Source of the DNA: Methylobacterium sp.
GTDB lineage: Bacteria > Pseudomonadota > Alphaproteobacteria > Rhizobiales > Beijerinckiaceae
Length of the DNA stretch: 64,000 bases
Direction of reading: 5' to 3'
Assembly (NCBI GenBank): GCA_013823325.1
Contig: PNLY01000019.1
Location: 1-64,000, forward strand
Below the pieces are notes generated by a model. It saw only the letters and a program-made list of their open reading frames with translations, was not told the origin of the DNA and ran no database searches. The position numbers and the translations under genes are program-made. Shown here one piece after another: positions 1 through 64,000 of the stretch (within the stretch, counting starts at the first letter, position 1; every line of letters begins with the position of its first letter).

Positions 1-10
1 CTCTCCCCGC

Positions 11-739
11 ATGGAATGGAGCGACGAGGGCACGATCATCGGCGTCAGGCGGCATGGCGAGAGCGCCGTGATCCTGGAGGTGATGACGCGCGACCATGGC
101 CGCCATCTCGGCCTCGTGCGCGGCGGCCGCTCCAGCAAGCAGCAGCCGGTGCTGCAGCCCGGCAATCTCGTCTCCCTGAATTGGCGGGCACGGCTCGACG
201 AGCATCTCGGCGAATACAAGGTCGAGCTGCTGACCTCGCATGCGGCCAGGCTGATGGCCCAGCCGGTGGCGCTCTACGGGCTCGCCAATGTCGCCGGACT
301 TCTGCGCCTGCTGCCCGAGCGCGATCCGCATCCCGGCCTCTATGAGGGCCTCTCGGTGCTGCTCGCCCATCTCGACGAGATCGCGATCGCGCCGGCGCTG
401 ATGGTGCGCTTCGAGCTCGCCATGCTCTCCGAGCTCGGCTACGGGCTCTCCCTCGAACGCTGTGCCGTCACCGGCCTGCGCGAGGATCTCACCCACGTCT
501 CGCCGAAATCAGGCAAGGCGGTGAGCCGCAAGGCCGCCGAGCCTTATCTCGACCGGCTTCTCGGCCTGCCGGCCTTCCTGAGCGAAGGGCAGGGCGCACG
601 CCGGCCGGCACCGGCCGAGATCGCCGCGGGCTTCGCGCTCACCGGCTTTTTCCTGCGTCGCGACCTCTATGGGCCGCGCGGCCTGCAGGAGCCGCCCGAG
701 CGGGCGCGCCTGCTGGAACTTGCGGCGAGAATCCACTGA
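11..739 (+). CDS. recO: DNA repair protein RecO
   Basis: RecO helps RecR load RecA onto SSB-coated single-stranded DNA in the RecFOR recombination-repair pathway. The 242-residue product has the normal family length. Its N-terminal part (about 1-80) reads as the OB fold, beginning MEWSDEGTIIGVRRHGE, and is followed by the helical C-terminal domain with the motif CAVTGLREDL near residue 154. The ATG is ten bases from the window edge, so the ribosome binding site and upstream genes cannot be judged. parC follows on the same strand after 157 bases. Recognised from the overall sequence pattern; confidence is high. Confidence 0.95.
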   Translation: MEWSDEGTIIGVRRHGESAVILEVMTRDHGRHLGLVRGGRSSKQQPVLQPGNLVSLNWRARLDEHLGEYKVELLTSHAARLMAQPVALYGLANVAGLLRLLPERDPHPGLYEGLSVLLAHLDEIAIAPALMVRFELAMLSELGYGLSLERCAVTGLREDLTHVSPKSGKAVSRKAAEPYLDRLLGLPAFLSEGQGARRPAPAEIAAGFALTGFFLRRDLYGPRGLQEPPERARLLELAARIH

Positions 740-896
740 TTTCCGCTGATTTTCGGGCGCCGGCGCTTTGCGTCGCTTGCATCCCGGCTGCATCGTTGCA
801 TCAAGTGATTCGGGCCCTTATTCCCTCGTGCTTGCGAGGTATGGACCGGTGTCGGCCCCTCAGCTGGGCTGCGTGTCGAACTAGGTTGGTAGAAGC

Positions 897-3143
897 ATGG
901 GCAAACCCGTCGAGCCGCCTCCGGAGGAGGAAGCCGAACGCGTCGATCTGAAGAGCGCGCTCGAGGAGCGCTACCTCGCCTATGCGTTGTCGACGATCAT
1001 GCACCGCGCCCTGCCGGATGCGCGCGACGGGCTGAAGCCTGTCCATCGCCGTATCCTGCACGCCATGCGCCTGCTCCGGCTCGACCCCGGCCAGGTCCAT
1101 AAGAAATGCGCCCGTATCGTCGGCGACGTCATCGGTAAGTTCCACCCGCATGGCGACCAGTCGGTCTATGATGCGCTGGTGCGCCTGGCGCAGGACTTCG
1201 CCCAGCGCTACCCGCTGGTCGACGGCCAGGGCAATTTCGGCAATATCGACGGCGATAACGCCGCCGCCTATCGATACACCGAAGCGCGCATGACCGAGGT
1301 CGCGCGCCTCCTGCTCGACGGGATCGAGGAGGATGCGGTCGATTTCCGCGAGACCTATAATGGCGAGGACGAGGAGCCGATGGTGCTCCCCGCCGCCTTC
1401 CCGAACCTGCTCGCCAATGGCTCGCAGGGCATCGCGGTCGGCATGGCGACCTCGATCCCGCCGCACAACGCCGCCGAGCTCTGCGACGCCGCGCTCTATC
1501 TGATCCAGCACCCGGACACGACCTCCGAACAGTTGATGACCTTCGTGCCGGGCCCCGATTTCCCGACCGGCGGCATCATCGTCGAGTCGCGTTCGTCGAT
1601 GGTCGAGACCTATCGCACCGGCCGCGGTGCTTTCCGCACCAGGGCGCGCTGGCATGTCGAGGATCAGGGCAGGGGCACCTGGCTCGCCGTCGTCACCGAG
1701 ATCCCTTACGGGGTCCAGAAGGGCCGGCTGATCGAGAAGATCGCCGAATTGCTGGGCGAGCGGAAGCTGCCGCTGGTCGCCGACCTGCGCGACGAGTCGG
1801 CCGAGGACATCCGTGTGGTCATCGAGCCGCGCGCCCGCAATGTCGACGCCAATCTGATGATGGAATCGCTGTTCAGGCTCTCCGAGCTGGAAGCGCGCAT
1901 TCCGATGAACATGAACGTGCTGACCGGCGGCGTGGTGCCGCGCGTGCTCAGCCTGGCTGAAGCGCTGCGGGCCTGGCTCGACCACCGCCGGGAGGTCCTG
2001 CAGCGGCGCTCGCGCTTCCGTCTCGGACAGATCGAGAAGCGCCTCGAAATCCTCGCCGGCCTGCTGATCGTCTATCTCGATCTCGATCGGGTGATCAAAA
2101 TCATCCGCGAGGAGGACGAGCCCAAGATCGAGCTGATGAAGGCCTTCGACCTCAACGAGGTCCAGGCAAACGCCATCCTCGACACGCGCCTGCGCGCCCT
2201 GCGCAAGCTCGAGGAGATGCAGCTCAAGACCGAGTTCGACGAGCTGACGCAAGAGAAGGGTCAGATCGAGGGCCTGCTCGCCTCCGAGGCGCAGCAGTGG
2301 AAGACCATCTCCTGGGACATCCGCGAGGTGAAGAAGCTGTTCGGCCCGGAGACGGCGATCGGCAAGCGCCGTACGACCTTCGCCGACATGCCCGACACCG
2401 CCGATATCGACCTGACCCAGGCCATGGTCGAGCGCGAGCCGGTGACGGTGGTGATCTCTAAGAAGGGCTGGATCCGCGCACTCAAGGGCCATGTCCAGGA
2501 CCTCTCGACCTTGTCCTTCAAGGGCGATGATGGCCTGCACACGGCCTTCTTCAGCGAGACCACCGCCAAGATTCTGGTGATGGCGACCAACGGCAAGGTC
2601 TTCACGCTGGAGGCTTCGAAGCTGCCCGGCGGGCGCGGTTTCGGCGATCCGATCCGGTTGATGATCGAGCTGGAAGAGAGCGCCGACATCGTCGCGGCCT
2701 TCCCCTACCGGGCCGGCCTGAAGCTCCTGGTCGCGACGACCGAGGGACGCGGTTTCGTCGTGCCGACCGATGACGTCGTCGCCAACACCCGCAAGGGCAA
2801 GCAGGTGCTGAACGTCGAGGCGCCAGTCGCGGCGATGCTGGCGGTGCCGGCCGAGGGCGACCATGTCGCGATCATCGGCCAGAATCGCAAGCTGCTCTGC
2901 TTCCCGATCTCCGAGGTCACCGAGATGAGCCGCGGCAAGGGCGTCAAGCTGCAGCGCTACAAGGATGGCGGGCTGTCCGACGCCAAGACCTTCAAGCTGG
3001 AGGACGGGCTGACCTGGCTCGACACGTCCGGCCGGACCTGGACGGTCGCGCAGGCCGAACTGCTCGAATGGCTCGGCCACCGCGCCGAGGCCGGCCGCCT
3101 GCCGCCCAAGGGCTTCCCGAAGAACAACAAGTTCGGGGGATAA
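897..3143 (+). CDS. parC: DNA topoisomerase IV subunit A
   Basis: ParC is the DNA-cleaving subunit of topoisomerase IV, which decatenates daughter chromosomes together with ParE. At 748 residues the length is typical. The breakage-reunion domain carries the catalytic tyrosine in [10 protein letters not shown] (Tyr127), and the quinolone-resistance region reads [10 protein letters not shown]. The E. coli ParC Ser80 position is Gln88 here, which I believe is usual for rhizobial ParC rather than a resistance mutation. C-terminal beta-pinwheel blades follow from about residue 500. The gene stops just before an intergenic palindromic repeat. Confidence 0.97.
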
Positions 3144-3150
3144 AGGACAG

Positions 3151-3258
3151 CGTCATGCTCGGGCTTGACCCGAGCATCTCGAACCGGAGGAGGCGCCGAT
3201 CGGCGCCCTCTCGTCATAAGATTCTCGGGTCTGCGCTTCGCTACGCCCGAGAATGACG
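3151..3258. repeat. Dispersed palindromic repeat, family A copy 1
   Basis: An element of about 108 bp starts CGTCATGCTCGGGCT and ends CGCCCGAGAATGACG, so its ends are imperfect inverted repeats. Inside are a perfect hairpin, GCTCGGG-cttga-CCCGAGC, and a second hairpin, ATTCTCGGG...CCCGAGAAT. A related copy lies at 9313-9403. Both sit just outside genes, as REP- or MITE-like elements do. Confidence 0.8.
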
Positions 3259-3318
3259 GTATTTCAAAGATTTACGCCAGCAGCTTGAATCAAGCCCGCA
3301 GCGCCTTGAATCGCTTCC

Positions 3319-3957
3319 TCAGCGGATCGCGGACCCGACCACGCCCACTTCGAGGCCGAGCGTGATGTTGTTGGTCACGGCCCATTCGATCCCGGCGCGG
3401 GCTTCCGGCCTGACGGCGATGTCGGAGCGCGAGAACGGCGCCGAGAACTGCGTCGCGCCATAGCGGAAAGTGTCGTTGGCCGCGGCCAGGCCGACCGTGG
3501 TGTAGAGCAGCACGTCGGGCGTCGCGAATACGCCGGCCTTGAGCTGGAAGATGCCGGCGATGTCGCGGGTGTAGCTCGCTCGGTTGAAGCCGGGATTGGC
3601 GTAGCCGCCGAAGGCAGGCGCGAATTCGAGCGCGCCGGAGATGCCGTAGACGAAGTCGCCGTCGCGCCACATCTTGCCGGCCTCCAGCCCGATCACAGGG
3701 CCGGCAGACGTCCCGAAATGCTTCGAGCTGCTGACCTGGAAGCCGCTCGAGATGCGGGCATAGGAGCCTTCCCATTTGACGCCGCCGGGCGACAGGGTCG
3801 GCTGCGACCAGGCGAAGGAGGGCAGGATGCCGAAGCCTGAGAGCGGCAGGTAGGCCTGCGCCTGCGCCGGGGCGCCGGTCGCGAGCAGCGCGGCCAGGGC
3901 CGCGCCGGCTGAAAGAAACGTCGTGCGGGCGGTACCGATGGCCGGGATCATGCTCAT
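3319..3957 (-). CDS. Outer-membrane beta-barrel protein
   Basis: The 212-residue protein has a cleavable signal peptide: a hydrophobic run ending in the Ala-rich site TGAPAQAQA near residue 34. Alternating hydrophobic and aromatic strands with many Gly residues follow, for example GLEAGKMW and YTTVGLAAA. This is the pattern of small porin-like barrels of the rhizobial Omp25/Omp31 kind. The last residues (GSAIR) lack the usual terminal aromatic, so the barrel end is slightly atypical. A longer overlapping frame (3290-3967) has no such pattern and was rejected. It lies alone between a repeat and the DUF2336 gene. The exact role is unknown. Confidence 0.75.
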   Translation of the reverse strand: MSMIPAIGTARTTFLSAGAALAALLATGAPAQAQAYLPLSGFGILPSFAWSQPTLSPGGVKWEGSYARISSGFQVSSSKHFGTSAGPVIGLEAGKMWRDGDFVYGISGALEFAPAFGGYANPGFNRASYTRDIAGIFQLKAGVFATPDVLLYTTVGLAAANDTFRYGATQFSAPFSRSDIAVRPEARAGIEWAVTNNITLGLEVGVVGSAIR

Positions 3958-4011
3958 GGCATAGCAAATGAGAGCGGGATTGTCGCGCTTTTGTGGCGCG
4001 ACATCCGGTCG

Positions 4012-5043
4012 TCAGCCCAGCTTGGTCTTGAGACGCAGGAACCGCATCGTCCGCTCGGCGGTCGCCGTGTCGAGCTCTTCATAGGCCTTGAGATCGTCCT
4101 CGATGTCCTTGGCCTTGAAGTAGAGCCGGCGCCCGCGCAGCTGCAGGATGCCGTTGAAGCTCTCCTTGCCGAGACCGAGCATGCGCGACACCACGGCGAT
4201 GCCGCTGACGTCGCGCTGCATCAGCACGCGCAGGGCCTGCTCGTTGGTGATGTCGGCGCTGATGGCGATGACCTGGGCGAGATGGAAGGCGCGATCCTCC
4301 TCCGCCAGCATGTCGACGACTTCGCCGAGGCTACGCGTGCCAGCCTGGAGATCGGCGATCAGCAGCCGGACCTCGCGGCGCTGCTGCCGCGCCTGCCGCG
4401 CCATCGCCGCGGTGTGATGCGAGCCGGTCTCGGCGTTGGGGTCGGACATCTGCTCGACGATGCGCAGCACGCGTTCGGCCCGCTGCGGCGACAGGTCGGA
4501 GCGGCGCGCCAGCGCCTCGCCTACCGCGGCATCGTCGCCGCCGCGCTGCAGCAGCCGGTCGAAGCCGCGATCCGAGAACTGCGCGCCCTCATTGCCCGAG
4601 ACGGTGCGCAGCACGGCGCTGTCGCCGCGCTCGACCAGGATGTCGGTGAGGCCTTCCGACAGGCGCGCGCGTTCGGCGATCGCAACGAGATGCGCCTGCG
4701 TCTGGCTTATGGCGATGGCCGCGAGGTCGGTGTCGGTCAGAACCGGGGAGAGCTTGAGCACGAGCCGTGCCACGCCGGCATCGGCATCGTTCGCCAGCGT
4801 GACCGCGACCGCTCGGGGAAGGGTGCCCGTTGCGGCGACTGAGTCAGCATAGTCGCGGCGGCCCTCCGCATCGAGGTGCGGCAGCGAGCGCAGGGCGATG
4901 TCGCCATAATGATCCTTCGATTCCTCGCTCGGATCGGCATCGAGCAGGAAGAGGTCGGTTACCGCGTTGAGAAGCTTGCGGCGGGAGTCGGACGACATCT
5001 CCGCCGGCATGCGGGTCAGGGTCTGCAGCATGGATTCTTCCAC
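4012..5043 (-). CDS. DUF2336 domain-containing protein
   Basis: The 343-residue, Ala/Leu/Arg-rich helical protein has the repeat-like layout of DUF2336 proteins of Alphaproteobacteria. These are thought to be HEAT-like, and some have been linked to cell-cycle or stress signalling. No signal peptide or membrane helix is visible, so it is probably cytoplasmic. The start at MEESMLQTL is 129 bases before the nearest alternative start of the opposite gene. It shares a roughly 250-base divergent control region with the glucan-synthesis gene. Function is not known. Confidence 0.8.
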   Translation of the reverse strand: MEESMLQTLTRMPAEMSSDSRRKLLNAVTDLFLLDADPSEESKDHYGDIALRSLPHLDAEGRRDYADSVAATGTLPRAVAVTLANDADAGVARLVLKLSPVLTDTDLAAIAISQTQAHLVAIAERARLSEGLTDILVERGDSAVLRTVSGNEGAQFSDRGFDRLLQRGGDDAAVGEALARRSDLSPQRAERVLRIVEQMSDPNAETGSHHTAAMARQARQQRREVRLLIADLQAGTRSLGEVVDMLAEEDRAFHLAQVIAISADITNEQALRVLMQRDVSGIAVVSRMLGLGKESFNGILQLRGRRLYFKAKDIEDDLKAYEELDTATAERTMRFLRLKTKLG

Positions 5044-5149
5044 AGGGCTCCCGGCGGCATTCTGACGCCAGTCCTCGCACCATGCCGCAGCGCCATTTGA
5101 TTTAGTCTTAAGCCGGCCGACAATTCTTCAGTATATCCAGTACTTCTTG

Positions 5150-5168
5150 CTGCAACTTTTGATTGCAG
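5150..5168. promoter_or_regulatory. Small dyad in the divergent intergenic region
   Basis: CTGCAA-N7-TTGCAG is a perfect 6-bp inverted repeat in an AT-rich stretch between the DUF2336 gene and the glucan gene. It could be an operator for the minus-strand gene. No regulator is evident nearby. Confidence 0.3.
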
Positions 5169-5214
5169 TATCATGTTCGCTCAATTAGTAGTTTTTGTCT
5201 TCGCAGCATTCAAG

Positions 5215-5239
5215 GGAACTTCACCCTCCGCGCCACGTT
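5215..5239 (+). promoter_or_regulatory. EcfG-type general stress promoter
   Basis: GGAAC, exactly 16 bases, then CGTT fits the published EcfG/RpoE2 consensus of Alphaproteobacteria without mismatch. It lies 56 bases upstream of the GTG chosen for the glucan gene and points toward it. It falls inside the longer open frame that starts at 5173, which argues against that longer start. Confidence 0.7.
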
Positions 5240-5295
5240 GCCGAACCGCCAGCTGCGATGCGACGCGCGGCGCCAGGAACAGCGCGGAACCCAAG

Positions 5296-7011
5296 GTGAG
5301 CACGATCCGGCCTGACCATCGCGATGACCTTTGTCAACGAGCAGAGCCGCTGCTGGCCGAGCCGTCGCGCCGTGTCATCCTTGCGGCTCTGGCTTCGGCA
5401 GCGGCACTTTCTGCGCCCGCCCGCGCTCAGGATTCAGGTCGGCCTCCGGCGACGCCGAACAACGCGCCGCCCGAGCCCAGGCGCGGCAGTTTCAGCTATG
5501 AAGCTGTGGTCAAGCAGGCCCGGGAGCTTGCGGCGCGGCCGTTCGATGCGACCGCTCCCGACCTTCCGGAGGCGCTGAAGGCGCTGACCTATGACAGCTA
5601 TCGCGAGATCAGGTTCCGGCGCGACAAGGCGCTCTGGCGCGAGAGCGGTTCTGACTATCGTCTCCACCTGTTCCATCTCGGCTTCCTGCATGACCGGCCG
5701 GTCCAGATGCATGACGTGGTCGACGGCAATGCGATCCCGATCCCCTACAGCATGGCGCTGTTCGAGTTCGGCAAGGCGCAGGTGCCGCAGAAGCTGCCGG
5801 TTTCGCTTGGCTTCGCCGGTTTCGCCGTCACCACGACCGTGAATGACCTCAAGCGCCAGGACGAGCTGATCTCCTTCCTTGGCGCGAGCTATTTCCGCTT
5901 CCTCGGGCGTGGCCATCGCTATGGCCTGTCGGCGCGCGCGCTCGCCATCGATGTCGGCGGCGAGCAGCCGGAGGAGTTTCCGTTCTTCCGCTCGCTTTGG
6001 CTCGAGCGGCCGAATGCGCAGAGCGTCGATCTCGTCATCCATGGGCTGGTCGATTCGCCTTCCGTCAGCGGCGCCTTCCGCTTCGTCGTTTCGCCCGGCC
6101 AGCAGACCAGCGTCGCTGTGACCGCGACGATCATTCCGCGCAAGCCGATCGCGCGCCTCGGCATCGCGCCCCTGACCTCGATGTTCCTCGCCGGCGAGGG
6201 CGACCGCGAGCAGCGCACCGATTTCCGCCCGGAGGTCCACGATTCCGACGGGCTGATGCTGAATACCGGCAACGGCGACTGGATCTGGCGGCCGATCCGC
6301 AACCCAAAGGTGCTGAGCATCTCTTCCTTCCAGGACCGCAATCCGCGCGGCTTCGGCCTGATCCAGCGTGATCGCGAATTCGGCCACTACCAGGACCTGG
6401 AGGCGCATTATCACGCCCGGCCCGGCTACTGGATCGAGCCTGCCGGCGAATGGGGGGAGGGGCGTGTCGACCTGATCGAGATTCCGACCCAGAACGAGGC
6501 CTTCGACAATATCGTCTGCTGCTGGACGCCGAAGGAGCCGCTGCCGCCGGGGCAGCCGAGCGAGTTCCGCTATCGGATCCGCACGATCTCGACCACCGAG
6601 ACCCTCCACGCGCTGGGGCAGGTGCAGAGCAGCTTCGCCGCGGGCGAGGTGGTGGACGAGGCTGCCGGCCAGGTCCGGAGGCGCTTCATTGTCGACTTCA
6701 ATGCCGGTGATCTCGAATATTACCTCTCGGATCCGAAGCGCGTCACCGTCGCGACCGCGGTGTCGCGGGGCTCCGTCGCCGGCACGATCGTCGACGCCAA
6801 CGTCGCAGCGAAAGGCTTCCGCGCCATCGTCGATGTCACATTGCGTCCAGGCGAAAGCACCGATCTCAGCCTGTTCCTGCGAACGGCGAAGCACGCGCTC
6901 ACGGAAACCTGGACGACGTCCTGGGCTGCGGCAGCTCCTCAGCCGGCGCCTCCTCAGCCGGCGTCCGCGCCGCCGGGCGGCGCCACGGACCCGGCCGCGT
7001 CGCGAAACTGA
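5296..7011 (+). CDS. mdoG: Periplasmic glucan biosynthesis protein, MdoG/OpgD family
   Basis: Members of this family act in the periplasm in the synthesis of osmoregulated periplasmic glucans. From GTG 5296 the protein has 571 residues. It opens with a twin-arginine-like signal (SRRVILAALASAAAL, then APARAQ), as in Tat-exported OpgD. The mature part (FSYEAVVKQARELAARPFD, LTYDSYREIRF) is typical of the family from end to end. An open frame continues up to 5173, but that start would put a non-conserved leader before the signal peptide and upstream of the stress promoter at 5215. OpgG and OpgD cannot be separated by eye; the Tat motif favours OpgD. No glucosyltransferase (opgH) is adjacent. Confidence 0.88.
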   Translation: MSTIRPDHRDDLCQRAEPLLAEPSRRVILAALASAAALSAPARAQDSGRPPATPNNAPPEPRRGSFSYEAVVKQARELAARPFDATAPDLPEALKALTYDSYREIRFRRDKALWRESGSDYRLHLFHLGFLHDRPVQMHDVVDGNAIPIPYSMALFEFGKAQVPQKLPVSLGFAGFAVTTTVNDLKRQDELISFLGASYFRFLGRGHRYGLSARALAIDVGGEQPEEFPFFRSLWLERPNAQSVDLVIHGLVDSPSVSGAFRFVVSPGQQTSVAVTATIIPRKPIARLGIAPLTSMFLAGEGDREQRTDFRPEVHDSDGLMLNTGNGDWIWRPIRNPKVLSISSFQDRNPRGFGLIQRDREFGHYQDLEAHYHARPGYWIEPAGEWGEGRVDLIEIPTQNEAFDNIVCCWTPKEPLPPGQPSEFRYRIRTISTTETLHALGQVQSSFAAGEVVDEAAGQVRRRFIVDFNAGDLEYYLSDPKRVTVATAVSRGSVAGTIVDANVAAKGFRAIVDVTLRPGESTDLSLFLRTAKHALTETWTTSWAAAAPQPAPPQPASAPPGGATDPAASRN

Positions 7012-7030
7012 GCCCGGCCGGGCCTTGGCC

Positions 7031-8230
7031 TCAGGCGGCCGGCAAGCAGGCCGGGCCGAGCGGCTCGAAGCTCTTATAAGTCAGGATGAACTCCTGGTGG
7101 CCGAGCTCTTCCGACTTGGTGCGCCCGCCCTGCGCCAGCGAGACGACGAGGTCGCGGATCTCGGTGCCGACCTCGTCGAGGCTGGCCCGGCCTTCGAGGA
7201 TACGGCCGGCATCGACGTCCATGTCGTCGCTCATCCGGCGATAGGTCTCCGGGTTGGCGCAAATCTTGACGACCGGCGAGATCGCCGAGCCGACCACCGA
7301 GCCGCGCCCGGTGACGAACAGCACGCAATGCGCGCCGCAGGCGATCAGCTCGGCGATCTCGGCATTATCGTTGATGTTGGGGAAGCCGAAGCGGACCTCG
7401 CCATCCGGCACCACGTCGAGCAGATAGAGCCCACCGCGCGGCGGCACGTCGCCCGGCTTGAGCAGGCCGGAGATCGGGGAGGCGCCGGACTTGGCATAAG
7501 CACCCATCGACTTCTCCTCGATGGTCGAGAGCCCGCCCTCGGCATTGCCGGCGGCGAAGGAGCCATAGCCGAGCGTCGCATAGTAGCGCGCCGCCTTGGC
7601 GACCGATTTCTCCAGCTCGACGCCGAGCTCTGGCGTGATCGCGCGCGCCGCCATGATGTGCTCGCAGCCGATCAGCTCGCCGGTCTCCTCGAAGATGCAG
7701 GAGGCGCCCTCGGCGATGAGCCGGTCGAAGGCGCGGCCCGCCGCCGGGTTGCCCGTAATGCCGGAGGTGCCGTCCGAGCCGCCGCAGACGGTACCGATCA
7801 CCAGTTCGCTGACCTGCATCGGCACGGTCTCGGCCGCGTCCAGCGCAATGCGCTGCTCCTCGACCCAGGCGCGGCCTTCCTTGATCGAGGCACGGGTGCC
7901 GCCGGTGCCCTGGATAACGATGGTCTTCACCGGGCGGCCGGTGGCACGCACCACCCGCTCCAGCGCGTATTTGTTGAAGCTCTCGCAGCCGAGCGAGACC
8001 AGCAGCACCGCCCCGACATTGGGATGGGTGCAGAGCTGCTCCATCATCCGCTCGGCATAAGGGTTGGGGTAGCAACCCGGGAACCCGATGGCGTGGACCT
8101 CGTGCTCGCGCCAGGGCAGGGCGATCTCGCGCGCGACATGATGGGCGCATTCGACCAGATAGGCGACGGCGACGACGTTGCGGATGCCCTTGCGGCCGTC
8201 GCTGCGGAGGTAGCCCCTGAGCTCGCTCAT
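7031..8230 (-). CDS. UxaA-family dehydratase, large subunit
   Basis: The 399-residue protein matches the large domain of altronate/galactarate dehydratase-type enzymes, which dehydrate sugar acids using a bound metal. Visible family stretches are GYLRSDGRKGIRN at the start, GFPGCYPNP, the Cys-bearing VSLGCESFN, VCGGSDGTSG and GCEHIMAARA. The usual N-terminal SAF domain is missing here and is encoded by the separate gene just upstream. Its ATG overlaps that gene's stop codon (ATGA), so the two are translationally coupled. The true substrate cannot be told from sequence. Confidence 0.85.
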   Translation of the reverse strand: MSELRGYLRSDGRKGIRNVVAVAYLVECAHHVAREIALPWREHEVHAIGFPGCYPNPYAERMMEQLCTHPNVGAVLLVSLGCESFNKYALERVVRATGRPVKTIVIQGTGGTRASIKEGRAWVEEQRIALDAAETVPMQVSELVIGTVCGGSDGTSGITGNPAAGRAFDRLIAEGASCIFEETGELIGCEHIMAARAITPELGVELEKSVAKAARYYATLGYGSFAAGNAEGGLSTIEEKSMGAYAKSGASPISGLLKPGDVPPRGGLYLLDVVPDGEVRFGFPNINDNAEIAELIACGAHCVLFVTGRGSVVGSAISPVVKICANPETYRRMSDDMDVDAGRILEGRASLDEVGTEIRDLVVSLAQGGRTKSEELGHQEFILTYKSFEPLGPACLPAA

Positions 8231-8544
8231 TGTGCCGCTCCCGCCTTGCGCTCGTCCTCGAGATGATAGGTCGGCGTGTAGTCGCTCTTCATGTTCTGGA
8301 CATGCACATGGTGGCCGGCGGCGATGGCAACCGTCGCGACGCCGATCGGCGCGCCGTATTTGAGGATCTTTTCGCCGGGCGCGATGGCGCGCCGGGCGAT
8401 CTTGTGGGCGAGCGCGATGTCGCGGTCGATCACCGCCTGACCGGCGCCGGTTTCGATGGGCTCGCCCGCCGGCAGGCGGGTGCGCGCGACGAAGACGTTG
8501 TCGCGCGGGTCGAGCAGGATCAGGCGGGGATCATGCTGGGACAT
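8227..8544 (-). CDS. UxaA-family dehydratase, SAF-domain small subunit
   Basis: This 105-residue protein begins MSQHDPRLILLDPRDNVF. It carries the small SAF-like beta domain found at the N terminus of altronate/galactarate dehydratases, with the family pattern AHKIARRAIAPGEKILKYG and HHVHVQN near the C terminus. It is coupled by ATGA overlaps both to the RraA-family gene upstream and to the large subunit downstream. A much longer open frame continues upstream, but its extra sequence is antisense-like. The start at 8544 is set by the overlap with the preceding stop. Confidence 0.85.
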   Translation of the reverse strand: MSQHDPRLILLDPRDNVFVARTRLPAGEPIETGAGQAVIDRDIALAHKIARRAIAPGEKILKYGAPIGVATVAIAAGHHVHVQNMKSDYTPTYHLEDERKAGAAQ

Positions 8545-9191
8545 CAGAACTTGCCGAATTGCAGATAGGCCTGCTGGGGGTCGGTGCCGGCGAGGATCGC
8601 AGTGCGCACCTTGTTCTCGGCCGAGATCGCGGTCTCGGACTTCTCCAGCACCTCCTCGATGATCTCGGCCGGAATCCGGACGACGCCGTCGCGGTCGGCG
8701 AGGATATAGTCGCCCGGCCGGATCCAGACCTCGCCGATCTTGATCGGCTCGTCGACCGCCTTGGGCAGCCAGACGCCGACGATGTCGCGCGGCGTATAGG
8801 CCTTGAAATAGGCCTGGAAGCCCATCTCGACCATGAATTCGGTGTCGCGCGACAGCCCGTCGATGACGCAGCCGCGCACGCCCTTGTTCTTCAGCGTCTC
8901 GGCCGAGAGCTCGCCCATCAGCGCGACCTCCTCGGTATTCGGCTGGCAGACCCAGACATGGCCGGGCTTGGCGGCGGAGAGCAGGCCGGTCCAGCCGAGT
9001 AGGGTCTCGTGCGCATCGAATTCGCCGGTCTTGCCCTCCACCGTGAAGGCCGGGCCGGCGAGCTTCACGCCGGGCAGCAGCGGGCGCAACGCCGGCGGCA
9101 GGGTGAAGTCCTTCAGGCCCATGGCCCGCATCGTGTCGTGGATGATGCCGGTGTAGCAGCGTTCGAGGCGCTCGGTCAGCGTATCCGTCAT
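8544..9191 (-). CDS. RraA-family protein (aldolase-like)
   Basis: The 215-residue protein belongs to the RraA / 4-hydroxy-4-methyl-2-oxoglutarate aldolase fold. It shows the conserved core GPAFTVEGKTG, the GELSAETLKNKGVRGCVIDG stretch that holds the divalent-metal and substrate residues (Arg, Asp), and ILADRDGVVRIP. Being first in an operon with a split UxaA-type dehydratase suggests a catabolic aldolase or decarboxylase in sugar-acid breakdown rather than an RNase E inhibitor. That pathway assignment is inference. The stop overlaps the next start by ATGA. Confidence 0.82.
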   Translation of the reverse strand: MTDTLTERLERCYTGIIHDTMRAMGLKDFTLPPALRPLLPGVKLAGPAFTVEGKTGEFDAHETLLGWTGLLSAAKPGHVWVCQPNTEEVALMGELSAETLKNKGVRGCVIDGLSRDTEFMVEMGFQAYFKAYTPRDIVGVWLPKAVDEPIKIGEVWIRPGDYILADRDGVVRIPAEIIEEVLEKSETAISAENKVRTAILAGTDPQQAYLQFGKF

Positions 9192-9312
9192 GGTTCCTCC
9201 GGTGCGGCCGCTCCGGCGGCCTTGCCGGCACCTTGCGCAGAGGCCGGCTCAGGGGGCAAGTGCGGATTCTGCAGCACTGGCGTGCGTATTAAACGATTTA
9301 AATCACGATTCT

Positions 9313-9403
9313 CGTCATGCTCGGCCTGATCGGAGCATCTCGGAAACCAGCTATCTGGTCCTGAGATTCTCCGGCCTGCGCTTCGCTTCGCCCGAGAATG
9401 ACG
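9313..9403. repeat. Dispersed palindromic repeat, family A copy 2
   Basis: This 91-bp element shares ends and internal order with the copy at 3151-3258. It starts CGTCATGCTCGGCCT, has the central segment GCATCTCGGAA and a right half CTGCGCTTCGCTTCG, and ends CCCGAGAATGACG. It is about 17 bp shorter between the hairpins. It lies between the start of the RraA-family gene and the end of the bpt gene. Confidence 0.8.
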
Positions 9404-9411
9404 TGGTGGCG

Positions 9412-10158
9412 TCAGCCCACCCGTTCCCAGCCCTGCGGCATCAGCCGTTCCTGCGGCAGAAAGCGGGCCTTGTAGGCCATCTTCGGCGAGCCCTCGACCC
9501 AGTAGCCGAGATAGACATAGGGCAGGCCGAGCTTGCGGGCGCGTTCGACATGCTCCAGCACCATGAAGGTGCCGAGCGAGCGCGCTTCGAGGGCGGGGTC
9601 GTAGACCGAATAGACCATGGAGAGCCCGTCGTTCAGCCGGTCGGTCAGGGCGAAGGCGAAGAGGTCGCCCTGGCCGCGCCCGGTGAAACCGCTATCGGGC
9701 CCGCGCCTGCGATATTCGATCAGGCTGGTCTCGACATGGGTGTCCTCGACCATCATGGCGAAGTCGAGTGCCGACATCGTCGCCATGCCGCCTTCGGGGT
9801 GGCGATCGTCGAGATAGCCGCGGAACAGCGAATAATGCTCCGAACGCGGCTGCGGCGGCAGCGCCTCGCCGATCAGGTCGCTGTTATGCGAGAGGATCTT
9901 GCGGAAGCCGCGCGAGGGCCGGAAGTCGGCGACGACGATCCTGACCGAGATGCAGGCCCGGCAGGTCTCGCAGGCGGGGCGATAGGCGATGCTCTGCGAG
10001 CGCCGGAAGCCGCCTTGCGAGAGCACGTCGTTGAGGTCGCGCGCCCGCGCACCGACGAGGTGCGTGAACACCTTGCGCTCCTCGCGGCCCGGCAGATAGG
10101 GGCAGGGCGTCGGCGAGGTCAGGTAGAATTGCGGGGCATCCCGCAAGGGACGTGTCAC
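9412..10158 (-). CDS. bpt: Aspartate/glutamate leucyltransferase (Ate/Bpt family)
   Basis: This enzyme transfers an amino acid from tRNA to proteins with an N-terminal acidic residue, marking them for ClpS/ClpAP degradation (N-degron pathway). The 248-residue reading from GTG 10158 has the family length. Family marks are [15 protein letters not shown], the Cys cluster CETCRAC, and [18 protein letters not shown] near the C terminus. A longer frame up to 10248 adds an unconserved Arg-rich leader. The GTG has GGAG about nine bases upstream. Leucyl and arginyl transfer cannot be separated by eye, so Bpt follows the usual bacterial naming. Confidence 0.9.
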
Positions 10159-10322
10159 GTCGGGGCGACTCCGGAACCGCCGAATTCGACCTGAGTTTAG
10201 CAGTCGGCGCGGCGGCAACAAGCGGGAAGCCTGCGGCGGGCGCATCACATGGGATAATCCTCGCGCCGGTGATAGTCTGCTGGCGCGAGAGGGCCGGGAA
10301 GCCCCCGGAGCAGGGGGATGCG

Positions 10323-11153
10323 ATGCAGACCGAGACGGTCGCGTTGACCCGCGAGAAGGAAACCCTGCTGATCACGCTCTGGGCCAAGGCCGGCGAGAGC
10401 CTGCTGCCCGATTCCCTGCTCAAGGACCGTTTCGCCGCGCAGGCCGCGACCCGTCTCGACTATGATTTCGCCCGGCTCAAGGTTGATCGCGACCTGATGG
10501 TCGGCCTCGCCATGCGGGCGCATACGCTCGACGGCTGGACACGCGCTTTCCTTGCCGAGCACAGCGATGCGATCGTGCTGCATCTCGGCTGCGGGCTCGA
10601 CAGCCGCGTCTTCCGGATCGATCCGCCGGCCGGCGTCGCTTGGTACGACATCGATTATCCGGATGTCATCGCGCTCAGGCAAAAGCTCTACCCTGCGCGC
10701 GACGGCTACCATCTGCTCGGCTCGTCGGTGACGGAGCCCGGCTGGATCGCCGCCGTGCCGCGGGATCGCCCGGCGATGATCGTCGCCGAGGGACTGCTGC
10801 CTTACCTGCCGGAGGAGGAGGTACCGCTGCTGCTGGAGCGGCTGGTGCAGCATTGCCCGAGCGGCGAGATCGTCTTCGACGCTTATAGCCCGCTCGGCCT
10901 CAAGCTGATCGCGATGCAGCCCTCGATCAAGGCGACCGGCGCGGTGCTGCACTGGTCGCTCGCCGATCCCGCTGAGCTGGAGCTACAGGTGCCGGGCCTT
11001 GAACTGGTCACCGAACTGACGGCATACGACCCTGATGGCTATGACCGCAGGCAGATCGCCCGGATGTCGTGGCCGGCGCGGCTCGCGATGCAGTTCTTCT
11101 CGCTGATCCCGCCGCTGTCGCGGATCGGCGTCTTGCTGCGCTATCGCTTTTAG
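10323..11153 (+). CDS. Leucine carboxyl methyltransferase-family SAM methyltransferase
   Basis: The 276-residue protein resembles the LCMT/PPM1 branch of SAM-dependent O-methyltransferases, often annotated in bacteria as polyketide-type methyltransferases. SAM-binding motif I reads [15 protein letters not shown], followed by the acidic YDIDYPDVI and the post-motif [14 protein letters not shown] typical of this branch. The ATG was chosen because AGGGGG stands seven bases upstream; the frame is open further up to 10152 without family signal. No partner genes hint at the substrate. A weak EcfG-like sequence (GGAAC-N16-AGTT, 10173) lies upstream but is not counted as a promoter. Confidence 0.8.
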
Positions 11154-11180
11154 ACCTCTTCTGTCAGAGGGAATCCCGCA

Positions 11181-11326
11181 GTCTTTCCGGGGCAGGCCAC
11201 AGGCCTGAGCCCGGAACCCCAAAACCGATGCGTTGGCCAAAGAAGTGTGCCGGCCGCGCCGCCAGCAACACAACCGACATCGGTTCTGGGTTCCGGGCTC
11301 TTCGCTATGCGAAGCCCCGGAAAGAC
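11181..11326. repeat. Palindromic intergenic element, family C
   Basis: This 146-bp region has perfect 13-bp inverted ends, GTCTTTCCGGGGC and GCCCCGGAAAGAC. The inner arms GAGCCCGGAACCCC and GGGTTCCGGGCTC extend the dyad, down to ACCGATG and CATCGGT. It sits between the convergent ends of the methyltransferase and RDD genes. No second copy was seen in the window. Confidence 0.75.
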
Positions 11327-11349
11327 ACCTCGCATCGATGGAGCGGATT

Positions 11350-11841
11350 TCAGGCGCGAACCACCACGAGCCCGGTCAGGATGTCGTGGCCGAGGCGCCG
11401 GTCCTCGCGCACCAGCCCGCAGGCGACGTCGAGGAACCAGAGGCCGACTGTGCCGGCCGCGACATAGAAGAACAGTGCATGCACGGCAGCTGCCAGCGCA
11501 TCAGGCCGGCCGCCGGAAATGGTTTCGACCCGAAGCCCGGCCATGCGCATCCCGAGCGTCGCCTGCTTGCGCCCGCCGACGGTGATGGCGGCATAGCCGA
11601 GCGCGACTGCGATCGTCGCGCCGCCCATCAGCAGCCAGGTCAGGCCAAAGGTGACGATGCCCAGGATGGCGAGCAGGAACCAGACCATGCTGCCGAGGAT
11701 GAACAGGACGACGACGTCGCCGATCCAGGCGAACAGGCGCGAGCCGAGCACGCCGCGCGTATCCTGCAGCGGCCGGTCCTCCAGCGCGACGATCGGCGGC
11801 TGGCGATAGGACGGGTTCGACATCGACGTTGAATTCCTCAT
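11350..11841 (-). CDS. RDD-family membrane protein
   Basis: The 163-residue protein has two to three membrane helices (around WIGDVVVLFILGSMVWFLLAIL and VTFGLTWLLMGGATIAVALGYA) and a C-terminal helix, with the Arg/Asp/Gly pattern of the RDD family (RLFAWIGD, GMRMAGLRVE). RDD proteins are inner-membrane proteins of mostly unknown role; some have been linked to ion transport or stress. It is a single gene ending in the palindromic element. Confidence 0.8.
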   Translation of the reverse strand: MRNSTSMSNPSYRQPPIVALEDRPLQDTRGVLGSRLFAWIGDVVVLFILGSMVWFLLAILGIVTFGLTWLLMGGATIAVALGYAAITVGGRKQATLGMRMAGLRVETISGGRPDALAAAVHALFFYVAAGTVGLWFLDVACGLVREDRRLGHDILTGLVVVRA

Positions 11842-11902
11842 TGCTCAGGGGCCGAGATGGCCCACCGAGCAATAATGTTTGATCAGCCAGCCGGTTCCGC
11901 AA

Positions 11903-11951
11903 GTGCGTGATGCCGAAAAGTGCATCGCGGTTTTCGGCAGAAATCACGCAC
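11903..11951. repeat. Rhizobial-type intergenic hairpin, family D
   Basis: GTGCGTGA-tg-CCGAAAA and TTTTCGG-cagaaa-TCACGCAC form an imperfect palindrome of 49 bp around GTGCATCGCGG. From memory, elements of this wording (CCGAAAA...TTTTCGG with GTGC ends) are very common between genes in Bradyrhizobium and relatives. It separates the start of the RDD gene from the end of ilvA. Confidence 0.65.
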
Positions 11952-11975
11952 TAGCTCCTTGATAAGGAGACCGAT

Positions 11976-13244
11976 TCACGCTCCGGGCCCGGAGCGATCG
12001 GGCTCCTGGCCGCGAGGGTAAATCCGGCGCGGCGCGAAGCCTTCCTGGCGCAGCGCCGCTTCGATCGCGGCGGTGTGGGCCTCGTCGCGGGTCTCGATGG
12101 TGACGTCGAGCATCACGCCCTTGGCCGGTACGTCGAGGAAGAGCCGGCCATGGCTGACTTCGAGGATGTTTGCGCCGAGCGTGCCGAACAGGCTCGCGAC
12201 CTTGCCGAGCAGGCCTGGCCGGTCGCTGGCGGTGAGGCGGAAGGCGGCGATGCGCTGCTCGCGCTCGAGCTCGCGCACCATGATCGCCGCGAGCAGGCGT
12301 GCGTCAATATTGCCGCCGGAGAGCACGAGCCCGACCTTGCGGCCGCGGTAGCGCTCCGGCTCCTTCAGCATCGCCGCGAGGCCGGCGGCGCCCGCGCCTT
12401 CGGCCAGCGTGTGCTGTAGCGTCGCGCAGGCATTGACGGCGCGCTCGATCAGGTCCTCGCTCACCAGCACGATGTCGGAGACCAGCGCCTTCACCACCGG
12501 CAGGGTCTGCGCGCCGACGGTCTTGACCGCGATGCCCTCGGCCAGCGTCGCCCCGCCGATCGCCAGGTCGGCGCCAGCCACGGCATTGTGGAAGGAGGGA
12601 TAGAGTGCCGCCTCGACGCCGATCATCTCGATCGACGGCTTCAGCGCCTTGGCGGCGATGGCGTTGCCGGCCATCAGCCCGCCACCGCCAAGCGGGATCA
12701 GCAGCGTGTCGAGCTCGGGCAGCTCGCGCAGCATCTCCAGCGCGACGGTGCCCTGGCCGGCCATCACCGCCGCATCGTCATAGGGGTGGACGAAGACAAG
12801 GCTCTTCTGCGCGGCGATCTCGCGCGCCTTCTGCGTGGATTCGTAGAGCGTCTCGCCGAACAGCACGACCTCGGCACCATGGGCGCGGGTGTTTTCGACC
12901 TTCACCAGCGGTGTCGTCTCCGGCATGACGATGGTCGCCGGGATGCCGAAGCGCCTGGCGTGATAGGCCACGGCCTGGGCATGGTTGCCGGCCGACATCG
13001 CGATGACGCCGCGGCGCCTCTCGTCTTCGCTCAGGCTCACCAGCTTGTTGACCGCGCCGCGTTCCTTGAAGGAGGCGGTCGCCTGCATGTTCTCGTGCTT
13101 GACGAAGACCTCTGCGCCGGTCAGTGCCGACAGGCGCGGCGCCGGCATCAGCGGCGTCTTCAGCACATGGCCTGCGATGGTCTGCGCAGCCGCCTCGATA
13201 TCGGCGAAGCTGATCGCGAAGCCGCTGCCCATCCAGTCCCCCAA
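11976..13244 (-). CDS. ilvA: Threonine ammonia-lyase
   Basis: This PLP-dependent enzyme deaminates L-threonine to 2-oxobutanoate, the first step toward isoleucine. In the 422-residue protein the PLP lysine is Lys60 in ATASFKERGA. The phosphate-binding loop is LGGGGLMAGN and a serine-rich NAVAGADLAIG region follows. The C-terminal part (about 330-410, FRLTASDRPGLLGKVASLFG) is a single ACT domain that probably senses amino acids. This one-ACT layout is shared by biosynthetic-like and catabolic (TdcB-like) forms, so the pathway is not certain. It ends five bases upstream of the LivH-like gene start region on the same strand. Confidence 0.92.
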   Translation of the reverse strand: MGDWMGSGFAISFADIEAAAQTIAGHVLKTPLMPAPRLSALTGAEVFVKHENMQATASFKERGAVNKLVSLSEDERRRGVIAMSAGNHAQAVAYHARRFGIPATIVMPETTPLVKVENTRAHGAEVVLFGETLYESTQKAREIAAQKSLVFVHPYDDAAVMAGQGTVALEMLRELPELDTLLIPLGGGGLMAGNAIAAKALKPSIEMIGVEAALYPSFHNAVAGADLAIGGATLAEGIAVKTVGAQTLPVVKALVSDIVLVSEDLIERAVNACATLQHTLAEGAGAAGLAAMLKEPERYRGRKVGLVLSGGNIDARLLAAIMVRELEREQRIAAFRLTASDRPGLLGKVASLFGTLGANILEVSHGRLFLDVPAKGVMLDVTIETRDEAHTAAIEAALRQEGFAPRRIYPRGQEPDRSGPGA

Positions 13245-13249
13245 ATGAT

Positions 13250-14581
13250 TCAGACCTGGCGCGGCGTCAGCGCGCCGTCGCCGAAGAAGCCGCCGGGGCG
13301 CAGGATCAGCGTCACGGCGAGCAAGCTATAGACCGCGATGTCGCGCTGTTCGAGCGGCATCGTCGCCGACCACAGCACTTCGAAGGCGGCGATCACGAGC
13401 CCGCCCAGGCAGGCGCCGGGCACCGAGCCGATCCCGCCCAGAACGGCGGCGACCAGAGCCTTCAAGCCCAGCGTGAAGCCACCGGAAAAGCCCATGCCGC
13501 CATAGATCACGGTAACGATGACACCGGCCGCGCCGCAGATCGCGCAGGCGATGATCAGCGCCCGGTCATGTACTGCGCCGGGATCGACGCCGAACAGCGA
13601 GGCGGTCTTGGCGTCGTCGGCGACGGCGCGCCAGGCCCGGCCATAGGACGAGCGGGCGAGATAGAGGATCAGGCAGGTCGCGGCGCTGAAGCCGAGGCCC
13701 GCCATGGCGAGGGAGACCGGCGTCGCCGTGACGATGAACTGCTCGGCCCGCAGGAGCGGCAGCGGCTCGTTGAACACCGGCGGCAGCCAGCGCAATTCGG
13801 CGCCCTGCGCCAGGCGCAAATATTCCGAGAGCGCGATGGCGAGCCCGATCGTCGCGATCAGCACCTGCTGGCCGTTGCTCTTGTCGAGATGGCGCAGCAC
13901 GAAGCGGCCCATGGCGAATCCATGCAATGCGCTGACGGCGATCGCGACGGCGAAAGCGATGAACAGGCCGGAGACCGGTGTCGAGACCGAAAGCGACAAG
14001 GTCAGTGCCACCCCGACCACCGCCGCGAGCGCCCCCAGCGCCGAGAATTCGCCGAATGTGAGGAGTATGCGGCCGTTGAGCCCGTAGATCAGCGCATAGG
14101 CGCTGGCGAGCAGCGCGTAGATCGCAGCCGAGGGCAGGGCGGCCAGGCCCTGCTGCAGACCATAGGCGAGGCCGGGCGGCACGGTGATGAGGTCGGCGCC
14201 GGGCGACATGCCGGGATCGACCGGCGGATCGGCCTTGTATTCGAGATAGAAGCGCCGCAGCAGCAGGAAGCTGGCATCGGTCATCGGCACGCCGTCGGAA
14301 GCGAGCCCTGCAAGCGCGCCGCGTTGCAATGTGGTGCCTTCCCCCGCGAAGATGCAGTCGATCGTGCGCCGCCGCGCCTGCTCGCCCGGCGCCTGCGTCC
14401 GATATATGATGCGCAGGATGTCGGTGCGCGGCCCGCTGCCGGTGCCCTCGATGGTGATCACGGTATCGGTCGGGTTCAGCGCCGGGATCGCCAGTCGGCA
14501 AGCGCGAATCTGATCGGTGTCGAAGCGCCCGCAGGAGGCGAGCGCGAGGCAGAGCAGAATCGACGTGAACAGGGCGCGCAT
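13250..14581 (-). CDS. LivH-like branched-chain amino acid ABC permease with extra N-terminal domain
   Basis: From about residue 150 the protein is a LivH-type inner-membrane permease with eight or so helices (IYALLASAYALIYGLNGRILLTFGEF, GKALVAAVLGGIGSVPGA-like C-terminal motif). The first 130 residues are unusual. They start MRALFTSILLCLALASC, which reads as a signal or lipobox (Cys17), followed by a soluble stretch with Cys28 and Cys76 that should lie in the periplasm. Total length is 443 against about 290-300 for normal LivH. No livM, livG, livF or binding-protein gene is next to it, so it is an orphan. The longer frame to 14734 lacks a signal and was rejected. Confidence 0.8.
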   Translation of the reverse strand: MRALFTSILLCLALASCGRFDTDQIRACRLAIPALNPTDTVITIEGTGSGPRTDILRIIYRTQAPGEQARRRTIDCIFAGEGTTLQRGALAGLASDGVPMTDASFLLLRRFYLEYKADPPVDPGMSPGADLITVPPGLAYGLQQGLAALPSAAIYALLASAYALIYGLNGRILLTFGEFSALGALAAVVGVALTLSLSVSTPVSGLFIAFAVAIAVSALHGFAMGRFVLRHLDKSNGQQVLIATIGLAIALSEYLRLAQGAELRWLPPVFNEPLPLLRAEQFIVTATPVSLAMAGLGFSAATCLILYLARSSYGRAWRAVADDAKTASLFGVDPGAVHDRALIIACAICGAAGVIVTVIYGGMGFSGGFTLGLKALVAAVLGGIGSVPGACLGGLVIAAFEVLWSATMPLEQRDIAVYSLLAVTLILRPGGFFGDGALTPRQV

Positions 14582-14732
14582 CGCGGCGCACGCTAGCGCG
14601 AGAATGGGGGCGTTGGAACTCGCGGCACGCGCGCCGGGCGAGCAATCGCAGGGCTTGATAAATCGACAGGACGATGCACATCCGATCCGCGCTGGAGCAC
14701 AGCCAGCACGGGCACGCAGCGGGACATCCGGC

Positions 14733-15470
14733 ATGCAGCAGGACGAGATCTGGGACGCCGACGCGGCCAGGACCTATGACACGCCGGGAACCGGGATGTT
14801 CTCGCCGGAGGTGCTGGAGCCGGCGGTCGAGCGACTGGCGCAACTGGCGGCGGGCGGCAGGGCGCTCGAATTCGCGATCGGGACCGGGCGTATCGCGGTG
14901 CCGCTCAGCCAGCGGAACGTGCCGGTAGCGGGCATCGAGTATTCACCTGCGATGATCGCCGAGCTGCGGACCAAGGTCGATGAGACAACGATCCCCGTCG
15001 TCCTCGGCGACATGGCGACGGCTACCGTTCCCGGCACCTATTCGCTCGTATACCTCGTCTACAACACGATCTCGAACCTGCTCACGCAGGCAGGGCAGGT
15101 GGCCTGCTTCCGCAATGCGGCGCGCCATCTCTCACCCGGCGGGCGTTTCGTGATCGAACTCTGGGTGCCGGAGCTGCGCAAGCTGCCACCCGGGCAGCAG
15201 GCGGTCGTCTGGCAGTCGGAGGCGGGCTATATCGGCCTCGATACCTATGACGTGTTGAACCAGCAGGTGATTTCGCACCATGTCCGGTTCGGCGAGGGCA
15301 AGCAGCCCGAGCTGTTCCGCTCGCCGCATCGCTACATCTGGCCGGCCGAGCTCGATCTGATGGCGCAGCTGGCCGGCTTCGAGCTCGAAAGCCGGCATGC
15401 GGACTGGGCCGTGGCACCCTTCACGGCGGAGTCGCGCTCGCACGTCTCCGTCTATCGCCTGCCCGGCTAG
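14733..15470 (+). CDS. Class I SAM-dependent methyltransferase
   Basis: The 245-residue protein has a class I Rossmann methyltransferase core. Motif I is ALEFAIGTGRIAVPL, the acidic end of strand 2 is AGIEYSPAMI, and the motif near SLVYLVYNTISNLL matches motif IV. Its overall wording resembles uncharacterised methyltransferases of actinobacteria and rhizobia. The ATG at 14733 begins MQQDEIWDADAARTYD; the frame is open further upstream but overlaps the divergent LivH-like gene. It converges on hemB with one base between stop codons. The substrate is unknown. Confidence 0.8.
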   Translation: MQQDEIWDADAARTYDTPGTGMFSPEVLEPAVERLAQLAAGGRALEFAIGTGRIAVPLSQRNVPVAGIEYSPAMIAELRTKVDETTIPVVLGDMATATVPGTYSLVYLVYNTISNLLTQAGQVACFRNAARHLSPGGRFVIELWVPELRKLPPGQQAVVWQSEAGYIGLDTYDVLNQQVISHHVRFGEGKQPELFRSPHRYIWPAELDLMAQLAGFELESRHADWAVAPFTAESRSHVSVYRLPG

Positions 15471-15471
15471 A

Positions 15472-16599
<1,128 letters not shown>

Positions 16600-16677
16600 T
16601 CACAGCCGCGAGAGCCGGCCAGAACGGCGCAAGCCTGCCCGGCACAGGTGATTCCGCGGTCAGGGTAAGGAGATGGG

Positions 16678-17028
16678 ATGCGGCCGAAGCTCTTTGCCGT
16701 CATCATGCTGCTGGCAGCGCTCGCCGCCACTGCCGCGCAGGCCGAGGTGACACGCCGCGATGCGATCGAGGCACAGACCGCGACCGCGCTCGCCTCGGCC
16801 GACTATGCCGAGCGGCATTGCCCGTCATTGCGGCTCGGCCAGGACAAGCTCGACAGGAATCTGCGCGAGATCAAGGGCACGCTCGCCGGCCTTCGCGCCA
16901 CCGAGAGCTATGCCGAGCAGGTCGCGGCGCTGGCTTCGATCGAGCAGAGCCATGGCCGGGCGATGGTCTGCGTCGTCCTGCCCAAGGCTCATGGCGGCTA
17001 TGGCCGCGGCATCGTCACCGTGCGCTAA
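16678..17028 (+). CDS. Small secreted protein of unknown function
   Basis: The 116-residue protein has a clear signal peptide (MRPKLFAVIMLLAALAATAAQAE, cleaved after AQA). The mature part is short and helical with two Cys residues (ERHCPSL and MVCVVL) that could form a disulfide in the periplasm. I do not recognise a family. AAGGAG just before the ATG supports the start. It precedes the acyl-CoA hydratase-like gene by 87 bases on the same strand and may be co-transcribed. Confidence 0.7.
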   Translation: MRPKLFAVIMLLAALAATAAQAEVTRRDAIEAQTATALASADYAERHCPSLRLGQDKLDRNLREIKGTLAGLRATESYAEQVAALASIEQSHGRAMVCVVLPKAHGGYGRGIVTVR

Positions 17029-17115
17029 AGTCCGGACGGGACCGGGCCGGTGCTCGCGTTGACAAGCCGGGGTCCGCCTTCCAGAACCGCCTGACGGATC
17101 GGGGTCGAGGCGGAC

Positions 17116-18171
17116 ATGGCGCAGGATCAGGACATCATCTGTGAAATCCGCGGCAGCGCCGGCTTCGTCCTGCTCAACCGCCCGAAGGCGCTGAACGCGC
17201 TCAATCTTCCCATGGTGCGCGAGCTGGCCAAGGCGCTCGACGCCTGGGAGCACGATCCCGCCGTGACGCGCATCGTCGTCACCGGAGCCGGCGACAAGGC
17301 CTTCTGCGCCGGTGGCGACATCCGCTCCCTGCACGATCTCGGCAAGGCCGGGCAGTACGACGAGATGCTGACCTTCTGGCGCGAGGAATACATCCTCAAC
17401 GCCCGCATCCAGAGCTATCCCAAGCCCTATGTCGCACTCGTCGACGGCATCGTCATGGGCGGCGGCGTCGGCCTCTCCCTGCATGGCAAACATCGCGTCG
17501 CCGGCGAGCGCTGGCTCTTTGCCATGCCCGAGGTCGGCATCGGCTTCTTTCCCGATGTCGGCGCGACCTATGCCTTGCCGCGCCTGCCGGACCATGCCGG
17601 CATATATCTCGCCTTGACCGGAGACCGCGTTGGCCAGGCCGATGCGCTGGCGCTCGGGCTGGCGACGCATGCGGTTCCCTCGGCGCGCATGGCGGAGCTT
17701 GCCGAGGCATTGACCGGCTCCGAGCCGGTCGACGCCACGATCGCCCGCTTCGCCGCCGATCCGGGGCCGGGCAAGCTTGCACCGGAACGTGCGACGATCG
17801 CGCATTGCTTCGGCGCGGCGACGTTGCCGGACATTCTCGGCCGGCTCGACGCCAAGGCGGCTGCCGGCGATGCCTTCGCCGCCAAGGCGCTTGCCACGAT
17901 CCGCGCGAAGTCGCCGACCAGCGTCGCCATCGCCTTCGAGCAGATGCGCCGCGGCGCCTCGCTCGGTTTCGCGGAGGCGATGCAGCTCGAGTTCCGCATC
18001 GTCTCGCGCATTCCGCACGGCCATGATTTCTACGAGGGCGTCCGCGCCGTGGTGATCGACAAGGATCAGGCGCCGTCCTGGCGGCCGCGGACGCTTGAGG
18101 AGCTCGATCCCGCGGCGGTGGCGGCCTATTTCGCCCCGCTCGGCGCGACCGAGCTGGCGCTGGGCAGCTGA
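17116..18171 (+). CDS. Enoyl-CoA hydratase/isomerase family, 3-hydroxyisobutyryl-CoA hydrolase-like
   Basis: The 351-residue protein has the crotonase fold with both oxyanion-hole segments (AFCAGGDIRSL and GIVMGGGVGLSLHG). It also has the longer C-terminal half and the FAMPEVGIGFFPDVGATY motif that mark 3-hydroxyisobutyryl-CoA hydrolases of valine breakdown. Length is close to the HIBCH family (about 350) rather than simple hydratases (about 260). No other valine-pathway genes lie nearby. The stop codon is followed one base later by the ATG of a small membrane-protein gene. Confidence 0.88.
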   Translation: MAQDQDIICEIRGSAGFVLLNRPKALNALNLPMVRELAKALDAWEHDPAVTRIVVTGAGDKAFCAGGDIRSLHDLGKAGQYDEMLTFWREEYILNARIQSYPKPYVALVDGIVMGGGVGLSLHGKHRVAGERWLFAMPEVGIGFFPDVGATYALPRLPDHAGIYLALTGDRVGQADALALGLATHAVPSARMAELAEALTGSEPVDATIARFAADPGPGKLAPERATIAHCFGAATLPDILGRLDAKAAAGDAFAAKALATIRAKSPTSVAIAFEQMRRGASLGFAEAMQLEFRIVSRIPHGHDFYEGVRAVVIDKDQAPSWRPRTLEELDPAAVAAYFAPLGATELALGS

Positions 18172-18172
18172 G

Positions 18173-18613
18173 ATGACGGTGCGCGACGGCGAAATTCTGC
18201 GCGGCCCGGGCCAGCCGGGCGAGACGAAGCGCCGGGTTCGCTGGCGCCTGCTGCTGGTCTGGCTGCTGCGCCTGCTCTCGGTGGTCTGGATCGGCAAGGG
18301 CCTGATGCACTGGATGACCATCCTCGGTCTCGGCCTGGTCTTCGAGCCGGGCCCCGCCTTCGAGACGCGTCCGCTGACCTTCCAGGCGATCACGGTCTAT
18401 TTCGCGGTTTTCGATCTCGTCGCCGGCGTCGGCCTCTGGCTGACCGCGACCTGGGGCGGCGTGCTCTGGCTGCTCGCCGCCGTCAGCCAGCTGCTGCTCG
18501 GCTTTTTCTTCCCGCGCTGGCTAACGTTGTCGCCGGCGCTGATCGGTACCTATGTCGCGCTGATGCTGGCCTACTTCCTTGCCACCTGGGCGGCCGAGAA
18601 TCAGGACGGCTGA
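18173..18613 (+). CDS. Small integral membrane protein, possibly DUF6163
   Basis: The 146-residue protein has four predicted membrane helices (around LLLVWLLRLLSVVWIG, ITVYFAVFDLVAGVGLW, GVLWLLAAVSQLLLGFFF and IGTYVALMLAYFLATW) after a basic, cytoplasmic-looking N terminus (GETKRRVRWR). It resembles a conserved rhizobial membrane protein that I recall as DUF6163, but I cannot confirm this. It sits directly behind the HIBCH-like gene and before ldtR. In rhizobia I recall a similar gene next to ldtR, so it may belong to the envelope-related neighbourhood. Confidence 0.7.
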   Translation: MTVRDGEILRGPGQPGETKRRVRWRLLLVWLLRLLSVVWIGKGLMHWMTILGLGLVFEPGPAFETRPLTFQAITVYFAVFDLVAGVGLWLTATWGGVLWLLAAVSQLLLGFFFPRWLTLSPALIGTYVALMLAYFLATWAAENQDG

Positions 18614-18688
18614 GGCCTCCCGCTCAGCTCGAATGCGGCCGGCTGTGGTAAGAATCGCTTTAGCTTAAGAGACTTGCGGTTCATTTTG

Positions 18689-18710
18689 GATTCACCCAAA
18701 TGGGTAAATC
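18689..18710. promoter_or_regulatory. Operator-like dyad upstream of ldtR
   Basis: GATTcACCCA-aa-TGGGTaAATC is a 22-bp near-perfect palindrome with one mismatched pair plus the centre, in an AT-rich patch 111 bases before the ldtR ATG. MarR regulators bind dyads of this size, so autoregulation by LdtR is a fair guess. The 10-mer CTGTGGTAAG at 18643-18652 also recurs upstream of ldtP at 19515-19524. Confidence 0.5.
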
Positions 18711-18820
18711 CCCGATTCATCCTGATATTTAAACTCGTTTTCATCCGCCCCGCCTATGGTGTCTCTCAGAAGCGGACCGGGAGACAATCCTGGCCGGTAA
18801 TCAACAGGCGGGATATTACC

Positions 18821-19333
18821 ATGAAGAGCAATGTAAAGACTGTGGAGCCGGTTGCGTCCGAAGGTGTTGAGCTCAAGGTGAAGCCGCTTTACCTTGAGTC
18901 TCTCACCTTGGTCGAGCGGCTGCATCGCCGGCTGCTCGACGTGATCAAGGACGAGTTCGAGCGCCGCAACCGCGACGACGTCAACAGCGTGCAGGCGCTG
19001 CTCCTCTACAATATCGGCGACGCCGAGCTCTCGGCCAGCGAGCTGCGCACCCGCGGCTACTATCTCGGCTCGAACGTCTCCTACAACGTCAAGAAGCTGG
19101 TCGAGCTCGGCTTCCTGCACCATGCCCGTTCGCGGATCGACCGTCGCTCGGTGCGCATCAGCCTGACCGACAAGGGCCGCGAGGTGCACAACATCGTCAA
19201 GGGCGTCTACGACAAGCATGTCCGCACGGTCGAGCAGATCGGTGGCATCGCGGCCGACGATTTCGAGCGCATGAACAACGCCCTGCTGCGCCTCGAGCGC
19301 TTCTGGACCGACCAGATCCGCTACAAGCTGTGA
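18821..19333 (+). CDS. ldtR: MarR-family transcriptional regulator LdtR
   Basis: The 170-residue protein has a winged-helix MarR core (VQALLLYNIGDAELSASELR, then SYNVKKLVELGFLHHARSRIDRRSVRISLT). It closely resembles LdtR, first studied in Liberibacter as an activator of the L,D-transpeptidase gene ldtP. The gene order here, ldtR then ldtP on the same strand, is the known arrangement. The ATG at 18821 begins MKSNVKTVEPV; the frame is open to 18674 but the added stretch covers the operator-like region. A GC-rich hairpin without a strong U-run follows the stop. Confidence 0.88.
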   Translation: MKSNVKTVEPVASEGVELKVKPLYLESLTLVERLHRRLLDVIKDEFERRNRDDVNSVQALLLYNIGDAELSASELRTRGYYLGSNVSYNVKKLVELGFLHHARSRIDRRSVRISLTDKGREVHNIVKGVYDKHVRTVEQIGGIAADDFERMNNALLRLERFWTDQIRYKL

Positions 19334-19621
19334 GAGGCGGGGCGTTCGGCCCCGTTCGGTAGGATTTCCCGCAGCGCGCTTCGGCTTCCCGGCCGGGGCG
19401 CGTGCAGCTGTTTCTTTCCGGCAACAATGATTTCCCTTCGGCGACAGCGATCAAAGCCGCGTGAGCGCGACGCATCGCCGCCCTAAAAATGCCGCGCTCA
19501 TCATGAGCTGTTAACTGTGGTAAGGGATCGTCCCCAGCGACCGGCCGTGGCAGATGCCCGGCCGAAGGGGCGGGTCGCGTCCCGCTCCGATGATATTGCG
19601 AAGTCCAAGGGGTAACGATCG

Positions 19622-20863
19622 ATGCCGAATATCCGCCTGACCCGCCGCGAGACGGTTCTGGCCCTGCTCTCGACTGCTGCCGCCGGCGCGAGCCTGCCGG
19701 CCTTCGCCCAGCAGGCCGAGTGGCGCCAGAGCTATGATGCCGGCTCGCGTAATGCCGTCCAGCGTTCTTCGACGCCGATGCTCTCGCCTGCCGCCCTGAC
19801 CGCGACCGAGCAGGCGGTCGAGACCTACCGGGCACTCGCCGCCCGCGGCGGCTGGCCAACCCTGCAGGTCAGCGAGCGGCTTTCCGTCGGCTCACGCGGT
19901 CCCAGCGTGGTCGCGCTGCGCCAGCGGCTGATCATCACCGGCGATCTCGACGCCTCCGCCGGCGACAGCAACATCTACGATTCCTATGTCGAGGGCGGCG
20001 TGCGCCGCTTCCAGTCACGCATGGGCCTGTCGACCACCGGCAGCATCAACCGCGCGACGCTGGCTGCGCTCAACGTGCCGGTCGACCGGCGCATCCGCCA
20101 GCTCGAGACCAATATCGTGCGCCTGCGCACCTGGTCGGGCAATCTCGGCAACCGCTATGTCGTCGCCAACATCCCGGCGGCCGCGGTCGAGACGGTCGAG
20201 AACGGCCATGTCGCGACCCGCCATGCCGCCGGCGTCGGCAAGATCGACCGCCAGTCGCCGCTGCTGCAGACCAAGATCCCCGAGGTCAATTTCAACCCGA
20301 CCTGGACGGTTCCGGCTTCGATCATCCGCAAGGATCTGATCCCGAAGATGCAGAAGGAGCCGAACTACCTGACCGAGAACAAGATCCGCATCATCGGTCC
20401 CAATGGCGAGATTCCGCCGGAACGCGTCAACTGGCGCTCGGACGAGGCGACCCGCTACACCTTCCGCCAGGACCCGGGCGGGGAGTTCAACTCGCTCGGC
20501 TTCGTGCGCATCAACATCCCGAGCCCGCACGGCGTCTACATGCACGACACGCCGTCGAAGGGCATCTTCGGCGACGATTACCGCTTCGTCTCCTCGGGCT
20601 GCATCCGCGTCCAGAACGTGCGCGATTACATCGCCTTCCTGCTCAAGGAGACGCCCGGCTGGGATCGCGCCAAGATCGACGAGACCATCGCCTCGGGCGA
20701 GCGCGTCAACGCTCGCATCGCCAATCCGGTGCCGTGCTACTGGGTCTACATCACCGCCTGGGCGACGCCCGATGGCGGCGTGCAGTTCCGCGACGACATC
20801 TACAACAAGGACGGCCTCGGCCCCTCGGCGGTCGCCGCTTTGCAGGGCGACCAGGACATCTGA
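19622..20863 (+). CDS. ldtP: L,D-transpeptidase LdtP (YkuD domain)
   Basis: This enzyme makes 3-3 cross-links in peptidoglycan, or attaches proteins to it, in the periplasm. The 413-residue protein has a Tat-like signal (TRRETVLALLSTAAAG, ending AFAQQ). A peptidoglycan-binding repeat lies around residues 90-150 (GPSVVALRQRLIITGDL), and a YkuD catalytic domain carries His308 (YMHDTPSK) and Cys327 (SSGCIRVQN). It is preceded by its regulator ldtR and shares a promoter-region 10-mer with it. A clear terminator follows. Confidence 0.93.
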   Translation: MPNIRLTRRETVLALLSTAAAGASLPAFAQQAEWRQSYDAGSRNAVQRSSTPMLSPAALTATEQAVETYRALAARGGWPTLQVSERLSVGSRGPSVVALRQRLIITGDLDASAGDSNIYDSYVEGGVRRFQSRMGLSTTGSINRATLAALNVPVDRRIRQLETNIVRLRTWSGNLGNRYVVANIPAAAVETVENGHVATRHAAGVGKIDRQSPLLQTKIPEVNFNPTWTVPASIIRKDLIPKMQKEPNYLTENKIRIIGPNGEIPPERVNWRSDEATRYTFRQDPGGEFNSLGFVRINIPSPHGVYMHDTPSKGIFGDDYRFVSSGCIRVQNVRDYIAFLLKETPGWDRAKIDETIASGERVNARIANPVPCYWVYITAWATPDGGVQFRDDIYNKDGLGPSAVAALQGDQDI

Positions 20864-20891
20864 GCAGGCGCTACAAGGTGCTCGAAGCAGC

Positions 20892-20922
20892 AAAGCCCGC
20901 CGTTGATCGGCGGGCTTTTTCT
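20892..20922 (+). terminator. Rho-independent terminator of ldtP
   Basis: AAGCCCGCCG-ttgat-CGGCGGGCTT forms a strong stem followed by TTTTCTGTTT. It lies 28 bases after the ldtP stop. Confidence 0.9.
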
Positions 20923-20927
20923 GTTTC

Positions 20928-21077
20928 AGCCCTCATCCTGAGGAACCGCCCTCGGGTCCGGCTTTTGGCCGGCCCAAGGATAACTCCGCGGCGTCTCGAA
21001 GGATGGTCCAGGAGGCTCCTGAAACATCGGGAACGTCCTTCGAGACGGTCCTTCGGGCCCCCTCAGGATGAGGGCTG
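20928..21077. repeat. Dispersed palindromic repeat, family B copy 1
   Basis: This 150-bp element has perfect 16-bp inverted ends, CAGCCCTCATCCTGAG and CTCAGGATGAGGGCTG. Inner GTCTCGAAGGATG and TCCTTCGAGAC arms complete the palindrome. A shorter copy lies at 24229-24345. It fills the gap between ldtP and the IPMDH-like gene. Confidence 0.85.
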
Positions 21078-21089
21078 AGAAGGGGGTGC

Positions 21090-22193
21090 TCAGCCCGTCT
21101 TCGTCGCCTCGGCCAGGTTCGCGGCGACGCAGCTCGCGAAGGCTCTGGTCCCGAGCGGGCCGCCGAGATCGCGTGTGCGCAATTCGGGCGCCTTGATCGT
21201 CAGGTCGATCGCCCGCTCGATCGCCTCCCCGGCCCGCAGCAGGGCAGGGGCCTGCCGCCGCTCGCCGAGCCAGGCGAACAGCATCGCCGCTGAGCCGATC
21301 AGGGAAGCCGGGTTGGCGAGGTCGCGCCCGGCGATGTCGGGCGCCGAGCCGTGCTGCGCCTGCGCCACCGCATGGTTCTCGCCGGCATTGAGCGAGGCGG
21401 CGAGGCCGAGGCTGCCGGAAATCTCCGAGGCCTGGTCGGAGAGGATGTCGCCGAACATGTTGGTGGTGACGATCACGTCGAAGACGCTGGCGTCGCGTAC
21501 CAGCAGCGCCGCCATCGCGTCGATGATCTTCTCTTCGTATTCGACATCGGGGTAGCGCCCGGCCACCGAGCGCACGCATTCGAGGAAAAGCCCGTCGGAG
21601 ATGCGCAGCACATTGGCCTTGTGCACGGCGGTGACCTTGCGCCGGCGCTGGCGGGCCAGCGCGAAGGCGCTTTCGGCGATGCGCAGGGACGCCTGCCGCG
21701 TCACCTTGCGGAACGACATGGCAAGGTCGGGCGTCGGCATGATCTCGCCGGGCCCCAGATGCATCGAGCGGTCGGAATAGAAGCCTTCGGTGTTCTCGCG
21801 CACCATGACGAGGTCGAGCGGCTTGCCGCAGCGTGGCGCGAAACCCTCGCGCGAACGGGCCGGGCGGATATTGGCGTAGAGGTCGAGCCGCTTGCGCAAT
21901 TGCCCGGACGGATTGAGCCCGCCCTTCTCGGCCGACGGATACTCGTTGTGCGAAACCGGGCCGAGAATGACGCCGTCCGTGCGCCGTGCCGCCTCCAGAA
22001 CGGCCTCGGGGAAGGTGGTGCCCTGGTTCTTCAGCGCCGAAAAGCCGATCTCCGTCCGCTCATAGGCGAGTCCGAAGCCGAACAGCTTGCTCGCCGCGTC
22101 GAGCACCTCGCAGGTCGCCGCCGCGATCTCGGGGCCGATGCCGTCGCCTTCGAGGAGGAGCAGGCGCAGGGCAGGGGATGTCGCATCGGTCAT
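21090..22193 (-). CDS. Isocitrate/isopropylmalate dehydrogenase family protein
   Basis: The 367-residue NAD-dependent beta-decarboxylating dehydrogenase shows the family marks GDGIGPEI, the substrate-arginine region LDLYANIRPAR, VMVRENTEGFYSD, the lysine KANVLRISDG and the metal-binding DVIVTTNMFGDILSD. The TEGFYSD wording fits homoisocitrate, tartrate or isocitrate-type branches better than LeuB. The adjacent TctC-type binding protein and GntR regulator suggest catabolism of an imported carboxylate; that link is inference. The ATG at 22193 was chosen over an in-frame ATG at 22202; neither has a strong ribosome binding site. Confidence 0.82.
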   Translation of the reverse strand: MTDATSPALRLLLLEGDGIGPEIAAATCEVLDAASKLFGFGLAYERTEIGFSALKNQGTTFPEAVLEAARRTDGVILGPVSHNEYPSAEKGGLNPSGQLRKRLDLYANIRPARSREGFAPRCGKPLDLVMVRENTEGFYSDRSMHLGPGEIMPTPDLAMSFRKVTRQASLRIAESAFALARQRRRKVTAVHKANVLRISDGLFLECVRSVAGRYPDVEYEEKIIDAMAALLVRDASVFDVIVTTNMFGDILSDQASEISGSLGLAASLNAGENHAVAQAQHGSAPDIAGRDLANPASLIGSAAMLFAWLGERRQAPALLRAGEAIERAIDLTIKAPELRTRDLGGPLGTRAFASCVAANLAEATKTG

Positions 22194-22242
22194 GGTCAGC
22201 ATCGGTCCGCATGTCGAGAAAGAGAAAGAGGGCGGGCAGGCG

Positions 22243-23217
22243 TCACTCGATCTTGATGTCGGCCTCGGCGACGACCTTCGACCACTTCTCCCGCTCGGCC
22301 TTGACGAAGGCGGCGAACTCGGCCGGCGTGTTGCCGATCGGCTGGGCGCCCTCGAGCTCGAGGTTCTTGCGCACCTCCGGCAGGTTGATGATGGTCGCGA
22401 CCTCGCTGCGCAGGCGGTCGATGATCGCCTGCGCCGTACCCTTGCGCACGAAGACGCCGTACCAGCCGCTCGCCTCGTAGCCGGCCACGTCGGCCTCGGC
22501 GAGCGTCGGCACCTGCGGCAGGGCAGGCGCCCGCTCGGCGGTCGTGACGGCGAGCGCCTTGAGGCCGCCGCCGTTCACATGGCCGATCGCCGAGGGCAGC
22601 GTCGCGAACATCATCGGGATATGCCCGCCGATGAGGTCGTTCAGCGCCGGGCCGGCGCCGCGATAGGGGGCGTGCTTCAGCTTGACGCCTGCCATCAGCT
22701 CGAACAGCGCCGTGGCGATGTGGTTGGCCGAGCCGTGCCCGGCGGTGCCATAGGTCAGCCCGTCCGGCTGCGCCTTGGCGAGCGCGATCAGCTCCGCCAC
22801 GGAATTGGCCTTGACCGAAGGATGGACCAGGAGGAGCAGCGGCGCCTTGGCGATCAGCGTCACCGGATCGAGCACCTCGGCCGGATCGTGCTTCAGGTTC
22901 TTGAACAGGCTCGGATTGACCGCCATCGGGCCGATATTGCTGATCAGCACAGTATAGCCGTCGGCCGGAGCCTGGGCCGCCGCGGTGGTGCCGAGATTGC
23001 CGCCAGCGCCGGCGCGGTTCTCGACGACGACGCCGACCCCGAGGCGATCCTGCAGCTTCTGCGCCACCGCCCGCGCAATCACGTCGGTGCCGCCGCCGGC
23101 AGCATAGGGCACGATCATGGTGATCGGCTTGCTCGGCCAGTCCTGCGCCTTGGTGGCGATGGCCGGCACGGCAGCGCAAACGGCAGCGAGCAGAAGCTTG
23201 GTGATCCGGCGTGACAA
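22243..23217 (-). CDS. Tripartite tricarboxylate transporter substrate-binding protein (TctC/Bug family)
   Basis: This periplasmic solute-binding protein presents a carboxylate to a TctAB-type membrane carrier. From the TTG at 23217 it has 324 residues with a signal peptide (RRITKLLLAAVCAAVPAIATKA). The Bug-family motifs follow: WPSKPITMIVPYAAGGGTDV, VVENRAGAGGNLG and YGTAGHGSANH. GGAGG stands five bases before the TTG, and an upstream ATG at 23283 would run through the operator dyad, so TTG is preferred. No tctA or tctB is adjacent; such orphan binding proteins are common. Confidence 0.9.
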   Translation of the reverse strand: MSRRITKLLLAAVCAAVPAIATKAQDWPSKPITMIVPYAAGGGTDVIARAVAQKLQDRLGVGVVVENRAGAGGNLGTTAAAQAPADGYTVLISNIGPMAVNPSLFKNLKHDPAEVLDPVTLIAKAPLLLLVHPSVKANSVAELIALAKAQPDGLTYGTAGHGSANHIATALFELMAGVKLKHAPYRGAGPALNDLIGGHIPMMFATLPSAIGHVNGGGLKALAVTTAERAPALPQVPTLAEADVAGYEASGWYGVFVRKGTAQAIIDRLRSEVATIINLPEVRKNLELEGAQPIGNTPAEFAAFVKAEREKWSKVVAEADIKIE

Positions 23218-23242
23218 GGGGGCCTCCCAGGCTGTTTTGATT

Positions 23243-23266
23243 TTCAGTATACCGAAGTATGCTGAA
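23243..23266. promoter_or_regulatory. GntR-type operator dyad
   Basis: TTCAGTATAC-cgaa-GTATGCTGAA is a 24-bp dyad with one mismatch per arm. GTATAC-type half sites are usual for GntR/FCD regulators. It lies between the divergent TctC gene (start 23217) and the GntR gene (start 23350), so it probably controls both. Confidence 0.65.
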
Positions 23267-23349
23267 ATGGAGGGGCGGGGCAAGCGTTGATTTCGGAGCG
23301 GGGGCGGGCGATCACCGCAGCCGGTGCTTGAAGTGGGAGAGGGCGCAGT

Positions 23350-24009
23350 TTGACGGTGTTTGCCGATGTCCAGCCGGTGCGCTCGCTCGCGGGCCAGGCC
23401 TATGCGCGCCTGCGCGAGGCGATCGACGCCGGCGAGCTCAGGCCCGGCATGCGCCTGCGCGAGGAGGATCTCGCCATGCGGCTGGAGATGAGCCGCACGC
23501 CCTTACGCGAGGCGGTGCGCCGGCTCGAGGCCGAAGGCTTCTTCACCCGCGATTCGCGCACGCTCGTCGTCATGACGCTCGACCATCAGGCAGTGTCCGA
23601 GCTCTATGCGATGCGCGAGGTGCTGGAGGGCACTGTCGCAGCCTTCGCCGCGCGTCACGCATCGGAGGGCGAGGTCGCGTTGCTGCGTGATCTGCACGCC
23701 ATCGAGGCTGGGCTGCTCGATCGCCCGCAGGAACTCGCCCGCCACAATGAGCGCTTCCATTCGGCGCTCTATGGCGCCGCGCATAACCGCTATCTGCTGA
23801 AGGCCCTGAATGCGCTGCGCGATGCCCGCGCACTGCTTGGCTCCTCGACCTTGCTCGAGGCCGGGCGTGCGGCGCAGGCGCATGCCGAACATGGGGTGAT
23901 TGTGTCGGCGCTCGAAGCCCGCGATTCCGCCAGGGCGGAGGCCGCTGCCCGCGATCACATCAGAGCCGCCGGCCGCGAACGGCTGCGGCGGCTCGTCCAG
24001 GCGGGCTGA
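23350..24009 (+). CDS. GntR-family transcriptional regulator (FCD domain)
   Basis: The 219-residue protein has an N-terminal winged helix (AYARLREAIDAGELRPGMRLREEDLA, SRTPLREAVRRLEAEGF) and a C-terminal all-helical FCD ligand domain with the metal-type residues RHNERFHSALYGAAHN. It faces the TctC/IPMDH-like genes across a 24-bp dyad and is their likely repressor, with a carboxylate as inducer. The TTG at 23350 follows GGGAGAGGG; a GTG two codons later is also possible. Confidence 0.87.
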   Translation: MTVFADVQPVRSLAGQAYARLREAIDAGELRPGMRLREEDLAMRLEMSRTPLREAVRRLEAEGFFTRDSRTLVVMTLDHQAVSELYAMREVLEGTVAAFAARHASEGEVALLRDLHAIEAGLLDRPQELARHNERFHSALYGAAHNRYLLKALNALRDARALLGSSTLLEAGRAAQAHAEHGVIVSALEARDSARAEAAARDHIRAAGRERLRRLVQAG

Positions 24010-24018
24010 CTAGCCCGC
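24001..24018. terminator. Hairpin at convergent gene ends
   Basis: GCGGGCT-gact-AGCCCGC lies at the stop codon of the GntR gene and just beyond the end of the small minus-strand gene. It could serve both directions. There is no long U-run. Confidence 0.45.
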
Positions 24019-24030
24019 GCTCGGTTCGGA

Positions 24031-24114
24031 TCAGGCGAGATTGTCGGCGATCAGGAAGCCGAGCAACGAAATGCAGGCCATCACGATTGAGATTTCCACA
24101 AGACTGAAACCCAT
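24031..24114 (-). CDS. 27-residue membrane peptide with pilin-like start
   Basis: The product reads MGFSLVEISIVMAC followed by a hydrophobic ISLLGFLIADNLA end. It is one membrane helix, and its start resembles the type IV prepilin cleavage site (Gly, Phe, then Glu at mature position 5). TGGAGG stands six bases before the ATG. A perfect EcfG promoter (24139-24163) ends about 25 bases upstream, and a hairpin follows the stop. Together these support a real gene although it is far below usual cut-offs. No globular domain exists, so it cannot be a complete normal pilin. Function is unknown. Confidence 0.6.
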   Translation of the reverse strand: MGFSLVEISIVMACISLLGFLIADNLA

Positions 24115-24138
24115 TGTCGCCTCCACCTCTGGGGAGGC

Positions 24139-24163
24139 AACGCGCTTCATCCGCCATGGTTCC
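24139..24163 (-). promoter_or_regulatory. EcfG-type general stress promoter
   Basis: On the minus strand the sequence reads GGAAC, 16 bases, CGTT, a perfect consensus match. The -10 end is 24 bases before the ATG of the 27-residue gene, leaving a leader just long enough for its ribosome binding site. Confidence 0.7.
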
Positions 24164-24228
24164 GCCGCAGCTGCGACGATTTTGTGATCAGCTGTCGAAC
24201 AGGTCTCGGAACCGAGCTGCGATTCCCT

Positions 24229-24345
24229 CAGCCCTCATCCTGAGGAGCCGCGTAGCGGCGTCTCGAAGGATGCTCCAGATGGTTCCGGAGCCTCTTGGAT
24301 CATCCTTCGAGACGCGTCCTGCGGACGCTCCTCAGGATGAGGGCT
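24229..24345. repeat. Dispersed palindromic repeat, family B copy 2
   Basis: This 117-bp element starts CAGCCCTCATCCTGAG and ends CTCAGGATGAGGGCT. It has inner GCGTCTCGAAGGATG and CATCCTTCGAGACGC arms matching copy 1 at 20928-21077. It separates the end of nhaA from the small stress gene. Confidence 0.85.
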
Positions 24346-24364
24346 TCGAGGGCAAAACCGGCTT

Positions 24365-25624
24365 TCAATGCGCCCGTTTTCGGGAGATCGCGGCCGGCGC
24401 ACGCTCATTCGCTGGCGCCGGATGGCGCCCGGCGAGATGGAGCACGACATATCCAATCACCGCCGATAGCGCCGAGCCGGCAAGCACGCCGATCTTGGTC
24501 GCGTCGTTGAGCGCGGCATTGCTCGCGAAGGCGAGCGCGCCGATGAACAGGCTCATGGTGAAGCCGATGCCGCACAGCAGCGAGACGCCGTAGAGCTGTG
24601 CCCATGTCGCCTTGGCCGGCATGGTGCCGAGTCCGAGCCGCACCGCGAGCCAGGCGAAGCCGAAGACGCCGATCTGCTTGCCGAGGAAGAGCCCGAGCAT
24701 GATGCCGAGCGGCACCGGCGTCAGCAGGAGTGAGGGCGACATGCCGGCGATCGAGACGCCGGCATTGGCGAAGCCGAAGACCGGCACGATCAGATAGGAC
24801 GACCAGGGGTGGAGCCGATGCTCCAGCGTGTGCAGCGGCGAATGCTCGGGCTCGTCGCTCTCCGTGCCATGGCCGCCGAGCGGGATGGTCAGCGCGAGCG
24901 TGACACCGGCCAGCGTCGCGTGGATGCCGGACTTCAGCACGAAGAACCAGAGCGCTGCGCCGATGGCGAGGTAGAGCGGCAGTAAGCGGACGCCGCGCAG
25001 GTTGAGCGCGATCAGGATCGCGAGGCAGGCGCCGGCCCCAGCTAGCATCGGCAGCGAGAGATTGCCCGAATAGAACAGGGCGATGATCAGGATCGCGCCG
25101 AGATCGTCGAGAATGGCGAGCGCGGTCAGGAAGATCTTCAGCGAGACCGGCACACGCGGGCCGAGGATGGCGAGCACGCCGAGCGCAAACGCGATGTCGG
25201 TGGCGGCGGGGATCGCCCAGCCGCGCAGCGCCTGCGCATCGCTCCAGGCGAGCGCAGCATAGATCGCGGCAGGCGCGATCATGCCGCCCAGCGCGGCCAG
25301 CGCCGGCAAGGCGCGTCGGCTCCAGGTCGCGAGCTGGCCTTCGATGAACTCCCGCTTGATCTCCAGCCCGACGAGCAGGAAGAACACCGCCATCAGCCCG
25401 TCATTGATCCAATGCAGGACCGAAAGTCCGGCGATCTTTGCCTCCAGCAGCTTGAAATAGACCGGGCCGAGCGCCGAATTGGCGATGATCAGCGCCAGAG
25501 CGGCGGAGAAGACCAGCAGCACGCCGGCCGCGGCCCCGCTTTCGAGGAAGGCGTGCAAGGGAGAGCGGCGCTTGGGCGGCCAATCCGTGTGGTGAGCCTC
25601 GCTCTGGTCCGTCTGCTGCGCCAC
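24365..25624 (-). CDS. nhaA: Na+/H+ antiporter NhaA
   Basis: NhaA expels sodium in exchange for protons at the inner membrane, for pH and salt balance. The 419-residue protein has the family's many helices and the key motifs [31 protein letters not shown] and [20 protein letters not shown], whose Asp pair is the ion site. The GTG start at 25624 has GGAGG five bases upstream; the frame is open to 25837 with Arg/Ser-rich sequence that does not belong to the family. Confidence 0.95.
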
Positions 25625-25779
25625 ATTGGCCTCCTTCCGCCGGCTTCCATTCCGCCGGTTTGCTGCGACACCTCGATGTCGTTTCGATTGCAGCCGAAGA
25701 TCGCGCCAAAGCGCGAGTCGGCCGTCCCAGGTTGTGAATAAAGCAGAGTGCGCGCGAAGCGGCACTCCATATCGCCGCA

Positions 25780-26985
25780 CTATCGCCGGCGCAGCCGGCG
25801 GACGCCACCGGCCAGCGCGGCCGTGCTGGTCATGCACGCGAGCAGCGTAGCCGTGCCGCCGAACAGGCTGCCGTAGCCGTATCCAGCGATCACGGGCGTA
25901 CTGACCAGCGGCGAGCAGAATTGGCCGATGAAGATCGAGGCGGTCAGAATGCCGCCGGCGAGCCCGCGCTTCTGCGCCGGTGCGAGGTTGAGAGCCAACG
26001 CGACGAAGCCCGGCGAGACCAGCGCATAACCCGCGCCGATCGCGGCGACCGCGGCGAAGATCGCAGCGGTGGTCGAAGCGAGCAGCAGCATGAGGAAGCC
26101 CAGCGCCATCGCGCCATAGCCCAGCGCGAAGATGCCGGCATAGCCGACGGCGCGCTGGATGCGGGCGTAGAGCAGGGCAAAGCCTCCGCCCGACAGCATC
26201 AGCACACCCAGCGCCGAGCCTGTCATGATCGCGCTGTCATAGCCCTGCGCGTCGAGGAAGAAGGCGAGCTGCGTCGGCATGATGAAGAAGATCATGTTGG
26301 TCGCGCCCTGCAGCAGCACCAGCAAGGCGAGTGGGAGCCGCCAGCCGCCTCGTTCATCGCTTGGGTCAGCGAGGTTGACGCCGGCCGGTGACAGGCGCGG
26401 CAGGTCAACGATGACCAGCCACATCAGCGGCAGGAACGCGGCCGCCAACGCGTAGATCGCGAAGGGCAGGCGCGGCGAGAGCGTCGCGACCCAGCCGGCG
26501 CTGAGGATGAAGACGAGCCCGCCGAGATTGCGGGCGGAGATCTGCAGGCCGGTCAGCGCGTTGCGGTCGTCGCCAGTGAAGTAGTCGCCGATCAGTGCCG
26601 TCTGCGCGGTCATGATCAGGGCAACGGCGACGCCGAGCACGAGCCGGCTCGCGAAGATCGTCGGCAGGTCGGGTAGGACGAGCCCGGCAGACCCTGACAG
26701 CACGAACAGGATCACGCCGAAGAGCAGCAGGCGGCGCCGCCCGAGCCGGTCCGCCGCGATCCCGGCGAGCGGGGCGAAAATCGCAACGCTAAGTGAAGGC
26801 GCCGGCACCAGCAACCGCGTCAGCAGCGCCGCGTTGGGATCGCCGGCGAACAGGCGCTCCAGTCCGGGCAGCGCCGGGGCGATCGTCGCATTGGCCATAG
26901 TGGTGAGCGATGCCGCCATCAGCAAGGCGATGGCGCGCCGATCCTGCCAGACCGGAATTTGTCTTGTTGCGAGAATAGCTTCCAT
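25780..26985 (-). CDS. MFS transporter
   Basis: The 401-residue protein has about 12 membrane helices and the MFS loop-2/3 motif [13 protein letters not shown], plus [15 protein letters not shown]. It is close to drug- or metabolite-efflux members of the family. AGAGGAAAAATC before the ATG at 26985 supports the start. It is divergently arranged with a MerR regulator 68 bases away across a palindromic operator, so its expression is probably induced by the compound it exports. The substrate is unknown. Confidence 0.87.
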
Positions 26986-27030
26986 GATTTTTCCTCTTGC
27001 CGAATGCGTGGGTTCGGCAGAGCGTACGAA

Positions 27031-27052
27031 TTCAAGTCGACTTGAGGTCAAG
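27031..27052. promoter_or_regulatory. MerR-type operator (overlapping dyads)
   Basis: TCAAGTCGACTTGA (27032-27045) is a perfect 14-bp palindrome. It overlaps a second dyad, CTTGA-gg-TCAAG (27041-27052). It lies in the 68-base gap between the MFS and MerR starts and covers the MerR ribosome binding site, so both genes should respond to it. Confidence 0.65.
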
Positions 27053-27053
27053 C

Positions 27054-27500
27054 ATGCTCGCGCTGGATATTGGTGTGGTCGCGGAACGCTCGGGCGTCGC
27101 GCCCTCGACCCTGCGCTATTACGAGGAGATCGGCCTGATCGCCTCGCTCTGGCGGCGGGGCCTCAGGCGGCAATTCGATGCCGATGTGCTGCTGAAGCTG
27201 TCGCTGATCGCCATGGGCAAGGCGGCGGGCTTCTCGCTGGAGGAGATCGCCGCCATGTTTGGGCGCGACGGCAAGCCCGATATTCCGCGAGAGCAGTTGC
27301 GCACCAAAGCGGATGAGCTGCAGCGGCAGATGATCGAACTGCGCACGCTGCGTGACATCCTGCGCCATGTCGCGGACTGTCCCGCGCCCTCGCATCTGGA
27401 GTGCCCGACCTTCCGAAAGCTAATGCAGGCGGCCTCGCGCCGGAAGCTCGTCTACCGCCCCTCCGTCAGGCGTTCGGGTGCGCGCCGGGCCGCTCCTTAG
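27054..27500 (+). CDS. MerR-family transcriptional regulator
   Basis: The 148-residue protein has the MerR winged-helix start LDIGVVAERSGVAPSTLRYYEEIGLI. A dimerisation coiled coil and a C-terminal tail with Cys residues (VADCPAPSHLECPTF) follow; the Cys pair might sense a metal or reactive compound. The ATG at 27054 has GAGG six bases upstream inside the operator. It most likely controls the divergent MFS gene and itself. Confidence 0.87.
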   Translation: MLALDIGVVAERSGVAPSTLRYYEEIGLIASLWRRGLRRQFDADVLLKLSLIAMGKAAGFSLEEIAAMFGRDGKPDIPREQLRTKADELQRQMIELRTLRDILRHVADCPAPSHLECPTFRKLMQAASRRKLVYRPSVRRSGARRAAP

Positions 27501-27595
27501 CCGCGGCTATCTATCACTTGGACAGCCCCGCCCTGCGTGATAGGGACCGCGCGGGGATCGGCCGCGATCGGCCGCCGCATTCTTAGGAGCCGGAT

Positions 27596-28891
27596 ATGAC
27601 CGAAGCCGCGCGCAAGCACCTCTCCAACTCCTTCTTCGGCGCCGGCCTTGCCGATGTCGATCCCGAGATCGCCCGCGCCATCGAGCTGGAACTCGGTCGG
27701 CAGCGCGACGAGATCGAGCTGATCGCCTCGGAGAACATCGTCTCGCAGGCCGTGCTCGAGGCGCAGGGCTCGGTGATGACCAACAAATACGCCGAAGGCT
27801 ATCCGGGCCGGCGTTATTATGGTGGCTGCCAGTTCGTCGACATCGCCGAGAAGCTGGCGATCGAGCGCGCCTGCCGCCTGTTCGACTGCCAGTTCGCCAA
27901 TGTCCAGCCGAACTCCGGCTCGCAGGCCAACCAGGCGGTGTTCATGGCGCTGATGCAGCCCGGCGACACCTTCATGGGCCTCGACCTCGCCGCCGGCGGC
28001 CATCTCACCCATGGCGCCCCGGTCAACCAGTCCGGCAAGTGGTTCAAGGTCGTGCCCTATGGCGTCTGTGTCGTCGACCAGCTGATCGACTATGACGCGA
28101 TGGAGCGCCTCGCGATCGAGAACAAGCCGAAGATCATCGTCGCCGGCGGCTCGGCCTATGCCCGCCACTGGGATTTCGCCCGCTTCCGCGAGATCGCCGA
28201 CAAGGTCGGCGCCTATTTCATGGTCGACATCGCCCATTTCGCCGGGCTGGTCGCGGGCGGCGCGCATCCCTCGCCGTTCCCGCACGCCCATGTCGTCACC
28301 ACCACCACCCACAAGACGCTGCGCGGCCCGCGCGGCGGCATGGTGCTGACCAATGACGAGGCGATCGCCAAGAAGATCAACTCGGCGGTGTTCCCGGGCC
28401 TGCAGGGCGGCCCGCTGATGCATGTCATCGCCGCCAAGGCGGTCTCGTTCCACGAGGCGCTGCAGCCGGAGTTCAAGAGCTACGCCCATGCCGTTGTCGC
28501 CAACGCCAAGGCGCTGGCCGAGACGCTGAAGTCGAAGGGCTTCGACCTCGTCACCGGGGGCACGGACAACCACCTGATGCTGGTCGACCTGCGCTCGAAG
28601 AAGGTCACCGGCAAGGCGGCCGAGGCTGCGCTCGGGCGCGCCCATATCACCTGCAATAAGAACGGCATCCCCTTCGATCCGGAGAAGCCGATGGTCACCT
28701 CCGGCATTCGCCTAGGCACCCCGGCAGCGACCTCGCGCGGCTTCGGAGTCGCCGAGTTCAAGAAGGTCGGCGAGCTGATCGCCGAGGTGCTGGACGGCCT
28801 CGCCGCCAATGGCGAGGAGGGCAACGCCGCCGTCGAGCAGGCGGTCAAGGCCAAGGCCCACGAGCTGACCGCGCGCTTCCCGATCTACTGA
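27596..28891 (+). CDS. glyA: Serine hydroxymethyltransferase
   Basis: GlyA interconverts serine and glycine while loading one-carbon units onto tetrahydrofolate. The 431-residue PLP enzyme shows [16 protein letters not shown], the YGGCQFVD region and the PLP lysine Lys240 in [20 protein letters not shown] precedes the ATG. The upstream gap is short and shows no glycine riboswitch. Confidence 0.97.
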
Positions 28892-28914
28892 GCGGGAGGC
28901 GTCCGGGACCCATT

Positions 28915-29865
28915 CTACGGGAAGGTCCCGGTCAGCTTGATCATGAACAGGTTCTCCGGGCCGCCGGGCGCATCGCCCCGGTTGGTCCGGCTGAGCTCGG
29001 CATTGAGGTCGAGCCCCTTGGTGATCTTGTAGCCGGCCGAGGCGCTGCCGCCGAACTGGCCGTCCTTGACCTGCGCCGCGACGGAAACGTTGAAGCGGTC
29101 ATCCGTCGCGCTCAGCTTGAGGTTGAGGTCGACGGTCGGCTTTGTCACGTCCTTCTTGACGATGCCGCTGAGCTCGAACGAGCCGTACTGGACCATGACC
29201 TCGCCCTCGACCTTGTCGATCGCGGCCGACTTGGTCACCACCTGCATCGAGAGGTCGAGCTTCAGCTTGTCCCATTTCAGCTTGCCGGTCAGCTTGGCGC
29301 CGACCAGCTCGGCCGTCGGGTCGAAGACGATGCCGCCGACGCCGAGCTTGAGCGCGCCGAGCTTGACGACCTCGAATTTCAGCTTCTCCAGCTGCTGCAG
29401 GCCGAGCGTCACTGCACCATTGTTCGGCTTGGTGACGAACAGGGCCGCACCCGCCCCGAGCGCCAGCGCAGCGCCGACGACGTAGACGACGCCCTTGTGC
29501 TGGTCGACCCAGACGCCGAGCGCCGAGGAGCCGGCGGCCTGCTTGAAGGCATCGACCTGCTTCTCCAAGGCCTTGTAGTTCGACGACTTCTTGATCTGCT
29601 TGAAATACTCGTCGGCCGCCTTGGACAGGACATCGTCGCCGATCGAGCGCAGTTTCTGGATGTCCTCGGACGAGAGCTGGGTCGTCTGGCTCTTGAGTTT
29701 CGCGTTGGCGAAGCTCAGCAGGCCCTTCTGCGCCGTGGACAGAACCACGGGGCTCTTGAGGATCTCGGCCAGGCGTTCGGGAGATCGCTGGATCTCGCTG
29801 TCGAGAAGGTCGAAGGCCAGGACGACCAGGCCGCCGAAGGCGTCGCCCATAGAGTCATTGGACAT
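28915..29865 (-). CDS. Unknown protein with one central membrane helix and a beta-rich C-terminal half
   Basis: The 316-residue protein starts with a helical, charged cytoplasmic-type region (about 1-135, KLRSIGDDVLSKAADEYFKQ). It then has one hydrophobic helix near residue 145-165 (GVVYVVGAALALGAGAALFV). The second half is built of alternating Lys/Leu beta stretches (KLTGKLKWDKLKLDLSMQVV, VDLNLKLSATDDRF, ASAGYKITKGLDLNAELS), much like outer-membrane barrel or lipid-transfer strands. There is no signal peptide. I do not recognise a family. CGGAG precedes the ATG. It converges on glyA. Confidence 0.75.
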   Translation of the reverse strand: MSNDSMGDAFGGLVVLAFDLLDSEIQRSPERLAEILKSPVVLSTAQKGLLSFANAKLKSQTTQLSSEDIQKLRSIGDDVLSKAADEYFKQIKKSSNYKALEKQVDAFKQAAGSSALGVWVDQHKGVVYVVGAALALGAGAALFVTKPNNGAVTLGLQQLEKLKFEVVKLGALKLGVGGIVFDPTAELVGAKLTGKLKWDKLKLDLSMQVVTKSAAIDKVEGEVMVQYGSFELSGIVKKDVTKPTVDLNLKLSATDDRFNVSVAAQVKDGQFGGSASAGYKITKGLDLNAELSRTNRGDAPGGPENLFMIKLTGTFP

Positions 29866-30127
29866 CTGCGAAACTCCGATTGGCAGGTAATGGGGATCGG
29901 AAGGCAGGCGCAGGCGGGTCGCAGGACGATACCTTGCCATAAGGAAGGCAAACCGTCCGACGTGATCTTCTGGCGAGGGCGGCGGTCAGGTGCCGGAGCG
30001 TCATGCGATCTCGTGCTTGCTCCCTTGCCGTCGGCTGGTCGTTTTTCGCTGGCCTGCGACGGCATGGCTGGGGCAATGAAGGGCCGCGGGCGCTATCGTC
30101 CCTCGAGCTAACCTGAAGGCCCCATTC

Positions 30128-30625
30128 ATGCGCTGTCCCTATTGCGGCTCGCTCGATACCCAGGTGAAGGATTCGCGGCCGACCGACGATCACGCCTCGA
30201 TCCGGCGCCGGCGCGTCTGCCCCGATTGCGGCGGCCGCTTCACCACCTTCGAGCGCGTGCAGCTGCGCGAGCTCACCGTGGTCAAGCGCTCGGGCCGGCG
30301 CACCGCCTTCGATCGCGACAAGCTGCAGACCTCGATCGAGGTGGCGCTGCGCAAGCGCCCGGTCGCGCCCGAGCGGATCGAGCGCATGGTCAACGGCATT
30401 GTCCGCCAGCTCGAGAGTTCGGGCGAGGGCGAGATCCAGAGCTCGGCCATCGGCGAATTGGTGATGGAGGGCCTGAAATCGCTCGATGACGTCGCCTATG
30501 TTCGCTTCGCTTCGGTCTACCGGAATTTCCGCGAGGCCCGCGATTTCGAGGAGCTTCTCGGCCAGCTCGGCGGTGACGAGATCGAGCCCGCGACCAAGCC
30601 GGCGCCCGCCCGCGACGATGCCTGA
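30128..30625 (+). CDS. nrdR: Transcriptional repressor NrdR
   Basis: NrdR represses ribonucleotide reductase genes when dATP is plentiful. The 165-residue protein has the zinc ribbon (Cys3, Cys6, Cys31, Cys34) followed by the ATP-cone domain ([20 protein letters not shown]). It heads the nrdR-ribD-ribE-ribH-nusB-thiL run, a common alphaproteobacterial order. Its end overlaps the ribD start by eight bases. Confidence 0.96.
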
Positions 30626-31748
30626 CCAGGACGCGATCGACCGCGCCTTCATGGCGCGAGCGCTGGAGCTGGGCGCGCGCGGGCTCGGCCAGACCTGGCC
30701 CAATCCGAGCGTCGGCGCCGTCGTCGTGCAAAACGGTCCGGACGGTCCGGTGATCGTCGGCGAAGGCCGTACGCAACCGGGCGGCCGGCCGCACGCCGAG
30801 GCGATGGCTTTCGAAGACGCCGGCGCAGCCGCAACCGGCGGCACGCTCTATGTCACGCTGGAACCCTGTTCGCATCGGACGATCCGTGGCGGCACGCCTT
30901 GCGTCGAGCGCACCTTGCTCGCCGGCGTCCGGCGTGTCGTGTCTGCGATGTCGGATCCCAATCCACAGATCGCCGGTCTCAGCCATGCCTTGCTGCGCAT
31001 GGCGGGTGTCGAGGTCGTCACCGGCGTGCTGGAGGACCAGGCGCAGCGCAGCCATCGCGGCCATGTCCTGCGGGTGACGCAAGGCCGGCCGATGGTGACC
31101 TTCAAGGTCGCGCGCACTGCCGACGGCTTTGCCGGCGGGGCAGGGGGCGCGCGTCTCGCCATCTCATGCCCGGAATCGGGTGAATGGGTGCATCGCCTGC
31201 GCGCCAGCCATGATGCGATCATGCTCGGCATCGGCAGTGTCCTCGCCGACGACCCGCTGCTGACCGTGCGCCTGCCCGGCCTCGAAATTCGCTCGCCGGT
31301 CCGCGTCGTGCTCGATTCCTCGCTCCGCCTGCCGCTCGATGCCAAGCTGGTGCAGGGGGCGGCGACCGTGCCGCTCTGGGTGATCGCCGCCGAGGACGCC
31401 CCGATCGCGGCCGAAGAGAGGCTCGTCGCCGCCGGCGTCGAGGTCATGCGCGTCTCGCGCGGCGCCGATGGCCATATTGATCTGCTTGAGGCGCTGCGCC
31501 TGCTGGCGACCCGCGGCATCACCCGCATCTTCTCCGAAGGCGGTCCGACGATCGGCGAGCAACTGGCGTTGCAGGGCTTCGCCGACGAGGTCATCGTCTC
31601 GACCTCGCCGAAGCCGCTCGGCGCCGAAGGCATCGTCGCCGTCAGGCCGGGACTTGCGGCGCTGCTCGCCGACCCCGAAATCTACGCCGTCACGCAAGCC
31701 GGGCAGATCGGCTGCGACCGTTTCGAAGTCTTCACGAGGATCGCCTGA
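30618..31748 (+). CDS. ribD: Bifunctional riboflavin deaminase/reductase RibD
   Basis: RibD deaminates and then reduces the pyrimidine intermediate of riboflavin synthesis. The 376-residue protein has an N-terminal cytidine-deaminase-like domain with zinc residues in [10 protein letters not shown] and [18 protein letters not shown]-terminal reductase domain follows ([41 protein letters not shown]). The ATG at 30618 lies inside the nrdR end; the open frame extends further upstream only as an overlap with nrdR. Confidence 0.94.
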
Positions 31749-32395
31749 TGTTCACCGGCATCGTCACCGCCATCGGCACCGTCACCCGCGCCGAGACAAA
31801 GGGCCCGAGCCTGAAGCAGTTCGATATCTCCTGTCCGTGGGAGGCGTCCGGCATCGAGCTAGGCGCCTCGATCGCTTGCGCCGGCGTCTGCCTGACCGTG
31901 ACGACGCTCAAATCGCGCGAGGATGGCGAGCCGGGCTGCATCTTCCAGGTCGAGACCGCGGCCGAGACGCTGGCGAAGACCAGGGTCGCCGAATGGGCTC
32001 CCGGTACGAAGATCAACCTCGAACGCTCCTTGAAGATGGGCGACGAGCTGGGCGGCCATCTCGTCACCGGCCATGTCGACGGCGTCGGCACCATCCTGAA
32101 GATCGACGAGATCGCGCCCGACCCGAGCGAACCCTGGGGCGCGACGGCGCGCTTCCATATCCGCGCGCCGCAGGGGCTCGCCCGCTTCATCGCCGCCAAG
32201 GGCTCGATCTGCCTCGACGGAACATCGCTGACCGTCAACACGGTCGAGGACGATGTCTTCACCGTGCTGCTGATCCCGCATTCCTTCAGCGTCACAACCT
32301 GGGGTGAGCGCCGCAAGGGGGACGGCGTCCATGTCGAGGTCGATCTGATGGCGCGGTATGCCGCGCGGCTTGCGGAGGCGCGTCCGGGCGGCTAA
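31748..32395 (+). CDS. ribE: Riboflavin synthase alpha chain
   Basis: This enzyme dismutates two 6,7-dimethyl-8-ribityllumazine molecules to riboflavin. The 215-residue protein contains two similar lumazine-binding barrels ([12 protein letters not shown] at the start of the first, [12 protein letters not shown] at the start of the second). Its ATG shares one base with the ribD stop (TGATG), so translation is coupled. Confidence 0.95.
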
Positions 32396-32429
32396 CCAGC
32401 GTCCTCAATCCCAGACGAGGAATGTCACC

Positions 32430-32927
32430 ATGGCCGGACCCCGGCAATCATCGGCCGTTTCGGTCACTCCGCTCGACGGCGCCCGCGTGCTCATCGTCGA
32501 GGCCCGCTTCTACGATGCGCTCGCCGACGAACTGCTCGCCGGCGCGACCGCCGTGCTGGAGAAGGCCGGCTGCCGCGTCGACGTCGTCACCGTTCCCGGT
32601 GCGCTCGAAATCCCCTCCGCCATCGTCATCGGCTTGCGCGCTGCCGACGAGGCGGTCGACCCCTATGAGGCCGTCGTCGCGCTCGGCACCGTCATCCGCG
32701 GCGAGACCGGCCATTACGACATCGTCGCCGGCGAGAGCTCGCGCGCGCTGATGGATCTGTCGGTCGCCTTCGCCCTGCCGCTGGGCAATGGCATCCTCAC
32801 CGTCGAGAACGAGGCGCAGGCCTGGGCTCGCGCCAATTGCAGCGAGATGGACAAGGGCGGCGGCGCGGCGGAAGCTGCGCTCGCGGTGCTGCGTTACAAG
32901 CGCTCATTGGCGGAGGAGTCGAAATGA
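32430..32927 (+). CDS. ribH: 6,7-dimethyl-8-ribityllumazine synthase
   Basis: RibH joins the pyrimidine to dihydroxybutanone phosphate. The 165-residue protein has the family motifs [39 protein letters not shown] and GNGILTVEN. The start ATG at 32430 begins MAGPRQSSA. The stop overlaps the nusB ATG (ATGA). Confidence 0.95.
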
Positions 32928-33391
32928 GCCGATCCGAGATGCGCCGCGGCGCCCGGCTCTCGGCCGTCCAGGCGCTCTACGAGATGGAGGTCGGAGGACG
33001 CGGCGTGGTCGAGGCCATGGCCGAGTTCGAGGCCTTCTGGATCGGCAAGGAAGTCGAGGACATCGAGCTCCCCAAGGCCGAGATCGCCTTCTTCCGCGAT
33101 CTGCTCGGCGGCGTCGTCCGTGAGCAGCGCCTGGTCGATCGCTCGGTCGACGATCTGCTGGCCTCGGGGTGGCCGCTGAAGCGCGTCGAGGCGGTGGTGC
33201 GTGCCATTCTGCGTGCCGGTGCCTATGAGCTCGCCTTCCGCAAGGATGTGCCCGCCCGCGCCGTGATCTCGGAATATGTTGCCGTCGCCCGCTCGTTCTA
33301 CGAAGGCGACGAGGTCGGCATGGTCAATGCGGTCCTCGACAGGATGGCCCGCGACGTCCGCGCCGAGGAATTCGACGCGCCGGCGGCGTGA
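32924..33391 (+). CDS. nusB: Transcription antitermination factor NusB
   Basis: NusB binds boxA RNA with NusE/S10 in rRNA antitermination. The 155-residue all-helical protein shows the family start [16 protein letters not shown] and the end [28 protein letters not shown]. It is coupled to ribH by an ATGA overlap and to thiL by a GTGA overlap. Confidence 0.95.
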
Positions 33392-34395
33392 GCGGCGCTG
33401 TGGCGGGAACCCAGAGCCCCGGTGAATTCGAGCTGATCGCCCGCTATTTCGCGCCGATCGCCGGCCGCGCCGGGCTGGGTCTCATTGACGATGCCGCCCT
33501 GTTGCGCCCGGCGCGCGGCTATGAACTCGTCGTCACGGCCGATGCGCTTGTCGCCGGGGTGCACTTCTTCGCCGACGACCCGCCGGCCTCGATTGGCCGC
33601 AAGGCGCTCGGCGTCAATCTCTCCGATCTCGCCGCCAAGGGCGCCAGGCCCGATGGCTTCGTGCTGACGCTTGCTCTCCCCACGGGCTGGACCGAAACCT
33701 GGCTCGCCGGATTCGCCGGGGGGCTCGGCGCCATGGCGGCCGAGGGGGCCTGCCCGCTGATCGGTGGTGACACCGTCTCGACCACCGGCCCGCTGACGCT
33801 CTCGATCACCGCCTTCGGCAGCGTTCCCGCCGGCCGCATGCTGCTGCGCTCCGGCGCGAAGCCGGGCGACATCGTCGCCGTCACCGGTACGATCGGGGAC
33901 GGCGCGCTCGGCCTGAAGGCTCATGGACCGGAGCGGACCGCCTGGGTCGGCAAGCTCCCGGAAGCCGATCGCGCCTTCCTCGCCGATCGCTATCTCCATC
34001 CGCAGCCGAGGACTGCGCTCGCCGCCGCCCTGCAGGCCCATGCCTCGGCGGCGATGGACGTCTCCGACGGTCTGGTCGGCGACCTCGCCAAGCTGCTGGC
34101 GGCCTCGAAAGTGGGGGCCGAGATCGACCTTGACGCCGTGCCGCTGTCGCCCGCGGCCCGCTCTGCCGTCATGGCCGATCCCGCATTGGCGGAACTGGCC
34201 TGGACCGGCGGTGACGACTACGAAATTCTCTGCACGGTCCCCGAAGGAGAATATCCTTCTCTATTCGCCGCGGCTAAAGCAGCGGGGCTCGGCCTGACGC
34301 CGATCGGGCGGATCACGGCCGAAGTGGGAAGCGTGCGCTACACCGAAGCGGGCCGGCCGCGAACCTTCGCACGCGGCTCCTTCGCTCACTTCTGA
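33388..34395 (+). CDS. thiL: Thiamine-monophosphate kinase
   Basis: ThiL phosphorylates thiamine monophosphate to the diphosphate cofactor. The 335-residue protein has the ATP- and metal-binding DDAALLRPA, VVTADALVAGVHF, ISDLAAKGARP-like segment, GGDTVSTTGPL and AMDVSDGLVGDLAKL. The GTG start overlaps the nusB stop (GTGA). An MFS gene follows after 35 bases. Confidence 0.94.
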   Translation: MSGAVAGTQSPGEFELIARYFAPIAGRAGLGLIDDAALLRPARGYELVVTADALVAGVHFFADDPPASIGRKALGVNLSDLAAKGARPDGFVLTLALPTGWTETWLAGFAGGLGAMAAEGACPLIGGDTVSTTGPLTLSITAFGSVPAGRMLLRSGAKPGDIVAVTGTIGDGALGLKAHGPERTAWVGKLPEADRAFLADRYLHPQPRTALAAALQAHASAAMDVSDGLVGDLAKLLAASKVGAEIDLDAVPLSPAARSAVMADPALAELAWTGGDDYEILCTVPEGEYPSLFAAAKAAGLGLTPIGRITAEVGSVRYTEAGRPRTFARGSFAHF

Positions 34396-34430
34396 GGGCG
34401 GCCCGGCGGCCGCGAAGGGCGGCGGCTGCG

Positions 34431-35636
34431 ATGAACCAGCATGGTCCGGTGATGGACGGCGACACGCTCGCCAGGCGCAACGCGCTGGTGCTCGCCGGCG
34501 CCCAGGCGCTCGGCGGCGCGAGCCCGGCGATCGTGATTTCGCTCGGCGGCATCGTCGGCTCGCAACTGGTTGCGAACCAGGCCTTCGCCACCGTCCCGGT
34601 CAGCTTGATGCAGCTCGGCCTCGCCACCGGCGTCATCCCGGCGGCCTTCCTGATGCGCCGGCTCGGCCGCCGCAACGGCTACGTCCTCGGCGCGCTGATC
34701 GGCGCCACCGGCGCCAGCATCGCCGCGGCCGGTGCGGCCGAACGCCTGTTCTGGCTGTTCTGTCTCGGCACCTTCCTGTGCGGGCTCTACGGCTCCTATG
34801 TCCAGAGCTATCGCTTCGCCGCCGCCGACACGGCGAGCGACAGCTTCCGGCCGCGCGCCATCTCCTGGGTGATGATCGGCGGCTTGCTGGCCGGGGTGAT
34901 CGGTCCGCAATCGGTCTATTGGACGCGCGACCTGACGCCGGCCGCGCCCTTCGCCGCGAGCTTCCTGGCCCAGGGCGTCCTCGCGCTGCTGGCCATCGGC
35001 GTCGTGCTGGCGCTGCGCGCGCCGCCGGTGAAGGAGGCGAAATCCGGTGGTGGCCGGCCGCTCCCCGAGATCATCCGCCAGCCCAAGTTCATCGCCTCGG
35101 TGATCGCGGCGCTCGTCGCCTATGGCTTGATGAGCTTCGTCATGACCGCCGCTCCGATCGCGATGGTCGCCTGCGGCCATAGCGTCGGGGAGGCGGCGCT
35201 CGGCATCCAGTGGCATGTTCTGGCTATGTATGGTCCAAGCTTCCTCACCGGCCGCCTGATCGCGCGCTTTGGCAAGGAGAAGGTCACCGCCGCCGGCCTC
35301 TTGCTGACGGCGCTGGCGGCTGTGGTCGGGCTCTCCGGCCTCAGCGTCGCGCATTTCTGGCTCGCGCTCGTCCTCCTCGGGGTCGGCTGGAATTTCGGCT
35401 TCATCGGCGCGACCGCGCTGGTGACCGACTGCTACCGGCCGGAGGAGCGGGTCAAGGTTCAGGCCGCCAACGACTTCCTCGTCTTCGGCTCGGTCGCGAT
35501 CGCCTCCTTCTCCTCTGGCGGTCTTCTCAGCGCCGGCGGCTGGACCAGCGTCAACTGGCTGGTCTTCCCGCCGGTCGCGGTCGCGCTGGCGCTGGTGGCA
35601 TGGCAGGCGAAGGGCAAGCGGGCCGTCGCAACCTGA
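34431..35636 (+). CDS. MFS transporter
   Basis: The 401-residue protein has about 12 membrane helices, with MFS-type basic motifs (FLMRRLGRRNGYVLGAL and GRLIARFGKEKVTAAG) and a central cytoplasmic loop around residue 200 (PVKEAKSGGGRPLPEI). I take it for an uncharacterised efflux or nutrient member of the family common in rhizobia. It may be co-transcribed with thiL. The substrate is unknown. Confidence 0.83.
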   Translation: MNQHGPVMDGDTLARRNALVLAGAQALGGASPAIVISLGGIVGSQLVANQAFATVPVSLMQLGLATGVIPAAFLMRRLGRRNGYVLGALIGATGASIAAAGAAERLFWLFCLGTFLCGLYGSYVQSYRFAAADTASDSFRPRAISWVMIGGLLAGVIGPQSVYWTRDLTPAAPFAASFLAQGVLALLAIGVVLALRAPPVKEAKSGGGRPLPEIIRQPKFIASVIAALVAYGLMSFVMTAAPIAMVACGHSVGEAALGIQWHVLAMYGPSFLTGRLIARFGKEKVTAAGLLLTALAAVVGLSGLSVAHFWLALVLLGVGWNFGFIGATALVTDCYRPEERVKVQAANDFLVFGSVAIASFSSGGLLSAGGWTSVNWLVFPPVAVALALVAWQAKGKRAVAT

Positions 35637-35837
35637 CATCCCCCCAAAATTGTCAGCCGACCCGTTTGCGATTCTGGCGGAAACTGGGCAACAATCCGAT
35701 CCGACACTGGTGATCGGCGCTGTGGCCTGATTCTTCGTGAGGCCGACAGAGCCGTTCCCTGCGTTTAAAGAACCGGAAAACCGGCTCCGTCGGGGTGTCC
35801 TGCCCCGGATGACGAAATCTCAGGGATAGGAAATTCG

Positions 35838-37994
35838 ATGTCGGCCTTGCTCATCATTATTGTCTTGAGTGCGTTATCGATCGTCTACGGCTTATGGGCC
35901 TATGGCGACGTGATGAAACGCGATGCCGGCAGCCAGCGCATGCAGGAGATTTCCGGCGCGGTGGCGGAAGGCGCGCAGGCTTATCTCAAGCGCCAGTACA
36001 TGACGATCGGCATGGTCGGCGTCGTACTCTTCCTCGGACTGACCTACCTGCTCGGCGCCTATGTCGGGATCGGCTTCCTGATCGGCGCCGTGCTCTCGGG
36101 CGCCGCCGGCTTCATCGGCATGAACGTCTCGGTCCGCGCCAATGTCCGCACCGCCCAGGCGGCGATGCAATCGCTCGGCGAGGGCCTCGACGTCGCCTTC
36201 AAGGCGGGCGCGGTCACCGGCATGCTGGTCGCCGGCCTCGCCCTGCTCGGCGTCGCCTGCTATTACGGCTTCCTCACCGGGATGAAGGGCTTCGAGCCCT
36301 CGAGCCGCACCGTCATCGACTCGCTCGTGGCGCTCGGCTTCGGCGCCTCGCTGATCTCGATCTTCGCCCGTCTCGGCGGCGGCATCTTCACCAAGGGTGC
36401 CGATGTCGGCGCCGACCTCGTCGGCAAGGTCGAGGCCGGCATTCCCGAGGACGACCCGCGCAACCCGGCGACGATCGCCGACAATGTCGGCGACAATGTC
36501 GGCGACTGCGCCGGCATGGCGGCCGACCTGTTCGAGACCTATGCGGTGACGCTGGTCGCGACCATGGTGCTCTCGGCGATCTTCTTCGCCGGCCAGCCCG
36601 TGCTGGGCGCGATGATGCTCTACCCGATGGCGATCGGCGCGGCCTGCGTCGTCACCTCGATCATCGGCACCTTCTTCGTCAAGCTCGGCGCCAACCAGTC
36701 GATCATGGGCGCGCTCTACAAGGGCTTCATCGCCGCCGGCGTGCTCTCGGTCGGCGCCATCGCCGCGGTCAACTACCTGATGTTCGGCGGCTTCGCCGCC
36801 TCGTTCACCACCGTGCAGGGCGTGACCTTCACCTCGGGCGGCCTGTTCGGCTGTGCGCTGGTCGGCCTTGCGGTGACGCTGCTGATCGTCGTCATCACCG
36901 AATACTACACCGGCACCGGCAAGCGCCCGGTTGTCTCGATCGCCCAGGCCTCGGTCACCGGCCACGGCACCAACGTCATCCAGGGCCTCGCGGTCTCGCT
37001 GGAAGCGACGGCGTTGCCGACCATCGTGATCATCGCCGGCATCATCGTCTCCTACGGCCTTGCCGGCCTGTTCGGCATCGCCATCGCGACCACCGCCATG
37101 CTGGCGCTGGCCGGCGTCGTCGTCGCGCTCGACGCCTTCGGCCCGGTCACCGACAATGCCGGCGGCATCGCCGAGATGGCCGGCCTGCCCAAGGAGGTCC
37201 GCCACTCCACCGACGCGCTCGACGCGGTCGGCAACACCACCAAGGCGATCACCAAGGGCTACGCGATCGGCTCGGCCGGCCTCGGCGCGCTGGTGCTCTT
37301 CGCCGCCTATACCTCGGACCTCAACTTCTTCGTCGCCGAGGCCAACAAGGCGGGTTCGACCACCTTCCAGTACTTCAAGGGCGTCACCGTCGACTTCACC
37401 TTGTCGAACCCCTATGTCGTCGTCGGCCTGCTGCTCGGCGGCCTGATCCCCTTCCTGTTCGGCGGCATGAGCATGACCGCCGTCGGCAAGGCGGCGGGCT
37501 CGGTCGTCGAGGAAGTCCGCCGGCAGTTCAAGGAAAAGCCCGGCATCATGGAAGGCAAGGACCGGCCCGATTACGGCCGTGCCGTCGACATGCTGACCAA
37601 GGCGGCGATCAAGGAGATGATCCTGCCCTCGCTGCTGCCGGTGCTGGCGCCGGTCGTGACCTTCTTCGTCATCAACGCTATCGCCGGCAAGAACCAGGCC
37701 TTCGCCGCGGTCGGCGCCATGCTGATGGGCGTGATCGTCACCGGCATCTTCGTCGCGATCTCGATGACCTCGGGCGGCGGTGCCTGGGACAACGCCAAGA
37801 AGAGCTTCGAGGACGGCTTCGTCGACAAGGACGGCGTGCGCCATCTCAAGGGCTCCGAGGCGCACAAGGCCTCGGTCACCGGCGACACCGTGGGCGACCC
37901 CTACAAGGACACGGCGGGCCCCGCCGTGAACCCTGCGATCAAGATCACCAACATCATCGCGCTGCTGCTGCTCGCCATCCTGGCGCATAGCTGA
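35838..37994 (+). CDS. hppA: K+-insensitive proton-translocating pyrophosphatase
   Basis: HppA couples pyrophosphate hydrolysis to proton pumping across a membrane. The 718-residue protein has about 16 helices. Signature motifs are [39 protein letters not shown] and the C-terminal [12 protein letters not shown] region. The key site reads [10 protein letters not shown]: the Lys and the Thr three residues on mark the potassium-independent class, where the dependent class has Ala and Gly/Ala. AGGAAA precedes the ATG, and a terminator follows 26 bases after the stop. Confidence 0.96.
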
Positions 37995-38020
37995 GCGACA
38001 GATCGCCTGAACAGGAGCTG

Positions 38021-38052
38021 GCCCCGCGGAGCGATCCGCGGGGCTTTTCGTT
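38021..38052 (+). terminator. Rho-independent terminator of hppA
   Basis: GCCCCGCGGA-gcga-TCCGCGGGGC is a perfect 10-bp stem followed by TTTTCGTTT. Confidence 0.92.
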
Positions 38053-38197
38053 TGGAACACAAGAGCTTGCACGCGGCGGCGGAATCAGATCGCCATGCGG
38101 TTGAATCGATCTGCGAGCCTACGGTCGGGGCCGTAGCGTTCCGGCGCGACGAGCCGGCTTTCGCCTGTCATGGTCCGCCCCATTCCAGGAGGACCCG

Positions 38198-39118
38198 ATG
38201 ACCGCCCCAGCCGCTTCCCCCACCGCACGATCGGGCCACCTGACCGATCTTGCCTCCCTGCTCGTACTGGCGACGCTCTGGGGCGGCTCCTACAGCTTCA
38301 TCAAGCTCGGCGTCGAGACAATCCCGCCGATCACCCTGATCGCGGCGCGCACGCTGATCGCCGGCGCGCTCCTGCTCGTCATCATCCGCTGGCGCGGGCT
38401 CACATTGCCGCGCGATCCTGTGATCTGGCGGCGCTTCCTGATCCAGGCCTGCCTCAACAGCGCCGTGCCCTTCACGCTGATCGCCTGGGCAGAGACCAGC
38501 GTCGATGCCGGCCTCGCCGCGATCCTCAACGCTGGCTCGCCGATCTTCGCCTTCCTGATCAGCCTGCTGCTCTTCCGCTCGGAGGCGGCTGCCGGTCGCA
38601 AGCTCTTCGGCGTCGCCGCGGGCATGCTCGGCGTCTGCCTCATCATTGGCGTCGAGGCGCTCTCGGGCTTCGGCCGCGAGCTCTGGGCGCAGCTCGCCCT
38701 CGTCGCGGCAGCCGCCTGCTATGGCGGCGCGGCGCTGTTCGGCCGCAATTTCAAGGGGCTCGATCCGATCATGCCGGCCTGTGGCTCGCTGATCTGCGGC
38801 GCCGTGATCCTGATCCCCTTCAGCCTGATCTTCGATCGACCCTGGACGCTTTCGCCCTCGACCGCATCAATCCAGGCCCTGCTGGCGCTGTCGGTGTTCT
38901 CGACCGCGCTCGCCTTCATCCTCTATTTCCGGCTGATCGACCGGATCGGCACGGTCGGAACGACCTCGGTCGCCTATCTGCGCGTGCCGGCCGGCGTCGC
39001 CATCGGCGTGCTCTTCCTCGGCGAGCGGCTGAGCCCGACCGCTTGGGCCGGGCTCGCGCTGGTCATCGTCGGCGTGTGCGCGATGACGCTGCCGGACCGC
39101 AGATCGAAAGGCGCTTGA
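38198..39118 (+). CDS. DMT-superfamily EamA transporter
   Basis: The 306-residue protein has ten membrane helices in two EamA repeats. The first is around LLVLATLWGGSYSFIKLGVETIPP and WAETSVDAGLAAILNAGSPIFAFL. The second contains YLRVPAGVAIGVLFLGERLSP. Members export amino acids or other metabolites. AGGAGG precedes the ATG. It is a single gene after hppA, and its substrate is unknown. Confidence 0.88.
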   Translation: MTAPAASPTARSGHLTDLASLLVLATLWGGSYSFIKLGVETIPPITLIAARTLIAGALLLVIIRWRGLTLPRDPVIWRRFLIQACLNSAVPFTLIAWAETSVDAGLAAILNAGSPIFAFLISLLLFRSEAAAGRKLFGVAAGMLGVCLIIGVEALSGFGRELWAQLALVAAAACYGGAALFGRNFKGLDPIMPACGSLICGAVILIPFSLIFDRPWTLSPSTASIQALLALSVFSTALAFILYFRLIDRIGTVGTTSVAYLRVPAGVAIGVLFLGERLSPTAWAGLALVIVGVCAMTLPDRRSKGA

Positions 39119-39441
39119 GGCGCCGGGAGCGGTTTCTTGGGCGCGCGGGAAATCCTGAAGACGCGATCACGATCCAGCAAAGCGGGGCTTGCTTTGAGAA
39201 GCGTGTCGACGATTTCGGTAAATAAGAACATAGTATCAGTGGTCAAAATAAGATTAACAGAATTTTAGGCAATCGACGGATGATGAGATGTTAAGTGATC
39301 TGAAATCTGCCTGCTTGAGTGCGGTCAATATCTCATTATCCAAGTAAATTGCCTTGCGGATTCTGGATAGAAATCCAGGTCGCCTACCTTTCAAATGTGA
39401 ACCTCGAAAGATTTTGAATTTGAGATCTCGGGGGCGTCCGC
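39119..39441. other. AT-rich gene-free stretch before the GGDEF/EAL gene
   Basis: This 323-base region has no convincing open frame and is much more AT-rich than its surroundings. It contains TTAA-N7-TTAG at 39254-39268, one base off the CtrA site TTAA-N7-TTAA, and further TTAAG sequences, so it may be the control region of the MHYT-GGDEF-EAL gene. The evidence is weak. Confidence 0.35.
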
Positions 39442-41469
39442 GTGCGTGTCGTGTCTTGTATCGTCACAGAGCATAATCTGTGGCTCGTGCTGCTCGCCGC
39501 CGTGGTCTGCATCTGCGGTGCAGCGGTGCTGTTCCGCCTGTTCAGCCAGGCGCAGGATCGTGCCGGGCTGCAACGGGCCGGATGGGTTTTCCTGGCGGCG
39601 CTGGCGGCCGGCTCCTCGGTCTGGTGCACCCACTTCATCGCCATGCTCGCCTACGATGTGCAGGCACCGGTTTCCTTCGATCCGGTCCTGACCATGGTCT
39701 CGCTGTTCGTTGCGATCATCGGATGCGCATTCGGCATTTGGATTTCGCAATTGCGCGGCGTTCCGGCCGCGGCTGAATTGGGCGGGGCCTCGGTCGGTCT
39801 GGCGATCGCGGCGATGCATTACACCGGCATGGCCGCCTATCATGTCGACGGCATCGTCGCATGGAACACCGGCTATGTTCTGGCCTCGGTGGGCCTGTCG
39901 GTCGTGGTCGGCGCGATGGCCTTTCGGCGGGCGGTGCGCCAGCCGTCGCCTCGATCCGTCTGGCTGGCGCCCGGCCTGTTCGTGCTCGCGGTCGTCTCGT
40001 TGCATTTCACCGCGATGGCGGCCGTGTCGGTGACGCCGTTCGCCCGCTACCTCGACGGAGCCGATTCCGCGGCTCTGCAAGCCATGGCGATCGCGGTGGC
40101 GGGGGTCGGCATGCTGATCGTCGCCGCGGGCGTCGTCAGCTATCTGATCGATGCCCAGGCCGCCCGCGAATCCTTCGCCCAGCTGCGGCATCTGGCCCTG
40201 AACGACACCTTGACCGGCCTGCCCAACCGGATCGGCGGACATGAACGCCTGGAGCAGGAGCTGAAGCGGGCCAAGCTGACCGGTGTCGGCCTGGCGGTCG
40301 TCGGCATCGACCTGAACCGCTTCAAGGAGATCAACGACCTGCGCGGGCACAAGGCGGGCGACGAAGCCCTCAAGATTGTCGGGCAGAGGCTGGCCGAGGC
40401 GATCACGGACGGAGAATGCGTCGCCCGTCTCGGCGGTGATGAGTTCATGGCGATCAAGTCCTTCGTCGATCAGAACCAGTTGCGTGACTTCGTCGGTCGG
40501 CTTGAGACGGCGTTGTTCCGCCCGTTGCGGGTCGATGATTTCGAGACGACGGCGGGCGCAAGCCTCGGCGTCGCGGTCTACCCCGAGGATGGCGAGATGT
40601 TGGAGGAGCTGATCGGCAATGCCGATCTCGCCATGTACCGCGCCAAGGCCGATCTGACGCGCGCCGTCTGCTATTACGAGCCGATGATGGACGAGGCGTC
40701 CCGGAAGCGGCAGGCCCTGTCGCGGGACCTCTCGCACGCCATCGCGCTTGATCAGTTCGAGCTGCATTATCAGGTCCAGAAGTCGGTCGCGACCGGCGTG
40801 GTGGGCGGCTACGAGGCGCTGATCCGCTGGAATCATCCGGAGCTGGGTATGATCTCGCCTGCGACCTTCATTCCGATCGCGGAAGAAACCGGCCTCATCA
40901 TCCCCATCGGCGAGTGGGTTCTGCGAACCGCCTGCCGCGATGCAGCCGCCTGGCGCAGGCAATACAAGGTCGCGGTCAACCTCTCGCCGATACAATTCGC
41001 GCATTGCGATCTGGCGAGGCTGGTGAAGGAGGCGCTGGCCGAGAGTGGCCTGGCGCCGGGCCGGCTCGAGCTCGAGATCACCGAGACGACCATCATTGCC
41101 GACAAGGATCGGGCCTTGCGCGTGCTGCGACAGGTCCGCGAGCTTGGAGTCACCATTGCGATCGACGATTTCGGAACCGGTTACTCGTCCCTCGACACGC
41201 TGCGCACCTTCCCATTCGACAAGATCAAGCTCGACCGCTCCTTCATGCGGGAGGTCGAGAGCAGCGCCCAGGCGAAAATGATCGTCCGTGCGGTTCTGGC
41301 GCTCGGCAAGAGCCTGGAGATTCCGGTGTTGGCGGAGGGCGTGGAGACAGCCCGGCAGCTCGAAATCCTGCAGGACGAAGGCTGCGACGAGGCGCAGGGC
41401 TATTATCTGGGCGTGCCCAGGCGCCTGAGGAAGGTGACCGAGACGAAGAAGGAATTGCTGGCGGCGTGA
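39442..41469 (+). CDS. MHYT-GGDEF-EAL membrane signalling protein
   Basis: The 675-residue protein should make and/or break cyclic di-GMP at the inner membrane. The first 250 residues hold the MHYT sensor, with about seven helices and repeated motifs (WCTHFIAMLAY, AAMHYTGMAAY, SLHFTAMAAV) proposed to bind copper and sense gases. The GGDEF domain has an intact ARLGGDEFMA. The EAL domain has YEALIRW, ELEITETTII and IDDFGTGYSSL, so both activities look possible. The GTG start begins MRVVSCIVTEHN; the upstream binding site is poor. It stands alone after a long AT-rich leader. Confidence 0.93.
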   Translation: MRVVSCIVTEHNLWLVLLAAVVCICGAAVLFRLFSQAQDRAGLQRAGWVFLAALAAGSSVWCTHFIAMLAYDVQAPVSFDPVLTMVSLFVAIIGCAFGIWISQLRGVPAAAELGGASVGLAIAAMHYTGMAAYHVDGIVAWNTGYVLASVGLSVVVGAMAFRRAVRQPSPRSVWLAPGLFVLAVVSLHFTAMAAVSVTPFARYLDGADSAALQAMAIAVAGVGMLIVAAGVVSYLIDAQAARESFAQLRHLALNDTLTGLPNRIGGHERLEQELKRAKLTGVGLAVVGIDLNRFKEINDLRGHKAGDEALKIVGQRLAEAITDGECVARLGGDEFMAIKSFVDQNQLRDFVGRLETALFRPLRVDDFETTAGASLGVAVYPEDGEMLEELIGNADLAMYRAKADLTRAVCYYEPMMDEASRKRQALSRDLSHAIALDQFELHYQVQKSVATGVVGGYEALIRWNHPELGMISPATFIPIAEETGLIIPIGEWVLRTACRDAAAWRRQYKVAVNLSPIQFAHCDLARLVKEALAESGLAPGRLELEITETTIIADKDRALRVLRQVRELGVTIAIDDFGTGYSSLDTLRTFPFDKIKLDRSFMREVESSAQAKMIVRAVLALGKSLEIPVLAEGVETARQLEILQDEGCDEAQGYYLGVPRRLRKVTETKKELLAA

Positions 41470-41532
41470 TCGCGACGCCGCTGCCGGTTCCCCTGTGCAC
41501 CGTGTGTCACCAAGCGCAGGCGGGCGATAAAG

Positions 41533-41562
41533 AAAACCCTGCGACAGCGTCGCAGGGTTCTT
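41533..41562 (-). terminator. Terminator of bamE (minus strand)
   Basis: AACCCTGCGAC-GCT-GTCGCAGGGTT on the minus strand is followed by TTCTTT. It lies between two convergent genes and suits the bamE end best. Confidence 0.85.
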
Positions 41563-41586
41563 GCATCCGATGCGGAAGGCGCCTGC

Positions 41587-42081
41587 TCAGGTGCCGAACG
41601 GTGTGAACTTGGTGACGCCGCGGAACAGGTTGCGCAGGAAGCTCTGCTCCTCGCCGCCGGTCGGGGTGGTACGGCTGATGAAGTCGAAGATCACGCCGTC
41701 CTGCAGGCCGTAATTGGCGATGCGCTCGACCTTGAAGCCCTTGTTGAAATAGATCACCAGCACCCTCTGGTCGACGACGGTGAAATCCTGGAACTGGAAG
41801 CGCCGCCGCACCGTCTGGCTGATGTAGTAGAAGGTGCGGTTGCCGACGGTCGAGGTCGTCGACGGCGTGCCGAGCGTGGTCAGCACCGTCTGCACGTCCA
41901 TGCCGACCTTCACCTTGGCGATCAGCTCGTCGTCCATGACGAAGCCGCGGGTGAACTCCTCGTTGAGGCCGGCGGAGGTCGGGGTGCGGAAGCCGAGATT
42001 GGTGGCGGTGCCGCAGCCGGCCAGCGGCAGCGCGGCGGCCAGCGAGCCGATCAGGACGGTACGGCGGGTCGGAGCAGTCAT
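41587..42081 (-). CDS. bamE: Outer membrane protein assembly factor BamE
   Basis: BamE is a lipoprotein of the BAM complex that folds outer-membrane barrels. The 164-residue protein has a signal with lipobox LPLAGC, then the SmpA/OmlA core (FVMDDELIAKVKVGMDVQTVLTTLGTPS, NRTFYYISQ). It is divergent from the bc1 chaperone gene. The frame is open to 42171, but MTAPTRRTVLIG at 42081 is the natural signal-peptide start. Confidence 0.92.
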   Translation of the reverse strand: MTAPTRRTVLIGSLAAALPLAGCGTATNLGFRTPTSAGLNEEFTRGFVMDDELIAKVKVGMDVQTVLTTLGTPSTTSTVGNRTFYYISQTVRRRFQFQDFTVVDQRVLVIYFNKGFKVERIANYGLQDGVIFDFISRTTPTGGEEQSFLRNLFRGVTKFTPFGT

Positions 42082-42220
42082 GCGTGGCGGATCCGAAGGG
42101 GAGGCGCGCGGAGCTGCCGCGCTTGTCAGGGTGGGTGCGCTTGGCGTAACGCCCGAGCATGGCTTTGGCAAGGCAAGTCACTTTTTAGCTAAGGTCTTCG
42201 GGAAAGGCGGGGTAGGGGCT

Positions 42221-42757
42221 GTGATCTTCGGCCTGTTCGGCAGGAAGCGGGCGCGCATGGCGCCGGTCAACGCGTTGCTGGAGCGCATCGTCGGCGCAGC
42301 GCGCGAGCCTGCTCTGTATCTGGAAGGCCGCGTCCCCGATGATTTCGAGGGCCGCTTCGAGGCGTTGACGCTGCACCTCTTCCTCGTGCTCCGGCGTCTG
42401 CGCGACCTGCCGGCACCGGCGGCGGATGTGGCGCAGGACCTGATCGACGCCAGTTTCGCCTATCTCGAGCTCGGTTTCCGCCAGGGCGGCATCAGCGACG
42501 TTGCCGTGCCCAAGCGGATGAAGAAGATCGGCCGCAGCTTCTATGGCCGCCTAAGCGGCTATGAGGAGGCGCTTGGATCCGACGAGCCCGGCGCCTTCGA
42601 AGCCGCACTTGCCCGCAATATCGCCCCTCAGGTCGATGCCTTGGGGCTCGCCCGCCACCTCAAGGCTGGGGCGGCCGTCTTGGCCACACGCTCGCTCGAC
42701 GATATCCTTGCCGCCGATCCCTTGTTCCCGCCTTTCGCAGGCAGCCTCCAAGCATGA
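42221..42757 (+). CDS. Ubiquinol-cytochrome c chaperone family protein (Cbp3-like)
   Basis: The family helps assemble the cytochrome bc1 complex. The 178-residue protein from GTG 42221 starts with IFGLFGRKRARMAPVNALLE and contains FEGRFEALTLHLFLVLRRLR and RQGGISDVAVPKRMKKIGRSFYGRLSGYE, which I recognise as the core of this family. A longer frame to 41834 is antisense to bamE. The stop overlaps the yceD-like ATG (ATGA), the usual rhizobial arrangement. Confidence 0.9.
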   Translation: MIFGLFGRKRARMAPVNALLERIVGAAREPALYLEGRVPDDFEGRFEALTLHLFLVLRRLRDLPAPAADVAQDLIDASFAYLELGFRQGGISDVAVPKRMKKIGRSFYGRLSGYEEALGSDEPGAFEAALARNIAPQVDALGLARHLKAGAAVLATRSLDDILAADPLFPPFAGSLQA

Positions 42758-43305
42758 CCGTTTCTCCCCAGGACACGTTGCCGCTTCACCGTCCGATTCG
42801 CGTCGAAAGCATCACCTTGCGCCCGGTTCCGGTCGAGGTCGTGCCGGAGCATGACGCTCTTCCCGCCATCGCGGCCTATCTCGGTGTCGTCTCGGTCGAG
42901 GCGCTGAAGGCGAGTTATTCGCTCTCGCGCAATGGCGAGCGGGTCAAGCTCGAAGGGATGATCAAGGCGGGCTTGCACCAGAGCTGCGTCGTTAGCCTCG
43001 ATGCCTTCCCGGTCGAGCTCAACGTGCCGGTCAAGCTCGACTTTGCGCCGGAGGCCGAGATCGCCGCCATGGCGAAGCCGTCCGAGGATGACGAGATCGA
43101 CATCGAGGTGCTGCTCAACGAGGAGGAGCCGCCCGAGCCGATCGTCGACGGCATGATCGATCTGGGGACGGTGACGCTCGAATTCCTGGCTCTGGCGCTC
43201 GATCCCTATCCGCGCAAGCCCGGCGTGGCGTTCAGCGAGCCGGCGCCCGAGACGCCGGCCGAATCGCCTTTCGCCGCGCTGCTGCAGCTGAAGCGCGAGC
43301 AATGA
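42754..43305 (+). CDS. yceD: DUF177/YceD-family protein
   Basis: The 183-residue protein belongs to DUF177 (YceD), linked in bacteria and plants to 23S rRNA and ribosome maturation. The motif [17 protein letters not shown] with its Cys and the acidic region around [20 protein letters not shown] are characteristic. In many proteobacteria it precedes rpmF; here rpmF is absent and plsX follows after 112 bases. Confidence 0.88.
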
Positions 43306-43417
43306 CCGGCACAAACCTCCGCGCTTTCCCTTGCGGCGGGCGGCCAACCCGCTATTGTCCGCCGCCGCCCGGCCGCCCCCGGCAGGGGGCCCAGCCCCTG
43401 GAATCGATCACCACCGC

Positions 43418-44482
43418 ATGACACGCCCGGTTACAATCGCGCTCGACGCCATGGGCGGGGATCACGGCCCGTCCGTGGTCGTCCCGGGAGCGGCCCTCAC
43501 GCTCGAACGTCGCCCGGACGCGAAGTTCGTGATCTTCGGCAACGAGGCCGAGGTCATGCCGCTGCTCGCTGCGCATCCGAAGCTGAAGGCCGTCACCACC
43601 TTCCATCACACCGAGGTCTCGGTGAAGATGGACGACAAGCCGAGCCAGGCCCTGCGCTATGGCCGCTACAAATCGTCGATGTGGCGCGCCATCGACGCGA
43701 CCAAGACCGGCGAGGCTGATGTCACCATCTCGGCCGGCAACACCGGCGCGCTGATGGCGATGTCGAAGTTCTGCCTGAAGTCGATGCCGCAGGTCGATCG
43801 TCCGGCGATCGCCTGCCTCTGGCCGACGGTCCGTGGCGAGAGCGTCGTGCTCGATGTCGGCGCTACCATCGGTGCCGACGCACAGCATCTGGTCGACCTT
43901 GCCGTGATGGGGGCCGCCATGGCCCGCGTCGTCCTCGACCTCGACCGGCCGAGCGTCGGCCTGCTCAATGTCGGCGTGGAGGAGATCAAGGGCGTCGAGG
44001 CGGTCAAGGAGGCCGGCCGCATTCTGCGCGAGAGCGCGCTGCCGCATCTCGATTATCACGGCTTCGTCGAAGGCGACGATCTCGGCAAGGGCACGGTCGA
44101 CGTCGTCGTCACCGAAGGCTTCACCGGCAACATCGCCCTGAAGACGGCTGAAGGCACCGCCAAGCAGATCGGCGAATATCTGCGTGCGGCGATGAGCCGT
44201 TCACTGATGTCGAAAATCGGCTATCTTTTCGCCCGTGGCGCCTTTGCGGCGCTGAAGGACAAGATGGACCCGCGCAAGGTCAATGGCGGCGTCTTTCTTG
44301 GCCTCGAGGGCATCGTGATCAAGAGCCATGGCGGCACGGATGCCGTCGGGTTCGCCAGCGCGACCGAACTCGGCTACGAGATGGCGCGCGAGAATCTGAT
44401 GGCGAAGGTGCGTGAGATGGTCGCCGCGACGGCGCGGCCCAGCGCAGCACCTGCAAGCCCGCAAGTCGCCGCCGGCGAGTAG
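43418..44482 (+). CDS. plsX: Phosphate acyltransferase PlsX
   Basis: PlsX turns acyl-ACP into acyl phosphate for membrane phospholipid synthesis. The 354-residue protein begins [18 protein letters not shown] and shows [29 protein letters not shown] and [16 protein letters not shown]. The ATG at 43418 is the canonical family start, though the frame is open further upstream. fabH follows after 15 bases. Confidence 0.96.
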
Positions 44483-44497
44483 GGAAGAGAAACGTCC

Positions 44498-45475
44498 TTG
44501 TCCAGAATGCGATCCGTCCTGCGCGGCTGCGGCTCCTATCTGCCGGCGCGCATCATGACCAACGCCGAGTTGGCGCAGAAGGTCGACACCAGCGACGAGT
44601 GGATCGTCCAGCGCACCGGCATCCACGCCCGCCACATCGCTGCCGATGACGAGACCACCGGCACACTCGGTCTGAAGGCTGCGGAGGCGGCGCTCGCCGA
44701 CGCCGGGATCCCGGCGAGCGAGGTCGACCTCATCATCGTCGCGACCGCGACGCCGGACCACACCTTCCCGGCCACCGCGACCCAGATCCAGGCCGCGCTC
44801 GGCGTGACGCAAGGCGCTGCCTTCGACCTGCAGGCCGTCTGCTCCGGCTTCGTCTTCGCGCTCGCCACCGCCGACAAGTTCCTGACCAGCGGTGCGGCCA
44901 AGATCGCCATCGTCATCGGCGCCGAGACCTTCTCGCGCATCCTCGACTGGGACGACCGCGCCACCTGCGTGCTGTTCGGCGACGGTGCCGGCGCCGTCGT
45001 GCTCCGGGCCGAGGAGGGGGCCGGCACGCTCGCCGACCGCGGCGTGCTGACGACCCATGTTCGCTCCGACGGCCGCTACATGAACAAGCTCTATGTCGAT
45101 GGTGGGCCAGGCTCGACCAAGACCGTGGGCTTCCTGCGCATGGAGGGCCGCGAGGTCTTCAAGCATGCCGTGGTCAATCTCGCCGACACGGTGCGCCACA
45201 CCTTCGAGGAGACCGGGCTCACTGGCTCCGACATCGACTGGTTCGTGCCGCACCAGGCAAACCGCCGCATCATCGACGCCACTGCCCACAAGCTCGGCAT
45301 CAGCGAGGACCGGGTCGTCGTCACCGTCGGCGAGCACGGCAACACCTCGGCGGCTTCGATCCCGCTCGCTTTGGCACAGGCTCACATGGACGGGCGCATC
45401 AAGCCCGGACAGCTCGTGCTGATCGAAGCGATGGGTGGCGGCTTCACCTGGGGGTCGGCGCTGATCCGCTGGTAG
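44498..45475 (+). CDS. fabH: 3-oxoacyl-ACP synthase III
   Basis: FabH begins fatty-acid synthesis by joining acetyl-CoA with malonyl-ACP. The 325-residue protein shows the catalytic Cys in [13 protein letters not shown], His in [13 protein letters not shown] and Asn in [16 protein letters not shown]. The TTG at 44498 fits the AGGGAAGAGA signal; an ATG three codons later (44507) is the alternative. Confidence 0.95.
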
Positions 45476-45583
45476 CGGCCCGGTTGGGCTGCCGAAGCTA
45501 AGCACTTTGGATTTATGACATTTTCTTAGCGGTCGTCAGCGCGGATTTTCCGCGTTTTTCAACCTGTGCGGGTGTATCGAGGA

Positions 45584-45612
45584 TTGACCGTAGTCGCCTC
45601 GCCGCCTAGCGT
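45584..45612 (+). promoter_or_regulatory. Candidate sigma-70 promoter for ihfA
   Basis: TTGACC, 17 bases, TAGCGT lies 66 bases before the ihfA ATG in an otherwise gene-free 200-base gap. The -35 is good and the -10 is mediocre. Confidence 0.35.
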
Positions 45613-45677
45613 CCGCCTCCGATGGGGCGAGGGTTGATGGGGACGCCGCTGTTTGAAGAAACGCCTTGGAGGAACTG

Positions 45678-45992
45678 ATGGCGGGGCAAACGATTACGCG
45701 GGCCGATCTGTGCGAGGCAGTCTATCAGAAGATCGGCCTGTCGCGGACGGAGTCGTCAAAGTTGGTCGAGGCGGTACTGGACGAGATCTGCGACGCGGTG
45801 GCACGTGGGGAAAACGTCAAATTGTCTTCCTTCGGCTCGTTCGTGGTACGCGACAAGGGCGAGCGAATCGGGCGTAATCCGAAAACCGGCGTCGAGGTCC
45901 CGATCGAGCCGCGTCGCGTGATGGTGTTCAAGCCGTCCAATGTGATGAAGGCCCGGATCAACGGACTGAACGGTGTAGGTGAGGAAGAGTGA
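45678..45992 (+). CDS. ihfA: Integration host factor subunit alpha
   Basis: IHF bends DNA in replication, recombination and transcription. The 104-residue protein shows [21 protein letters not shown], the [25 protein letters not shown] beta-arm region and the Pro of [15 protein letters not shown] that intercalates into DNA. GGAGGAACTG precedes the ATG at 45678; a TTG four codons upstream is less likely. A MerR gene overlaps its stop. Confidence 0.95.
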
Positions 45993-46591
45993 CTCTGGAG
46001 TTCCACGGCGGCGGATTCGAGGCCGAATTGGATAACAAGAGCCCAGACGCATTCAGAACCATCAGCGAGGTCGCTGAAGACCTCGACATTCCCCAGCACG
46101 TCCTGCGTTTCTGGGAGACACGCTTCTCCCAGATCAAGCCGCTGAAGCGCGGCGGTGGCCGGCGCTATTACCGGCCGGACGATGTCGCCCTGCTCAAGGG
46201 CATCCGCCGCCTGCTCTACGGCGAGGGGTACACGATCAAGGGCCTGCAGCGCATCCTGAAGGAGCAGGGACCGCGCTATGTCCAGGCGATCGGCCGCGGC
46301 GCCGAGATCGTCGGCGGCAATGCGGCCGCCCAGCCGCCCGCGGCCGCTCATCTGGCTCCGTCACGCGCCGAACCGATGCCGGCGTCGCAGCCGGTGCAGC
46401 ACCACCACGCCTCTGCGATGGAGCCGGGTTTTGCGGCGAAGGCGCTGCTGTCCTCCCTGCCGCGTGCGGCCCAGCCGCTGGTCGGCGCCGACGATCTTGC
46501 CTTCCTCAAGGCGACGCTGTCCGAGCTGATCGAGTGCCGCCGCCTGCTCCATGGCGCGTTGGCCGGCGCGGCCGTCGGCGAGGACGGTTGA
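45989..46591 (+). CDS. MerR-family regulator downstream of ihfA
   Basis: The 200-residue protein has a MerR-type winged helix ([52 protein letters not shown]). A long Ala/Pro/His-rich linker and a helical C terminus follow. This fabH-ihfA-merR order is conserved in rhizobia, but the regulator's targets are unknown. The GTG start overlaps the ihfA stop (GTGA). Confidence 0.9.
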
Positions 46592-46637
46592 GCGCAGCTG
46601 CGCTTGAACCTTCGCTCCCGGCTCGCTAGATCAGCCG

Positions 46638-46713
46638 GCGAGGACGACCTCCGCGGGTCTTTGGCCGGCGTTTCCCCATAGGCGTGGACGACCCCGCCCT
46701 TCCATAAGGAGGG
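46638..46713 (+). ncRNA. Guanidine-II riboswitch (mini-ykkC)
   Basis: Two small hairpins each carry an ACGA loop: GCGAGG-ACGA-CCTCCGC at 46638-46654 and GGCGTGG-ACGA-CCCCGCC at 46681-46698. They are joined by a 26-base linker and followed at once by the AAGGAGGG ribosome binding site of gdx. That is the known mini-ykkC layout, in which guanidine is held by paired ACGR loops and the ribosome binding site is freed. The second stem has one U-C mismatch by my pairing. Confidence 0.85.
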
Positions 46714-46718
46714 CCGCC

Positions 46719-47033
46719 ATGGCCTGGACCTATCTCTTCTTTGCCGGTCTGTTCGAAATCGGCTGGGCCATCGGCCTGAAATACACGCACGGCTTCACCC
46801 GCCTGCTGCCGACCGTGCTGACGGTCGGCAGCATGGCGGTGAGCCTCGGACTGCTCGGTCTTGCGCTGAAGAGCCTGCCGCTCGGCACAGCCTATGCGAT
46901 CTGGACCGGCATCGGCACGATCGGCACTGCAATTCTCGGCATCGTCCTCTTCGGCGAGCCGGCGACAGCACTGCGCCTGGCCTGTGTCGGCCTGATCGTG
47001 GCCGGCATCGTCGGGTTGAAACTGGTATCCTGA
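46719..47033 (+). CDS. gdx: Guanidinium exporter Gdx (SugE), SMR family
   Basis: Gdx is a four-helix small multidrug resistance protein that expels guanidinium in exchange for protons. The 104-residue protein has the catalytic glutamate in [17 protein letters not shown] (Glu13) and the SugE-type motif [20 protein letters not shown]. The guanidine-II riboswitch directly upstream strongly supports guanidinium over other SMR substrates. Confidence 0.93.
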
Positions 47034-47054
47034 GCCAGCCGGGCGGGCGGCGTC

Positions 47055-47225
47055 TCAGCGCCGCCGGAACGCTTCGGGCCAGAGGCCGTTGCGCTCGAGC
47101 ACGACGACCGCGACGATGACCGCCAGCGTGACGACGATCGTCACCAGCTTGGCGTCCCAGGGTACGCCGCGTCCGATCAGCCAGATCAGCGCCAGGCCAG
47201 CGATGAGGGGGATGAGGAGCTCCAT
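47055..47225 (-). CDS. Small membrane protein, 56 residues
   Basis: The product starts MELLIPLIAGLALIWLIG and has a second helix, LVTIVVTLAVIVAVVVLE, ending in NGLWPEAFRRR. Two helices and a basic tail suggest an inner-membrane peptide. It converges on gdx and is divergent from yciE. GGCAT context gives no strong binding site. I do not recognise a family. Confidence 0.55.
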   Translation of the reverse strand: MELLIPLIAGLALIWLIGRGVPWDAKLVTIVVTLAVIVAVVVLERNGLWPEAFRRR

Positions 47226-47278
47226 GCCGGCAGCCTAGCGCAGATGTTCGCAGGCTGCATCCGCCATCGCATTCGTCC

Positions 47279-47303
47279 GGAACAGTTCGCGGCGGCGCAC
47301 GTT
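47279..47303 (+). promoter_or_regulatory. EcfG-type general stress promoter of yciE
   Basis: GGAAC, 16 bases, CGTT is a perfect consensus match 76 bases before the yciE ATG. Confidence 0.75.
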
Positions 47304-47379
47304 GCAGCGACAGGGAAGCACGTCATCGACAGACGACGTCGGTTTCAGCAATCCGGACAACTGCGAACAGGAGGAAGGC

Positions 47380-47883
47380 ATGGGCTTGTTTTCCAAGGAT
47401 ATCAAGACGATGGACGATCTCTTCGTGCATCAGCTCCAGGACATCTACTACGCCGAGAAGCAGATCAGGAAAGCGCTGCCGACCATGATCGAGAAGGCGA
47501 CCGACACGCAGCTGCGTAGTGGTCTGCAAGCTCATCTCGGCGAGACCGAAGGCCATATCCGCCGGCTCGAGCAGGTCTTCCAGCAGCATGGCGTCGAGCC
47601 CAAGGGGACCGACTGCCCGGCGATCGATGGTATCCTCGAGGAGGCGGACGAGGTGACCGGCGAGGTCGAGGACAAGACGGTGCTGGATGCGGCGATCATC
47701 GCCGCCGCGCAGGCGGTCGAGCATTACGAGATCACCCGCTACGGCACGCTGACCGCCTGGGCCAAGCAGCTCGGCCGCGAGGATTGCGCTGCCCTGCTGC
47801 AGCAGAACCTCGACGAGGAACATGCCGCCGACAGCAAGCTGACCAAGCTGGCGGAATCCGGCATCAACCGCCAGGCCGCCTGA
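47380..47883 (+). CDS. yciE: YciE/DUF892 ferritin-like stress protein
   Basis: The 167-residue protein is a ferritin-like four-helix bundle of the YciE family (DUF892). It starts MGLFSKDIKTMDDLFVHQLQ and carries Glu/His positions for a di-iron site (IYYAEKQIRKAL, ETEGHIRRLE, VEHYEITRYG, LDEEHAADSKLT). The family is stress-induced in many bacteria, which fits the EcfG promoter upstream. GGAGGAAG precedes the ATG. Confidence 0.92.
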   Translation: MGLFSKDIKTMDDLFVHQLQDIYYAEKQIRKALPTMIEKATDTQLRSGLQAHLGETEGHIRRLEQVFQQHGVEPKGTDCPAIDGILEEADEVTGEVEDKTVLDAAIIAAAQAVEHYEITRYGTLTAWAKQLGREDCAALLQQNLDEEHAADSKLTKLAESGINRQAA

Positions 47884-47893
47884 CGGCCTTAAC

Positions 47894-48847
47894 TCAAGCC
47901 TCGGCCGGCGAGGGCGCTTCGGTGTTCTCCCGGCCTATCGGGCTACCTTCCATCAGCGGCCGCAGCCGGGCGAGTTCCTGCGCCATGAAATCAAGGAAGA
48001 GCCGCACGCGCGGCGAATGGCGCAGATCCGGGTGGGTCAGCAGCCAGAGATCGGCGGCATAGCCTGTCTGCGGCGGCGCCAGCCGAACCAGCGCCGGACG
48101 CTTGTCGGCGATGAAGCAGGGGAGGAAGCCGATGCCGATGCCCGCCTCGACGGCTTCCGCGAGCCCGAGCACGGTGTTGAGCTTGTAGACGGTCTGGTCG
48201 GCCGGGATGTGCTTCTGCCGGTACTGCACAACCTTGAAATTGCTGAACTGGTCGCCAAGCGAGATCCAGCGCTGCTGCGTGAGCTCGGATTGGTCCGAAG
48301 GTGCACCCTCAGGAAAATCCGTCGCGCGCCCGTAGAGCGCCCAGCCGATCTGCGCAACCCGCCGGCCGACCAGGTTCTCCGGCGGATTGTCGGTGGCGCG
48401 GATCGCGACATCGGCATCGCGCTTGCTGAGATTGAGCGCCTGGTTGCCGAGCAACACGTCGAGCTTGATGTCCGGGCACTGCGTCATGAAGGCGGCGAAG
48501 AGCGGCGTCAGCAGTTCGACCAGCAGCGAGTCGTTGGTGGTGACGCGCAATTCACCCGCCGGTAGGATCTCGCGGCCGGCCAGGCGCCGGGTGAAGCCGG
48601 CGATGTCGGTTTCCAGCCGCTCGGCCAGGACGGCCATCTCCTCGCCCGCGGGCGTCGGCACATAGCCGGAGCGATGCCGCTCGAACAGGCGCGTGCCCAG
48701 ACCTTCCTCGATCTGGCCGAGCCGGCGGAAGACGGTGGAATGGTTGAGGCCGATCAGCTCGGCGGCGGCCGGCAGGCTGCGCGCCTCGGCGATGGCCTTG
48801 ATCAGCCGGAAGTCGTCCCAGGCGATGGAAGAGGCGGCGGTCGGCAA
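47894..48847 (-). CDS. LysR-family transcriptional regulator
   Basis: The 317-residue protein has an N-terminal LysR winged helix (WDDFRLIKAIAEARSLPAAAELIGLNHSTVFRRLGQIE) and the periplasmic-binding-like effector domain. The start is a TTG with GGAG about ten bases upstream, the only reasonable choice before the helix-turn-helix. It lies head-to-tail downstream of the DoxX gene and may control the nearby quinone-type genes. Confidence 0.87.
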   Translation of the reverse strand: MPTAASSIAWDDFRLIKAIAEARSLPAAAELIGLNHSTVFRRLGQIEEGLGTRLFERHRSGYVPTPAGEEMAVLAERLETDIAGFTRRLAGREILPAGELRVTTNDSLLVELLTPLFAAFMTQCPDIKLDVLLGNQALNLSKRDADVAIRATDNPPENLVGRRVAQIGWALYGRATDFPEGAPSDQSELTQQRWISLGDQFSNFKVVQYRQKHIPADQTVYKLNTVLGLAEAVEAGIGIGFLPCFIADKRPALVRLAPPQTGYAADLWLLTHPDLRHSPRVRLFLDFMAQELARLRPLMEGSPIGRENTEAPSPAEA

Positions 48848-48887
48848 GCGGGCGGCTCCGGGCGAGTCAGCTACCCAGATACATGGT

Positions 48888-48920
48888 ACGGGCGACAGGT
48901 TGCAGCAACCTGTCGCCCGT
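48888..48920. repeat. Perfect 33-nt hairpin
   Basis: ACGGGCGACAGGTTGC and its exact complement GCAACCTGTCGCCCGT flank a single base. It lies between the LysR start and the DoxX end. With no U-run on the minus strand, it is either a strong but atypical terminator for doxX or a small palindromic element. Confidence 0.7.
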
Positions 48921-48943
48921 TCGGTTTAATGGCGTGGCGGTGC

Positions 48944-49369
48944 TCAGGCCAAGGCGGGCTTGGCGGAACCCGGGACGCCGGCCGAACGCAGCGCCAGCGC
49001 GCCGTCGCCGATCAGGGCATGGGCGAAGGCGGTCAAGGCGAGGAAGGCGGGATACTCCCAGCCGCCGTTCGGGGCATTGAAGACCCAGCCGTTCGGGGCA
49101 TGCACGAAGAGCGCGCCGAGCAGGACCGGCAGCAGCAGGACCGAGACATAGCGGCCGTAGAAGCCGGTGAGGATGGCGAGGCCGCCAAGGAGCTCCGCCA
49201 GGATGATCGGCCAGGCGAGGAAGCCGGGCAGGCCGACCTGGCCGAGGAAACCGGTGAAGCCGGGCACGGTGAAGACCGCGAGCTTCAGATAGGCGTGGGC
49301 GATGAACATCACGCCGAGCGCGATGCGCAGAACAAGGGCGCCATAGGGGGCGAAACGGGTGTCGGTCAT
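48944..49369 (-). CDS. DoxX-family membrane protein
   Basis: The 141-residue protein has four helices typical of DoxX/MhqP-CatD proteins (LVLRIALGVMFIAHAYLKL, WPIILAELLGGLAILTGFYG, LLLPVLLGALFVHAPNGW, FLALTAFAHALIGDGALAL). Relatives are induced with quinone-degrading enzymes. GGAG precedes the ATG at 49369. It is divergent from the MhqO-like dioxygenase across a 186-base control region. Confidence 0.88.
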   Translation of the reverse strand: MTDTRFAPYGALVLRIALGVMFIAHAYLKLAVFTVPGFTGFLGQVGLPGFLAWPIILAELLGGLAILTGFYGRYVSVLLLPVLLGALFVHAPNGWVFNAPNGGWEYPAFLALTAFAHALIGDGALALRSAGVPGSAKPALA

Positions 49370-49402
49370 GGTCTTTCTCCAAAGGACCGGTTTGGTCTGC
49401 GG

Positions 49403-49456
49403 CAGAGAATGACGATGTCGAATTGGCAATTCAAATTGGCATTTTCAGAGAATGAC
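49403..49456. promoter_or_regulatory. Divergent control region with repeated motifs
   Basis: The 11-mer CAGAGAATGAC occurs twice (49403-49413 and 49446-49456), 43 bases apart. Between the copies is GAATTGGCAATTC (49420-49432), a palindrome except for its centre, followed by a second AATTGGCA. This looks like a regulator binding region serving both the DoxX gene and the MhqO-like gene. Confidence 0.55.
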
Positions 49457-49555
49457 ATTGCTTTGGTGCAATATGGTCGCCCTAGCATTCTGTAGAGCGG
49501 CCATCATCTTCGGGGCCAACGAGGGCAGCCTCCTGCAGCCCGGAGGACGATCATC

Positions 49556-50488
49556 ATGCAGATCAACGGCATCCACCACGTCACCGCCATCGCCGGGCCG
49601 GCGCACCGCAATCTCGACTTCTACAGCCGCGTCCTCGGCCTGCGCCTGGTCAAGAAGACGGTGAACTTCGACGACCCGACCACCTGGCATCTCTATTTCG
49701 GCGATGCCGACGGCACTCCGGGCACGATCCTGACCTTCTTCCCCTGGGAGCATGTCGCGCCCGGCCGGCTCGGTGTCGGCGAGACGGAAGTGACCGCCTT
49801 CCGCATCCCCGCGGCAGCGGTCGGCTACTGGACGCATCGGCTCATCGCCAACGGCGTCGCCCATGATGTCCCGCAGAAGCGTTTCGGTGAGACCGTGCTG
49901 AGCTTCCGCGATCCGGACGGCATGCGGCTCGCGCTGGTCGCGGTACCCGGCGCCGAGAATGAGTCGGCCTGGGACAATGGCGAGGTGCCGCCTGAATCCG
50001 CCATCCGCGGCTTCCATGGCGTCACCCTGCTGCTCGACAAGACGGAGACGACCGCTGCGATCCTGCGCGACGTATTCGGCTTCGTCGAGGCCGGCCGTGA
50101 GGGCAACACCGTGCGCATGCGGGCTGAAGGCACCGCCCATGGCGGCGTCGTCGACCTGCGCGCCGCCGGGGGCTTCCTGCCGGCAAGGATGGGTGCGGGC
50201 TCGGTGCATCACATCGCCTTCCGCGCCGGCGACGACGCGGAGCAGGCCCGCATGGTGAAGACGCTGACCGAGACCTTCGGCCTGCGCCCCACCGAGCAGA
50301 GGGACCGGAACTATTTCCGGTCCGTCTACTTCCGCGAGCCCGGCGGCGTGCTGTTCGAGATCGCGACCGACGCGCCCGGCTTCGCCATCGACGAGCCGGC
50401 CGACGACCTCGGCGGCGCGCTCAAGCTGCCGGCGCAGTACGAGCCGCGCCGCGCCGAGATCGAGGCCGTCCTGCCGGCTCTGGTCTGA
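49556..50488 (+). CDS. mhqO: Ring-cleaving dioxygenase (VOC family, MhqO-like)
   Basis: The 310-residue protein has two pairs of VOC (glyoxalase/extradiol dioxygenase) modules. Metal-type residues are visible in GIHHVTAIAGPAHRNLDFY, RGFHGVTLLLDK, AGSVHHIAFRAGDD and VLFEIATDAPGF. It matches MhqO/LinE-like hydroquinone dioxygenases that break down toxic quinols. It is followed by an MhqD-like hydrolase and faces DoxX, the same three families as the quinone-response genes of Bacillus. Confidence 0.85.
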   Translation: MQINGIHHVTAIAGPAHRNLDFYSRVLGLRLVKKTVNFDDPTTWHLYFGDADGTPGTILTFFPWEHVAPGRLGVGETEVTAFRIPAAAVGYWTHRLIANGVAHDVPQKRFGETVLSFRDPDGMRLALVAVPGAENESAWDNGEVPPESAIRGFHGVTLLLDKTETTAAILRDVFGFVEAGREGNTVRMRAEGTAHGGVVDLRAAGGFLPARMGAGSVHHIAFRAGDDAEQARMVKTLTETFGLRPTEQRDRNYFRSVYFREPGGVLFEIATDAPGFAIDEPADDLGGALKLPAQYEPRRAEIEAVLPALV

Positions 50489-50557
50489 TCCATGAATGCG
50501 CTCCGCCTTCGGGCGGGGCGCCCCTCACCGAACACCATCATGAAAGGAGGCCGCGCC

Positions 50558-51187
50558 ATGAACGCGCTTGAGCCCTTCATCCATCGTTTCGAGCCGGCGA
50601 CTGCGCCCGGCCAGGCGCCGCTCCTGCTGCTGCACGGCACCGGTGGCGACGAGAGCGATCTGCTGCCGTTCGGACTCGCCGTCGCGCCGGGCGCAGGCCT
50701 GCTCTCGCCGCGCGGCCGCACGCTCGAGGCTGGCATGCCGCGCTTCTTCCGCCGTCTGGCCGAGGGCGTCTTCGACGAGGAGGACCTGACCCGGCGCACC
50801 CATGAGCTCGCCGATTTCGTCGAGTGGGCGCGGGCGGAATACGGGCTGCCGGCCCCGATCGCGCTCGGTTTCTCGAACGGCGCCAACATCGCCGCCGCGA
50901 TGCTGTTGCTGCGGCCGGAGGTGCTGTCGGGAGCGGTGCTGCTGCGGGCGATGTCGCCCTTCGAAAAGCCGCCGGCAGCCGTCCTGGACGGCAAGCCGGT
51001 GCTGATCGTTTCCGGCAGCTTCGATCCGATTATCCCGGAAGCGAATGCGGCACGCCTGGCGGCGACGCTCGTCGGGGCAGGGGCTGCGGTCGCGCATCGC
51101 AGCCTGCCGACCGGTCATGGCCTGTCGCAGGCCGATCTGAGACTTGTGCGGGACTGGCTGGCTGAGCGCCCCGCGCTCGCGGCCTGA
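50558..51187 (+). CDS. Alpha/beta hydrolase, MhqD-like carboxylesterase
   Basis: The 209-residue protein has the alpha/beta hydrolase nucleophile ALGFSNGANIAAAM, the aspartate in VSGSFDPIIPEAN and the histidine LPTGHGLSQ, with oxyanion LLLHGTGGDESD. It fits the phospholipase/carboxylesterase family that contains MhqD. AAAGGAGG stands seven bases before the ATG at 50558; starts upstream at 50492 or 50540 are less likely. It is co-transcribed with the dioxygenase. Confidence 0.87.
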   Translation: MNALEPFIHRFEPATAPGQAPLLLLHGTGGDESDLLPFGLAVAPGAGLLSPRGRTLEAGMPRFFRRLAEGVFDEEDLTRRTHELADFVEWARAEYGLPAPIALGFSNGANIAAAMLLLRPEVLSGAVLLRAMSPFEKPPAAVLDGKPVLIVSGSFDPIIPEANAARLAATLVGAGAAVAHRSLPTGHGLSQADLRLVRDWLAERPALAA

Positions 51188-51194
51188 GGCGGGT

Positions 51195-51344
51195 CTAGGC
51201 TCCGGGCCTGATGTGCTTGGTGAGATAGCACGTCAGGCCAAGCCCGCCGAGCATGACCGAGATCATATAGGGGCCGAACAGGCAGGCGACGAACACTGCC
51301 GCGATGAAGCCGAGCATCAGGCTGTTGCGCCAGTCCAGGGTCAT
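51195..51344 (-). CDS. Small membrane protein, 49 residues
   Basis: The product begins MTLDWRNSLMLGFIAAVFVA and continues with a second hydrophobic stretch, GPYMISVMLGGLGLTCYL, and a basic end, TKHIRPGA. TGGAGG lies about six bases before the ATG, which makes translation likely. A longer start at 51392 has no such signal. No family is recognised. Confidence 0.6.
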   Translation of the reverse strand: MTLDWRNSLMLGFIAAVFVACLFGPYMISVMLGGLGLTCYLTKHIRPGA

Positions 51345-51677
51345 GACGGGGCCTCCACGAATCGGTGCCAGTATCATGAAGATAACCTTCACCCTGTGAA
51401 CCGCATTTGAACAGAATACCTTAACGAGTTCTTACCGTTACGGGGGCTTCCTCAGACGGGCGCCCGAGAGGCCGACGCTGGCGCTTTAGCCACGGAAACA
51501 GTGCGGCGGCGGCACTGTTTCCGTACCTCGGCCGTTCTCGCGCGTGGACCTCCACTTGACGGTTTTCCGCTTCGCCGGGAGAATCGGGACCATGATTGGT
51601 CGGCTGAACGATGGATTGGCCGTGGCGTGGGGCCCCTCTCCAGCGCGCCGTGGGTCCATGGTCAGGCGGAGACGGCC
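51345..51677. other. Gene-free stretch between two small membrane genes
   Basis: This 333-base region holds no supported gene. Its main structure is the hairpin at 51492-51524. The left part is AT-rich and probably carries the promoter of the 49-residue gene. Confidence 0.4.
51492..51524. repeat. Perfect 13-bp stem hairpin
   Basis: ACGGAAACAGTGC-ggcggcg-GCACTGTTTCCGT is a perfect inverted repeat with a 7-base loop. There is no U-run on either side, so it is more likely a structured RNA or protein site than a simple terminator. Confidence 0.6.
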
Positions 51678-51881
51678 ATGACCAGTATTCTCCTCATCGC
51701 CGGGATCATCGCGACCCTGTCCGCCTCGATCTGGCTCGCGCTGGAAGGCAGCGCCGCGCTGGCCCTGCCATTGGTGATCATCTTCGCCGGACTGGTGCGC
51801 ACCCTGGTCCGTCGCGCCGGACGCAGGGGCATCACGCCGGCCGAGATGGCGCCGCCCACGCTCGATGATCGGCAGTTGTGA
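51678..51881 (+). CDS. Small membrane protein, 67 residues
   Basis: The product starts MTSILLIAGIIATLSASIWLAL and has a second helix, ALALPLVIIFAGLVRTLV. A basic stretch (RRAGRRG) and a short soluble tail follow. GGAG lies eight bases before the ATG. The open frame extends up to 51501 through the hairpin region and was not used. No family is recognised. Confidence 0.55.
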   Translation: MTSILLIAGIIATLSASIWLALEGSAALALPLVIIFAGLVRTLVRRAGRRGITPAEMAPPTLDDRQL

Positions 51882-51949
51882 ATCCAGCGTGCCGAAGCGG
51901 CAATTGCCGCGTTGCATCGCAGCCGCGTGCGCTCTATAAGCCGACCCGT

Positions 51950-52027
51950 CGGAGCGTAGCGCAGCCCGGTTAGCGCACTTGTCTGGGGGACAAGGGGTCG
52001 GAGGTTCGAATCCTCTCGCTCCGACCA
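51950..52027 (+). tRNA. tRNA-Pro (anticodon GGG)
   Basis: A full cloverleaf is visible. The acceptor is CGGAGCG with CGCTCCG, the D arm is GCGC...GCGC, and the anticodon stem is CTTGT-CTGGGGG-ACAAG with anticodon GGG. The T arm is GGAGG-TTCGAAT-CCTCT-like, and an encoded ACCA ends the gene. The genes beyond it look accessory, so it could be an island insertion site. Confidence 0.95.
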
Positions 52028-52218
52028 TTTTTCTTAATGTTTTCAGCTAGATATGCGTGAGCCTGCAAAGGCTTGCGCCGTTCGTTTTGGAACGAAACGG
52101 GAGCAAATCGCAGCGTTCGGGACAGAAAGTCCCGACAAAGTCCCGACAGACGTTCGCAAACTGTTCTGTTGAAGGGGCGTCCGATTCGGCTACCCCGCTC
52201 ATTGAAGCGTGGGGCGCC

Positions 52219-52338
52219 CTACCAGTATCGCTTGATCAATTGCCCGATCACGATGCCGCTGAGCACGGCGATGATGAGCAGCAATCCGCAGCCTTGGCGG
52301 GCCGTCGGCTCGTGGCCACGGCGGCCGTCATCGGCCAT
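52219..52338 (-). CDS. Small membrane protein at the end of the SOS operon, 39 residues
   Basis: The product reads [16 protein letters not shown] followed by one helix, CGLLLIIAVLSGIVIGQLI, and ends KRYW. Its ATG shares one base with the stop of the YedK gene (TGATG), so it is translationally coupled and is the last gene of the LexA-boxed operon. It is too short for family assignment. Confidence 0.55.
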   Translation of the reverse strand: MADDGRRGHEPTARQGCGLLLIIAVLSGIVIGQLIKRYW

Positions 52339-53114
52339 CAGAGTAGCGTCGCCTGCGTCGCCTTATCGGCCATGGCGGCGAGCACGTCCGCCGGCCCATC
52401 CTTCTTCACGCCCCGCGCGACGATCGTCAGCGAGCCGTCAGGCAAGGGACGCTGCAGCGCCTTCGCCTGGTCCCATGGCGCCGTCATCCAGGCCGCGCAC
52501 TCCTCCGGCGTCGTCAGAATGACGGGCATCGCCTTGGGGTGGATCGCCTTGACCTCGGCATTCGGATCGGTGGTCAGGAAGGCGAACAAGTCGGATTCGA
52601 CCTCGCCTTCCTTCACCTTGCGAACGCTCTTCCATTTCGGCGCCCAGATCCCGGCGAAGAAGGCCGTCGGGCGCTCCTCGCCGAACGCGAACCAGATATC
52701 CCCGCCGGCCTCGCGATTGAACTCGCTGAAGCTGGTGAACGGCACCAGGCAGCGGTTCGAGACGCCTAGCCAAGGCTTCCAATGCGCGCTCGAGGTGTTG
52801 CGCACATTGGTCGTTCCGCCGTCAGGCTCCATCCGCAGGAGATAGTCGAAATCGACTTCCTTGCCCTTGGCGCGGAGCTTGTCGGCGCGCGCGCTCGCGG
52901 CATCGAGCAGCGCCTTCTTCGACGACGGCATGCCCCAGCGCGTCAACGCCAGCCGCGCCTCCCCATCCTCATTGCGGATGATCGGGGCCTGGTAGTCCGG
53001 GAAGATGCCGGGTTGCGGCGGCAGGTTGGCAAGGTTCGGACCGCCATCGTTGAACGGCGCGAACAGCTTGCGCATCGCCTCTACGTTGCGGGTGTGGCTG
53101 TACAGATTGCACAT
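52338..53114 (-). CDS. SOS response-associated peptidase (YedK/HMCES family)
   Basis: YedK/HMCES proteins protect single-stranded DNA by forming a thiazolidine link with abasic sites through Cys2. The 258-residue protein starts [14 protein letters not shown], keeping the essential Cys2 after Met removal. The [11 protein letters not shown] region should supply the catalytic Glu, and [12 protein letters not shown] the His. The start at 53114 is forced by Cys2; a frame to 53141 is open. It sits in a minus-strand operon behind a LexA box. Confidence 0.92.
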
Positions 53115-53144
53115 GGCCAAGATGCTAGAGGGGGGCCTCAAATC

Positions 53145-53759
53145 TCACAAGAACGCGAACTCGGGCTCTGCGGCGACGTCAGGCTCCTTCCGCAGCCGCA
53201 GCAGCTTCGGATCGAACATGACGCGGGCGAAAAAGTCCTTTCGCGAGACCGGGTCGCCCAAAGCCCAGGCGCTCAAATGAAGGCCTCCATGGGCTTCCAC
53301 CAGCTCGTGCGCGGTCTCGTGCGTCTGCAGGCGGACTTCCAAGAGATCGAGATTTGGCCGCTCAACGAGCCGCTTCGGATACCACCTGACGTCGAGCCAT
53401 CCCTCCACTGTGGCCCGTACCAGCTCCACGCCATCGGCCTTCGTGTCGTAGACGATGACGTTCTTCCAGAGCGGCCGCGGGCCTTCCTTCCGAGGCGTGA
53501 CAAGGAAGTGGCCGCGCCCTTCAGAGAGAACGCCATAGGGGCCGGCGAAGTCGCATTTGTATTGCTCGGCCAGCGTGGTCCAGAGCCATTCGTCATCGTC
53601 CGAGGTGCTATGGAACTCGACGTCCTCCACGGGCTGGGGTTCGCCAGTCCTGCGGGCCGCTTGCGCCGCGGCCGTCAGCTTCGAGATGGCGAGCTGCCTA
53701 GCTGCCGCCGACTCTGCGGCGCTTCGGACCGGGCGGTGATCCTGTTCCCAGCTGATCAT
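53145..53759 (-). CDS. Hypothetical protein in the SOS operon
   Basis: The 204-residue protein starts MISWEQDHRPVRSAAES. It has a mixed alpha/beta body with DDDEWLWTTLAEQY, GPYGVLSEGRGHFLVTPR and the His-containing QTHETAHELVEAHGG. No signal peptide or membrane helix is visible. Its start overlaps the end of the upstream gene by 62 bases in another frame. I do not recognise a family; its place before YedK suggests a role tied to DNA damage, which is inference. Confidence 0.65.
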   Translation of the reverse strand: MISWEQDHRPVRSAAESAAARQLAISKLTAAAQAARRTGEPQPVEDVEFHSTSDDDEWLWTTLAEQYKCDFAGPYGVLSEGRGHFLVTPRKEGPRPLWKNVIVYDTKADGVELVRATVEGWLDVRWYPKRLVERPNLDLLEVRLQTHETAHELVEAHGGLHLSAWALGDPVSRKDFFARVMFDPKLLRLRKEPDVAAEPEFAFL

Positions 53760-54081
53760 CTTTGCCTCCTTCGATCAGGGTCAAGCCGGCCATGCTCGGC
53801 GGCAGGTCCGGCGGCGAGGTGCGGCCGATGTCCATGAGATAGGCGCCACATTTCCGGCCGTACTTTTGCGGCTTGCGCGCGGGATTGGTCGGATCCCAGG
53901 CGCACCGCCTGACGAATGCGCTGAGTAGCAGCTTGAGCGTCGTGTGCTCGCCGAAATCGCTGGCCAGCCCTGCCAAGCGCGCGTCCTTGCGGCGCCGGCA
54001 GAAGTGGCAGCGGAAGCGCACGATCACCCACGGAAAATCGAGCAGCGAGGTGTCTTCGTTCGGCGGTTCCATCGGCGTCAT
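53698..54081 (-). CDS. Hypothetical protein with CxxC motif
   Basis: The 127-residue protein carries CHFCRRRKDARLAGLA and a later lone Cys in YGRKCGAYLMD, which may form a zinc site with a nearby residue. It also has the stretch RRCAWDPTNPARKPQKYG and the end SPPDLPPSMAGLTLIEGG. I have seen similar unnamed proteins in rhizobial genomes. The C-terminal 20 residues overlap the next gene. Function is unknown. Confidence 0.65.
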   Translation of the reverse strand: MTPMEPPNEDTSLLDFPWVIVRFRCHFCRRRKDARLAGLASDFGEHTTLKLLLSAFVRRCAWDPTNPARKPQKYGRKCGAYLMDIGRTSPPDLPPSMAGLTLIEGGKDDQLGTGSPPGPKRRRVGGS

Positions 54082-54115
54082 TCATCAGGTGATCTCCCCA
54101 GGCGGGCAGAGCAGC

Positions 54116-54424
54116 TCACCGCCGCCTCGCGTCTCGAGCCGCCCCTCGCCCCCTGACCCACCCCCGTCCGGATCGGTCGCGCGGGTCGAATTCCTCACCG
54201 CTGAGAAGCTCTCGAAAGCGGTCAGCTTGGCCCCGGTCGGAGAAGCAGAAGACCCGGTAGCGATGCCGGCCGTCGGTGACGTTGTGTTCGCGCTCACAGA
54301 GCGACGAGAGCAGGCCGGTCCTCGGGAGGTGGCCGAGATACTGACCATCGTCGTCGCGGAGCGCGACCTGGTGCGGCCAGCCTCGATCGATGCCAGAGGG
54401 TGATAGCTCCCCCTTGCGTCTCAT
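54116..54424 (-). CDS. Hypothetical protein in the SOS operon
   Basis: The 102-residue protein contains RGWPHQVALRDDD, a Cys/His-bearing middle (LCEREHN) and YRVFCFSDRGQADRFRELLSGEEFDPRDR. From memory, this wording matches a small uncharacterised protein frequent in rhizobial accessory DNA. Its start overlaps the stop of the gene before it by four bases (ATGA), so the two are coupled. Confidence 0.6.
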   Translation of the reverse strand: MRRKGELSPSGIDRGWPHQVALRDDDGQYLGHLPRTGLLSSLCEREHNVTDGRHRYRVFCFSDRGQADRFRELLSGEEFDPRDRSGRGWVRGRGAARDARRR

Positions 54425-54642
54425 GGCTCATCCCCGCCTTTGAGCGGTCGGGCGCCCTCCGAAAATAGCCCGCGGAGAAAGCCGCGCGAGGACGCGCGAT
54501 CGCCGTCCCGCGCGAGCTCGTCCAGATCCAGCAGCAACGCTCGTATCAGGGCGCGCTCACAGCCATGCTCCGCGATCAAATCATCGATCTCGGCCTCCAA
54601 CTCCGTCATGGGCGACGTGTCCGGCAAAGGCACGGCTGACAT
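54421..54642 (-). CDS. First gene of the LexA-controlled operon, hypothetical
   Basis: The 73-residue acidic, helical protein begins MSAVPLPDTSPMTELEAEID and contains CERALIRALLLDLDELARDGDR. The longer start at 54669 would lie inside the LexA box and -10 element, so ATG 54642, with GGAGA about nine bases upstream, is preferred. It is coupled to the next gene by ATGA. Function is unknown. Confidence 0.6.
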   Translation of the reverse strand: MSAVPLPDTSPMTELEAEIDDLIAEHGCERALIRALLLDLDELARDGDRASSRGFLRGLFSEGARPLKGGDEP

Positions 54643-54663
54643 CGGTTTCGCTCTCCAGTATGA

Positions 54664-54697
54664 GAACATAATGAGAACGCACCAGCCGAGGAGTCAA
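54664..54697 (-). promoter_or_regulatory. SOS promoter with LexA box
   Basis: GAAC-ATAATGA-GAAC (54664-54678) is exactly the direct-repeat LexA site GAAC-N7-GAAC of Alphaproteobacteria. On the minus strand TTGACT (54697-54692), an 18-base spacer and CATTAT (54673-54668) form a promoter whose -10 lies inside the box. The first gene starts 22 bases further on. Confidence 0.75.
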
Positions 54698-54805
54698 GCC
54701 GACCGGACGTTGTACACCAGACGGACAACAACCCCTTGGCCGTCATTCGACATTGCCGACGCCCTTAACCCGTGCTGCCCTTCAAGTTTAGCAGGCCGAA
54801 TCGTC

Positions 54806-56866
54806 ATGAACGCGCACGTCTATCTCGACAGCCTCAACCCGGCGCAGCGACGTGCGGTATCGCATGGCGGCGCCGCCGCCGCCGCCCCGCCGGTCCTGAT
54901 CATCGCGGGCGCCGGCTCGGGCAAGACCAATACGCTGGCGCACCGCGTCGCCCATCTCCTGGTCTGCGGCGCCGATCCGCGGCGTATCCTGCTGATGACC
55001 TTCTCGCGCCGGGCCGCCTCCGAGATGATCCGCCGTGTCGAGCGCATCGCCCGCAAGGTGATGGGCGATGGCGCCGGCGTCGCGGTCGATGCGCTGAACT
55101 GGGCCGGCACCTTCCATGGCGTCGGTGCCCGGCTGCTACGCGACCTCGCCGAGCAGATCGGGCTCGATCCCGCCTTCACCATCCATGACCGCGAGGATGC
55201 CGCCGATTTGATGAACCTGGTCCGGCACGAGCTCGGCTTCTCGAAGACCGAGGCGCGTTTTCCGACCAAGGGAACCTGCCTCTCGATCTATTCGCGCTGT
55301 GTCAACGCCGAGCAGCCGATCGAGGATGTGCTGCGGCTCTCCTATCCCTGGTGCATCGCCTGGGCGGAGGAGCTGAAGCAGCTCTTCGCGGCGTATGTCG
55401 AGGCCAAGCAGCAGCAGAACGTGCTCGATTACGACGATTTGCTGCTCTACTGGGCGCAGGCGATGAGCGACCCCGATCTCGCGACTGATGTCGGGGCGCG
55501 CTTCGACCATGTCATGGTCGACGAGTACCAGGACACAAACCGGCTGCAATCGTCGATCCTGCTGGCGCTGAAGCCCGATGGCCACGGGCTGACCGTGGTC
55601 GGCGACGACGCGCAGTCGATCTATTCCTTCCGGGCCGCCACCGTCCGCAACATCCTCGACTTCCCGCTGGCGTTCTCGCCGCCGGCCGAAGTCATCACGC
55701 TCGACCAGAACTATCGCTCGACGCAGGCGATCCTCGGCGCCGCCAACGCGGTGATCGACCTTGCCGCCGAGCGCTTCACCAAGAACCTCTGGACCGATCG
55801 CGCGGCCGGCGCCGCGCCCGAGCTGGTCAATGTCCGTGACGAGGCCGACCAGGCCCGGTTCATCGCTGAAAAGGTGCTCGAGAACCGCGAGACCGGTGCG
55901 GCGCTGAAGCAGCAGGCGGTGCTCTTCCGCGCCTCGCACCATAGCGGCCCGCTCGAAATCGAACTGACGCGCCGGAACATCCCGTTCGTGAAGTTCGGCG
56001 GGCTGAAATTTCTCGACGCCGCGCACGTCAAGGACCTGCTTGCCCTGCTGCGCTTCGTCGAGAACCCGCGCGACCGGGTCTCAGCCTTTCGCGTGATGCA
56101 GCTCCTGCCCGGCGTGGGGCCGACTTCGGCCCAGCGCGTCATCGAGCATCTGGCGCAGGCGCCCGATGGAACAGATGCCCTGCGCAACGCTCCGGCGCCG
56201 GCCCGCGCAGGAGACGACTGGACCGCCTTCGTCGAGGCGATCGAGGCGCTGCGCTCCGGCCGGTCGGGCTGGCCGGCCGAGATCGAGCGGGCCCGGCTCT
56301 GGTACGAGCCGCATCTGGAGCGCATCCATGAGGACGCGACCACGCGCCAGGCCGACCTGCTGCAGCTCGAGCAGATCGCGGGCGGCTATCCGTCGCGCGA
56401 GCGCTTCCTCACCGAGCTCACCCTCGATCCGCCGGACGCCACCAGCGACCAGGCTGGGGTGCCGCATCTCGACGAGGACTATCTGATCCTTTCGACCATC
56501 CACTCGGCCAAGGGGCAGGAGTGGAAATCGGTCTTCATCATGAATGTGGTCGACGGCTGCATCCCGATCGATCTTGGCGCCGGCGCCAAGGATGAGATCG
56601 AGGAGGAGCGCCGGCTGCTCTATGTCGCGATGACCCGCGCCAAGGACGACCTGCACCTGATGGTGCCGCAACGCTTCTTCACGCACGGCCAGTCATCGAC
56701 CGGCGACCGCCATGTCTACGCGGCCCGCACGCACTTCATCCCGAACACCCTGCTCAAGCATTTCCAGCGGCGAGCCTGGCCGCTGGCGGCACAGGCCGGC
56801 GCGCGCCCGGTTTCCGCCGGCCCGAAGATCGACGTGCGCGCCAAGATGCGCGGCATGTGGCGGTAG
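54806..56866 (+). CDS. UvrD/Rep-family ATP-dependent DNA helicase
   Basis: The 686-residue superfamily 1A helicase has all main motifs. Walker A is IIAGAGSGKTNTLAHR, motif Ia is LMTFSRRAASEM, motif II is VMVDEYQDTNRLQ and motif III is VVGDDAQSIYSFRAA. Motif IV is LDQNYRSTQAIL, motif V is LSTIHSAKGQEWKSVF and motif VI is LLYVAMTRAKDDL. It is shorter than UvrD (about 720) and lacks the UvrD C-terminal tail, closer to PcrA/Rep-like accessory helicases. The ATG at 54806 begins MNAHVYLDSLNPAQRRAV. It is divergent from the SOS operon. Confidence 0.93.
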   Translation: MNAHVYLDSLNPAQRRAVSHGGAAAAAPPVLIIAGAGSGKTNTLAHRVAHLLVCGADPRRILLMTFSRRAASEMIRRVERIARKVMGDGAGVAVDALNWAGTFHGVGARLLRDLAEQIGLDPAFTIHDREDAADLMNLVRHELGFSKTEARFPTKGTCLSIYSRCVNAEQPIEDVLRLSYPWCIAWAEELKQLFAAYVEAKQQQNVLDYDDLLLYWAQAMSDPDLATDVGARFDHVMVDEYQDTNRLQSSILLALKPDGHGLTVVGDDAQSIYSFRAATVRNILDFPLAFSPPAEVITLDQNYRSTQAILGAANAVIDLAAERFTKNLWTDRAAGAAPELVNVRDEADQARFIAEKVLENRETGAALKQQAVLFRASHHSGPLEIELTRRNIPFVKFGGLKFLDAAHVKDLLALLRFVENPRDRVSAFRVMQLLPGVGPTSAQRVIEHLAQAPDGTDALRNAPAPARAGDDWTAFVEAIEALRSGRSGWPAEIERARLWYEPHLERIHEDATTRQADLLQLEQIAGGYPSRERFLTELTLDPPDATSDQAGVPHLDEDYLILSTIHSAKGQEWKSVFIMNVVDGCIPIDLGAGAKDEIEEERRLLYVAMTRAKDDLHLMVPQRFFTHGQSSTGDRHVYAARTHFIPNTLLKHFQRRAWPLAAQAGARPVSAGPKIDVRAKMRGMWR

Positions 56867-56878
56867 GCGGCAAGATCT

Positions 56879-56903
56879 GGAACGCGCCGCCCCTCCCGGC
56901 GTT
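56879..56903 (+). promoter_or_regulatory. EcfG-type general stress promoter
   Basis: GGAAC, 16 bases, CGTT is a perfect match 77 bases upstream of the 102-residue gene at 56981. Confidence 0.7.
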
Positions 56904-56980
56904 GAGCCGGCATGCCTATCGCGCGTAGCCGTAGCGCACGCCCTCGACACAACGCTTCGACGAGCGGAGAGATAAGCTAA

Positions 56981-57289
56981 ATGAAGCGCAAGGACTTGGC
57001 GGCGCTCGATGAGGCGAAGCTCGTTGAGCTGCTCAGCATGGCGCAGCAGGTCATGGCAGGGCTCACGCGGACGATACTCTTGGTGAGCAAGACCATCACA
57101 GGCGAAAATCTCGACGGCGCCGCACTCACCCGCGAGGCTGCACAGATCGTCGCGGATATGCTCCTCGACGAGGCCAAGCAGCTGCGAAAGGCCGGCAAGA
57201 CCGCTGAGGCCGACGTCCGTGAACGAGCGGTCGGCCAATTCACGATGGTTGTCCGTGAGACCTTTCGCCCGCCGCTCATGAAGCAGTGA
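56981..57289 (+). CDS. Hypothetical stress-type protein, 102 residues
   Basis: The fully helical protein (MKRKDLAALDEAKLVELLSM, then AALTREAAQIVADMLLDEAKQLRKAGK) has no signal peptide. One moderately hydrophobic helix (MAGLTRTILLVSKTI) may be buried rather than membrane-spanning. No family is recognised. The perfect EcfG promoter upstream suggests it belongs to the general stress response. It converges on the next gene. Confidence 0.65.
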   Translation: MKRKDLAALDEAKLVELLSMAQQVMAGLTRTILLVSKTITGENLDGAALTREAAQIVADMLLDEAKQLRKAGKTAEADVRERAVGQFTMVVRETFRPPLMKQ

Positions 57290-57302
57290 CAGGCGGTCTC
57301 GC

Positions 57303-57644
57303 CTAAGCTGCCGCCGCGTCTGAGGCGGTAGCAAGATATTTTGCGTAATCGCGGCGTGCTTCAAGGGTGTTCGGCCGATCACGAAGCCAGGCGAAATAAG
57401 CGGCCGGCCGTACGGTGACGAACTCGATCGCATTGCCTTCTCTGAGCAGGTCGTCGACCGTCTGCATGACTTTGAGATACCAGGTCTGATAGTCTTGTCG
57501 CTCATGGCCAGCTATCGCCGATAGCTCAGCAAAATCAACCTCTTCGTACCATGGCAGAACGGCGGTGTACGGTTGGGTTGAACCAGGAATTCGAGCGCCG
57601 CTCTCCCACGAACCAAATTGCGGCATCTGAGATTGGGTGTGCAT
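57303..57644 (-). CDS. Hypothetical protein, 113 residues
   Basis: The product begins MHTQSQMPQFGSWESG and contains PYTAVLPWYEEVDFAELSAI, QTVDDLLREGNAIEF and AWLRDRPNTLEARRDYAKYL. It is acidic, soluble and Trp-rich. I do not recognise it. CGGAGACC before the ATG serves as a binding site. It stands alone between two other stress-type genes; the 150 bases beyond its start hold nothing else that I can support. Confidence 0.55.
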   Translation of the reverse strand: MHTQSQMPQFGSWESGARIPGSTQPYTAVLPWYEEVDFAELSAIAGHERQDYQTWYLKVMQTVDDLLREGNAIEFVTVRPAAYFAWLRDRPNTLEARRDYAKYLATASDAAAA

Positions 57645-57795
57645 GACAGGTCTCCGCTTGGCGGCGTCAACATGCGCCGCACGCGGTCATGTCCAGAAGC
57701 AAGGAGACAACTGCAGCTCCGAAGGTACAGGGAGGAACGGGCCCGTCTATGTCATTTGACCGAACCGCGACGGCTTAGCCGCGCTCCGCACGGCG

Positions 57796-58587
57796 TCAGC
57801 GCTCCAGCAGCGCCCAGACCGGAGCATGGTCGCTCGCTCCGAGCTTGCCGCGCTCGTCGCGGTCAACTCCGGCGTCCACCAGGCCCGCCGCGAGATCGGC
57901 GGACAGAAGGATATGGTCGAGCCGCAATCCGTGATCTCGATCGAAACGGCCGCGCCAATAGGTCCAGAACGAATATATCCGCTGATCGGGGAAAAGGTGC
58001 CGGACGGCATCGGTCCAGCCCTGGTCGACCAATCGACGGAAACTCCGGCGAGGCGCCGGCTGGATCAATGCATCGTCATCCCAGGACTTGGTCGGATAGA
58101 TGTCGATCTCGGTTGGAGCGACATTGTAGTCGCCGGCCAGGATCACCGGCACACCGGCCGCCTTCAGGTCGGCGGCATGCGCGATCAGCCGCTTCATCCA
58201 TGCCAGCTTGTAGTCGAATTTCGGCCCGGGCTGGGGATTGCCGTTCGGAGCGTAGATCGACGCGACGACGATCCCCGCGATGGCTGCCTCGATGTATCGG
58301 GCTTGATCATCGTCTTGGTCACCGGGAAGGCCGCGACGGGTGACCACCGGCTCCTTGCCACGCGCCAGCAGCGCGACGCCGTTCCAGGTCTTTTCACCCT
58401 GCCAGACCGCCCCGTAGCCGGCTGCTTGGATTGCCGCGACCGGGAAGGCGGCGTCCTTTGCCTTGAGCTCCTGGAGGGCGACGATATCGGGCTTCGTCGC
58501 GTCGAGCCAGGCGAGCAGGTTCGGCAGCCTCTTGTTGATGTTGTTGATGTTGAACGTCGCGACCCGCAGCCGTTTGGCTTTCGCCAT
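57796..58587 (-). CDS. xthA: Exonuclease III-type AP endonuclease
   Basis: The enzyme cuts DNA at abasic sites and trims 3' ends. The 263-residue protein shows RVATFNINNINKRL, the catalytic Glu in IVALQELKAKD, NGVALLAR, the Asp-Asn pair in LAGDYNVAPTEID and the final GASDHAPVWALL. Its ATG follows the ku stop directly, with no bases between, so the two form one operon under the minus-strand ku promoter. Confidence 0.94.
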   Translation of the reverse strand: MAKAKRLRVATFNINNINKRLPNLLAWLDATKPDIVALQELKAKDAAFPVAAIQAAGYGAVWQGEKTWNGVALLARGKEPVVTRRGLPGDQDDDQARYIEAAIAGIVVASIYAPNGNPQPGPKFDYKLAWMKRLIAHAADLKAAGVPVILAGDYNVAPTEIDIYPTKSWDDDALIQPAPRRSFRRLVDQGWTDAVRHLFPDQRIYSFWTYWRGRFDRDHGLRLDHILLSADLAAGLVDAGVDRDERGKLGASDHAPVWALLER

Positions 58588-59409
58588 CTACGCCGCCTTC
58601 TTCGCCGGCTTGCGCTTGGTCGACGGCGGCGGAGTCTGCCCGACGCTGGCCCGCAGCGCAGCCATCAGATCGACAGGCTTCGGCGCCTTGGCCTTCTTCG
58701 CGAGCTTTACCGGCTTGCCGGCGAGCTTCGCCTTCACAAGCTCGGCGACGGCCGCCTCATAGCGGTCGTCGAACGTCGCCGGATCGAACTTGCCCATCTT
58801 GGTCTCGATGATGTGCTTGGCGAGCTCGAGCATCTCCTTCTGGATCTTCAGCTTGGGGATGCCATCGAAGGCCTCGGTGGCGGAGCGGACCTCGTAGTCG
58901 AAGTTGAGGGTATGGGCGACCAGGCCCAGCCCATGCGCGCGGATCATGAGCGCGCGGTAGCGCCGAAACAGCACCGCGTGAGCGAGGGCGCCGACCTTGC
59001 TGGCGCGCAACGCCTCGCGGATCACCGCAAAGGCGTCATCGGCAATCTTGCTGGACGGCGCGAGATAATACGGCTTGTCGAAATAGACCGTGTCGATCTC
59101 ACCGCAGGGGATAAAGGCGGCGACCGCCAGCAGCTTCTTGCTCTCCGGCACCGCGCTGGCAATCTCGTCGGGCTCGACCTCGACATAGCGGTTCTCGCTG
59201 ATCTCGAAGCCCTTGATCTGGTGCTCGCGGTCGACCGGCTCTTCCGTGACCGGGTCGATGAACTCGCGCCTGACGCGATGGCCGGTGTCGCGGTTGATCG
59301 TGTGGAAGGCGATGCGCTCGGAGGTGCTGGCGCCGGTGTAAAGTGCAACCGGGCAACTGATCTCGCCGAACTTCAGATAGCCCTTCCAGTTCGCCCGCGC
59401 CGCAACCAT
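58588..59409 (-). CDS. ku: Non-homologous end-joining protein Ku (copy 1)
   Basis: Ku binds DNA ends and recruits LigD in bacterial end joining. The 273-residue protein has the full Ku core (NWKGYLKFGEISCPVALYTG, FHTINRDTGHRVRREFID, KPYYLAP, AHTLNFDYEVR) and a basic Lys/Pro tail (PPPSTKRKPAKKAA) as in DNA-binding Ku extensions. The ATG at 59409 lies inside a much longer open frame that is antisense to copy 2. It leads a ku-xthA operon behind an EcfG-type promoter. Confidence 0.95.
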   Translation of the reverse strand: MVAARANWKGYLKFGEISCPVALYTGASTSERIAFHTINRDTGHRVRREFIDPVTEEPVDREHQIKGFEISENRYVEVEPDEIASAVPESKKLLAVAAFIPCGEIDTVYFDKPYYLAPSSKIADDAFAVIREALRASKVGALAHAVLFRRYRALMIRAHGLGLVAHTLNFDYEVRSATEAFDGIPKLKIQKEMLELAKHIIETKMGKFDPATFDDRYEAAVAELVKAKLAGKPVKLAKKAKAPKPVDLMAALRASVGQTPPPSTKRKPAKKAA

Positions 59410-59442
59410 GACACGCCACTCCCAACGCAACACCAGCGATTC

Positions 59443-59467
59443 AATGCGGCTGCGCTCGACAGGTTCC
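59443..59467 (-). promoter_or_regulatory. EcfG-type promoter of ku copy 1
   Basis: On the minus strand the sequence reads GGAAC, 16 bases, CATT, one base from the consensus CGTT. Its -10 end is 33 bases before the ATG. It is the mirror image of the promoter at 59477-59501. Confidence 0.65.
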
Positions 59468-59476
59468 GCCCGGCAG

Positions 59477-59501
59477 GGAACTGAATCGATCAAGCGGCAT
59501 T
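59477..59501 (+). promoter_or_regulatory. EcfG-type promoter of ku copy 2
   Basis: GGAAC, 16 bases, CATT on the plus strand, with -10 end 34 bases before the ATG, matches the other ku promoter in motif, spacing and distance to the start. Confidence 0.65.
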
Positions 59502-59535
59502 GAGTTGGCAGCTGCGTTCCCGGAGTTGCGTCGTC

Positions 59536-60339
59536 ATGCCGGCCAGGACCTATTGGAAGGGCTACCTCAAGCTCTCGCTCGTCACCTGTCCTGTCGCCAT
59601 GAGCCCGGCGACCTCGGAGAGCGAGAAGGTCCGCTTTCACACGCTCAATCGCGACACCGGCAATCGTGTCGTCAGCCGCTATGTCGATGCCGAGACCGGC
59701 AAGCCCGTCGAGCCGGACGGTCAGGCAAAGGGCTATGAGGCCGAAGCCGGCCGGCTCGTGGTGATCGAGGACGAGGAGCTCGAAGCGGTCAGGCTGGATA
59801 CCGTCCGCACGATCGACATCGACGCCTTCGTCCCGCGCGACTCCATCCCTTGGATCTATCTCGACAGCCCGCATTATCTGGTGCCGGCCGACGAGGTCGG
59901 CGAGGAGGCCTTTTCGGTCATCCGCGACGCCATGGCGGCGACAAAGATGGTCGGCGTCTCCCGCGTCGTCCTCTATCGCCGCGAGCGCGCGGTGATGCTG
60001 GAGCCGCGCGACAAGGGCATCGTGCTCTGGACGCTGCGCTATGGCGACGAGGTCCGCGACGAGAAGGGCTACTTCGTCGACATCGACAAGGCGAAGCCGG
60101 AGCCCGAGCTGCTCGACCTGGCGCAGAAATTCATCAAGGCGAAGACCAGGGACTGGTCGCCGGAGATGGTGAAGGACCCGGTCCAGGAGCACCTGCTCAA
60201 GCTGATCGCGTCGAAGAAGCGCAAGGGCGCCCGCAAATCCGCAGGCGATGCCGACAAGGGCCGCCCGGGCAACGTCGTCAACCTGTTCGAGGCCCTGAAG
60301 AAGAGCCTGCAGGCGGACAAGTCGCTGCGGGAGTCTTGA
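59536..60339 (+). CDS. ku: Non-homologous end-joining protein Ku (copy 2)
   Basis: The 267-residue second Ku has the same core (YWKGYLKLSLVTCPVAMSPA, FHTLNRDTGNRVVSRYVD, SPHYLVP, LWTLRYGDEVRDE) but a different end. It has RKGARKSAGDADKGRPGNVVN and the terminal NLFEALKKSLQAD, in place of the Lys/Pro tail of copy 1. Two or more divergent Ku copies are known in Sinorhizobium, where they can act as heterodimers. An alpha/beta hydrolase gene begins eight bases after the stop. Confidence 0.95.
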   Translation: MPARTYWKGYLKLSLVTCPVAMSPATSESEKVRFHTLNRDTGNRVVSRYVDAETGKPVEPDGQAKGYEAEAGRLVVIEDEELEAVRLDTVRTIDIDAFVPRDSIPWIYLDSPHYLVPADEVGEEAFSVIRDAMAATKMVGVSRVVLYRRERAVMLEPRDKGIVLWTLRYGDEVRDEKGYFVDIDKAKPEPELLDLAQKFIKAKTRDWSPEMVKDPVQEHLLKLIASKKRKGARKSAGDADKGRPGNVVNLFEALKKSLQADKSLRES

Positions 60340-60347
60340 AGGCGTGG

Positions 60348-61214
60348 ATGTCAATGTTTGAAGGCTTCGCCGTCGACGTCATAGAGTTGAGCGAGGCCAC
60401 ATTGCGTGTGCGGCATGGCGGCAAGGGCGAGCCCTTGCTGCTGTTGCACGGGCATCCGCGCACTCATGCGACCTGGCATCGGGTCGCGCCGTTGCTGGCG
60501 ACTGATTTCCACGTCGTTTGTCCAGACCTGCGAGGCTTCGGACAATCCTCACGTCCGCCTGAAATGCCGCACCATGCCGGTTCGTCGAAGCGCGCGAAGG
60601 CGCGGGACTGCCTGGAGTTGATGGCGCGGCTCGGTTTCGGGCGTTTCCATGTCGCCGGCCACGATCGGGGCTCGTACACGGCTTTTCGACTGGCGATGGA
60701 TCACCCCGACGCGGTGCAGCGACTGGCCGTGATGGACGGCGTACCGATCCTCGAGGCCCTTGAACGCTGCACTGAAAAGTTCGCGCGGCTCTGGTGGCAC
60801 TGGTTCTTCTTCTGCCAGCCAGACAAGCCCGAGCGAGCGATCCTCGCCGACCCAATAGCATGGTATGGCGGTGATCCCGCGTCGATGGGGTCAGAGAACT
60901 ACGCCGATTTCCTGGCAGCCATTCAGGATCCTGGCACGATCCACGGCATGCTCGAAGACTATCGCGCGGGGCCGGCGATAGATCGCTTTCACGACGCAGC
61001 CGACCGCGAGCAAGGTCGAACTTTGCGATGCCCGCTGCTCTGCCTCTGGTCCGAGCGCGATGATCTGCCCGAACTCTATGGGGATGTGCTCGATGTCTGG
61101 CGCCCCTGGGCACCCGATCGCCGAGGGCACGCAATCGCCAGCGGCCACCACATGGCAGAAGAGGCGCCGGAGGCCGTTGCGCGAGCACTGCGGCATTTTT
61201 TCGCCGAACGGTGA
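60348..61214 (+). CDS. Alpha/beta hydrolase, haloacetate dehalogenase-like
   Basis: The 288-residue protein has the alpha/beta hydrolase oxyanion region LLLLHGHPRTHATWHRVAP and PDLRGFGQSSRP. The nucleophile is Asp106 (VAGHDRGSYTAFRLAM), as in haloacetate dehalogenase DehH1 and epoxide-hydrolase-like enzymes, rather than Ser. The histidine is in ASGHHMAEEAPE. AAGG five bases before ATG 60348 favours that start over 60354. It is probably co-transcribed with ku copy 2, so it is stress-induced; its natural substrate is unknown. Confidence 0.87.
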   Translation: MSMFEGFAVDVIELSEATLRVRHGGKGEPLLLLHGHPRTHATWHRVAPLLATDFHVVCPDLRGFGQSSRPPEMPHHAGSSKRAKARDCLELMARLGFGRFHVAGHDRGSYTAFRLAMDHPDAVQRLAVMDGVPILEALERCTEKFARLWWHWFFFCQPDKPERAILADPIAWYGGDPASMGSENYADFLAAIQDPGTIHGMLEDYRAGPAIDRFHDAADREQGRTLRCPLLCLWSERDDLPELYGDVLDVWRPWAPDRRGHAIASGHHMAEEAPEAVARALRHFFAER

Positions 61215-61231
61215 GAGGCGGCGGCAAATAG

Positions 61232-61256
61232 AGAACCAGTCGGCCTCTGCTGCGTT
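61232..61256 (+). promoter_or_regulatory. EcfG-like promoter (one mismatch)
   Basis: AGAAC, 16 bases, CGTT differs from the consensus only in the first G. Its -10 end is 24 bases before the ATG at 61281. Confidence 0.5.
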
Positions 61257-61280
61257 ATCCGCCTGCCTTAGGAGGGCGCG

Positions 61281-61589
61281 ATGAGCCATCATTCTACGGA
61301 ACTGGTCAATCAAGTCGCTTTGCTGAACACCCGTGCTCCTCCGAGCGGCAAAGCGTTGAAGGAACGTTTCCTTCTTCAGATGAGTGAAGGCGACATGCTG
61401 AATGCGCTCGCAAGCTTGTCGGGCCGGAGCGTCGATTGCGTAGCCTGGCTGCTCCTGCAGGATATGATCGTGCCTGGCGGTTTGCTTCGGGCCGCGATTC
61501 AGCTGGACCGACAAAACCAAGCGGAGCGCCGTCGTGAACCGGGCATCTCGATCGCGCCTGATCAGCTTTTCGGTCCGGGTCGGACGTGA
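61281..61589 (+). CDS. Hypothetical stress-type protein, 102 residues
   Basis: The product begins MSHHSTELVNQVALLNTRAP and has a helical core, LQMSEGDMLNALASLSGRSV, then WLLLQDMIVPGGLLRAAIQL. No signal peptide is present. TTAGGAGG before the ATG is a strong binding site. No family is recognised. The EcfG-like promoter and its neighbours suggest a stress gene. Confidence 0.65.
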   Translation: MSHHSTELVNQVALLNTRAPPSGKALKERFLLQMSEGDMLNALASLSGRSVDCVAWLLLQDMIVPGGLLRAAIQLDRQNQAERRREPGISIAPDQLFGPGRT

Positions 61590-61607
61590 GCAGCTTTGAC
61601 GCTGTTC

Positions 61608-62123
61608 TTAGAGCCCGTCGCACCAGTGCTGGACCATCGGCCCGTCGCGACCGGATACAGGATCAGTCGGAGGCCTTGCCAACCGGCTGATTGCAGTCCG
61701 GGCCTCCACCGTCGGCGGATCGCGCAGAATGTCCCCGGATTGCCCTTGAGGATAGGCCCCGACGACGAGGAAGTCGCTGCTAGCGCTGAGCCGGCGATGA
61801 CCCGTGCCGGCGGGTAGCAGAAGCACATCACCCGCGTGGACAACCAGCTCCCGGCCGCCGTCTCCGCCCAAGGCCAGCTCGGCCGAGCCTTTGGCGATGC
61901 CGAGGACCTCGTGGCCTTTCGAGTGATAGTGATGGAAGTCGTAGATGCCGTTGCGCCAGGCTGGCGGCCAGCCATTGTCCGCAAAGCGCTGTTCCATCGT
62001 GGCGGCGAGATCAGCCTGATCGGGCGGGAAAGCCTGCTGGTAGACGAGAGCCGGAAAGCGCGGGTTGTTCGGGATCGACCCGCGCTCCTCGAAGGACAGG
62101 ACGAGTATCGTCGGTACCGCCAT
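61608..62123 (-). CDS. Cupin-domain protein (YjlB-like)
   Basis: The 171-residue protein has a cupin barrel with metal-type motifs FHHYHSKGHEVLGIAKG (His residues and Glu) and HAGDVLLLPAGTGHRRL (second cupin motif), and the family N terminus TILVLSFEERGSIPNN. It resembles Bacillus YjlB, whose function is unknown. The ATG at 62123 has GGAAAG upstream. It is last in the minus-strand run from 63351. Confidence 0.85.
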   Translation of the reverse strand: MAVPTILVLSFEERGSIPNNPRFPALVYQQAFPPDQADLAATMEQRFADNGWPPAWRNGIYDFHHYHSKGHEVLGIAKGSAELALGGDGGRELVVHAGDVLLLPAGTGHRRLSASSDFLVVGAYPQGQSGDILRDPPTVEARTAISRLARPPTDPVSGRDGPMVQHWCDGL

Positions 62124-62153
62124 CGATCGCTTTCCGGTCAAGCCGAGCGAGAT

Positions 62154-62366
62154 TTACTCAGGGTCTCGATCACGGCCATGACCGTTTCCTGGGGTCGCAT
62201 CGCCATCCCCGGAGAGCACGACCGGGTTGGCGCTGACCAGCCCATCCGGGTTGGGTTTCGCCTGGGAGGGCGCAAACTGACCCTTTGCGTCCTGCTGTGC
62301 AGGTTGGCGGGATTTTACCGCCGCTTCCTGTTCGGGGCTGAGTGGATTGCCATGTCCATCACGCAT
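62154..62366 (-). CDS. Small hydrophilic protein, 70 residues
   Basis: The product reads MRDGHGNPLSPEQEAAVKSR followed by Gln/Pro/Gly-rich sequence (QQDAKGQFAPSQAKPNPDG) and ends HGRDRDPE. It is likely disordered. AAAGGAG lies about six bases before the ATG, an excellent site. Such hydrophilic, Gly/Pro-rich peptides often appear in desiccation or stress responses; here that is inference from the operon. Confidence 0.6.
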   Translation of the reverse strand: MRDGHGNPLSPEQEAAVKSRQPAQQDAKGQFAPSQAKPNPDGLVSANPVVLSGDGDATPGNGHGRDRDPE

Positions 62367-62388
62367 GATGAGCTCCTTTGGTTCTGCT

Positions 62389-63267
62389 TCAGCGCGGCCC
62401 CCAGAGGGCGGTGAGATCGAGTTCTTCGTCACGGTGCTTGCCGCCGAGCTGGGCCGCCATCCAGGCTGCCGCCGCCCCTACCAACAACGCCGCCGCCGTC
62501 AGGAATGCTGAGAGAACGCCGATCTTGCGGGCGCGTTCGGCAGCCTGCTTGGCGGTCTCCTTCGCCTGATTGAGGCGAGCAAAGGCGTCGTCGATGCGCT
62601 TCTCAGCCTCGGGCTGGGCGATGTTCATCCGGGTCGCCATCCGGCTCGCAATGTAGGAGCGATCTGCTTGATCGAGCTGCCCACTCGCGAGACTGCGCAC
62701 CAGAATGCGCGAGGCTTCGTCGCGCTCTGCCTGTGATACGGGTTCGGTGCCTGTGGAACGGGTCAACGTATCGGCCGCGGTTGCGAGGGGATCCGGCTGC
62801 TGGCTGAGCGCCGCGCCGGCGGCCGTCGTCGCGGCGGCCACTCCCGTAGCAGCCGTTCTCGCTAGACCGGCGACGGACGACGCCGCAAGGCCAGCGATGA
62901 GCAGCGCTCCTACGGCCCAGACGACGAGGCCGTGCGAACCATCACGCACATGCCGCTCGTGCAGGCTGGCATCGGCGGCCGGGCGCCGCATCCGGCCGGC
63001 GAGATAGCCACCGGCCGCCGAGGCTGTGACGCTCACCCAAAGCGCCCATAGGGCTCCGGCAATGGCCAGCGCGGTAACGCCAGTCGAATGCGAAGGTTCG
63101 AACGAGACGAGCGACATGCCGATCGCCGAGCCGAATGTCGTGAAAAGGGTGGTGATGGCCGCAGCAAGGGCTGCACCACCGAAGATCGCGCTCCATTCAA
63201 GATAAGAGCCGGAGCGCGAGGCAGATTGGGTTGGAGCAACGACGACGACGTCAGTTTCGGTTGCCAT
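62389..63267 (-). CDS. Membrane protein of unknown function, 292 residues
   Basis: The protein has an N-terminal cytoplasmic stretch and about three helices (WSAIFGGAALAAAITTLFTTFGSAIG, VTALAIAGALWALWVSVTASAAGGYLAG, HGLVVWAVGALLIAGLAASSVAG). A long soluble domain with a helical coiled segment follows (AEKRIDDAFARLNQAKETAKQAAERAR), then a last helix, IGVLSAFLTAAALLVGAAAAWMA. It recalls rhizobial 'mll5186-like' proteins. It follows the 24-residue gene by nine bases. Confidence 0.75.
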   Translation of the reverse strand: MATETDVVVVAPTQSASRSGSYLEWSAIFGGAALAAAITTLFTTFGSAIGMSLVSFEPSHSTGVTALAIAGALWALWVSVTASAAGGYLAGRMRRPAADASLHERHVRDGSHGLVVWAVGALLIAGLAASSVAGLARTAATGVAAATTAAGAALSQQPDPLATAADTLTRSTGTEPVSQAERDEASRILVRSLASGQLDQADRSYIASRMATRMNIAQPEAEKRIDDAFARLNQAKETAKQAAERARKIGVLSAFLTAAALLVGAAAAWMAAQLGGKHRDEELDLTALWGPR

Positions 63268-63276
63268 GGCACGCTC

Positions 63277-63351
63277 CTATCGCAGGCCGAAGAAGGAGAG
63301 GATCGCCATGACCACGACCACGAGGCCGACCAGATAGATGATGTCGTCCAT
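63277..63351 (-). CDS. 24-residue membrane peptide
   Basis: The product is MDDIIYLVGLVVVVMAIL plus SFFGLR: an acidic start, one helix and a basic end. GGAGA lies six bases before the ATG, and an EcfG-type promoter stands upstream. I recall near-identical tiny genes next to membrane-protein genes in rhizobia, which supports it. It leads the operon down to the cupin gene. Confidence 0.65.
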   Translation of the reverse strand: MDDIIYLVGLVVVVMAILSFFGLR

Positions 63352-63392
63352 AGCTGTTCTCCGGGTGGCGCGACTGGCGGGACTGCCGGGAG

Positions 63393-63417
63393 AACAACCG
63401 AGGCATCGGCAAGTTCC
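63393..63417 (-). promoter_or_regulatory. EcfG-type promoter (one mismatch)
   Basis: On the minus strand the sequence reads GGAAC, 16 bases, TGTT, one base from CGTT. Its -10 end is 41 bases before the ATG of the 24-residue gene. It should drive the minus-strand run to 61608. Confidence 0.6.
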
Positions 63418-63480
63418 GTCGCATCGACGCCTAAGGGATCAAAGGCCCTGCGACGTCGCAGCAACGACGAAGACGGCTCA

Positions 63481-63738
63481 ATGGTGCAGCCATCGAGGGT
63501 CGGGGAGGGAGAGCTCGCGAGCGAGACCGTCGTCAGCCCACTGCCGAGCCGTCGCGAGGTCTATCGCGAACCCTGCCAGGACGAAGACGGCAATCGCTAT
63601 TCCGTCCCCGTCTATTGTCCCTTCCCGCACCGCAGCGTCACCGAAGATGCTCTTGAAGACGGCTCGCCGGTGCGCTTCATCGACAATTGCCTGTTCGACA
63701 TCGAGTCGAGCGGGCGAACGCTAACAAGGTGTCCCTGA
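63481..63738 (+). CDS. Hypothetical protein, 85 residues
   Basis: The product reads MVQPSRVGEGELASETVVSP and then REVYREPCQDEDGNRYSVPV, CPFPHRSVTEDALEDG and FIDNCLFDIESSGRTL. Three Cys residues and an acidic character are visible. No good binding site stands before the ATG and the frame is open far upstream, so both start and reality are uncertain. No family is recognised. Confidence 0.35.
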   Translation: MVQPSRVGEGELASETVVSPLPSRREVYREPCQDEDGNRYSVPVYCPFPHRSVTEDALEDGSPVRFIDNCLFDIESSGRTLTRCP

Positions 63739-63783
63739 GTTCCCCCGGCTAGGAGGGAGGAACTCGCCGCGGGGGGATTGCAA

Positions 63784-63993
63784 ATGGCCAACAAGCCCAG
63801 CACTCAGGCGAGAGTGCTCGATGTGGTGGACGTGACGATCAGCCGTGACGCTGCCGAAGGGGCCATCATTAAATTGTCGATCGACGGCTCCACCGACGTC
63901 GAGCTGGTGTTCGACGCCCTGACCTTGGCTCGACTTCAAGCCATCCTGGCCGAGGCGGACAGGATTCAGGCCGAAGAGCAACGAACGCAATGA
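63784..63993 (+). CDS. Hypothetical protein, 69 residues
   Basis: The product begins MANKPSTQARVLDVVDVTIS and continues with SRDAAEGAIIKLSIDGSTDV and a helical end, LTLARLQAILAEADRIQAEEQ. It is a small soluble beta-then-alpha protein. GGGGGG about five bases before the ATG may act as binding site. It is complete, ending seven bases before the window edge. No family is recognised. Confidence 0.55.
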   Translation: MANKPSTQARVLDVVDVTISRDAAEGAIIKLSIDGSTDVELVFDALTLARLQAILAEADRIQAEEQRTQ

Positions 63994-64000
63994 CTGCATG

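Follow-up and report, generated by a model that had tools for sequence, protein, structure and literature searches.

Two unlike ku genes face away from each other in the window, the 64,000-nucleotide stretch of DNA analysed here, and a putative EcfG-type promoter lies before each of them. We consider it likely, with a probability of about 0.85, that under stress the PhyR–NepR–EcfG switch turns on both operons and that the two Ku proteins work with the LigD encoded near a third ku gene. The locus would probably be a stress-inducible Ku pair of the S. meliloti Ku3/Ku4 type. Control of Ku by EcfG/RpoE2 under stress is already known and the promoter pair alone is therefore a tidy new member. What is new is the conserved GANTC in the ku stress promoters, an observation that we did not find in the literature searched: neither GANTC, CcrM and NHEJ together nor GANTC with RpoE2 turned up in a search that had most subscription papers outside its reach. 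Its presence suggests a possible link between break repair and the replication state of the cell, and it is probably the part of the locus most worth a bench test.

Two ku operons and their promoters

The gene calls of the initial annotation, two ku genes, an xth gene and an alpha/beta hydrolase gene, were confirmed by TIGR02772, TIGR00633 and PF00561 (Table 1), both Ku proteins scoring above the equivalog cut-off of 150 bits for TIGR02772 (Ku_bact). The genes are divergent, with the ATG of the left ku at 59409 (−), that of the right ku at 59536 (+) and 126 bp between them. The ku-xthA and ku-hydrolase operons proposed at the outset are present in the window but their partners are not conserved among divergent relatives. 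In the ten divergent loci examined, some with flanks that stop at a contig end, xthA directly follows the left ku in two and a hydrolase lies beside the right ku in none, and we rejected the idea of conserved ku-xthA and ku-hydrolase operons. No LigD gene is found beside the divergent pair. A TIGR02779 search of the genome returned a single match above the cut-off (370.7 bits; G000:C157), on another contig and near a third ku of the ku2 type, and a second match of 109.9 bits below it.

Table 1. Features of the divergent ku locus (positions in the window)
Feature	Position	Strand	Basis and remarks
xthA (exodeoxyribonuclease III)	57796..58587	−	TIGR00633 222.5 bits; no gap after left ku stop
Left ku (L-type)	58588..59409	−	TIGR02772 266.5 bits, PF02735 134 bits; family by tree
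GANTC (GAATC on − strand) directly after left −10	59438..59442	−	Sequence; conserved in relatives
−10 box CATT, left ku promoter, N16 from −35	59443..59446	−	Sequence
−35 box GGAAC, left ku promoter	59463..59467	−	Sequence; conserved in relatives
9-bp spacer between the two −35 boxes	59468..59476		7-9 bp across eight loci of same geometry
−35 box GGAAC, right ku promoter	59477..59481	+	Sequence; conserved in relatives
GANTC (GAATC) just inside right −35, in spacer	59483..59487	+	Sequence; in 5/8 same-geometry loci
−10 box CATT, right ku promoter, N16 from −35	59498..59501	+	Sequence
GAGTT after right −10, not GANTC	59502..59506	+	GANTC here in 7 other same-geometry loci
Right ku (R-type, paralogue)	59536..60339	+	TIGR02772 282.3 bits, PF02735 157.8 bits; family by tree
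Alpha/beta hydrolase	60348..61214	+	PF00561 85.1 bits; start 8 bases past right ku stop, read from sequence

Ku pairs for comparison came from the genus, whose named members among the search results are Bosea (left Ku matches at 1e-30 in 55 of 67 genomes), from the family (Ku domain in 35 of 60 genomes) and from public genomes (80 of 478 loci kept). Both Ku matches had to exceed 270 bits and lie within 5 kb of each other, with different left genes; weaker or single Ku were left out. The resulting 162 loci gave 111 distinct left/right pairs in four arrangements: convergent-far, the genes being 400 bp or more apart (42), convergent-adjacent (27), tandem (24) and divergent (18). One divergent row, L064, joins a left ku to a right ku 4.1 kb away, the neighbouring right ku being a 44-residue piece; it is included in the box and GANTC counts and left out of the tree and of the geometry, spacer-likeness and change counts. 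In some divergent rows the right ku is cut by a contig end or carries a stop (L091, L151).

A box of the form GGAAC-N18/19-TT occurs within 150 bp upstream of the left ku in all divergent (18/18), convergent-adjacent (27/27) and tandem pairs (24/24) and in 40 of the 42 convergent-far pairs. For the right ku, within the same distance, the counts are 18/18 divergent (one of them the non-adjacent gene of L064), 25/27 convergent-adjacent and 39/42 convergent-far, and the box is found before none of the 24 right ku genes that are second in a tandem operon; this second gene thus has no promoter of its own. Shuffled sequences gave a mean of 0.02 to 0.72 rows per class. With the stricter GGAAC-N16/17-CRTT, again within 150 bp, 16/18 left and 13/18 right divergent promoters match, the shuffles averaging 0.08 and 0.04 rows. 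The same pattern is found before the left ku in 7/27 convergent-adjacent, 35/42 convergent-far and 2/24 tandem pairs, and before the right ku in 23/27, 30/42 and 0/24, respectively. An EcfG-like box in each direction within a gap of 126 bp is far beyond chance.

Both −10 boxes read CATT and are one base off the CGTT of the EcfG consensus, given as GGAAC-N16-CGTT in the accessible part of PMC3892343. In vitro work on Sphingopyxis, as far as the available text of PMC7083833 reports it, found that changing CGTT to CATT lowered transcription, but also that one promoter with a natural CATT is functional. Only the conserved place of the motif has predictive value, and its mere occurrence has none, since GGAAC-N16/17-CGTT is rarer in this genome than its reversed control (81 versus 122 matches), and genome-wide counts of the EcfG motif were rejected as evidence for the same reason. 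The genome encodes ecfG, nepR and phyR, with phyR divergent from nepR-ecfG. Inspection by eye of the phyR/nepR region of this genome identified GGAAC-N16-CGTT on the nepR side and no back-to-back box on the phyR side, and a mirrored phyR/nepR promoter was accordingly dropped as a model for the layout at ku.

The proposal that both ku promoters look EcfG-type is upheld by their conserved place, by the presence of ecfG, nepR and phyR and by a published EcfG-dependent ku in another genus. We regard their assignment to this type as well supported in this species; EcfG dependence of transcription is what such promoters would predict, and a single signal seems to govern both ku genes. It is established for this system that PhyR, under stress, removes NepR from EcfG. 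At the ku locus, removal of NepR by PhyR would free EcfG, and EcfG-RNA polymerase would transcribe both ku operons, each from its own EcfG promoter, the two being placed back to back in this clade. The two Ku subunits would probably pair, presumably as a heterodimer, and this pair may work with the one clear LigD, which is encoded elsewhere near the third ku.

Mirror symmetry of the intergenic region

The midpoint between the two ATGs is 59472.5, and the initial annotation had described two nested dyads centred on 59472. The inner one, GTTCC-N9-GGAAC at 59463-59481, is exactly as described. The outer one, formed by TCAATGCGGCT (59441-59451) and AGCGGCATTGA (59493-59503), has the same centre, but its arms are complementary at 10 of 11 positions and not at all of them; it is made of the −10 box and part of GANTC, the CcrM methylation motif. 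Read outward, each strand indeed gives GGAAC-N16-CATT, the ATG following after 33 bases on the left and 34 on the right, and close relatives with the same gene pair keep the symmetry. Taken alone this symmetry is modest: 16 of the 31 mirrored positions around 59472 match, and 449 of the 63,920 centres in the window do equally well or better. Once the −35 box (5 bases), the −10 box (4 bases) and the GA that follows it are set aside, 20 positions remain, of which 5 match versus 5.3 expected. Symmetry beyond the promoter elements is thus at chance, and the mirror consists of the EcfG consensus, present twice, and of the partial GANTC that follows either −10.

The dyad itself had suggested that the symmetry might be a remnant of an inverted duplication that made both ku genes. 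A maximum-likelihood tree was built from 94 Ku, drawn from 43 of the 111 pairs, the pSymB pair of S. meliloti Rm41 and six other Ku, with long branches flagged. In it all 44 left and all 44 right proteins fall on opposite sides of branches with 100/100 support. The arrangements sort alike in both halves of the tree, with the divergent pairs forming one group in each (support 100/95 left and 94/93 right). The Rm41 pair, which is probably ku3/ku4 to judge by its plasmid and not by an annotation, falls among the tandem pairs in both the L and the R family (both 100/100), its upstream ku being the L-type one. Since the two families separate at 100/100 and occur together in all four arrangements, the pair must be older than its divergent arrangement, and a duplication that precedes it excludes an origin of the mirror in that event. 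The promoters, too, have no clear left-right likeness beyond the motifs. In the eight loci with the geometry of the window, left and right spacers agree at 40 of 128 positions (0.31, compared with a shuffle mean of 0.26 and maximum of 0.37) and the downstream parts at 48 of 136 (0.35 versus 0.32). In seven loci of another, interlocked form the spacers match at 43 of 112 positions (0.38), equal to the shuffle maximum of 0.38, but in this form the two spacers overlap by design. With the tree and the residual symmetry both against it, we rejected an inverted duplication, which we find scarcely credible as the source of the symmetry.

The promoters of 17 divergent loci (L064 left out) are arranged in more than one way. 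Eight loci, the window included, have them back to back with the −35 boxes 7-9 bp apart, and two others have the same orientation with 6 and 21 bp between the boxes. The remaining seven, in six genomes, are interlocked as GGAAC-N7-GTTCC at a constant offset, each −35 lying inside the spacer of the other promoter. A palindrome with such regular dimensions, the GTTCC and GGAAC boxes being 7-9 bp apart in one geometry and exactly 7 bp apart in inverted order in the other, could also be an operator for a dimeric regulator rather than a pair of promoters. However, this GGAAC box is also found before ku genes without a mirrored partner, and the interlocked form has a fixed spacing simply because each −35 sits within the other's spacer, which makes an operator very improbable.

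Two outward EcfG-type promoters remain the preferred reading, and their geometry bears on how they may be used. Two polymerases could hardly be bound at once to interlocked promoters, and the 9 bp between the −35 boxes of the window would be tight. Of the earlier proposal that both ku genes are fired together from back-to-back EcfG promoters, the EcfG type of the promoters stands, but co-firing on one DNA molecule is doubtful in view of the 9 bp and of the seven interlocked loci. The layout would instead suggest alternate, not simultaneous, use of the two promoters. The back-to-back and interlocked geometries are a natural experiment on the co-firing of two stress promoters.

It had also been suggested that the mirrored geometry was selected to give equal amounts of the two subunits of a Ku heterodimer. 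The distance from −10 to ATG is indeed nearly equal in the eight same-geometry loci (32-35 left, 33-34 right), and a Ku3-Ku4 heterodimer has reportedly been proposed for S. meliloti from genetic evidence. On the other hand, these distances are unequal in other divergent loci (43/26 at L043 and 48/22 at L091), and in the seven interlocked loci the two promoters would hardly be occupied together. Nothing here demonstrates or calls for selection for equal output, because other arrangements, in other clades, use unlike promoters or a single one, and we think it unlikely.

The mirrored layout is not specific to Ku. The pattern AANG-N16-GTTCC-N5..15-GGAAC-N16/17-CNTT, which fixes one spacer at N16 and leaves interlocked pairs and N17 on that side uncounted, was matched in 51 of the 67 genomes from the genus, versus 3 matches in all for the reversed control. 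It marks 73 places, 7 at ku and 66, in 46 genomes, elsewhere; one of the seven (L212) repeats the ku intergenic region and lies beside part of a right ku. Mirror symmetry as a Ku-specific feature was rejected on account of the 66 other places. The ku pair is the sole match in this genome. The other pairs have the same back-to-back layout as the ku pair and their control by EcfG is putative; the few neighbours examined, among them a DUF892 gene opposite PepSY genes (L209) and a DUF992 gene (L207), are not NHEJ genes.

GANTC sites next to the −10 box

Promoters without GGAAC-N18/19-TT were left out of the GANTC counts, the column profile and the change counts. Among dereplicated promoters, GANTC directly follows the TT of the box in 13/15 divergent left and 9/14 divergent right promoters (one of the 14 belonging to the non-adjacent gene of L064), in 8/13 tandem promoters (11/13 within 3 bases) and in 8/30 convergent-far left promoters. 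It is found in this position in none of the dereplicated convergent-adjacent (0/21 left, 0/18 right) or convergent-far right promoters (0/30). All GANTC in the divergent left, divergent right, tandem and convergent-far left windows number 13, 13, 26 and 9, versus 0.80, 0.75, 0.70 and 1.62 expected, and a second GANTC before the −10 is frequent in tandem ku promoters. The column profile reads GA-N-TC-G, the middle base taking all four values; a G follows GANTC in 31 of 42 ku promoters, often as T-GANTC-G.

Conservation of the site was measured by counting parsimony changes on the Ku protein trees, a better test than a Fisher value for the mirrored pairs since the rows are related by descent. 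In 41 left promoters the five GANTC positions changed 3, 5, 11, 5 and 2 times, compared with 7-16 times (median 10) for 30 other positions. In 17 right promoters the contrast is weaker, with 0, 2, 7, 2 and 3 changes versus 2-8 (median 5). No GA-N-TC pattern of changes was found in the promoters of the other arrangements. GANTC follows the −10 on at least one side in 7/7 mirrored ku pairs and in at least 1 of the 66 other mirrored pairs, among the matches listed and with one pair (G122) unscored. G123 was scored from the promoter rows of the Ku-pair comparison.

Searches with the combined motif gave a mixed picture. Across 297 genomes of the order, the double-site pattern GGAAC-N11/12-GANTC-NNTT-GANTC has 4 matches, of which 3 precede a Ku gene and the fourth a DUF892 gene. 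GGAAC-N18/19-TTGANTC has three matches in this genome versus two in the reversed control; one precedes the left ku, another the operon that holds the third, ku2-type ku, and the last a small gene that has no Pfam match. Genus-wide there are 164 matches versus 76 in the control, about half being at control level, and at least 40 of 153, among the matches listed, lie directly before a ku. The box of ku2-type operons is followed by GANTC in 10 of 30. The genome encodes both CcrM (PF01555 with RAMA PF18755, beside a MutY-like gene) and GcrA (PF07750, 193.6 bits).

We tentatively add to the EcfG reading that methylation of GANTC by CcrM, directly or via GcrA, may change EcfG-dependent firing of the ku promoters. 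Full, hemi- or no methylation would then set firing, and most Ku would be produced at times when replication of the locus is not recent and a sister copy is lacking. Such a gate is consistent with the place of GANTC after the TT in most divergent and tandem ku promoters, with its free middle base and the fewer changes at its four fixed positions, and with the excess at mirrored ku pairs over other mirrored pairs. The double sites, found mostly before Ku genes in the order and present in the S. meliloti Rm41 pair, and the presence of CcrM and GcrA agree with it as well. On the other hand, GANTC is absent from whole groups of ku promoters, the convergent-adjacent and convergent-far right ones, which also lack the GA-N-TC change pattern, and a methylation site is thus not general. 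It is also missing on both sides at the divergent loci L043 and L091 and after the right −10 of the window, and its low share among ku2-type operons and the control-level half of the genus-wide matches also speak against the gate. According to the available part of PMC8725594, cell-cycle genes of Ensifer show no enrichment of GANTC upstream. Descriptions of GcrA make it a cofactor of sigma-70, and a link to EcfG would be putative; another regulator that reads GA-N-TC would look alike.

We suggest, with more caution still, that in many alphaproteobacterial Ku genes a GANTC after the EcfG −10 may act as an epigenetic gate that combines stress with replication state, restricting error-prone joining mainly to cells without a sister chromosome. 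If this is true, the mirrored Bosea pair and the tandem operons of S. meliloti and Rhizobium, with GANTC on both sides of the −10, would be two layouts of one gate. A working gate would explain how error-prone repair is kept for times without a template, and it should be testable in S. meliloti.

Relation to known systems

The closest known system is Ku3/Ku4-LigD4 of S. meliloti, for which Dupuy et al. 2019 is said to be the primary paper on induction by RpoE2. Like the locus described here, it has two dissimilar Ku, one from the L and one from the R family (as seen in the Rm41 pair), and an EcfG-type promoter, and the GSR sigma factor is named as its inducer. The Rm41 pair differs in being a tandem operon with one EcfG-type promoter and two GANTC sites, whereas here there are two divergent operons with two promoters and no adjacent LigD. 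The S. meliloti system is presented as RpoE2-induced NHEJ in the accessible text of PMC12844678.

In Sphingomonas melonis Fr1, ku is listed in the EcfG-regulon table of PMC6599016, as far as that source was available, with a log2 ratio of −3.2 and a GGAAC-containing motif 30 bp upstream. A GGAAC-type motif about 30 bp from the start is common to both cases. The Fr1 case differs, in the part of the source at hand, in having one Ku and a motif ending in AATT, with no mirrored pair mentioned there.

The ctrA P1 and mipZ promoters of C. crescentus are regulated by CcrM/GcrA and have been described with sigma-70. They share with the ku promoters a GANTC in the promoter region. In contrast to these sigma-70 promoters, the ku promoters are of the putative EcfG type, and their dependence on methylation is likewise putative. 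The T-GANTC-G of the ku promoters can be set beside YGAKTCG, the extended, activating GcrA motif of Caulobacter given in the accessible portion of PMC7987155. GANTC methylation changes GcrA binding, and this holds for the S. meliloti GcrA too, according to the available text of PMC3667746.

A third ku locus and a helicase-like ORF

The genome from which the window derives carries a third ku of the ku2 type, preceded by a small ORF and equipped with its own EcfG-like box, which is followed by GACTC; that contig also carries LigD, downstream of this ku. In the window itself, a long ORF situated a few kb away from the divergent ku pair reads, judged by eye only, like a UvrD/Rep-type helicase.

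Coordinates of the features considered
Feature	Locus	Position	Strand
Third ku, ku2-type	L161, L167	G000:C157:1905-4720	
Second copy of ku promoter pair	L212	G085:C1:6004873-6004930	
Long ORF, helicase-like by eye	window	54440-56866	+
Divergent ku pair	L064	Bosea sp. Tri-44	
Divergent ku pair	L148	G081:C20	
Tandem ku pair	L200	S. meliloti AK21 pSymA, 3942-5696	

Duplicated and degraded ku loci in relatives

The second promoter pair in G085 (L212) is 98.7% identical over 954 bp to the divergent ku locus of the same genome (L037) and retains part of the right ku, while no left ku was found there among the matches listed. The divergent pair of L064 and L148 is in decay: the right ku is reduced to a 44-residue piece, the right −10 reads CAGT, and in the G081 copy the left ku contains an internal TGA. 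Another, convergent ku pair is found nearby. The right ku of the S. meliloti tandem pair looks broken, since its match falls into three pieces; the promoter of this locus contains three GANTC motifs.

Mirrored EcfG-pattern pairs elsewhere in the genus

A mirrored EcfG-pattern pair, as at L207 and L211, recurs across many genomes of the genus; at L207 it adjoins a gene of the DUF992 family and a small protein that has no Pfam match.
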